Origin: a virus
Length of the DNA: 27,154 bases
IMG/VR virus record: IMGVR_UViG_3300046642_000841
Location: 1-27,154 of that record
Strand: one strand, 5' to 3'
Below, piece after piece: positions 1 to 27,154 of the stretch (positions within the stretch are counted from its first letter, which is position 1; every line of letters begins with the position of its first letter). The translations under genes and the position numbers were made by a program. The notes beneath the pieces were generated by a model. The model was not told the DNA's origin. It made no database searches and saw nothing but the letters and a program-made list of their open reading frames with translations.

Positions 1-3000
1 TACAGGGACAGCGTGATATGGGTCCGGTTGGTCAGGCCAAAGACAGAGTTGGACGGTACACCGCTGGTCAGGTACGGCAATGGGCTTCTGCCGCCATATA
101 CTGCCGTGTTATTGCCCGGCTCCAGGACATACTGCATAGCAGCGCTGGGGTAGGACCAGACCCGCTCGCCATTGTCGTCAGTGGCTTCCCACACTGCCTG
201 GACAAAGATGGTGCCGGGCGTGATACCGAACGCACCTGTGTCGTTGCTTTCGCTGACCAGGAATGGCGTCTCAGGACCGACCAGCATGCCCTGTTCCTGG
301 AAGCCGCTGGAGGTGAAGCCACCGGCAAGCGGGCCGGGCATGACCAGCTCTTGGAAGGCTTCAGTGGCATGGCCGGTCTTGGTCAGGAGCTTGAAGAGCT
401 TCAGGCCAATGGTGCTTTCCTGGCTGGTCTCGATGATGTTAGACCCGACCACGACCTGTTGCCCTGCCGTGACCGCCTTGGCCCTGAATGGAAGCAGCCA
501 GCCCAGGCCAGTGCCTGACTGGTCCAGGTTGAACACATTGGACAGGCTGCACGGGAACAGGTCAGGGCCGGCGCTATCCCCCTCAATCTTCCAGTCCGCA
601 TAGGCCAGGCCCCGTTCATAGCAGCCAATCTGCGGCTGCCTGTTGTTGCTAATCGGGGTCAGGTACCACATGGGCTGCAGCTCGGGCTGGACAGCAACTG
701 CCTTGACAATAGTTACCGTGGTAGGTGCAATCAAGTTCTGACTGACTTGGTCGGTCTTGCCATTGGTCGGGAAGGCCTGGAACCGGTGCGCATTGGTCGG
801 GTCAAGCCAGGTAATCTTGTAAACGCCGTTGTTAGTGGCGTCTGGACTGTTACCGACCTGTACCTGTGCGTTATAGAACGTGTAGTCAGTGGCCAGGGAA
901 GCAATGGTGAAGGTATATGGGGTCTGGTTAGCTGCCAGGTCAATTTCCATGCTTGGCGGCGGGCTGCCAAAGATTTCGGGCTGCAGGGCTGCGGCATCAG
1001 CGTCGGTCGTGTCCAGTTCGCCAGTGAATCCAGCGGTGATTGTAAACAGTCCGTTATTGCTAGCCACGTCAGCCCCGGTCACGTTAAGCAATGACCCGTC
1101 CAGGCTGCTGTCAAACGTGGGGCCAAGGCTGAAATGCCAGGAACCGGGGCTAACCGGGGCTACCACGGCGGTAAAGATGTTGCTGCTAAACCCTTCGCTG
1201 CCCCTGATACAGAAGAACACGTCAGGATAGCCAGCCGTGCGCTGGATGGACGGGAATAGGTAATCAATGGTCTTGGTCCCGTCAGCGCTTCCCGAGCCGG
1301 TTACGATAATGCTGCCGCCGTTGTAGAAGTTGGCGATTGACTGGCTGGTAATGGCAGGATTAGCAACGACCTGATAGGCAACCATTACGGTGGCCGTGGC
1401 AGTTCCGGTAGCTGCAAAGGTACCAGACGGGTAAGTCCCGTCACTTACCTTGGCCAGGGTGTAGAATTCGGTGGTAACGCCGTTATAGCCCACGACATGA
1501 TAGAAACCGTCGGCGCCTGTAACCCCGGTGCTGCTTTGAATCTGCAGCCTGGCTCCGTTGATTGTATCGGCAACGGTCACTCCTGCCAGGTGCCACTTGA
1601 GCATGGCAGTGCCGTCAGGAATGCCAAAGCCAGGAACGCCACCAGACTGGGTTACAACCGACACGGTATCGCCTGCCTGGATATTAGTTGCAATGAAGCC
1701 TGTAGTTTCGTAGACAGTCCTAAGCCCGGCGCTTCCCGGGTCTGGGCTGGCTACGCCTGACGTGGCATAGGCAGCGCCCTGCGTGAAGTCACCAGCCTGC
1801 ACCGGCACCTTCTGGATGCCGTTGCCGATGAATGTATCACCACCGGCCAGGGTAACCGAAATGGGCGACTCGGCCAGGACCTGGCCAGAGCCTGACTGGT
1901 AATACGTGTTGGCGTAGTAGTCAGTCCCAACCTTGAAGGCACGACTAACCAGGGCCACGCTGTTATTAGCCCTGCCAATACTGGACACGGTCTGCCTGGT
2001 CGCCGGGTCAAACTTAGGCCCGACGGCGCTGGAGCTGGCCAGGGTTGTCCAGGCCACGACCTCACCGAATGGCCCAGCGCCTGTCACGTAACCGGCAAAG
2101 GCATCGGGCAGGGACAGCGGCGTGCCATGACCGTTCGAGTGAGTCTGCGTGAGGGTAGCCGGGTCAACCTGGTAGGTAAAGACAGTACCGGGGCTTCCAG
2201 GGCCATAGCTGGCCAGGTATGCCTTGGCAGGGTCGTTGTCGTTGGTAATCCACATGACAGGACCCTGACTGCTCGACGTGGTGTCGACATGCTCGGTCAC
2301 GGTAATGACGGCGCCGACACGGGTGAACTTGCTATACTTGACATGCAACTCGCCTGGGCCTGGGCCGTTAGCCCCGGGCTGGCAGAGCAGCACCGTAGCG
2401 CCCTGATAGGTTACATCCCAGTAGCCAGGACTGGTAGTAATCCAGGTCGGGGTTACGCTGGAGAAGGCAAGTAAGGCACCTGACTGGTCATAGACATTGA
2501 CGCTAATCAGGTCAGGCGGGGTGCTGTTCCAGAAGACCCAGAAGACCGAGCCGTCAGTGACTGCCTGTGCGCGGGTCCTGTAGGTATTGGTTACACCCTG
2601 GAAGAGCAGTTGGGGCGTGAGAATCCAGGTACCGAGGCTGACAGACTTTACAGCAAAAAAGGTGCCTTGAATAGGTAGCCCGTCATCGTCGTAACTAGTA
2701 TCGGTCCAAACAAATCCACAAGCGTCTCCTGCCACTGTGCCTGAGGGGACTTCCAGGACGTTATCCGTGGTGTGATAAACCGATTCGTCCAGGGACTGAC
2801 TAAGATAGCGCTGGGTGGGAAATGCTGACCAGCCGGGGGTAAGGCCGGCGTACACACGTGGTACCGAGTTAGACACGGACACAAGCTGGTCAGCCAAACC
2901 ATGTAGCAGCTCCGGGTTAGAGACGGGCGGGACTACGGTGTTACCTGATGCTACATCCCTGGCAGCATTGGTCAAGTTGGAAAAGCCCTTTCGCTGGTCT

Positions 3001-3173
3001 ACAACTACCCGTTCACCGGGCTGTCCAGGGCCTGCGTAGTGCCGCACCTCGCCATTCACCAGGCTGGTAATCCTGCCCTGACTAGACGTGTGCGGGCCAG
3101 GTATCTGGTCCTGTGTGGATAGGTACACGTCCACCACTTCGACTGGAAGTCCTGTGCCTGCTTGCTTAGCCAT
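1..3173 (-). CDS. Long virion structural protein, partial (C-terminus beyond left edge)
   Basis: The frame is open without a stop from an ATG at 3173 to the left edge, giving more than 1,050 residues; the C-terminus is outside the window. The start follows the previous gene's stop (3176) by two bases, so translation is probably coupled. The sequence is rich in Ser, Thr, Gly, Val and Asn, with recurring segments of the type 'GxYxVxxxNGVTTEFYTL' and 'NNGVYKITWLD' that look like repeated beta-sandwich or Ig-like modules. No transmembrane segment, tape-measure-like coiled coil or enzyme motif was seen in the visible part. Its place after capsid and connector genes suggests a tail, baseplate or spike component. 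I do not recognise the family, so the virion role is inferred from position and composition. Confidence 0.8.
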   Translation of the reverse strand, partial: MAKQAGTGLPVEVVDVYLSTQDQIPGPHTSSQGRITSLVNGEVRHYAGPGQPGERVVVDQRKGFSNLTNAARDVASGNTVVPPVSNPELLHGLADQLVSVSNSVPRVYAGLTPGWSAFPTQRYLSQSLDESVYHTTDNVLEVPSGTVAGDACGFVWTDTSYDDDGLPIQGTFFAVKSVSLGTWILTPQLLFQGVTNTYRTRAQAVTDGSVFWVFWNSTPPDLISVNVYDQSGALLAFSSVTPTWITTSPGYWDVTYQGATVLLCQPGANGPGPGELHVKYSKFTRVGAVITVTEHVDTTSSSQGPVMWITNDNDPAKAYLASYGPGSPGTVFTYQVDPATLTQTHSNGHGTPLSLPDAFAGYVTGAGPFGEVVAWTTLASSSAVGPKFDPATRQTVSSIGRANNSVALVSRAFKVGTDYYANTYYQSGSGQVLAESPISVTLAGGDTFIGNGIQKVPVQAGDFTQGAAYATSGVASPDPGSAGLRTVYETTGFIATNIQAGDTVSVVTQSGGVPGFGIPDGTAMLKWHLAGVTVADTINGARLQIQSSTGVTGADGFYHVVGYNGVTTEFYTLAKVSDGTYPSGTFAATGTATATVMVAYQVVANPAITSQSIANFYNGGSIIVTGSGSADGTKTIDYLFPSIQRTAGYPDVFFCIRGSEGFSSNIFTAVVAPVSPGSWHFSLGPTFDSSLDGSLLNVTGADVASNNGLFTITAGFTGELDTTDADAAALQPEIFGSPPPSMEIDLAANQTPYTFTIASLATDYTFYNAQVQVGNSPDATNNGVYKITWLDPTNAHRFQAFPTNGKTDQVSQNLIAPTTVTIVKAVAVQPELQPMWYLTPISNNRQPQIGCYERGLAYADWKIEGDSAGPDLFPCSLSNVFNLDQSGTGLGWLLPFRAKAVTAGQQVVVGSNIIETSQESTIGLKLFKLLTKTGHATEAFQELVMPGPLAGGFTSSGFQEQGMLVGPETPFLVSESNDTGAFGITPGTIFVQAVWEATDDNGERVWSYPSAAMQYVLEPGNNTAVYGGRSPLPYLTSGVPSNSVFGLTNRTHITLSL

Positions 3174-3175
3174 GA

Positions 3176-3601
3176 CTAGACCGTATAGAACTGGGTAGGG
3201 GTGGCGATGAACTTCAGGCTGTCCATGACCTGGACAGGACTGCCGCTGGTATTGATAAGCACCGAGCCGTTATCGCTGGCCTTGACAAACAACTTGGCCT
3301 TCCCGGGCTTGACTAGCTTGACCGTCACGGCTCGAACCATGACGGCGGGGCTGGGCAGCAACAGGTAAGCATCCTTGACCGCGCTGGACATGTCTACCAA
3401 GACGTAATCCTCGTTGCCTGACAGGGCGGCGCTGGTGCTGGCTGCCAGGACGGTAATGACAGGCTGGTCCTGCTGGCTAAGCTCCTGGACGGCAGACGCA
3501 ACGTCTGACTGCAGCCAGTTCAGGTCCTGGTCCTGGAAGGTACGCTTTTGAAGCGTTACCCCGGCGTTAGAAGCCGCTACCGCCGCCACTGACATTCCCA
3601 T
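3176..3601 (-). CDS. Small putative head-tail or tail structural protein, 141 aa
   Basis: This 141-residue protein has no recognised family. It is soluble and looks beta-rich: a short Ala/Val-rich N-terminus, then a Gln-rich segment and a hydrophobic C-terminal half with 'VMVRAVTVKLVKPGKAKLFV' and a Gly/Ser turn region. It overlaps the upstream connector-like gene by 35 bases and stops two bases before the long structural protein, so it belongs to the same operon. A second ATG at 3595 is an equally possible start; neither has a strong Shine-Dalgarno sequence. Small proteins here in tailed phages are often tail-completion or neck proteins, but that is position only. Confidence 0.7.
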   Translation of the reverse strand: MGMSVAAVAASNAGVTLQKRTFQDQDLNWLQSDVASAVQELSQQDQPVITVLAASTSAALSGNEDYVLVDMSSAVKDAYLLLPSPAVMVRAVTVKLVKPGKAKLFVKASDNGSVLINTSGSPVQVMDSLKFIATPTQFYTV

Positions 3602-4565
3602 ATCTGGCGTTAGCTATCGGTGCCTGCCTAATCCCTTCGCTACGCTGCTTGGTCAGGTCAATGACCCGCTGCTTGATGTCAGCGAAGCGCCCGAGCAGTG
3701 CAGACGGGTCCTGGTTTCGGCTGTTCCTGACCGCAATGGCAGCATACAGCACCACATACTGCGACCAGGGGATTAGCTTAGGCGGCAGGGTGTCAGTCGT
3801 ACCGGAAGCCTGGAACACGACAGTCATTGTTCCTGAGCTGGGGCCGGTAAAGGACCCGCCGGGCCATGCCGTGTCAGTGAAGACATTGCTGCCGCTAGAA
3901 GCAGGCAGGATATTGTAAGTGCCGTTGTAGGCAGTACCGCCGCCGTTAGTGAAAGCGACGGTAATCTTGCCGCCAATCCATTGCGGGTCAACCGTGAAGC
4001 CATTGTCAAAGGTCAGGAAGACCTTACCGCCCACGTTAGCGGCCAGGCTGGACGTGCCCATGGTGAATGGCAGTGATGTTTTGGGCTGCATGGTCTGGAT
4101 AGGGGTATAAACGAGCCGGTAGTTACCTGCCGCGTTCTGAGCGGGCAGGACTTCCAGGTTGTCCCCGTCAATCCAATACTTCCTGCCCAGGATACCGTTA
4201 TAGCCCCAGGTCTGGCCCAGGAATGGCCAGGAACCGTTAAAGGCATTCCGCTCCTGGTAGCTGCACAACATAGGGACCGAATAGAACACGCCAGCGCTGG
4301 TAAAGAAGTCCAGGCCCTGTGCCATTTGGAAGTCAGGAATAGTGGTCAGGTCAAAGATGTTGCCAGGGCTGGAGCTGGTCAGGGTGAACGGCACTTCCTG
4401 CCTGAACCAGTAAGCGAACCTTGCGATTACCCTATCCCTGAGGTCCGAGTATCCCTCATTGATAAAGCTATAGATATCGGCCGAAGACAAGACCTGGTTG
4501 TTGCGTAGTCCACTTTCTATCCTAACCTGAGCCTCAAGGGTTTGAACGGTAACCGCAGGGGCCAT
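3567..4565 (-). CDS. Putative head-tail connector/adaptor protein, 332 aa
   Basis: The start chosen is the ATG at 4565, which shares its A with the upstream stop (TAATG) and has GGAG seven bases upstream; the in-frame ATG at 4586 has no such support. The N-terminal region ('QVRIESGLRNNQVLSSADIY', then 'INEGYSDLRDRVIARFAYWF') is helical and resembles adaptor/connector proteins that dock below the portal. The segment 'YWIDGDNLEVLPAQNAAGNY' is typical of phage neck proteins that carry an inserted beta domain. The C-terminal third returns to a helical region rich in Arg and Gln. Its position after capsid genes and before the long structural protein fits a connector. The assignment is inferred from fold-like patterns and synteny. 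Confidence 0.6.
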   Translation of the reverse strand: MAPAVTVQTLEAQVRIESGLRNNQVLSSADIYSFINEGYSDLRDRVIARFAYWFRQEVPFTLTSSSPGNIFDLTTIPDFQMAQGLDFFTSAGVFYSVPMLCSYQERNAFNGSWPFLGQTWGYNGILGRKYWIDGDNLEVLPAQNAAGNYRLVYTPIQTMQPKTSLPFTMGTSSLAANVGGKVFLTFDNGFTVDPQWIGGKITVAFTNGGGTAYNGTYNILPASSGSNVFTDTAWPGGSFTGPSSGTMTVVFQASGTTDTLPPKLIPWSQYVVLYAAIAVRNSRNQDPSALLGRFADIKQRVIDLTKQRSEGIRQAPIANARYGNVSGGGSGF

Positions 4566-5002
4566 TATGCTGCTCCAATCATGCAAGCGTATCTGGCCAG
4601 TTGGCTGGCGGCGCTGACCGGATTGTCACCGAGAAGACCAAGTGCGGTATTGCAAGTTCGATGCAACAGCCCGCGAACCACATGACTTTCATGGTCGTGG
4701 TCAACTGCTAGAAATTCGGCTTCAAGCGGTGGCTTCCTGCACATGGCACATACGCCGCCCTGCTTGTCAAGAAGTCTCTGGTAATCTGTCGGGGTAATGC
4801 CGTACTTCTTTGACCAGTTGTACGCTCTGCCCTTCTCTTTGTGTTTAGAGCGCCATTCCTTGCAATATGCCAGGCTCTTGTCCTTTACCTTTGGATAATT
4901 GGCCCTATCCCACGCGCGCTTGTACTCTGGGTTTCGCTTGTTCCACGCCTTGACAGCCGCATTTCTCCTGGCACGTTGCTCTTCGGTATATTCCCTAACC
5001 AC
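4565..5002 (-). CDS. HNH endonuclease of the recombination endonuclease VII type (copy 1)
   Basis: This protein has the Endonuclease VII/HNH fold signature: a zinc pair C85-x2-C88, the catalytic VDHDH cluster at 100-104, and 'RGLLHRTCNTALGLLGDN' with C117. A basic Arg/Lys-rich N-terminal half probably binds DNA. I place the start at a GTG (5002) because AGGAAGAAGAAGG lies six bases before it; an upstream ATG at 5035 in the same frame (156 aa) lacks a ribosome site and would overlap the small gene ahead by 41 bases. It lies between head genes and ends in a TAATG overlap with the connector gene. T4 endonuclease VII resolves branched DNA, while free-standing HNH genes in phages are often homing endonucleases; either role is possible. 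Confidence 0.88.
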   Translation of the reverse strand: MVREYTEEQRARRNAAVKAWNKRNPEYKRAWDRANYPKVKDKSLAYCKEWRSKHKEKGRAYNWSKKYGITPTDYQRLLDKQGGVCAMCRKPPLEAEFLAVDHDHESHVVRGLLHRTCNTALGLLGDNPVSAASQLARYACMIGAA

Positions 5003-5141
5003 GGTGTGCCTTCTTCTTCCTGATTTGCTTGGCATGTGAAATGGCTATCGCAACTGCTTGCTTTCGGGGGTATCCGCTGCGCACTAATTCTGCGACATTG
5101 GACGAGATGCCTTGCTTGCCCGTGTCGTTGCTAAGTGGCAT
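4995..5141 (-). CDS. Small conserved phage head-cluster protein, 48 aa
   Basis: This short gene starts with ATG at 5141 and ends with TAG at 4995-4997. It begins MPLSND and carries the motif 'VAELVRSGYPRKQAVAIAIS' followed by a Lys/Arg-rich tail. The pattern MPLS...S.N..ELv.sG.P.KQAvAIAls is one I recognise from very small proteins encoded in or near capsid modules of many tailed phages. Their function is unknown; a DNA- or capsid-binding helix is plausible from the basic tail. It overlaps the downstream HNH gene by eight bases if that gene starts at the GTG at 5002. Codon use matches the neighbours. Confidence 0.8.
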   Translation of the reverse strand: MPLSNDTGKQGISSNVAELVRSGYPRKQAVAIAISHAKQIRKKKAHRG

Positions 5142-5148
5142 AAGAAAG

Positions 5149-5190
5149 CCCGGGGCCAGGCCAGGGAGGGAAGGCCAGCCCAGCCCCGGG
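5149..5190 (-). terminator. GC-rich hairpin, probable terminator or attenuator in late operon
   Basis: The arms CCCGGGGC (5149-5156) and GCCCCGGG (5183-5190) pair perfectly over eight bases, with an inner GGCC/GGCC pair (5159-5162 with 5173-5176). On the minus strand the stem is followed by CTTTCTTATG, a short U-rich run, directly after the stop of the 99-aa gene. The U-run is weak, so partial read-through into the following genes (including the 48-aa gene starting at 5141) is likely. Confidence 0.55.
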
Positions 5191-5194
5191 TAAG

Positions 5195-5494
5195 TTAAGC
5201 GGCCGACTGCGCGAACACCAGGATGACCAGGGTTTTGGCCGACAGGTCCGTAGTGGCCTGTTGGATTTGGTCAGCCACGGTAACAATCTTCTCGAACTGA
5301 GTAGCCATTGCATGGTCAGTCACGTTGAAGATTGCCGCAACCTGGTCACCCGGGACAACCCCGGTGCAGGTAATGTGCGTTGCCGAGCCGGAAGCGTCAG
5401 CACCGACCTGGCAATACGGTTTAATCATGGTCTTCTGCAGGAAGCCATTCTCGGTAAACAAACCATCTTTGAAGGGACTGCGAACGTCAGCCAT
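5195..5494 (-). CDS. Small head-associated structural protein, 99 aa
   Basis: This 99-residue protein begins MADVRSPFKDG. AGGAG lies eight bases before its ATG. The sequence is soluble, with a hydrophobic beta-rich middle ('QVAAIFNV') and a C-terminal segment 'AKTLVILVFAQSAA' that could pack against capsid subunits. It is the last gene before the GC-rich hairpin at 5149-5190 and follows the capsid and small head genes, so it is probably a head decoration or completion protein. I do not recognise a family. Confidence 0.7.
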   Translation of the reverse strand: MADVRSPFKDGLFTENGFLQKTMIKPYCQVGADASGSATHITCTGVVPGDQVAAIFNVTDHAMATQFEKIVTVADQIQQATTDLSAKTLVILVFAQSAA

Positions 5495-5508
5495 TGTATT
5501 CTCCTGGT

Positions 5509-5727
5509 CTAGTATTTAGTGTCGACACAGCGCCGGATTGCTTCTTCAAGCGCCGCTGCATCGCCTGATTTGATTGCCTTCATTGCCTGGTCGCCGGGGC
5601 TGAGGCCATCCTCGTCCCCTTCTGCCTTGGCTTCCTCGGACGGTTCCGATTCTTCCTCGGCAGGGCTGCCTTCTTTGGGCTTAATCAGGCCCTTCATGTG
5701 CGCCTTAAAAGCGTCAACATTCACCAT
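5509..5727 (-). CDS. Small acidic protein in head cluster, 72 aa
   Basis: This 72-residue protein has a short basic N-terminus (MVNVDAFKAHMKGLIKPK), then a strongly acidic, low-complexity segment of Glu, Ser, Asp and Ala (about residues 18-45), then a helical C-terminus 'KAIKSGDAAALEEAIRRCVD'. AAGGAAG lies seven bases before the ATG. The acidic centre suggests a flexible linker. The layout would suit a scaffold-like or head-assembly helper next to the capsid genes, but no family was recognised. Confidence 0.68.
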   Translation of the reverse strand: MVNVDAFKAHMKGLIKPKEGSPAEEESEPSEEAKAEGDEDGLSPGDQAMKAIKSGDAAALEEAIRRCVDTKY

Positions 5728-5739
5728 GTCGAAGCTTCC

Positions 5740-6147
5740 TTAGCTGGTGATGCTGTCGACCTGAACAGCGTACTTGATGACCACCACGTCACCGCTAGCG
5801 GCATCGGTGGCAGCTCCTGCAGCGTTAGTAAGCAGGATTTTTAGGCTGCCGTTCTTTGCCTGGTTTGCATCGGCGATATGCTCGACATTACAGACACCGG
5901 TGTTGGCGTAAGATGCCTGTACCGTACTGCCGCTAAGCTCCACGTGCTGGAAATAGCTTTGCGTGAACAGGATGGTATAGGCACCAGTGCCGGTATTGGT
6001 AATGCTGAGGATTTCGCCAGTCGTCTGTTGAGTAATGGTCGATGGGGTAGCCCCGACCGTGAACTTAACAAACAGGTCCTTGACAGCACCGATGTTGCTG
6101 GTGCGGTCCGGGTAGTAACCCCGTGCGGGGCTTCCAACGTTAGCCAT
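5740..6147 (-). CDS. Putative capsid decoration/head protein, 135 aa
   Basis: A very strong ribosome site (AAGGAGG) precedes the ATG at 6147, which suggests high expression like the capsid gene just upstream. The protein begins 'MANVGSPARGYYPDRTSNIG' and is mostly beta-strand-like with many Thr, Val and Gly, ending in 'VVVIKYAVQVDSITS'. Small, highly expressed, beta-rich proteins encoded directly after the major capsid gene are commonly decoration (cement) proteins. No specific family is recognised; the role is inferred from position, composition and ribosome site. Confidence 0.68.
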   Translation of the reverse strand: MANVGSPARGYYPDRTSNIGAVKDLFVKFTVGATPSTITQQTTGEILSITNTGTGAYTILFTQSYFQHVELSGSTVQASYANTGVCNVEHIADANQAKNGSLKILLTNAAGAATDAASGDVVVIKYAVQVDSITS

Positions 6148-6160
6148 GGTTCAGGCCTCC

Positions 6161-7450
6161 TTAGAACTTCAGGCCGTTGGGAGTACCGACCTTAATCCAT
6201 GCATTGCTGATAAGCTCATTGCAGCCGAAGAATCCGGTTGCCATGACCGTGCAGCGCGACTCATTGCCCGTGAAGCTGTCGATGATGAGCTTCCCGTTAG
6301 TGGCGGGGCGGAAGATGTTGCCACCACCGGGAGGGGCAAACTCCCAGCTGCCAGACTTGCTCAGGAGCATCTGGTTGACAGGAACCGACGGCTCGGCCAT
6401 GACATCGCACTTGCCAGTCGGCAGCACGACCTCAAAGCCCGCAAACTCCACTTCGACACCCTTGGTGCTGGACATGTCATAGCGGACCTTGGCGTCACAC
6501 TCCTGGGCCATCTTCGGCAGCACCAGCGGGTTGACATACAGGCAGTCAGGCCGGGCCATCTTGGAAGCGTTGGCCATGTAAGCCGCCGTTCCATAAACAG
6601 CCTGGAAAATGGGAACGCCCGAGCCGTCAAAGGCCCAACCCGAAACAGCCGCAACGTTAGACTGCGCCGTACGAGTCACGCCAAGGAAGGGCGAAACCGT
6701 GGGCACGCCGCTGGTGCGGTTGTCAACGGTCGGGACCCACTGGAGGACCGACGCATACTGACCAGACACGTCAGAGGCGGCCAGGAGCTGTCCCTGGAGG
6801 CCCATGATATGGTTGGCAGTGGGGGTGAAGCCGGTGCTTCCCGCGTCAACCGTGATGATACCGGCAATAGCGTTAACACCAAGGACCTTGCCCGAGCCGG
6901 CATCAAGGACCGAAGTGGCAGTGGCCTTGGTAACCACCGACTGGCCAATGCTGAACTTGGGCGCATCGGTCTGAAGGGTCAGGGTAATGTCCCAAATGGT
7001 CCCCGACGTGTTGCTGGCCGTGCTAATCTGCGCATACGCGCCGGCCGCACCGGTCGTCTGGCCAAGGAGCATGTTAGCCAGGTTTTCCGTGGCAATCTCC
7101 ATGGCATTCTTGGTGCTGTTCAGCGCGATATCAACCGGCGACTGCGGCGTATCGCTGTAGGGCTGCATCTGCCACTGAATGCGCGTGTTACCGTAGACAA
7201 TGGCCGGGTTAACCGTGAAGCCAGCACCGGTGAAGCCATTCTCGGCCGAGTTGGCAAGCGAGTCAGCGAAGTCACCCGAAGCGCCACCGCCCGGGCCGGT
7301 CTCGACCGGGATGCGATAGCCGGTACCGCCGGCTTTCTTCATGGTCAGGCGGTCAAGGAAGGGGTGGTTACGAACGAAAACAGGAAGCCACAGGTCGTCA
7401 AGGGCCTGGATAGCAACTGCTTCAAAGTCAGAGTCAAGAACGTCAGCCAT
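6161..7450 (-). CDS. Major capsid protein, 429 aa
   Basis: I place the start at ATG 7450 (MADVLDSDFEA), which has AGGAGA nine bases upstream; an in-frame start at 7486 would add twelve residues without support. Length and gene order (portal, scaffold, this gene, small head proteins) fit a major capsid protein of HK97-type fold. The N-terminal segment 'AIQALDDLWLPVFVRNHPFL' is a helical arm of the sort seen before the E-loop. The middle is rich in beta and Gly/Thr ('GYRIPVETGPGGGASGDFAD' and later). The C-terminal part has 'ARPDCLYVNPLVLPKMAQEC' and 'KLIIDSFTGNESRCTVMATG', resembling the P- and A-domain pattern where a residue plane is read off a target position. The fold assignment is inferred; the gene role is well supported by synteny. 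Confidence 0.82.
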   Translation of the reverse strand: MADVLDSDFEAVAIQALDDLWLPVFVRNHPFLDRLTMKKAGGTGYRIPVETGPGGGASGDFADSLANSAENGFTGAGFTVNPAIVYGNTRIQWQMQPYSDTPQSPVDIALNSTKNAMEIATENLANMLLGQTTGAAGAYAQISTASNTSGTIWDITLTLQTDAPKFSIGQSVVTKATATSVLDAGSGKVLGVNAIAGIITVDAGSTGFTPTANHIMGLQGQLLAASDVSGQYASVLQWVPTVDNRTSGVPTVSPFLGVTRTAQSNVAAVSGWAFDGSGVPIFQAVYGTAAYMANASKMARPDCLYVNPLVLPKMAQECDAKVRYDMSSTKGVEVEFAGFEVVLPTGKCDVMAEPSVPVNQMLLSKSGSWEFAPPGGGNIFRPATNGKLIIDSFTGNESRCTVMATGFFGCNELISNAWIKVGTPNGLKF

Positions 7451-7595
7451 ACTCGGTAGTCTCCTAAGCAAGTCCGCCGCAGCCATTCCGCTGCTTTAGG
7501 ACGGTTACTGGTTTGCTTGGCTACCGGGCCGATTCTTGGGGCAGGCCATCGCTGGACTGCTTCTGTCGTACTAATGCCTTGACAGGCTTCCTGGA
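7451..7595. other. Intergenic stretch upstream of the capsid gene
   Basis: This stretch holds the capsid ribosome site (AGGAGA on the minus strand) and a TTGACA (7579-7584) within the 14-mer AATGCCTTGACAGG, which recurs at 11993-12006 next to another promoter-like signal. No -10 was found at the right spacing here. A minus-strand open frame runs through it (see rejected items), but no supported gene was found. Confidence 0.4.
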
Positions 7596-7619
7596 CTTGA
7601 CGCGGTGTTCACCTATCGT
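7596..7619 (+). promoter_or_regulatory. Operator-like element, copy 1
   Basis: CTTGACGCGGTGTTCAC (7596-7612) followed by CTATCGT recurs at 9032-9055 with 22 of 24 bases identical. The core GGTGTTCACC is a near-perfect inverted repeat, GGTG-TT-CACC, as expected of a dimeric repressor or activator site. It sits 79 bases before the ATG at 7676; the other copy is 68 bases before its ATG. The difference is 11 bases, one helical turn. Confidence 0.6.
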
Positions 7620-7640
7620 CGGGACATGGCTGTTTAGGAC

Positions 7641-7675
7641 TTGATAAACTTCCTGGTCAGGACGATAGTAGGTGC
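7641..7675 (+). promoter_or_regulatory. Leaderless-type promoter for the 61-aa Cys-rich gene
   Basis: TTGATA (7641-7646), a 17-base spacer and GATAGT (7664-7669) are followed by exactly six bases, AGGTGC, and then the ATG at 7676. A start about seven bases after the -10 would fall on the A of ATG, so the mRNA would have no leader. The spacer contains the inverted repeat TCCTG-GT-CAGGA (7651-7662), a possible operator. Confidence 0.68.
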
Positions 7676-7861
7676 ATGAACACGACGACAAAGCCCGCTA
7701 AGCCCTGTCGCAAGTATCTGCGCGGCCTTAAGTGCGAGTGTAACGACCATTGTTTTAACTGCGCACGTGAACTTGACCCGTCAGGTAACTGCCCTAAGGG
7801 ATGTGGCATCAGCGACGATGCAGACGATTCCGTGTCTAACCAGGACCAGGACGAGGAATAA
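7676..7861 (+). CDS. Small Cys-rich zinc-ribbon-like protein, 61 aa, antiparallel to the late operon
   Basis: This 61-residue protein has a basic N-terminal part, seven cysteines (11, 20, 22, 26, 29, 39, 43) arranged like a zinc ribbon ('CFNCARELDPSGNCPKGCG'), and a strongly acidic tail ending DQDEE. It is on the plus strand inside the minus-strand late module and ends two bases before the scaffold stop, tail to tail. The start is fixed by the promoter whose -10 ends six bases before the ATG. A zinc-binding small protein with its own promoter suggests a regulator or host-interaction protein, possibly made independently of late transcription. No family recognised. Confidence 0.75.
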   Translation: MNTTTKPAKPCRKYLRGLKCECNDHCFNCARELDPSGNCPKGCGISDDADDSVSNQDQDEE

Positions 7862-7863
7862 AG

Positions 7864-8859
7864 CTAAGTCTTAGACCCTTCCCAGGCCGACCGGACCCGC
7901 TCCACATAGTCAGCCCAGCCCTTCCCGGTCGGCATGGGCTTGAAATCACCTGCCTGGACTTCCAGGCGCGGCGCAGCGCGGGGGATGGGCTTGTCGTACA
8001 GGCTAGGCTTCTGAGCCGGCTGGGTCTTCCCAAATCGCTTGCCAAGCTGTTCAAAGTCCTGTTCGGCTGCCTTGATGCACTCGGCCGCAAGCTTCTCGGC
8101 CTGGTCAGGTGCTAGGTTAGCCGGGTCAAAGCCGAGCTTCTTGACCATGTCAGGAGCCTTGGCCAGGGCCTTGTCAATGGCTTCCTCGATATTCTCAGCC
8201 CGGCTGGTAATGTCCAGCTTGAGCTTCTCGACCTGGCTTTTCAGGAAGGCCCGGGTACCCTGCACTGCCTGTTCCTGGCTGACCTTGACCGGGGCTGCCT
8301 TAAGCTCCTCGATGGTCTTGGCCATGGCTTCTAGCTTATCCAGGAGCGGCTTGTTAGCATCGGGCGGGACAGGCTGTCCTGCCTTGCCCGTGCCACCGTC
8401 CTGGTTATAGAACAGCTCCACCAGGTCAGCCAGGGCCTCTGTCGGGTCCTTTCCTGACAGCTCGCCCAGGACACTAAGCTTCTCAGCGTCAGTGCCTGCC
8501 CAGAGCTTCTTTACCTTGGCACCATACTCACTGTCGCCGGTCTTGGCTTCCAGGTCCTTCAACTTGGTGTGGGCTTCCCTGAGATTGGCCTGGGCCTTGG
8601 CCAGCTCGGACAGGACCGCCTTATCGTCTGGCTTGATGTCCAGCTCGGGCTTGACCGGGGCTGCCTGGGCAATCGGCTTCTTGAGCTGGTGAGGAAGGTT
8701 CGGGTCTTCCAGGTGCGGGTTAGCTGCCTTGACCCGGGCCTTGATGGCTTCCAGGGCAGCGTCAGCGTTGGGGATAGTCGGCTCGGTCTTGGTCTCGACA
8801 ATCTCAGGCTTGGCGCCGAGATTAGCGGGCACTAGATTGCCCTGTTCATTCACTGCCAT
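7864..8859 (-). CDS. Scaffolding protein, 331 aa
   Basis: The protein is highly charged and almost entirely helical, with long Lys/Glu/Ala/Leu coiled-coil stretches ('KAVLSELAKAQANLREAHTK' and 'KLDITSRAENIEEAIDKALA') and Pro-rich breaks near both ends. Its C-terminal segment is basic ('DYVERVRSAWEGSKT'), as expected for the part of a scaffold that docks on the capsid. GGGAGGAAG lies just before the ATG at 8859. It lies between portal and major capsid genes, the classic place for a scaffold. No protease domain was seen. The assignment rests on composition and synteny. Confidence 0.78.
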   Translation of the reverse strand: MAVNEQGNLVPANLGAKPEIVETKTEPTIPNADAALEAIKARVKAANPHLEDPNLPHQLKKPIAQAAPVKPELDIKPDDKAVLSELAKAQANLREAHTKLKDLEAKTGDSEYGAKVKKLWAGTDAEKLSVLGELSGKDPTEALADLVELFYNQDGGTGKAGQPVPPDANKPLLDKLEAMAKTIEELKAAPVKVSQEQAVQGTRAFLKSQVEKLKLDITSRAENIEEAIDKALAKAPDMVKKLGFDPANLAPDQAEKLAAECIKAAEQDFEQLGKRFGKTQPAQKPSLYDKPIPRAAPRLEVQAGDFKPMPTGKGWADYVERVRSAWEGSKT

Positions 8860-9022
8860 GTGCTTCCTCCCTTTCGAGCCACGACCAAATCATGTCTATT
8901 GCATGGCTCATGTTATCTGCCTCCAGGAATACGTACTTACCTGCCTTGCTAATCGTGACCAGCCTGGACTCGGGACTGCGGTGCTCGGGGCGTGGCTGTA
9001 TTTGGATGGACCAGTCCAGCAC
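8846..9022 (-). CDS. Small protein between portal and scaffold, 58 aa
   Basis: This frame starts with GTG at 9022, preceded by AAGGAG at six-base spacing, and ends with TGA at 8846-8848, overlapping the scaffold start by 14 bases. The protein begins MLDWSIQIQPRPEHRSPESR and contains 'LVTISKAGKYVFLEADNMSH' and a Trp/Glu-rich helical end 'IDMIWSWLEREEAHGSE'. Codon use, ribosome site and overlap all look genuine. The family is not recognised; the alternating strand then helix pattern suggests a compact beta-alpha fold. Confidence 0.7.
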   Translation of the reverse strand: MLDWSIQIQPRPEHRSPESRLVTISKAGKYVFLEADNMSHAIDMIWSWLEREEAHGSE

Positions 9023-9031
9023 TAGTATCTC

Positions 9032-9055
9032 CTTGACGCGGTGTTCACTAATCGT
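9032..9055 (+). promoter_or_regulatory. Operator-like element, copy 2
   Basis: This is the second copy of the element at 7596-7619: CTTGACGCGGTGTTCAC is identical, followed by TAATCGT. It also holds a TTGACG (9033-9038) followed at 16 bases by TATCAT (9055-9060), so it may itself be a weak promoter. It lies just upstream of the minus-strand gene starting at 9022 and could affect both strands. Confidence 0.6.
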
Positions 9056-9065
9056 ATCATGGTGC

Positions 9066-9100
9066 TTGACTTCTTACTGGATAGGGATGATATTAGGTAC
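9066..9100 (+). promoter_or_regulatory. Leaderless-type promoter for the 49-aa gene
   Basis: TTGACT (9066-9071), a 17-base spacer and GATATT (9089-9094) are followed by exactly six bases, AGGTAC, then ATG at 9101. Geometry and the bases flanking the start (GAT..TAGGT.CATGAA) match the promoter at 7641-7675. Confidence 0.7.
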
Positions 9101-9250
9101 ATGAAAACTGCACTTCAGTTCGCCGCAGACCTGGTAGCCGCATGGGAAGCCACTGGCAATAAGTCGCACCTGGCCCTGGCCGCCATGCTGGCCGATGCTG
9201 TGAAGGAACGGGATGCACAGGTCAAGACAGCCCAGGACATGGACGACTAG
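9101..9250 (+). CDS. Small helical Ala-rich protein, 49 aa, antiparallel to the late operon
   Basis: This 49-residue protein (beginning MKTALQFAADLVAAWEATGN) is Ala-rich and predicted to be one or two amphipathic helices, ending with an acidic tail DMDD. Its stop overlaps the portal stop on the other strand (portal ends at 9247), so the two are tail to tail. The start is set by the promoter ending six bases upstream; there is no separate ribosome site, consistent with a leaderless mRNA. With the gene at 7676 it forms a pair of cargo genes inserted antiparallel in the head module. No family recognised. Confidence 0.72.
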   Translation: MKTALQFAADLVAAWEATGNKSHLALAAMLADAVKERDAQVKTAQDMDD

Positions 9251-11271
9251 ATAGTGCCGGGACTGACATTCGTGTTAAGCCCTGGAAGCGGTGGCGGCCC
9301 TGAGTTGGGCTGGATAGGCGCTACCCCTGCCGGCTGGGGCGGGGGCTGGAAGCCAAACCCTGGGCCACCGGGAGCAGCGCCGGGAAGTCCGGGCGGCCCA
9401 GCCCCGGGCGGACCTGCGCCGGGCGGGGGCGGCTGGCCCGGCGGTGCATCTGGCGTGGTGTTCTGCTTCTGCATTTCAATGACGGTTGCGCGCCACATTT
9501 GCAGCCTGTCCAGGACTTCCTGTGGACTCTTCAGCTTCTCTTCCTTGGCCAGTCTGGACTCGACTGCCTGCTGGGCGAAGGGGAAGTCCATGTACGGCGT
9601 GGGCGGGATGTATTCATCTCCCTTGACCAGGCTATCCAGCTGCTCCTGGATGTCATCAACTGGGCTGTTAAGTTCGCTAAACATGCCCCGTATGTCGGGG
9701 GTCTGCTGGAACTTGATATACAGCTTCTTGTCAATGGTCTTCTCGGCATACATCTCCTTGAGGACCTGGATACGACCAGCAACTGTCTGGCTAAGCCGGC
9801 CAACATTGTAAGCCTGGATGTTATCAATGCGGTAAGTAGGGTTCCACTTCAGGTCCTGCCACTTGATTGGCTTCCGGTCGCTGCCCTTGCGGATGAATTG
9901 GCAGTTCGTGCGCTGGCCAAGCATGAGCATTTGATAGGCGCAGCGCCGGTCAAACTCTTCCAGGCGGCCAATCTTCTCCAGGAAGTTCTGGTCATCGATT
10001 TCACTGTACTTCTCTAGAGCCACGCCGGATGTAAAGGACTTGGGTGCTTCTCCCTTGATGGCCTGTTCGCTGATATGTGATATCTGTCTAAGCAGGTTCT
10101 GCAGGGCAGTGAGGTGGCCCAGCGCCCACTGGCCAATACCTTCAGGGGTGATATATTCTGGCTTCTCGCCCAGGTATGAAACGGCGGCGGCGATGGTATC
10201 ACCAAGCGCGTCAGGGTTGACGTTGGAGTTCTCACCGTACAGCCACTTACCAGCTCCTCCACGTTGCTCGGCTTCCTGCATTGTAGACAGAATGCCGTCA
10301 ATCCATTGGCTGATTTGCAGTGTCTGTTCAACCAGGCCCTGGCCAAAGACGGAACCGGGCATGGTAGAGAATTGCCAGCCTTCAAACGGATGAGGGTACA
10401 GCCATTCTGCCGTCTCGCTCCAGTCACCAATTGAAACGGTCTTGATACCGGGCTTGTCTTTGCTTCCGTTGGTGTATCCTATGAGATACGGCACAATATC
10501 GGACACGTCGAGATTACCGCGACCAAAGAAGAATGCGGGTTGCGCAGTGGCCGCACTGGCAATGGCTTCGCAGGCAGCTGGGTTATCTCGGTATATCTGA
10601 AGCAGCTCTGTTTTTCTTCCCCAGCGCCGCCAAATCACGTCATGAGGCTCCGGGTCGTCTGCATTTTCGTATAGCAGCTCGTCAAGGTTAACAGCGCCAA
10701 TCTTTGGGTCCTTGTCCGTGCCAAGGTCAAAGCCCATAAACCCGGTTCCGTACCAGGTTGATTCTTGGCCCATAATGGCCCTTTCGCTCCAGTAATTAAG
10801 CTGGTCAAAACCACCTTCAATCCAGCTTTCCCATTCCTGTGCGTTCTTGGTCTCTTCGTAATCGCCATTGTCAGGCAGGAAGCTAACGAATGACTGGTGT
10901 CCCATTAGACGGTTTTGGTAAATATCGGCGCATTGAGCGCAGCTTCTAGACTTAACGCCGCTGAAAGAAAACGACGAATAATAGTTGACAAAGGAAAGTG
11001 GACGCTTCGCCATTCCGTAGGCCAGTTGTGAAAGGCTAGGCCGACCGGTAACCTCGCGAAAATAAACCAGGTGCCGCCAGCGAGTGGGAATGTATGAAAT
11101 CTCCCGGGCAGTGGCCGCCCTGTGAATAGCGCGAGCCATCTTCAGTCCGTTTGGGTCGTTATCCTTGGACGTATCCTGCAGCCACCAAATTAACTCGGCA
11201 GCTTTCTTGTCTAGTTCACGAAGGGCCTTGCTTGGCCCAATGGGCTTTGTCTTCTTAGAAGTAGTCGGCAT
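9247..11271 (-). CDS. Portal protein, 674 aa
   Basis: Size, position after the terminase and sequence fit a portal protein that forms the dodecameric DNA gate at the capsid vertex. The N-terminal half has portal-like helices and Trp/Tyr-rich strands ('REVTGRPSLSQLAYGMAKRP'). The central part includes 'LVEQTLQISQWIDGILSTMQ', typical of the long clip/stem helix, and 'GVALEKYSEIDDQNFLEKIG', similar to the crown region of podovirus-like portals. The last 80 or so residues are a low-complexity Pro/Gly/Ala tail ('PPGQPPPPGAGPPGAGPPG'). It overlaps the HNH gene upstream by 17 bases. The Pro-rich tail is unusual and may be a flexible contact for a neighbouring head protein. Confidence 0.82.
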   Translation of the reverse strand: MPTTSKKTKPIGPSKALRELDKKAAELIWWLQDTSKDNDPNGLKMARAIHRAATAREISYIPTRWRHLVYFREVTGRPSLSQLAYGMAKRPLSFVNYYSSFSFSGVKSRSCAQCADIYQNRLMGHQSFVSFLPDNGDYEETKNAQEWESWIEGGFDQLNYWSERAIMGQESTWYGTGFMGFDLGTDKDPKIGAVNLDELLYENADDPEPHDVIWRRWGRKTELLQIYRDNPAACEAIASAATAQPAFFFGRGNLDVSDIVPYLIGYTNGSKDKPGIKTVSIGDWSETAEWLYPHPFEGWQFSTMPGSVFGQGLVEQTLQISQWIDGILSTMQEAEQRGGAGKWLYGENSNVNPDALGDTIAAAVSYLGEKPEYITPEGIGQWALGHLTALQNLLRQISHISEQAIKGEAPKSFTSGVALEKYSEIDDQNFLEKIGRLEEFDRRCAYQMLMLGQRTNCQFIRKGSDRKPIKWQDLKWNPTYRIDNIQAYNVGRLSQTVAGRIQVLKEMYAEKTIDKKLYIKFQQTPDIRGMFSELNSPVDDIQEQLDSLVKGDEYIPPTPYMDFPFAQQAVESRLAKEEKLKSPQEVLDRLQMWRATVIEMQKQNTTPDAPPGQPPPPGAGPPGAGPPGLPGAAPGGPGFGFQPPPQPAGVAPIQPNSGPPPLPGLNTNVSPGTI

Positions 11272-11743
11272 CGATTGGATTCACCAGCTTTGAATAGGAA
11301 AGCAGCATGGCGGCGGCTTCTGCTGGATTGTCTCCAAGCATGCCAAGTCCGGTATTACATTTGCTGCACAAAATTGCCCTTACCTTCCCGGTTTCGTGGT
11401 CGTGGTCAACGGAGAACTTTCTATCAACTCCTCCGGTTCTAACCGGTCCTGGATTGTCAGTCCCGCACATGGCGCATTGTCCATTCTGAGATTCAAGAAG
11501 CAGGTCGTACTCCTGGGCGGTCATTCCGTATCTATCCGACAGTCCCTTAACCCACATTCGCTGTCTCTTGCGCGCCCTGTGCTTTGAGTTTTCTCTGTCC
11601 TTGTCTTCCCTTGAACGGTTCTTTTGTCTGTTTGAATTGCATGCCTTACATTGGGTCTGTAATCCATCAAGGCTTCTTTGTCTGGCGTTAAACAAACCGC
11701 GTTCAAGCCATCGACCACAACCGCCGCAGTATTTCAGGGTCAT
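11255..11743 (-). CDS. HNH endonuclease of the endonuclease VII type with N-terminal zinc finger (copy 2)
   Basis: Domains in order: an N-terminal four-Cys finger (C6-x2-C9 and C32-x2-C35), a basic Arg/Lys linker, then the endonuclease VII core with C90-x2-C93, the VDHDHE cluster at 112-117, and C126-x2-C129 in 'CSKCNTGLGMLGDNPAEAAA'. The ATG at 11743 forms an ATGA overlap with the upstream stop and is preferred over an in-frame start at 11758. It sits between the 81-aa gene and the portal, overlapping the portal by 17 bases. The extra finger is not in copy 1 and may set DNA-target recognition. A homing-type or resolvase-type role cannot be told apart by sequence alone. Confidence 0.9.
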   Translation of the reverse strand: MTLKYCGGCGRWLERGLFNARQRSLDGLQTQCKACNSNRQKNRSREDKDRENSKHRARKRQRMWVKGLSDRYGMTAQEYDLLLESQNGQCAMCGTDNPGPVRTGGVDRKFSVDHDHETGKVRAILCSKCNTGLGMLGDNPAEAAAMLLSYSKLVNPIDADYF

Positions 11744-11985
11744 GGCTTCAGGTCCCACGCAAAGATAGGAGCCTTCTCCTTGAAGCTTTCAATAGCAGGC
11801 CGGACTTCCCTGACTTCCGGCTTCTTCCCTGCCACGGGCTTAGCGGCCTGTGGCAGCTCCTGTCCTGGGCTAAACTTGACGCTAAGCTTCAGGCCATCAA
11901 ATTCCAGGTCAATCTCCTGGAAGCGACCGCGAAAGTCGTCACAAATGTAGCCAAGTAGGGTCTTAAGCTTACGTGGGTCAAGCAT
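11740..11985 (-). CDS. Small protein between terminase and portal, 81 aa
   Basis: The 81-residue protein begins MLDPRKLKTLLGYICDDFRG and contains an amphipathic beta region 'FDGLKLSVKFSPGQEL' followed by a Pro/Lys/Glu-rich tail. Its ATG directly follows the TGA of the collagen-like gene (TGAATG), and there is no good ribosome site of its own (an AAGG lies 12 bases upstream), so its translation may depend on coupling to that gene. It ends in an ATGA overlap with the HNH gene. No family is recognised. Its place suggests a packaging or portal accessory protein. Confidence 0.72.
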   Translation of the reverse strand: MLDPRKLKTLLGYICDDFRGRFQEIDLEFDGLKLSVKFSPGQELPQAAKPVAGKKPEVREVRPAIESFKEKAPIFAWDLKP

Positions 11986-12255
11986 TCATACAAATGCCTT
12001 GACAGGGCCGACTGTCGGCGGTAAGGTGCCATCATGGCTGTGGCTGTTATGTCTTCCGTGGCTTCCGGGTCTTCCATGTCTTCCTGGGCTTCCATGGCTT
12101 CCATGGCTTCCAGGGCTTCCGTGGCTTCCGGGTCTTCCATGTCTTCCTGGGCTTCCATGGCTTCCATGGCTTCCAGGGCTTCCTGGGCTTCCTGGGCTTC
12201 CAGGGCTTCCAGGGCTTCCGAGGCTTCCGGGGCTTAACCCGGCGCTGGCCGCCAC
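11986..12255 (-). CDS. Collagen-like Gly-X-Y protein, 89 aa
   Basis: A GTG start at 12255 overlaps the terminase stop by 22 bases, and the TGA at 11986-11988 is followed at once by the ATG of the next gene. The protein is about 20 Gly-X-Y triplets, GSP, GSH, GRH and GRP, between a short N-terminus and the C-terminal 'GTLPPTVGPVKAFV'. In the array the X-Y codons for Pro appear as CCA, CCG, CCC and CCT and for His as CAT and CAC: nearly all variation is synonymous on this strand, which is good evidence for selection on this reading. Collagen-like repeats occur in phage fibre and head proteins and form trimers. The plus strand has a competing open frame with a promoter-like signal (see 12034-12237). 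Confidence 0.58.
   Translation of the reverse strand: MAASAGLSPGSLGSPGSPGSPGSPGSPGSHGSHGSPGRHGRPGSHGSPGSHGSHGSPGRHGRPGSHGRHNSHSHDGTLPPTVGPVKAFV
11999..12033 (+). promoter_or_regulatory. Promoter-like signal of the leaderless type, antisense to the collagen-like gene
   Basis: TTGACA (11999-12004, perfect consensus), a 17-base spacer, TAAGGT (12022-12027), six bases (GCCATC) and an ATG at 12034 repeat the geometry of the promoters at 7641 and 9066. The spacer holds the 13-base perfect palindrome GCCGAC-T-GTCGGC (12007-12019). The 14-mer AATGCCTTGACAGG is shared with 7573-7586. Confidence 0.5.
12034..12237 (+). CDS. Alternative plus-strand reading of the repeat: (Ala-Ser-X)n protein, 67 aa
   Basis: From the ATG six bases after the promoter-like -10, a 67-codon frame runs to a TAA that overlaps the terminase stop, tail to tail. 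It reads 'MAVAVMSSVASGSSMSSWAS' and continues as A/S-S-X triplets with X being W, R, M, G, V or E. The layout matches the two other small plus-strand genes (7676, 9101). Against it, the variable codon base is synonymous on the minus strand and mostly changes the amino acid here. I keep it as a lower-probability alternative or an overlapping antisense gene. Confidence 0.3.
   Translation: MAVAVMSSVASGSSMSSWASMASMASRASVASGSSMSSWASMASMASRASWASWASRASRASEASGA
12052..12234. repeat. Nine-base repeat array with a 63-base tandem duplication
   Basis: The unit is G/TCTTCC plus NNG, about 20 copies, all in the same register. The blocks 12058-12120 and 12121-12183 are identical over 63 bases (seven units), so a recent duplication or slippage is likely. 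No palindromic repeats or unique spacers are present, so this is not a CRISPR array. Confidence 0.9.
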
Positions 12256-13814
12256 AGGCTTCCCGTAAGGCTCTGCCTGCGCTTAGGCTGCGGTTTCATC
12301 AGGCTGGCAAGGGTCCGGTCCCGCTCCTTCCTTAAAAACTCAGCCTCGGTCATGGCAGGGGGCTTAGGCTTAGGGGCGCCAATGGTAGTGAAGCTGGGCA
12401 AGTCCAGGGCATAACTTGCCGCGTCAGCCAGGTCCGGGCTTTTACCTGACTTGTCAAATTCCCACTTACCGGCTTCCCTGGCCTTCATGGACCACTTGGC
12501 GGTAAGTAGGTCCTGCTCCAGTTCCGAGCCTTCCATTACCTTGGCCACGCCGCGCTGAAACAGGTCTGCCAGGCGCTGCACCCTGGCCTTGACAGAGCCG
12601 GGCGACTTGACTGCGCTGACAATGGTAATGCCGTGGCTAAGCTGCAGCAGGTCGTTTACCGGGGCTGAGCTGCCACCGGCATCCCGGCAAAACTCCATGC
12701 TGCCGCCGTACTGCTTGCGCAGTAGCTTGCAGACTTCCAGCCATTCGCTTTCCTGTGGGTCGGCGCCTGGCTCGGTTACGGCCTCGGCTACGTGTAGAAA
12801 CCGGTCCTTGATAGAGGGGTTCCAACCCCATACCACCATGGCAAATCTGTCTCTTCGCTGGGCCTGGTCGATTCCGACCACGTAATGTGACAGTCCAAGC
12901 AGCGAAGCAGACAGCGAGTCAACGTATCGTAAGGCGAATGGGCCAAGGGCATGACTAGACTGGCCCGCTGGTGACCACACATGTTTGGCAGTCTGGAACC
13001 GGTAAGCATTCGATTCGGCCGAAAAGACCCGCTCACCGAACCAGCGGCGGCGGATTTCCGGGTCGGTACGTTCGTATCGGTACTTCTCAAGATTTGCCTG
13101 CAAGTTCTGTTCATTGTCTGTCTCAAATGGGTTATCGAACCTGGACCAGGCGAAGCAGCCCCAGCGCTTGCCTTCATACTTTACGGGAGTTTTAAGCTCT
13201 GGCCCTTGAAAATTATCGGACCAAGTGCGCCAGAAGTAGCCGGCTGGAACGTCGGGCACGGTACCAAGCAGAACCAACCTACCTGGCTTGTGTATCTCGG
13301 TTGTGGTCTCGTCCAGCATGGGGGAGAGCACGTCTTCAACCGTACGCTGTAGGATACCCGGGTCATCCTGGCACTCGTCGAGAATAGCGCAACCGCCGCT
13401 GAGCTGGTCCCCCAATAGGTGTGTAATGCGGCGAGTATCATCTGTCCCTGTGAACAGGACGCGGCTGCCGTTTGGCAGGACAGTCAACTGCTCCGAATCG
13501 GAATGGGCGGCTGGATACCGGAGCTTCCGAAGCAGGCGCTTCCATTTCCTCCATATGATACCAGCGCTGTCCTTGGTAAGACCCAGATAGATGCAGGAAA
13601 CTCCTGCCGTGTCCTGGGCAGTAAGCAATAACAGACCGCAGGCCAGTTCGCTCTTCCCGGCGCGGCGGCTGCAGATACAAATCACATTCTGACAAGCACT
13701 GTTCAGGACTTCTAGTTGCCATTGGTGGCCGCCTGTAATCGCTTCCGGGGTAGCCCTGAGCTTAGCATCTGCAAAGGCCCTGGCCAGGGCTGCTTCGGTC
13801 TTCTTGGTTGCCAC
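12234..13814 (-). CDS. terL: Terminase large subunit, 526 aa
   Basis: This is the packaging motor ATPase/nuclease that cuts and drives DNA into the prohead through the portal. The Walker A is CSRRAGKS (48-55); the Walker B is CAILDECQD (142-150), with the catalytic Glu at 147. The C-terminal RNase H-like nuclease has D316 in 'YVVGIDQAQ', D378 in 'CRDAGG' and D461/D464 in 'SPDLADAASYAL'. The length is normal. The start is GTG at 13814. No clear small terminase gene was recognised; the 103-aa and 59-aa proteins just upstream are candidates by position only. Confidence 0.93.
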   Translation of the reverse strand: MATKKTEAALARAFADAKLRATPEAITGGHQWQLEVLNSACQNVICICSRRAGKSELACGLLLLTAQDTAGVSCIYLGLTKDSAGIIWRKWKRLLRKLRYPAAHSDSEQLTVLPNGSRVLFTGTDDTRRITHLLGDQLSGGCAILDECQDDPGILQRTVEDVLSPMLDETTTEIHKPGRLVLLGTVPDVPAGYFWRTWSDNFQGPELKTPVKYEGKRWGCFAWSRFDNPFETDNEQNLQANLEKYRYERTDPEIRRRWFGERVFSAESNAYRFQTAKHVWSPAGQSSHALGPFALRYVDSLSASLLGLSHYVVGIDQAQRRDRFAMVVWGWNPSIKDRFLHVAEAVTEPGADPQESEWLEVCKLLRKQYGGSMEFCRDAGGSSAPVNDLLQLSHGITIVSAVKSPGSVKARVQRLADLFQRGVAKVMEGSELEQDLLTAKWSMKAREAGKWEFDKSGKSPDLADAASYALDLPSFTTIGAPKPKPPAMTEAEFLRKERDRTLASLMKPQPKRRQSLTGSLWRPAPG

Positions 13815-13830
13815 TCATATCAATGCCTCG

Positions 13831-13971
13831 TCAGCACCTGGTAGCATAGCAGGCATGTGTCCTGCCGGTTACGTGAGACGCGCCCCAGACCGTAAACAGA
13901 CATGAGGCCAGCGGAGCCCTACGCACGGTAGGCCCGCGAATGCACCAGCTAGCAAACAAGAACCTGTTCAT
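13831..13971 (-). CDS. Possible small protein before terminase, 46 aa
   Basis: An ATG at 13971 forms an ATGA overlap with the stop of the 59-aa gene and has AGGAAG just before it. The protein begins MNRFLFASWCIRGPTVRRAP and ends 17 bases before the terminase start. It is Cys- and Arg-rich without a recognised motif. The evidence is only the coupling and ribosome site, so it may not be real. Confidence 0.35.
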   Translation of the reverse strand: MNRFLFASWCIRGPTVRRAPLASCLFTVWGASHVTGRTHACYATRC

Positions 13972-14147
13972 GACTTCCTGTGCTTCAGGCACGTTCCCGG
14001 TTTGGTCACGAAGTCTGTCTCCTGTCCGCCCCGGTCTAGCCATCGGCTTGACACGGTGCCGTCGCTGTACCAGCAGGTAACCCGGGTAAAGCCCTGGCTG
14101 GTCCAGGTGCGGCGCTTTACAAGGCTACTTCTTGATAGCCCTGGCAA
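13968..14147 (-). CDS. Small basic protein upstream of terminase, 59 aa
   Basis: A TTG at 14147 with GAGGAG four bases upstream opens a 59-codon frame that overlaps the end of the 103-aa gene by 23 bases. The protein is rich in Arg, Ser, Thr and Trp ('KRRTWTSQGFTRVTCWYSDG', then 'TVSSRWLDRGGQETDFVTKP'), and the third codon bases follow the G/C-rich style of the neighbours. The strand-turn-strand look (TRVTCWYSDGTVSSRWLD) suggests a small beta-sheet protein. A different frame through the same DNA (13831-14043) is less convincing. Function unknown. Confidence 0.55.
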   Translation of the reverse strand: MPGLSRSSLVKRRTWTSQGFTRVTCWYSDGTVSSRWLDRGGQETDFVTKPGTCLKHRKS

Positions 14148-14436
14148 GCTGCTCCTCGGACGGCTCCGTCTCGTCCTGGCCCTGGCCGGTAGCTTTCATC
14201 ATGACTGCCTGGGCCTTCTGGATACCATTGGCTATCTCGTTAATGTCCCCGACTTCGCTGGTCTGCAGCATGGCATTCAGGCGGCTGATAAGCATCGAGT
14301 TGAGCTTCTCAAGCCAGGGCTTTTGCTGGTCCCAGGTCAGGGAGTTGTCGGTGCCGAAAATGCGCCGGGTAGGTTCGTTTTGTCGCATAGCTTTTATCTC
14401 TTCCTTGGTCAGGTTGATAACCGGGCCATTTTTCAC
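14125..14436 (-). CDS. Small helical protein upstream of terminase, 103 aa
   Basis: A GTG at 14436 starts this 103-residue, mostly helical protein ('VINLTKEEIKAMRQNEPTRR', then 'EKLNSMLISRLNAMLQ') with an acidic, Gln-rich C-terminal part and a basic end. There is no clear ribosome site. Size, helical nature and place upstream of the large terminase gene would fit a packaging accessory such as a small terminase, but no winged-helix motif was identified. Function is not assigned. Confidence 0.65.
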   Translation of the reverse strand: MKNGPVINLTKEEIKAMRQNEPTRRIFGTDNSLTWDQQKPWLEKLNSMLISRLNAMLQTSEVGDINEIANGIQKAQAVMMKATGQGQDETEPSEEQLARAIKK

Positions 14437-14478
14437 AGCAGCACCAGAGACAGTTGCCGCGAATAGGGCAATGGTCGG

Positions 14479-14898
14479 CTACTGGACATCGGCAGGAGCT
14501 ACACAGAGGTACGGCCGGTGGTGTATTTTCAGTCTTAGTCTGCAATCCCTTGTCCTGTTTGGAGCGAATGGAGAAACAACCGCCTTACTCATGTCAATGC
14601 CTACCGAACTAAGTAGGACTTTCGCCAGCCCCTGCCCTCTAAACCCCAGCTCTTCACGGACCAGAACCCAGCCAAGTTGCTGCAGACCGTGTCCAGGGCC
14701 ACACAGGACCCAACCGGCAATGACCCCTTCAAGCTCGGCAACATGTACCTGCCAGCCCAGTGCGCATAGGTTGGTAAGTAGCTGGCCAATCTGCTTGCCT
14801 GACATGCCCTCGACATGGGTGCTAGCCTCCCGAATTGACTTGATAAAACTGGAATAGATATGGCCCCAGTGGTTGGGCTGGGCTGGGGTGATTGTCAT
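14479..14898 (-). CDS. GNAT-family N-acetyltransferase-like protein, 139 aa
   Basis: The segment 'LGWVLVREELGFRGQGLAKV' (75-94) is GNAT motif A: a beta-strand, then the acetyl-CoA pyrophosphate loop R87-G-Q-G-L-A92. The preceding strand 'VAELEGVIAGWVLC' fits GNAT motif D. The protein is short for the family (usually 140-180), with an N-terminal helix pair. It starts in a TAATG overlap with the zinc-protein gene. Phage GNAT proteins may modify host proteins or DNA-linked amines, but the substrate cannot be read from sequence. The divergent C-terminal end is Arg-rich. Confidence 0.68.
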   Translation of the reverse strand: MTITPAQPNHWGHIYSSFIKSIREASTHVEGMSGKQIGQLLTNLCALGWQVHVAELEGVIAGWVLCGPGHGLQQLGWVLVREELGFRGQGLAKVLLSSVGIDMSKAVVSPFAPNRTRDCRLRLKIHHRPYLCVAPADVQ

Positions 14899-15071
14899 TA
14901 GTTAGCCCTTGACCTGTCCTTGCTGGTCGGTCCTGTCGTGTCAAACATGGCTATTGCTTCCTGCAGGCACTGCCGGCACATTAGCGCAAGTATCTTGTCG
15001 CCTGACCTGAGCACGGCCATTTCGTCCTTGTCCTTACCGCAACCGGAACAGGTCAGCTCAAGTGCTTCCAA
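14898..15071 (-). CDS. Small zinc-ribbon-like protein, about 57 aa
   Basis: The C-terminal 57 codons hold two Cys pairs, 'TCSGCGKDKDE' and 'MCRQCLQEAIAMFD', a C-x2-C...C-x2-C zinc ribbon. I place the start at TTG 15071, with AAGGA five bases upstream and an overlap of 14 bases with the gene ahead; a longer in-frame start at 15221 would lie wholly across that gene and adds a Pro/Ala-rich region with no motif. The stop is shared with the GNAT start (TAATG). A small zinc protein of this kind may bind nucleic acid or a host protein. The start is uncertain; the Cys motif is clear. Confidence 0.62.
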   Translation of the reverse strand: MEALELTCSGCGKDKDEMAVLRSGDKILALMCRQCLQEAIAMFDTTGPTSKDRSRAN

Positions 15072-15315
15072 GTTTGTCCTTGGGTGCGCTAGCCTCCCCT
15101 TCGGTGTGGGGGGTGGCTGCGAGGGAAGCGCGGGCGAGCTTGCCGGGGCATTCGTCTCCGGGATTGCTGTCGGCCGCGCACCGCACGACGGTGTCGCCGC
15201 ACGTTCGGCAAAGGATGCCATTCGGGCGGGCGATTTCGGCGACCAGCCCCCGCAGCCGGTCTAGTTCCCCCTCGGCGGCTGCCAGCTTCTCCCTTAGCTG
15301 GTCCGTGAAGTCCAT
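15058..15315 (-). CDS. Small coiled-coil/zinc protein, 85 aa
   Basis: The N-terminal 28 residues ('QLREKLAAAEGELDRLRGLV') form a short coiled coil. They are followed by four Cys residues (36, 39, 46, 56: 'ILCRTCGDTVVRC...DEC') that could bind zinc. AAGG lies six bases before the ATG at 15315. The gene starts right after the preceding stop (15317). It overlaps the next gene by 14 bases. The role is unknown; coiled coil plus zinc site suggests a dimeric DNA-binding or adaptor protein. Confidence 0.68.
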   Translation of the reverse strand: MDFTDQLREKLAAAEGELDRLRGLVAEIARPNGILCRTCGDTVVRCAADSNPGDECPGKLARASLAATPHTEGEASAPKDKLGST

Positions 15316-15316
15316 A

Positions 15317-15856
15317 TCAGGCCTTGTCCTTAATCTGCTTCGGCGCGGTCAGCCTCAGCCGGCGAATCTCCGACTTGCTCAGCCGCCGAACCGGTGCCGG
15401 GGCTTCCTGGCCACGCTTGGGGTAGTAGCCGCTTTCCGGTGGAAGTCCAAGCTGCTTGATGGTCTCATTCCAAATTGACATAGCTCTCCTTGGTGACACG
15501 CCCTTGGTAAGCTTCCTGGCATAGCGCGGATGCTTGTCCAGGAAGCACAGTAGAACATGCCTGGTCTTGTCTTCCCTGTCAAGGCTTTCTGCGTAGTCAC
15601 GGATTCGCTGGTAATATTCCCAGTTAGCGGCCTCGCCCAGTCCGGACTGGCCATCCCAGCCGTGAAGGTGGGTTTCTCCTTGTGCGTCGTCGTCGCTGAA
15701 GTCCCAGGGTAGGTGACACGTACCCCCAGGGCTTGAACGCAAAGTGCTGACAGGGAAGCAGTTGAAATCACTGTTACCTTCAATGTCCCGGAAGCCGCTG
15801 CGCCGGAGCTTCCCGTACCACTTAAGTTGCAGTTTTCGGAATGTCTTCTTGTCCAA
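15317..15856 (-). CDS. Putative phage transcription-related protein with 'KWYxKLxxSGFxDIE' motif, about 179 aa
   Basis: I start at TTG 15856, with AAGG six bases upstream, so that the protein begins MDKKTFRKLQLKWYGKL; an ATG-type start at 15919 would add a low-complexity Arg/Cys stretch across the previous gene. The segment 'LKWYGKLRRSGFRDIEGN' (11-28) matches a motif I know from phage and prophage proteins of unclear function that lie in regulatory positions near packaging genes. The C-terminal part is basic ('VRRLSKSEIRRLRLTAPKQI') and could bind DNA. A late-gene regulator similar to RinA or sigma-like proteins is one possibility, but no clear HTH was identified. Confidence 0.6.
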   Translation of the reverse strand: MDKKTFRKLQLKWYGKLRRSGFRDIEGNSDFNCFPVSTLRSSPGGTCHLPWDFSDDDAQGETHLHGWDGQSGLGEAANWEYYQRIRDYAESLDREDKTRHVLLCFLDKHPRYARKLTKGVSPRRAMSIWNETIKQLGLPPESGYYPKRGQEAPAPVRRLSKSEIRRLRLTAPKQIKDKA

Positions 15857-15992
15857 CCTGGGCCTTGTCTTCCTTGGTCTCCTGCAGGTGCTGGTGCAGC
15901 GCCTGGGCCATACTTCCAACGGCCTGATACAGCGGCTGCAGCTCCTGACGAATCTTGCGCCGAATTAACTTCGCGTTACGTTGCTGTCCCAT
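15822..15992 (-). CDS. Small helical protein, 56 aa
   Basis: The ATG at 15992 has AAAGG six bases upstream; a longer in-frame start at 16049 would overlap the previous gene. The protein begins MGQQRNAKLIRRKIRQELQP and is a basic then mixed-charge helix ('GSMAQALHQHLQETKEDKAQ') likely to be a coiled coil. It overlaps the following gene by 35 bases. No family recognised. Confidence 0.6.
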   Translation of the reverse strand: MGQQRNAKLIRRKIRQELQPLYQAVGSMAQALHQHLQETKEDKAQVGQEDIPKTAT

Positions 15993-16002
15993 ATCCTGCC
16001 TT

Positions 16003-16251
16003 TCATTCGCTAATCTTGGTCCACTTGAGCTTGCCGGTACCCTGGACATATGTGTTCCCTGCCTGCGCCTGTGCTATACTGGAGCTTGCCGCACCGGTGA
16101 ACGTGCTGGCCGATGCATACGTGGGCTGCCAACCGGCAAGCTGCGTGTAATACCCGGTATCGACCACGCCGCGCCATAGGCTTCCATTGCTATCTAGGGC
16201 CACCAGGGACCCGTCAGGCATGGACTGGAACTGGATAATCTTACTCGGCAT
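16003..16251 (-). CDS. First late-operon gene, small beta-repeat-like protein, 82 aa
   Basis: The start is ATG 16251 (MPSKIIQFQSMPDGSLVALD), six bases after a -10-like TACTAT; GTG 16257 in frame is possible. The N-terminal 'IIQFQSMPDGSLVALDSNGS' followed by 'LWRG' resembles one blade of a beta-propeller or tectonin-type repeat, and the remainder is Ala/Ser/Thr-rich with a final 'GKLKWTKISE' strand. One blade alone cannot make a propeller, so it may oligomerise. It is the first gene of the leftward late operon. Function unknown. Confidence 0.62.
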   Translation of the reverse strand: MPSKIIQFQSMPDGSLVALDSNGSLWRGVVDTGYYTQLAGWQPTYASASTFTGAASSSIAQAQAGNTYVQGTGKLKWTKISE

Positions 16252-16266
16252 AGACACATAGTAGCA
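16252..16266 (-). promoter_or_regulatory. Probable late promoter with extended -10 (minus strand)
   Basis: On the minus strand TGC-TACTAT (TACTAT at 16258-16263) precedes the ATG at 16251 by exactly six bases. No good -35 was found at 17 bases, but TGN directly before the hexamer makes it an extended -10. The distance to the ATG equals that of the plus-strand leaderless promoters. It is the only promoter I found that could drive the leftward late operon. Confidence 0.52.
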
Positions 16267-16741
16267 CCGCCAGGACTGGACTATTAGGCAAAGTGCAGCA
16301 AGTACGATTTCATGATACCAGTGGGTCCTGTTAAGGCATTATGGTGAAGGGTCCCGTTGCGGTGTCCCGTTGTGGCCTTGAAACCACCCAGTGCTTACAC
16401 ATGGCCTGGAAGCCCCTGAAGGGCAGAAACGCAACCTAGCAAACAGTAACGCACAATCACATTGGCCTGACTAAACCGATTGTCAGGTACTTACTGGTTC
16501 CTGACCGGGCGGACCGGCGGGGCGCTAGCAGTCCACGTCAGAATCCTGTCAGTGATACAGACCACCTAGCCGGCAGCAGTAGGGCCGGAAGGTAAGTGGC
16601 TTCAGCCGGCCGGTCATGGCGCCTCAGGGCAGGACAGCAGCCATGGACACCAGGTACCAGCCACTGGGCAGGCAGGCTTATCACGCCTGAGGAGAATCGG
16701 CGTGGCTAAAATCGTTAACGCACAGTGGCTTAGCTTTTCCT
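16267..16741. other. Gene-free divergent control region between late and early modules
   Basis: About 475 bases without a convincing gene. It holds a direct repeat GTCCCGTTG (16351-16359 and 16364-16372) and a hairpin CCTGAC-N10-GTCAGG (16466-16487). A second hairpin, CACGCC-N11-GGCGTG (16682-16704), encloses a GAGGAG ribosome-site-like sequence before a GTG in frame with the DUF3310 gene. GCCGG/CCGGC repeats lie around 16570-16620. It is the best candidate in the window for a replication origin or a regulatory switch. I searched for tRNA-like arms and found none complete. Confidence 0.6.
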
Positions 16742-16776
16742 TTGACCAGCCCTTTCCTGTCATGTACAGTACAGGC
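16742..16776 (+). promoter_or_regulatory. Early promoter, leaderless type
   Basis: TTGACC (16742-16747), a 17-base spacer and TACAGT (16765-16770) are followed by exactly six bases, ACAGGC, and then ATG 16777. This matches the geometry at 7641 and 9066. It heads the whole rightward early operon. Confidence 0.7.
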
Positions 16777-17166
16777 ATGAGTGACTCGGCACTACGGAAG
16801 ACCCAGGAGATACCAAACCTGTCTATGCGGGAAATCATGTTCAAGCCTGTTTTGCATGATACCAGCCAGCCCCAGGGTGGTATAGTTCAGCCAATGGAAG
16901 AAGCCGAATGGTCTGACGTGCCGACCCGGGAAGCCGCCGCCGAGCCTTTCCAGGCCACAGACCCGATTAACCCTGAGCACTACAAGGCCGGTGGCCTGGA
17001 AGTCATTCAAATCATAGAGGCATTTGGGCTGGACTACCACCGGGCCAGCGCCTTGAAGTACCTGCTTAGGGCGGGCAGAAAGGACGACGAAGTGCAGGAC
17101 CTGAAGAAGTGTGCCTGGTTCATTGACCGGGCTATCCAGAAGCTGGAAGCCAAGGGGAAGAAATGA
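16777..17166 (+). CDS. DUF3310 family protein (nucleotide-kinase-like), 129 aa
   Basis: Residues 62-124 ('DPINPEHYKAGGLEVIQIIE', 'ALKYLLRAGRKD', then 'DLKKCAWFIDRAI') are a clear DUF3310 domain, common in phages and often annotated as nucleotide-kinase-like although the activity is not established. The N-terminal 60 residues are acidic, low complexity and unrecognised. I take the ATG at 16777, fixed by the promoter six bases upstream. An in-frame GTG at 16702 has a good ribosome site (GGAG, seven bases), so a longer form from an upstream transcript is possible. The gene ends in an ATGA overlap with the next. Confidence 0.82.
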   Translation: MSDSALRKTQEIPNLSMREIMFKPVLHDTSQPQGGIVQPMEEAEWSDVPTREAAAEPFQATDPINPEHYKAGGLEVIQIIEAFGLDYHRASALKYLLRAGRKDDEVQDLKKCAWFIDRAIQKLEAKGKK

Positions 17167-17363
17167 AGCATATCGGAGCTACTTGGCAAATGTGGAAGAA
17201 TGCCTGGCCCATGGCAGAACGGCACATGCTTTCCATAGCTTACAATGACGGTGCCAGGTGCAGATATGCCATGAAGTGCAAATGGGGATGCCTGCACATG
17301 TCCATGGCAACCAATAAATACCAGGCCTCTGGAGCGTCTGACATGAGAGGATATTACAAGTGA
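17163..17363 (+). CDS. Small protein, 66 aa
   Basis: This 66-residue protein begins MKHIGATWQMWKNAWPMAER and is rich in Met, Trp, Lys and Tyr, with two Cys ('CRYAMKCKWGCLHM' has three within 14). Start and stop overlap both neighbours (ATGA at 17163, GTGA at 17360), so it is coupled. No family is recognised; the Cys cluster could bind a metal. Confidence 0.68.
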   Translation: MKHIGATWQMWKNAWPMAERHMLSIAYNDGARCRYAMKCKWGCLHMSMATNKYQASGASDMRGYYK

Positions 17364-17893
17364 ATGTCTGTGTCTTCGCTGGCGCCCGGGGCGGCAAGGA
17401 GCTAATGACCGATGCCTACCAAACTGGCAAGCTATTGGCAGGCAGCAAGGCAGTTGTGTATTTCGGGGGCAGCTCCAAGGGGGTCATGGGCGCGCTCACC
17501 GGCGGCGTACTGGAGGCCAATGGGCAGATTATCGGGGTTCTACCGGAGTCAATTGCCGCTCTACGCCACTACCGAACAGACATTAAGATGGTAATCAAAC
17601 CGGACATGGCCAGCCGCAAGCAGGTCTTCTGGGACAACTGTGATAGCTTCCTGTGCCTGCCAGGCGGGTTTGGCACCATGGACGAGCTGTTCGAGATTGC
17701 CACGCACATGAAGCTTGGCCATACCAAGCCCAGGCCGATTGTGGTCCTGAACACCAATGGCTTCTATGAGCCGCTCCGGTTGCTGTTTGCCAGGATGTTC
17801 CTGCACGGCACCATGCCGGCGGACAGGATTAACCTGGTCAGGTTCTGCGATACCGTGCAGGAAGCAGTGGAAGCGGTAACCTGTGCGACTTAG
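17360..17893 (+). CDS. LOG-family protein (nucleoside 5'-monophosphate phosphoribohydrolase-like), 177 aa
   Basis: The protein has the Rossmann-like SLOG fold. The signature is PGGFGTMDE (101-109), with the preceding R86-K87 that the family uses in catalysis ('MASRKQVFWDNCDSFLCL'), and the N-terminal nucleotide loop 'YFGGSSKGVMGALTGGVLEA'. Family members (LOG, YvdD type) split base from ribose-5-phosphate in N6-modified adenine or cytosine nucleotides. All key residues are present, so activity is plausible. The start is GTG 17360, overlapping the previous stop. In phage it may act in nucleotide metabolism or on nucleotide signals of host defence; that is inference. Confidence 0.85.
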   Translation: MNVCVFAGARGGKELMTDAYQTGKLLAGSKAVVYFGGSSKGVMGALTGGVLEANGQIIGVLPESIAALRHYRTDIKMVIKPDMASRKQVFWDNCDSFLCLPGGFGTMDELFEIATHMKLGHTKPRPIVVLNTNGFYEPLRLLFARMFLHGTMPADRINLVRFCDTVQEAVEAVTCAT

Positions 17894-18608
17894 CCCTTCC
17901 CTGGCCAAGATACTAATCCAGCAAAGCCCAAAGGCGGCACACGATGCGGCAACTAACAAGAATTATGGCCCCCGCTCGGCTTCTATGCGGTTCGGTGCTG
18001 TGGTCGACCGCCTTGTTTTTGAAGTGGGCGATGACATCACAATACGGACCGCGCGGGGCCAAGTGGAACTGCCTGGACAGATACTGGTAACCGACAAGGA
18101 GCTTGCACGTGCTAATCTTGTGGCTGGGGCAATCAAGGCCAGCGCCGCTTTTCAGGCCGTGGGACAATCTGGGCTGCAAGTGCAGGAAAAGCTGGCCTGG
18201 TTCGATAAGGAACTGTTCATTGAGTTGGTCTCCAAACCTGACGCAATGGATGGACAACTCAAACTCGGGAAGGACCTGAAAACAGCCTGGAATGTATCGG
18301 ACTACTCCATTGCCCGCGACATCGAGCGGTATGGCTATGACATCCAGGCCGCTGCATATGTAGACGCAATGAAGCACTGCCTTGGCTGGCCTGACCCTGG
18401 CTTTCAGTTCGTTTTTGCTAAGACCAGCCCTGATTACGATGTTATAGTCAGGCCACTGGAACCGGAAGAAATGGAGCGCGGCCAGGCGTTGTGGCAGGAA
18501 GCAAAGGTAACCTGGAAGCGCTGCCTGGAAAGTGGAGAGTGGCCTGATACGGTAAATCCCAAGTACATTGCACGGCAAATCAAGACCAAGGATTGGTTAA
18601 ACAAGTAA
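17883..18608 (+). CDS. PD-(D/E)XK exonuclease, RecE/exonuclease VIII-like, 241 aa
   Basis: Signature segments are 'MRFGAVVDRLVFE' (the usual G..vH segment, with Asp-42 in the His position), 'ELVSKPDAMDG' (D120) with 'GKDLKTAW' (D131-L-K133) as the catalytic PD-(D/E)XK pair, and 'YGYDIQAAAYVDAM' (Q155...Y159), the characteristic helix of the RecB/RecE clade. The enzyme should degrade one strand of double-stranded DNA to leave ssDNA for annealing. The adjacent ssDNA-binding-like gene supports a recombination role. GTG start at 17883 with an 11-base overlap with the LOG gene. No separate annealing protein was recognised in the window. Confidence 0.82.
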   Translation: MRLSPSLAKILIQQSPKAAHDAATNKNYGPRSASMRFGAVVDRLVFEVGDDITIRTARGQVELPGQILVTDKELARANLVAGAIKASAAFQAVGQSGLQVQEKLAWFDKELFIELVSKPDAMDGQLKLGKDLKTAWNVSDYSIARDIERYGYDIQAAAYVDAMKHCLGWPDPGFQFVFAKTSPDYDVIVRPLEPEEMERGQALWQEAKVTWKRCLESGEWPDTVNPKYIARQIKTKDWLNK

Positions 18609-18623
18609 CGAAAGGAACAGCAC

Positions 18624-18977
18624 ATGAACCAGAACAGCGACAGCTTCGATTCTCTTCTGCCAAGCAAGTTCATCAAAAAGGAAGACGTTACCCCGCCGGT
18701 GGTTCTTACTATCTCAGGATATGGAACTATCACGCTAATGAACAAGAAGACCGGTGCCGACGAGGAAGCTCCGACTCTCATGTTCGAGGAAACTCCCAAG
18801 ACCATCGTGTACAAGGCCTGGACTTCGGACGCCCTGAAGGAGATTTTTCCTGCCGGTCGAAGTGCCAGTATCGGCCAGAAGGTCGAGCTGTTCGTTGACC
18901 CGTCGGTCAAGATGGAAGGCCGCAAGGTCGGTGGCGTGCGGATTCGCGCCGTCCAGGGCAAGGCAGCCCCCTTCTAG
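18624..18977 (+). CDS. ssDNA-binding-like phage protein, 117 aa
   Basis: The pattern 'SKFIKKEDVTPPVVLTISGY' (N-terminal), 'PTLMFEETPKTIVYKAW', 'ALKEIFP' and 'GQKVELFVDPSVKMEGRKVG' followed by 'GVRIRAV' is one I know from phage proteins encoded beside RecE/RecB-type nucleases and generally regarded as OB-fold or ssDNA-binding-like. GAAAGGAA lies eight bases before the ATG. It probably coats DNA for recombination or replication. Certainty about the exact activity is moderate. Confidence 0.68.
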   Translation: MNQNSDSFDSLLPSKFIKKEDVTPPVVLTISGYGTITLMNKKTGADEEAPTLMFEETPKTIVYKAWTSDALKEIFPAGRSASIGQKVELFVDPSVKMEGRKVGGVRIRAVQGKAAPF

Positions 18978-18980
18978 CCG

Positions 18981-20663
18981 GTGCCACAACTTAGCCTGCT
19001 GGGAGATGTCCAGGAAGAGTCGGCTGGTGGAACCTCCAATGAAATCAGACTGCGACCATACCAACATGACATCTCCCAGCAGGCACTTTCCTTTTTCGAG
19101 CAGGGCAAGTCTGTTCTTACTGTTGCTGCTACTGGTACCGGTAAGACACGAATCGCCGCTGCAGTGGTTCGTTCATTTCCTGGACGTGTTTTGTGGATTG
19201 CTCATCGGTTTGAGCTTGTCAGCCAGGCTATCAGGACACTGGAGGAGCTGCTTGGCGAAAGGGTCGATGTCGAGCTGCCAGGACGGTACAGTGGCAGCGC
19301 CAGAGTAGTCGTTGCAAGTAAGGACACCGTACGTACAAAGGCCAGGCTAGACCGGCTAAAGAATTTCGGGAAGTTCGACCTGATAGTCATCGATGAAGCC
19401 CACCACAGTGAAGCCAGGACATACAAGGTAATCACAAATGCGTATCCCGATTGTTTGCGCTACGGCCTTACTGCTACTCCCGGGAGACTGGACAGAAGGC
19501 ACCTTTCGTTATTTGATGAGTCGACCGAACCTTTTGGTATTACGAGGGCGACAAGCCAGGGTTATCTCGTTCCAATCACCGCGAAACGCGACTCATTCCA
19601 GAGTGTTAATCTATCCGGTGTTAACACGGTGGCTGGAGACCTAGACCGGCAGCAACTGTCTGCCATAATGAGAAGCGAGGAGAACTTACATGCAGTCGCG
19701 AAAGCCATCCTGGAAAGACAGGACCATTTTCCTGGTCTTCTGTTTTCTCCTGCTGTTGATGTTGCTGAGCGAACCTGCGAAATCATCAACCGGTACCGGC
19801 CGGGAACGGCGCGGTTTGTAAGTGGAAAAACACCAGACGACGAAAGGCGCGGCATATTCGAAGGACTTGGAAGGTCTTATCAGGTCCTGGCCAACTATGG
19901 AATCGCAACTGAAGGAACAGACCTGGTCAACGTTCGCTCGGTCTTTATGCAAAGGCCGACTAAATCGACCGCTCTTTTTCAGCAAATGCTCGGTCGTGGC
20001 CTGCGTCCTTTGCCAGGTCTTGTCGATGGCCGCGGAGATAGTCTTAGCCGCAAACAGGCAATACAGGCCAGCTCCAAGCCGAGCTGCCTTGTCGTCGACT
20101 TCGTTGGAGTCACCGGGAGGCACAGTATTGCAACTGCCATTGACGTGCTTGCCGAAGGACAGGGAACCCCTGGACAGGCCATTGAACGGGTCAGGGAACG
20201 ACTAGCCAAAGGAGAGGAACTAAATGTCTCAGGTGCCATTGCGGAAGAAATTGAAGCCTACCAAGAGCGGCAGCGGACCAAGCAGGCAAGACATGCTCGA
20301 CAGCTGGGAATCGCTTCGCGCCAAGCCATTGTCGGAACGGTACACCTTAGCTCTAGAGATGTTAGGCTTATTGGGCTTGGTGGAGTCCCAGAAAGCTGTC
20401 CAGCAGGTGCAGGACTTTGGGATGGACCGCCCTTACCCGGACAAGTTGATGAGTTACGGCGGCTCGGAATCAGTTACTCAGCCGTTGCGACCGCTAGGCA
20501 AGCGCGGGAAGCGATAGGTAATGCCCGGTCAAGGCTTAATCTGGCCACGCCTAAACAGGCCATGTTCGTCGAGAAGCACGCGCGGCACAGGAACAAACCG
20601 GGGCTAACCAAGCGGGAAGCTGCATACATCATATCAACCGTAATACAAGGGTGGAAGAGATGA
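18981..20663 (+). CDS. SF2 DEAD/DEAH-box DNA helicase, 560 aa
   Basis: Motifs in order: Q-like 'RLRPYQ' (23-28), Walker A TGTGKT (51-56), motif II DEAHH (138-142), motif III-like TATPGR (164-169) and motif VI 'QQMLGRGLRPLPG' in the second RecA domain. The N-terminal part is close to phage UvsW/RecQ-like or DinG-type helicases used in recombination or origin melting. The C-terminal 150 residues are Arg/Ala-rich and without a known domain, apart from the helical end 'MFVEKHARHRNKPGLTKREA'. Start GTG 18981 with no strong ribosome site. It lies between ssDNA-binding-like and primase genes. Confidence 0.9.
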   Translation: MPQLSLLGDVQEESAGGTSNEIRLRPYQHDISQQALSFFEQGKSVLTVAATGTGKTRIAAAVVRSFPGRVLWIAHRFELVSQAIRTLEELLGERVDVELPGRYSGSARVVVASKDTVRTKARLDRLKNFGKFDLIVIDEAHHSEARTYKVITNAYPDCLRYGLTATPGRLDRRHLSLFDESTEPFGITRATSQGYLVPITAKRDSFQSVNLSGVNTVAGDLDRQQLSAIMRSEENLHAVAKAILERQDHFPGLLFSPAVDVAERTCEIINRYRPGTARFVSGKTPDDERRGIFEGLGRSYQVLANYGIATEGTDLVNVRSVFMQRPTKSTALFQQMLGRGLRPLPGLVDGRGDSLSRKQAIQASSKPSCLVVDFVGVTGRHSIATAIDVLAEGQGTPGQAIERVRERLAKGEELNVSGAIAEEIEAYQERQRTKQARHARQLGIASRQAIVGTVHLSSRDVRLIGLGGVPESCPAGAGLWDGPPLPGQVDELRRLGISYSAVATARQAREAIGNARSRLNLATPKQAMFVEKHARHRNKPGLTKREAAYIISTVIQGWKR

Positions 20664-20791
20664 CCAAGTATGAATGCGACAACTGTGGTTTCCAGCAAGC
20701 AACACAGCTTGCAAGATATGCAATTACCAGAAATGGAGGGTTCATAACAAACGAGCGGCAGGAGCTAAGTAGCAATGACCAAACTGACTGA
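20660..20791 (+). CDS. Small Cys-x2-Cys protein, 43 aa
   Basis: An ATG at 20660 overlaps the helicase stop (ATGA), and the stop at 20789-20791 overlaps the next gene by 17 bases. The N-terminus 'MTKYECDNCGFQQATQLA' has a C-x2-C pair typical of half of a zinc ribbon; the rest is Gln/Asn/Thr-rich. It probably pairs as a dimer around zinc if real. The overlaps and codon use support it. Confidence 0.6.
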   Translation: MTKYECDNCGFQQATQLARYAITRNGGFITNERQELSSNDQTD

Positions 20792-21215
20792 CCATGAAAC
20801 CGAAGTGCTTGGCCATCTGGCCCAGGGCTACAACCAAAAGGAGACGGCAGAGAAGCTCAAGCTAAGCCCGCAGACAATCAATGCCGCTGTAAATCAAATC
20901 AGGTCCAAGCATAGAAGCCTTCAGCGAGCCATTGAATGGTACATGGAACAGAACCAGGAGCAGTTTGCCGCCGATGAACTACCCGACAGCGATGAGCCGC
21001 AAGGACCTGTCCAGCGCTGTGAGCGGTGCAGCCTGGTCCTGGACGCTGGCCACCGCTGCCTTGACCCGCAGGACCACCTATACAGACAGCATCACGGGAC
21101 AGCGCTGCGCCAGATGGGCGGTCATGGCCGGTGGACTAATGGATATGGCCAGGGCGAGGAATGGGCGATCAACGTATCGGTTACTTCGCCGGTCGGGAAG
21201 GGGAAGCGTGGTTGA
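20775..21215 (+). CDS. LuxR-type helix-turn-helix protein with Cys-rich tail, 146 aa
   Basis: Residues 1-52 ('MTKLTDHETEVLGHLAQGYN', 'QKETAEKLKLSPQTINAAVN') match a GerE/LuxR HTH: tL-t--E-evL--la-G-s-kEiA--L-ls--Tv---i-. The middle is acidic and the tail has Cys residues ('RCERCSLVLDAGHRCLDP') that may bind zinc. GGAG lies 10 bases before the ATG. No receiver or autoinducer domain is present, so it is a stand-alone DNA-binding protein, perhaps a phage transcription regulator. Confidence 0.75.
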   Translation: MTKLTDHETEVLGHLAQGYNQKETAEKLKLSPQTINAAVNQIRSKHRSLQRAIEWYMEQNQEQFAADELPDSDEPQGPVQRCERCSLVLDAGHRCLDPQDHLYRQHHGTALRQMGGHGRWTNGYGQGEEWAINVSVTSPVGKGKRG

Positions 21216-21999
21216 AGCCTGGCAGATAAGCCAAGCCAGGCGCGTCCAGCTCCCTGGTCTGTTGCCGGAAGGAACGCCAATCATAACCAAGGCGAAAGGC
21301 AGGAAATACATGGCCCTGTGCAGCTTCCATGAAGAGACCACGCCAAGCATGTCACTGGTACAGTACGAGAATGGCGAATGGGGTTACAAGTGTTTCGGGT
21401 GCGGGGCTACCGGCGACCCTATCAAGTATGTCCAGAAAACACAGGGCCTGGACTTCGTTGATGCTGTCAAGCTCCTGACCAAGGAAGCCAAGGCAGCCCC
21501 GGCCAGGCCCAGGCTGGTTGCTGAGTACGGCTACCAGGACCAGGAAGGGAACCTGCTGTTCCAGGTGCTGCGATATGAGCCCAAGTCATTCCGGTGCCGG
21601 CAGATGACTAAGGAAGGCTGGTCATGGTGTCTGGACGGGGTTAGGCAGGTCCTGTACCGATTGCCTGATATAGAGGCCAAGCCAGATGCTACTATTTACT
21701 ATGTGGAAGGAGAAAAGGATGTCGAAACGCTTCGCAGTCATGGCCTGGTGGGTACGACTAATCGCGGCGGGTCTGGTTCGTTCCGCCCTGAGCTGCTTGA
21801 TTCTATTCGGGGCCGGCGTCGTGTTGTGGTCATTCCTGACCGGGATGAACCTGGTATGGCGCTAATGAGAAAGGTCTTCGCCGCCGCTAGAAGCAAGGGA
21901 CATGACACGGGCTTCCTGCTCCTGCCCAGGTACAAGGACGTAACGGAATGGTTCGAGGCAGGGGAGTCCCTGGAAGACATGCTAAAGGAGGTACGGTAA
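21208..21999 (+). CDS. DNA primase with CHC2 zinc finger and TOPRIM domain, 263 aa
   Basis: The GTG at 21208 has GGGAAGGGGAAG just upstream; a longer in-frame start at 20932 would cross the HTH gene and lacks support. Zinc ligands are C38-x2-H41 ('CSFHEETTPSM') and C62-x2-C65 ('YKCFGCGATGDP'). The TOPRIM domain has the invariant Glu-168 ('IYYVEGEKDVETL') and D211-x-D213 ('VVVIPDRDEPG'). The enzyme would make RNA primers for phage replication. It is short, without a helicase domain, so it must work with the separate SF2 helicase or a host helicase. It ends in a TAATG overlap with a 29-aa membrane peptide. Confidence 0.88.
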   Translation: MVEAWQISQARRVQLPGLLPEGTPIITKAKGRKYMALCSFHEETTPSMSLVQYENGEWGYKCFGCGATGDPIKYVQKTQGLDFVDAVKLLTKEAKAAPARPRLVAEYGYQDQEGNLLFQVLRYEPKSFRCRQMTKEGWSWCLDGVRQVLYRLPDIEAKPDATIYYVEGEKDVETLRSHGLVGTTNRGGSGSFRPELLDSIRGRRRVVVIPDRDEPGMALMRKVFAAARSKGHDTGFLLLPRYKDVTEWFEAGESLEDMLKEVR

Positions 22000-22088
22000 T
22001 GGTCAGCTTCTGCCTGCACATTGCCGGGCTGTTCAGCGCCGGGGTTGCCATTGGCTACCTGTTGAAGCGCCTTTTCTTCCATGACTAA
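21999..22088 (+). CDS. Small membrane peptide, 29 aa
   Basis: The ATG at 21999 shares its A with the primase stop and has an excellent ribosome site (AAGGAGG, eight bases). The peptide is one transmembrane helix ('CLHIAGLFSAGVAIGYLLKR') with a positively charged C-terminal flank, and its stop overlaps the next gene start by eight bases. It resembles small phage membrane proteins, including holin- or pinholin-like peptides, but nothing specific can be assigned. Confidence 0.7.
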   Translation: MVSFCLHIAGLFSAGVAIGYLLKRLFFHD

Positions 22089-22818
22089 GCCCAAGACACA
22101 CCTGGTAATCCCTGACTGTCAGGTCCGGCCTGATGTTGACTACACACACCTGAAATGGATTGGTAACTATGCAGCCGAAAAGCGGCCCGATTCGATTATC
22201 TGCCTTGGAGACTTCGCGGACATGCCTAGCCTGTCAAGCTATGCGGTTGGCAAGGCTTCAGCGGAAGGGAAGAGATACGCGGATGACATCGCAGCAACCA
22301 AAGAAGCCATGTCCTTCCTTGTCAAGCCCATTGACCGACAGCGAGCTTACAAGCCAGCTAAGGTCCTCACCCTGGGAAACCATGAAGACAGAATCGACCG
22401 GGAAGCAGAGCACAACCCAAAATGGAAGGGCTTCCTGTCCAGTGCCGACCTTGGATACAAAGAAGCAGGATGGAAGGTTTACCCGTTTCTTAAGGTTGCC
22501 CAGGTTGATGGCTTCTCTTACTCTCACTTCTTCACCTCTGGAAACATGGGTCGTCCTGTTAGCAGTGCTGCTGCCCTACTTCGTCGTCGCCATTCTTCGT
22601 CGGTAATGGGACATGTCCAACTGCAGGATATAGCGATTCACCCAGTCACTCAGTCGATAGGATTGTTTGCTGGTATCTGCTATCAGCACGACGAAGGCTA
22701 TCTTGGACCGCAAGGCAATCACACCAAAAGAGGAGTGTGGATGCTGCATGAAATCAGAGAAGGTACGGCAGATTTGATGTTCGTTAGTCTCGGGTTCCTT
22801 CAGCGCAGGTATTCGTAG
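22081..22818 (+). CDS. Calcineurin-like metallophosphoesterase, 245 aa
   Basis: The two-metal site is visible: D12 in 'IPDCQ' (the usual D-x-H has Gln at 14), G43-D44-F-A-D47, N100-H101-E102 in 'LGNHEDR', H149 in 'FSYSHFF' and H178 in 'MGHVQ'. The family hydrolyses phosphodiesters or phosphomonoesters; in phages they are often small nucleases or DNA-end processors. The Gln in place of the first His is a change seen in other phage members. It lies between the membrane peptide and an HNH gene (TAGTG overlap at 22816-22820). Confidence 0.85.
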   Translation: MTKPKTHLVIPDCQVRPDVDYTHLKWIGNYAAEKRPDSIICLGDFADMPSLSSYAVGKASAEGKRYADDIAATKEAMSFLVKPIDRQRAYKPAKVLTLGNHEDRIDREAEHNPKWKGFLSSADLGYKEAGWKVYPFLKVAQVDGFSYSHFFTSGNMGRPVSSAAALLRRRHSSSVMGHVQLQDIAIHPVTQSIGLFAGICYQHDEGYLGPQGNHTKRGVWMLHEIREGTADLMFVSLGFLQRRYS

Positions 22819-23138
22819 TGTCATATCGAGACCCGGACTACACCAAGAAGTACTATCAGGCCAACAAGCCAAGGCACTACTGGAACCAGGTAAGAAGGCT
22901 TTACGGGATGGAAAAGAAGCAGGTTATTGACCTGTTTATTAAGCAGAACACGGTTTGCCCAATCTGTATGAGACAGATTAAGTTCAAGCTTGGCAAGTTC
23001 TGCATTGACCACAACCACGAAACCGGCAAGGTTCGCGGCATACTACACAAGGGATGCAACACGGCGCTTGGTCTGATGCACGACAGTACGGAGAGAATGC
23101 TACATGCCATCGAATACATAGCAAGGAGTCCAAAATGA
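22818..23138 (+). CDS. HNH endonuclease of the endonuclease VII type (copy 3)
   Basis: The core is C47-x2-C50 ('CPICMRQ'), 'CIDHNHETGK' (D64, H65, N66, H67), 'VRGILHKGCNTALGLMHDS' with C80. The N-terminal part is basic and short. It is the smallest of the clear copies and starts with GTG in an overlap with the phosphoesterase stop. It is close in motif to copies 1 and 2 yet lies in the early module. Homing or branched-DNA resolution are both possible. Confidence 0.88.
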   Translation: MSYRDPDYTKKYYQANKPRHYWNQVRRLYGMEKKQVIDLFIKQNTVCPICMRQIKFKLGKFCIDHNHETGKVRGILHKGCNTALGLMHDSTERMLHAIEYIARSPK

Positions 23139-23308
23139 AACGCACCTTCCTGTTCCTGGTCCTGTACCTGTCTTCCCTGGTCGGTCTTGCCTATTACCTG
23201 GCCCTGACCCGACAGTCAGACCGCAGGTTCGAGTTGGAGACTGACCGGGCCTGGAAAGGTGCCAGGCTGGAGCTGTGCCAGCAGGGGATACATTGTGATG
23301 GCTCCTAG
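23135..23308 (+). CDS. Small membrane-anchored protein, 57 aa
   Basis: The ATG at 23135 overlaps the previous stop (ATGA). The protein has a transmembrane helix or uncleaved signal anchor at 3-23 ('RTFLFLVLYLSSLVGLAYYL'), then a charged region 'QSDRRFELETDRAWKGARLE' and a C-terminal 'CQQGIHCDGS' with two Cys, probably outside the cytoplasm. It could be a Rz-like, signal-arrest or superinfection-exclusion type protein, but there is no decisive motif. It overlaps the next gene by 11 bases. Confidence 0.68.
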   Translation: MKRTFLFLVLYLSSLVGLAYYLALTRQSDRRFELETDRAWKGARLELCQQGIHCDGS

Positions 23309-23630
23309 GGCTAAGCAGCCAGCAAGGAAGACACTTGAAAAGTACGGTCTTAGTGGCGGTGACTGGAAGGCACTGGGGGATGTACAGCGGTGGTCCTGTG
23401 CCACTTGTAGGAAAAGCCTACTCGGGGACTGCATGGTATTTGTGGACCACGAACACTTGCCACGGTATCGTGACCTTCCTGCAGACAAGAAGCGCCTGGC
23501 TGTGCGGGGCCTGCTTTGCTATCAGTGCAATCGCTTCAGGGTAGCTAAAAATACCTACTTGACAGCGCTGGCAGTGGTGGAGTATCTTGAAAAGCATGAG
23601 GACAGGAAGCGCCGGCAGGTAGCCGGTTAA
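23298..23630 (+). CDS. HNH endonuclease, endonuclease VII-like, diverged (copy 4)
   Basis: I start at ATG 23298, with AGGGGA upstream and an 11-base overlap with the membrane gene; a frame start at 23259 would add residues wholly within that gene. The core is C34-x2-C37 ('SCATCRKS'), 'VDHEHLPRYRDL' (D50, H51, E52, H53) and 'VRGLLCYQCNRFRVAKNTYL' with C74-x2-C77. The ALGLLGDN segment of the other copies is replaced by RFRVAKNT, so it is the most divergent copy. It is likely still active, because the Cys pairs and DHxH core remain. Confidence 0.8.
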   Translation: MAPRAKQPARKTLEKYGLSGGDWKALGDVQRWSCATCRKSLLGDCMVFVDHEHLPRYRDLPADKKRLAVRGLLCYQCNRFRVAKNTYLTALAVVEYLEKHEDRKRRQVAG

Positions 23631-23664
23631 GCCTGAACTAGACCAAGAAGAAGGAGACTGGACC

Positions 23665-24024
23665 ATGAACACGAACGAAACCGTTACCGCTCAGGGCTAC
23701 GATGTCGGCACCACTCACGTCCTGAATGTGCCGCCGGGATGGCTCCTGGCCGGCACCATCGCCGAAGTGACCAAGGAAGAGTTGGTCCTGCGGGACAGCA
23801 TCTACATTGAGGGTATCGGCGATGGCCATTCGGCACTTAGCAGCGTGTCTTCCGCCGTGTCGGCCAAGGACCTGAAGTCGGCCGTTACCAAGTGCTACCC
23901 GGTTCGTGACGGCATGCGCCTGCGCCGGGATGCGGTGCTGATTTCGGTGCCGTGCGTGCGGGACATGACCCCGCTTAGCCGTGGCGATGATGCCAATGCC
24001 ATCAAGAAGGCAGCCGGGAAGTAA
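23665..24024 (+). CDS. Unrecognised protein preceding the AAA/VWA pair, 119 aa
   Basis: GAAGGAG lies eight bases before the ATG. The protein has a compact beta-rich N-terminal half ('VLNVPPGWLLAGTIAEVTKE' then 'ELVLRDSIYIEGIGDGHSAL') and a charged C-terminal half. The pattern, a strand pair then a turn, resembles an Sm-like or beta-barrel fold but is not a match I can name. It directly precedes the AAA+ gene and may be an adaptor or substrate of that machine. Inferred from position only. Confidence 0.6.
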   Translation: MNTNETVTAQGYDVGTTHVLNVPPGWLLAGTIAEVTKEELVLRDSIYIEGIGDGHSALSSVSSAVSAKDLKSAVTKCYPVRDGMRLRRDAVLISVPCVRDMTPLSRGDDANAIKKAAGK

Positions 24025-24027
24025 CCG

Positions 24028-24046
24028 GAAGTAACAGGGTTACTTC
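24028..24046 (+). other. Hairpin before the AAA+ gene
   Basis: GAAGTAAC-AGG-GTTACTTC is a perfect eight-base stem with a three-base loop just after the 119-aa gene, followed by another GTAAC (24047-24051). No T-run follows, so it is not a classic terminator on either strand. It may slow the polymerase or be an RNA-processing site separating the gene pair. Confidence 0.5.
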
Positions 24047-24070
24047 GTAACAGGAAAGGACTGGGCCAAA

Positions 24071-25105
24071 ATGAACATGCAACTAATCAAGGCGCTGGTG
24101 CAGGCAGACGTGCCGGTGCTGCTATGGGGGCCTCCAGGTGTCGGTAAAACTGCATCGCTTCTTGCCATGGCGGGTGACGATTCTGACACACACGTCGAAG
24201 TCCTTGTTGGTTCCACGTTGGACCCCATTGATGTCGGCGGGTATTTGGTACCGGACAGCACCGGGACGGTACGCAGTACGCCACCACCCTGGGCTCGTCG
24301 CATTAGCGAGGCCCTGGAAGCAGGGCATGCCGCCTGGCTAATCCTGGACGAGTTGTCATGTGCGCCGCCCAGCGTACAGGCAGCCCTGCTCAGGGTGGTA
24401 AATGAAAGGAAGGTCGGGGAATGCAACATCTCTGGTTGCCGGGTTATGGCGGCGGCGAATCCTTCCGACACGGCGACCGATGGTGGAAGTTTGTCAGCAG
24501 CTACGGCCAATCGGTGGGCACACCTAGACTGGTCCGTGGATGCAAAGGCCTGGTCTCAGGGCGAGCTTTCTGGGTGGGGCCATCGGGGCGGTGGTACCTC
24601 CTTGGCTTCCGCCCGTGCCTCCGTGACGGCTTTTATTAGCCGCAACCCTACTAGCCTGCTACAGGTCCCGAAAGATGCCGCACAGGAACGCGCCTGGCCC
24701 AGTCCGCGCTCTTGGTCGGCTGCAGCGCGGGCGCTGGCCGTTGCCCCTCCAGAGATGGCGGTAGCAGTGGTCAGCGCCTGCGTTGGTTCGGGAGCTGCCA
24801 ACCAGTGGGCAGAGTGGCTCCTGCAAAACGACCTTCCAGACCCGGAAGACATGCTTTCCGGGAAGGTCAAGGTACCTGACAGGGGGGACAGAGCCTATGC
24901 AGCCTTATTTGCAGTCGTGTCGTGTGCCGGTACGGAAAACCCACAGCGCACGGCCAGGATTGAAGCTGCCTGGAACATTCTGTCAAAGTGCCGCCCCGAT
25001 ATCGCCCTTGGACCCGCCAGCTCCTTGCTTGACATGTCGGATGGAGAAGTACCTAAAGCTGCAATGGGATTGGCGGCTCGTCTTAGAGGGGCTGGCGTGA
25101 AATGA
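24071..25105 (+). CDS. MoxR-type AAA+ ATPase, 344 aa
   Basis: Walker A is GPPGVGKT (20-27), Walker B 'AWLILDEL' (88-95) and the sensor region 'CRVMAAANPSD' (123-133) with 'ATANRWAHLDW' (144-154), all typical of MoxR/RavA-like AAA+ proteins. AAAGGA lies upstream of the ATG. The lid domain follows at about 200-300. MoxR proteins act as chaperones that remodel a partner, usually a VWA-domain protein; one follows two genes later. The pair and its spacing are the strongest reason for the call. Confidence 0.88.
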   Translation: MNMQLIKALVQADVPVLLWGPPGVGKTASLLAMAGDDSDTHVEVLVGSTLDPIDVGGYLVPDSTGTVRSTPPPWARRISEALEAGHAAWLILDELSCAPPSVQAALLRVVNERKVGECNISGCRVMAAANPSDTATDGGSLSAATANRWAHLDWSVDAKAWSQGELSGWGHRGGGTSLASARASVTAFISRNPTSLLQVPKDAAQERAWPSPRSWSAAARALAVAPPEMAVAVVSACVGSGAANQWAEWLLQNDLPDPEDMLSGKVKVPDRGDRAYAALFAVVSCAGTENPQRTARIEAAWNILSKCRPDIALGPASSLLDMSDGEVPKAAMGLAARLRGAGVK

Positions 25106-25293
25106 CTATCGCCGTCATTGCACTGTCGGTCCTGTGCCTGGTCCTTGCCGGTGCTTGCCTGTTCATGTTCCGGGCAGGTGAGGACCTGTACCTGGCAGGC
25201 TTCAAGAAGGGCTGTCATGCCACCATGCAGGAACTGGTTAGCCAGCTCCGGGCTACCCCGGTCAGGACAGGAAAGCAGCAAGTAAAGAATTAG
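25102..25293 (+). CDS. Small membrane protein between AAA+ and VWA genes, 63 aa
   Basis: The ATG at 25102 overlaps the AAA+ stop (ATGA). A hydrophobic segment 'IAVIALSVLCLVLAGACLFM' (3-22) is a single transmembrane helix, followed by a soluble region with Cys and basic residues ('GFKKGCHATMQELVSQLRAT'). The gene sits in the middle of the AAA+/VWA pair, so it could tether the complex to the membrane. That is inference from position. Confidence 0.7.
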   Translation: MTIAVIALSVLCLVLAGACLFMFRAGEDLYLAGFKKGCHATMQELVSQLRATPVRTGKQQVKN

Positions 25294-25301
25294 CTTCCTT
25301 T

Positions 25302-25334
25302 TTCAGCCAGGAGCTGTTAAGGTTCCTGGCTGAA
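25302..25334 (+). other. Perfect 11-base hairpin upstream of the VWA gene
   Basis: TTCAGCCAGGA (25302-25312) and TCCTGGCTGAA (25324-25334) form a perfect 11-base stem with an 11-base loop, between the membrane gene and the VWA gene. It is preceded by TTCCTTT but not followed by a T-run, so it is not a rightward intrinsic terminator. RNA processing or a protein-binding site is more likely. Confidence 0.6.
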
Positions 25335-25365
25335 CTTGGGGGCTAATTCACTGGAAGGAGTCGAC

Positions 25366-26529
25366 ATGGGCCTATTTGCACGGGAGCTTAAGGGCGATGA
25401 AGTCAAACTGGTTGAGGACAGCTTGCTTTTGGCCAGAGCAGTTCGACCTTACTATGGATTGGCACTGTCAGCCCTGCAGCCACATGCTGTGGATGGCCTC
25501 CAGACCGTGGCAGTGGACGCTAACTGGAACCTGTACATCGACACTGCTTGGCTATCAGCGCTGGACCCGGAAAAGCGTGCCGGGGTTATTGCCTGCCATG
25601 AAATTGAGCATTTACTAAGGAACCATCCCGGCAGGCAGGACCTGACCAAGGCCGAGAAGGAGCTGTGGAACATAGCCGCCGATGCTGAAATCAATGACGA
25701 CTGCGACCAGGCTGTCCTTCCAGACGGCTGTGTCCACCCTTCCAACTTCGGCGCCAAGGAAGGGCTGACATGCGAGGAATATCTTGACATGATACCGGTC
25801 ACGCGGGTCAAGATAGTGCCAAAGTGCGGGTCAGGGTCAGGCGGTGAACCTGGAGAGTACGAACTGGAAGCAACCGATAAGGACGGTAACAAGGTAGGTG
25901 TTAGCCAGGAGATTGCAGACCAAATCAGGGCCAGTACGGCACAGGCGGTGAAGGAACATGTCAAACAGCATGGTCGCGGCGACGTACCGAACAGCATTGT
26001 CATGTGGGCAGACGTGGAAGCTGCAAAAAGGGAGGTTCTTCCCCCCTCTTGGGACAGGAAGCTATCGCACCTACTGGGTAGTAAATCCCGGGAGCTTACA
26101 AACCGTCGTGCAGACTATACGTTTGGAAAGATACACCGTCGTACACGCGCTGGTCAGGTAATCCGGCCGACCTTGGCAGCTCCTAAAATTAAGGTAGGGC
26201 TTGTCATCGACACGTCTGGCAGCATGTGCGGCTATGGCAGTGAAGTCCTGACGGCGGTGCAGCAGATTACCAAGCGGTATGACTTCTTTACCATCGACTG
26301 CGATGCCTCGGTCAAGTCGATTAGCAAGAAGAAAAAGGGCTTCCAGGGCGGGGGCGGTACCGACCTGACCAGCGCTATCAAGCAGGCCGACAAGATGGCC
26401 GATGCTATCGTTGTCGTGACTGACTGCGACACGCCCTGGCCGGACAAGACAAGAGCGCCCATGATTGTCGTGGCCACTTCAACCAGCTCCAGTCCCGATT
26501 GGGCAACCAGGGTACAGGTAAAGCAATGA
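25366..26529 (+). CDS. Metallopeptidase-like/VWA-domain protein (DUF2201-like), 387 aa
   Basis: The N-terminal half resembles the putative metallopeptidase domain: HExxH at 78-82 (H-E-I-E-H) followed by 'LLRNHPGR' and 'WNIAADAEIND' (101-111), where the D/E may be the third ligand. A flexible, Ser/Gly-rich linker follows (about 153-165). The C-terminal half has a VWA-like domain with the metal-ion-dependent adhesion site D282-x-S284-x-S286 ('IDTSGSM'), T332 ('GGGGTDL') and D353 ('VTDCD'). GAAGGAG lies five bases before the ATG at 25366. With the MoxR AAA+ two genes upstream it forms a typical ATPase/VWA pair. Substrate unknown. Confidence 0.86.
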   Translation: MGLFARELKGDEVKLVEDSLLLARAVRPYYGLALSALQPHAVDGLQTVAVDANWNLYIDTAWLSALDPEKRAGVIACHEIEHLLRNHPGRQDLTKAEKELWNIAADAEINDDCDQAVLPDGCVHPSNFGAKEGLTCEEYLDMIPVTRVKIVPKCGSGSGGEPGEYELEATDKDGNKVGVSQEIADQIRASTAQAVKEHVKQHGRGDVPNSIVMWADVEAAKREVLPPSWDRKLSHLLGSKSRELTNRRADYTFGKIHRRTRAGQVIRPTLAAPKIKVGLVIDTSGSMCGYGSEVLTAVQQITKRYDFFTIDCDASVKSISKKKKGFQGGGGTDLTSAIKQADKMADAIVVVTDCDTPWPDKTRAPMIVVATSTSSSPDWATRVQVKQ

Positions 26530-26546
26530 CCAAGGAACAGGAGCTG

Positions 26547-27154
26547 CTAGGTACCGTTCCAGCGCCGCAAATGCCCGCCAGGAGCATGCCCGGTGTCGAC
26601 GTGAACCCAGCCGGACTTGGGGTAGAATCCAATGCCGCCAAGCTCAGGTAGCTTATCATCCAGGTACAATTCCATGATGGCAGCATGAAGCTCAGCCACT
26701 GTTTTGCCAGCCGGTCTAATGTCTGCGGCCTGCCCCTGTACATGGTAGCTACCGGAAGCTACCTGGTGGGCAGCGCTTTTATTGGCAAGCTCCGCATTAT
26801 ATGCCGGTGTCCTGTAGCCGCTGATAACTTGACATGGGACGACTATGGCCACACGACATTTGTCCAGTAGGGACATAAGCTCCGGTAGCCTGTCAGCGAA
26901 TGCTTCCGGGTAAGGTGTCCCGGGGCTACCACCAGGCCCGTCATGGCAGGCCAGCTCAGAAACCTTGAAGTATTGACCATCCTGGAGCATGATTAGACCA
27001 TGAAGATTTGGGCTGTTGCCATTAACACTTCCTGTGCTTCCTGGGCTTCCGGGGCTTCCTGGGCTTCCCGGGCTTCCTGGGCTTCCCGGGCTTACCGGGC
27101 TTCCTGGGCTTCCCGGGCTTCCTGGGCTTCCGGGGCTTCCTGGGCTTCCCGGGC
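26547..27154 (-). CDS. M15-family peptidase with in-frame collagen-like N-terminal repeat, partial
   Basis: The catalytic domain is clear: '[11 protein letters not shown]' (55-65 from ATG 26990), H83 and D90 in 'HVQGQAAD', and H130 in '[10 protein letters not shown]', the zinc ligands and active residues of Peptidase_M15 (D-Ala-D-Ala carboxypeptidase/endolysin type). There is no ribosome site before ATG 26990, and the same frame continues upstream through '[14 protein letters not shown]' into Gly-Ser-Pro repeats to the edge at 27154 without a stop. The variable Pro codons there (CCA, CCC, CCG) are all synonymous. A collagen-like stalk carrying a cell-wall peptidase would suit a virion fibre or lysin. 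The true start is outside the window. Confidence 0.72.
27028..27154. repeat. Nine-base repeat array, right end
   Basis: The unit is GCTTCC plus NGG, about 14 copies to the edge, with one TAC in place of TCC at 27102-27110. It is the same unit as at 12052-12234. On the minus strand it encodes Gly-Ser-Pro. It probably continues past the window. Confidence 0.9.

Follow-up and report, generated by a model that had tools for sequence, protein, structure and literature searches.

Predicted Leaderless Gene Starts at Promoters of Fixed Spacing in a 27-kb Phage Genome Fragment

Here, we report that a genome fragment of a soil phage carries promoter-like sites at a fixed distance from start codons, with a TTGA-type -35 hexamer, a 17-base spacer, a -10 hexamer, and a gap of six bases before the ATG (17/6 spacing). 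In our preferred reading, which from the sequence we hold with a probability of roughly three in four, these are host sigma-70 promoters placed so that transcription would start on the A of the ATG. The resulting mRNAs would be leaderless, with most other genes being led by a Shine-Dalgarno sequence. The stretch analyzed (the window) is the whole 27,154-base IMG/VR record IMGVR_UViG_3300046642_000841, classed as linear. Virion genes run leftward in its left part, and a replication operon runs rightward in its right part, from ~16.7 kb (Table 1). Among the virion genes (capsid, scaffold, portal, and terminase), only the terminase had a family match; the other three names reflect gene order and conservation, without a domain match. 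An Rfam search gave no match.

Table 1. Promoters, genes, and shared elements located in the window
Feature	Position	Strand or direction	Details
Capsid-position gene	6161-7451	leftward	Named by gene order and conservation
Shared upstream element TTGACGCGGTGTTCACCTATCGT, copy 1	7597-7619	+	
Predicted promoter	7641-7675	+	-35 TTGATA (7641-7646), N17, -10 GATAGT (7664-7669), N6; expected +1 at 7676
ORF	7676-7861	+	61 aa, Cys-rich, without family match; ATG at predicted +1
Shared upstream element TTGACGCGGTGTTCACTAATCGT, copy 2	9033-9055	+	Also inside possible promoter TTGACG-N16-TATCAT (9033-9060)
Predicted promoter	9066-9100	+	-35 TTGACT (9066-9071), N17, -10 GATATT (9089-9094), N6; expected +1 at 9101
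ORF	9101-9250	+	49 aa, without family match; ATG at predicted +1
Portal-position gene	9247-11271	leftward	Named by gene order and conservation
Predicted promoter	11999-12033	+	-35 TTGACA (11999-12004), N17, -10 TAAGGT (12022-12027), N6; ATG at 12034
ORF (doubtful)	12034-12237	+	67 aa, within tandem array of 9-bp units (12060-12235); low codon score
Terminase gene	12234-13814	leftward	Family match
Predicted promoter	16742-16776	+	-35 TTGACC (16742-16747), N17, -10 TACAGT (16765-16770), N6; expected +1 at 16777
DUF3310 gene	16777-17166	+	129 aa; opens rightward replication operon; ATG at predicted +1
Fifth pattern match	26965-27002	+	TTGAAG...ATG at 27000; antisense to M15-peptidase gene with GSP repeats

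Results

The three sites described in an earlier note on this DNA, ahead of the ATGs at 7676, 9101, and 16777, were present to the base, with the hexamers, N17, and N6 given there. Each matched 9 of 12 positions of the sigma-70 hexamers (TTGACA-like and TATAAT-like, 16 to 18 bases apart). A fourth strong site, absent from the earlier note and with the best -35 of the window sites, was found at 11999; the ORF that follows it is doubtful as a gene because its codon score is poor. The -10 consensus TANNNT was fitted at 16742 and 11999, while the hexamers at 7641 (GATAGT) and 9066 (GATATT) begin with G. The fifth match, at 26965, is probably due to chance. The spacer of the 11999 promoter holds a perfect dyad, GCCGACTGTCGGC (GCCGAC-T-GTCGGC, 12007-12019), a possible operator. 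Two 9-bp tandem-repeat arrays (12060-12235 and 27028-27154), when read on the minus strand, would give collagen-like Gly-Ser-Pro repeats; the one at 27028 is fused in frame to the M15 peptidase (likely an endolysin) and continues past the contig end.

The two small ORFs lie between minus-strand genes, 7676 between the capsid-position and scaffold-position genes and 9101 between the scaffold-position and portal-position genes, and each scored highest of the six frames by codon usage (+6.4 and +12.2, respectively); ORF 16777 also scored best in its proposed frame. No well-placed Shine-Dalgarno sequence was found upstream of start 7676 or 9101, the sole candidate at 7676 being a distant AGGA (13 nt). 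Most other genes of the window were preceded by one in start-site calls that listed matches down to three bases. Because the scoring of these calls was weighted toward 17/6 starts (with a GTG at 16702 still ranked first for the DUF3310 gene), they do not count as independent support for such starts.

The pattern TTGA-N17-NANNNT-N6-ATG occurred five times in the window, always on the plus strand, whereas a set of 100 shuffles gave 0.11 on average and never more than 1, and a set of 300 gave 0.127 and never more than 2. All spacers of 14 to 20 bases were then crossed with gaps of 0 to 14 (105 cells): the 17/6 cell held 5 matches, and the other cells averaged 0.18. In a relative, G002, the same cell also held 5 (other cells, 0.096; shuffles, 0.093 [largest, 1]). 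In both genomes 17/6 was the only cell clearly raised, with the others near background, so that the claimed improbability of a shared spacing stood, and a -10-like signal placing the +1 on the start codon, as expected of leaderless genes, was enriched in each. Poisson tails of 2e-7 (window) and 5e-8 (G002) assume independent sites, which is untrue of the window pair 7641/9066. Because the pattern had been fitted to the window sites, the five G002 sites are the fair test and the independent evidence; since this relative uses the identical spacing, we regard the pattern as real.

Relatives were found via portal-position and capsid-position scans: G001 (39.9 kb; portal-position protein 57% and capsid-position protein 73% identical) and G002 (37.7 kb [37,731 bases]; 52% and 72%). 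None was found by a scan of viral contigs with the window terminase protein alone, by capsid and terminase alignments in genome contigs, or by tblastn of the terminase and portal-position protein in phages. An actinobacterial setting, raised in the earlier note, is unsupported: no actinobacterial host signal and no relative in genome contigs were found, and the window proteins with usable database matches pointed, as weak evidence, mainly to phages of Gram-negative hosts.

All five 17/6 sites of G002 have TTGACA and share the sequence AATAATTATTGACA or its overlapping divergent form. G002 holds six copies of AATAATTATTGAC plus an overlapping divergent seventh -35; five of these promoters reach an ATG at gap 6, and two have CGGAGGT exactly at the predicted +1, followed by an ATG, so that one start point would serve both leaderless and minimal-leader genes. 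The G002 sites sit at genes other than those of the window, and the AT-rich extension is missing from the window promoters, so that what the two phages have in common is geometry and not promoter sequence. G001 had no strict 17/6 site and one with TTGTCA (13777); the class is thus not conserved across the lineage. Searching relatives, as had been proposed, therefore recovered the spacing in one genome and not in the other, and a uniform expression class, with matching genes throughout the lineage, was too strong a claim, given the two leadered genes that G002 serves with the same promoter.

Among the five 17/6 sites of G002 is one divergent pair (34600 and 34678), of which 34600 belongs to a gene for a repressor-type helix-turn-helix protein and 34678 to a 10-codon leader ORF; within 34388-34710 its -35 hexamers share TGTCAAATAATTATTGACA, a region that could be the operator of a seven-promoter regulon. 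The contig ends of G002 form an exact inverted repeat of 127 bp, which represents true terminal repeats or else a fold-back of the assembly.

An extended G002-type pattern was found in 31 IMG/VR stretches at gap 6 versus 4 at gap 9, a control that possibly includes a few short-leader genes; as the test is conditional on AATAATTATTGACA, this enrichment is indicative. With G002 and near-duplicates removed, 19 sites were left, of which 17 have T at the -10 position that the pattern leaves free (its first base). Several viral contigs (L095, L097, L098, and L115) also carry related leaderless-type promoters, here ahead of a conserved ORF of 119 aa.

In the earlier note, the same spacing at three unrelated small genes was taken as unlikely by chance. 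The promoters at 7641 and 9066, however, are duplicated copies, sharing an ~85-bp upstream block (alignment score, 71; null maximum, 37), so the three sites amount to about two independent events (about three with 11999). Both block copies contain TTGACGCGGTGTTCAC-YWATCGT, which is found nowhere else in the window, and they differ by 11 bp, close to one helical turn, in the distance from upstream element to promoter. Genes 7676 and 9101 are without a homologue in G001 or G002 and occupy gaps between leftward genes, and for these reasons look like insertions. It is conceivable, though rather doubtful, that the block is a copyable expression module, in which a regulator site (TTGACGCGGTGTTCAC-YWATCGT) and a leaderless promoter would accompany different small genes that were inserted in opposition to the late operon. 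In viral contigs, the 16-mer TTGACGCGGTGTTCAC matched only sequence without the downstream promoter. A combined pattern ending GATANTAGGTNCATG was discarded, its matches to three AT-rich contigs being consistent with chance, and the shared upstream element was dropped as a promoter in the case of copy 7597, where a -10 at the usual spacing is missing.

The alternative that best survives accepts the promoters and has the genes translated from leadered mRNAs; we consider it unlikely. It would start the DUF3310 protein at the in-frame GTG 16702, which has AGGAG 7 nt upstream and whose extension has a slightly positive codon score (+2.6 over 25 codons), and this credible leadered start counts against our main reading. 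The GTG start is weakened, however, because the only sigma-70-like site in 16200-16800 is the one at 16742, and none lies upstream of 16702. For gene 9101, the leader would come from a transcript of the candidate promoter TTGACG-N16-TATCAT (9033-9060), a 10/12 match, but the sister copy at 7597 is without a counterpart. Leadered translation would, moreover, leave the 17/6 enrichment unexplained.

Of the known phages compared, lambda has the 17/6 spacing at PR (38023; TTGACT-N17-GATAAT-N6-ATG), and the established start of the PR transcript is the A of this ATG. The earlier note's proposal that a start seven bases after the -10 would fall on the ATG is supported by the 17/6 spacing and by this calibration. 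The Firecracker Cluster O promoter at 4763 is 18/7, and phiC31 has a 17/7 site before the ORF at 38423. These genomes gave few matches, close to background; they serve to calibrate the geometry and are no proof of enrichment.

lambda PR shares its geometry with the window sites and differs in that its 5' AUG opens a two-codon ORF, cro being Shine-Dalgarno led. It could accordingly be argued that the +1 falls on the A of the ATG in the window too and that the gene is not functionally started from this AUG, which would instead open a minicistron, as at lambda PR or at G002 34678 (where the stop of the 10-codon ORF overlaps the next ATG), or begin an antisense RNA to the leftward late genes, the operon that 7676 and 9101 oppose. 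This is improbable, in that the three starts (7676, 9101, and 16777) are followed by ORFs 61, 49, and 129 codons long, respectively, whose composition is coding-like, the last carrying the DUF3310 domain. Chance is very improbable: the pattern was picked from many possible spacings after the sites were seen, and one of the five window matches (26965) looks accidental, but the enrichment is limited to one grid cell and is repeated in G002, where the pattern was not fitted.

Discussion

Under the leaderless reading, the host sigma-70 RNA polymerase would bind TTGA(C) and NANNNT 17 bases apart and initiate on the A of the ATG, seven bases past the -10; the mRNA would begin with AUG and be translated without a 5' leader. 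The phage may use such starts for a few plus-strand units outside its main leftward operon, namely, the two small genes inserted among the capsid-region genes with the duplicated promoter block and, probably, the DUF3310 gene.

It was in lambda that bacterial initiation on leaderless mRNA first came to light, and cI transcribed from PRM is the classic case. Cluster O mycobacteriophages (Corndog group) have predicted leaderless promoters PL1, PR2, and PL2, of which PL2 serves a gene on the opposite strand within the structural operon (PMC4351075), as predicted here for 7676 and 9101; the comparison made was one of geometry, and the Firecracker site, at 18/7, departs from 17/6. Another predicted case comes from a cluster K phage. 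In phiYS40 of Thermus, most middle and late mRNAs are leaderless (PMC3594737, citing the original work); these transcripts were found experimentally and are translated by the host apparatus, as the predicted ones of the window phage would be. TA-led leaderless genes, described for cellular genomes of bacteria, have a TANNNT signal ~10 to 12 bp upstream of the start codon (Zheng et al. 2011, PMC3160421); of the four window -10 hexamers, two fit TANNNT and two have G as their first base. Phage transcripts of this kind, including a temporal class of them, are thus on record, and the earlier note overstated how notable such a class would be.

The window case is a real, further instance of a known way of starting genes, to which it adds a clean replicate; it opens no new mechanism. 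Gene finders based on Shine-Dalgarno sequences can overlook small phage genes or call them wrongly. Testing the exact -35/-10/ATG spacing against a grid of alternatives and in a relative is an inexpensive way, needing sequence only, to look for leaderless starts.
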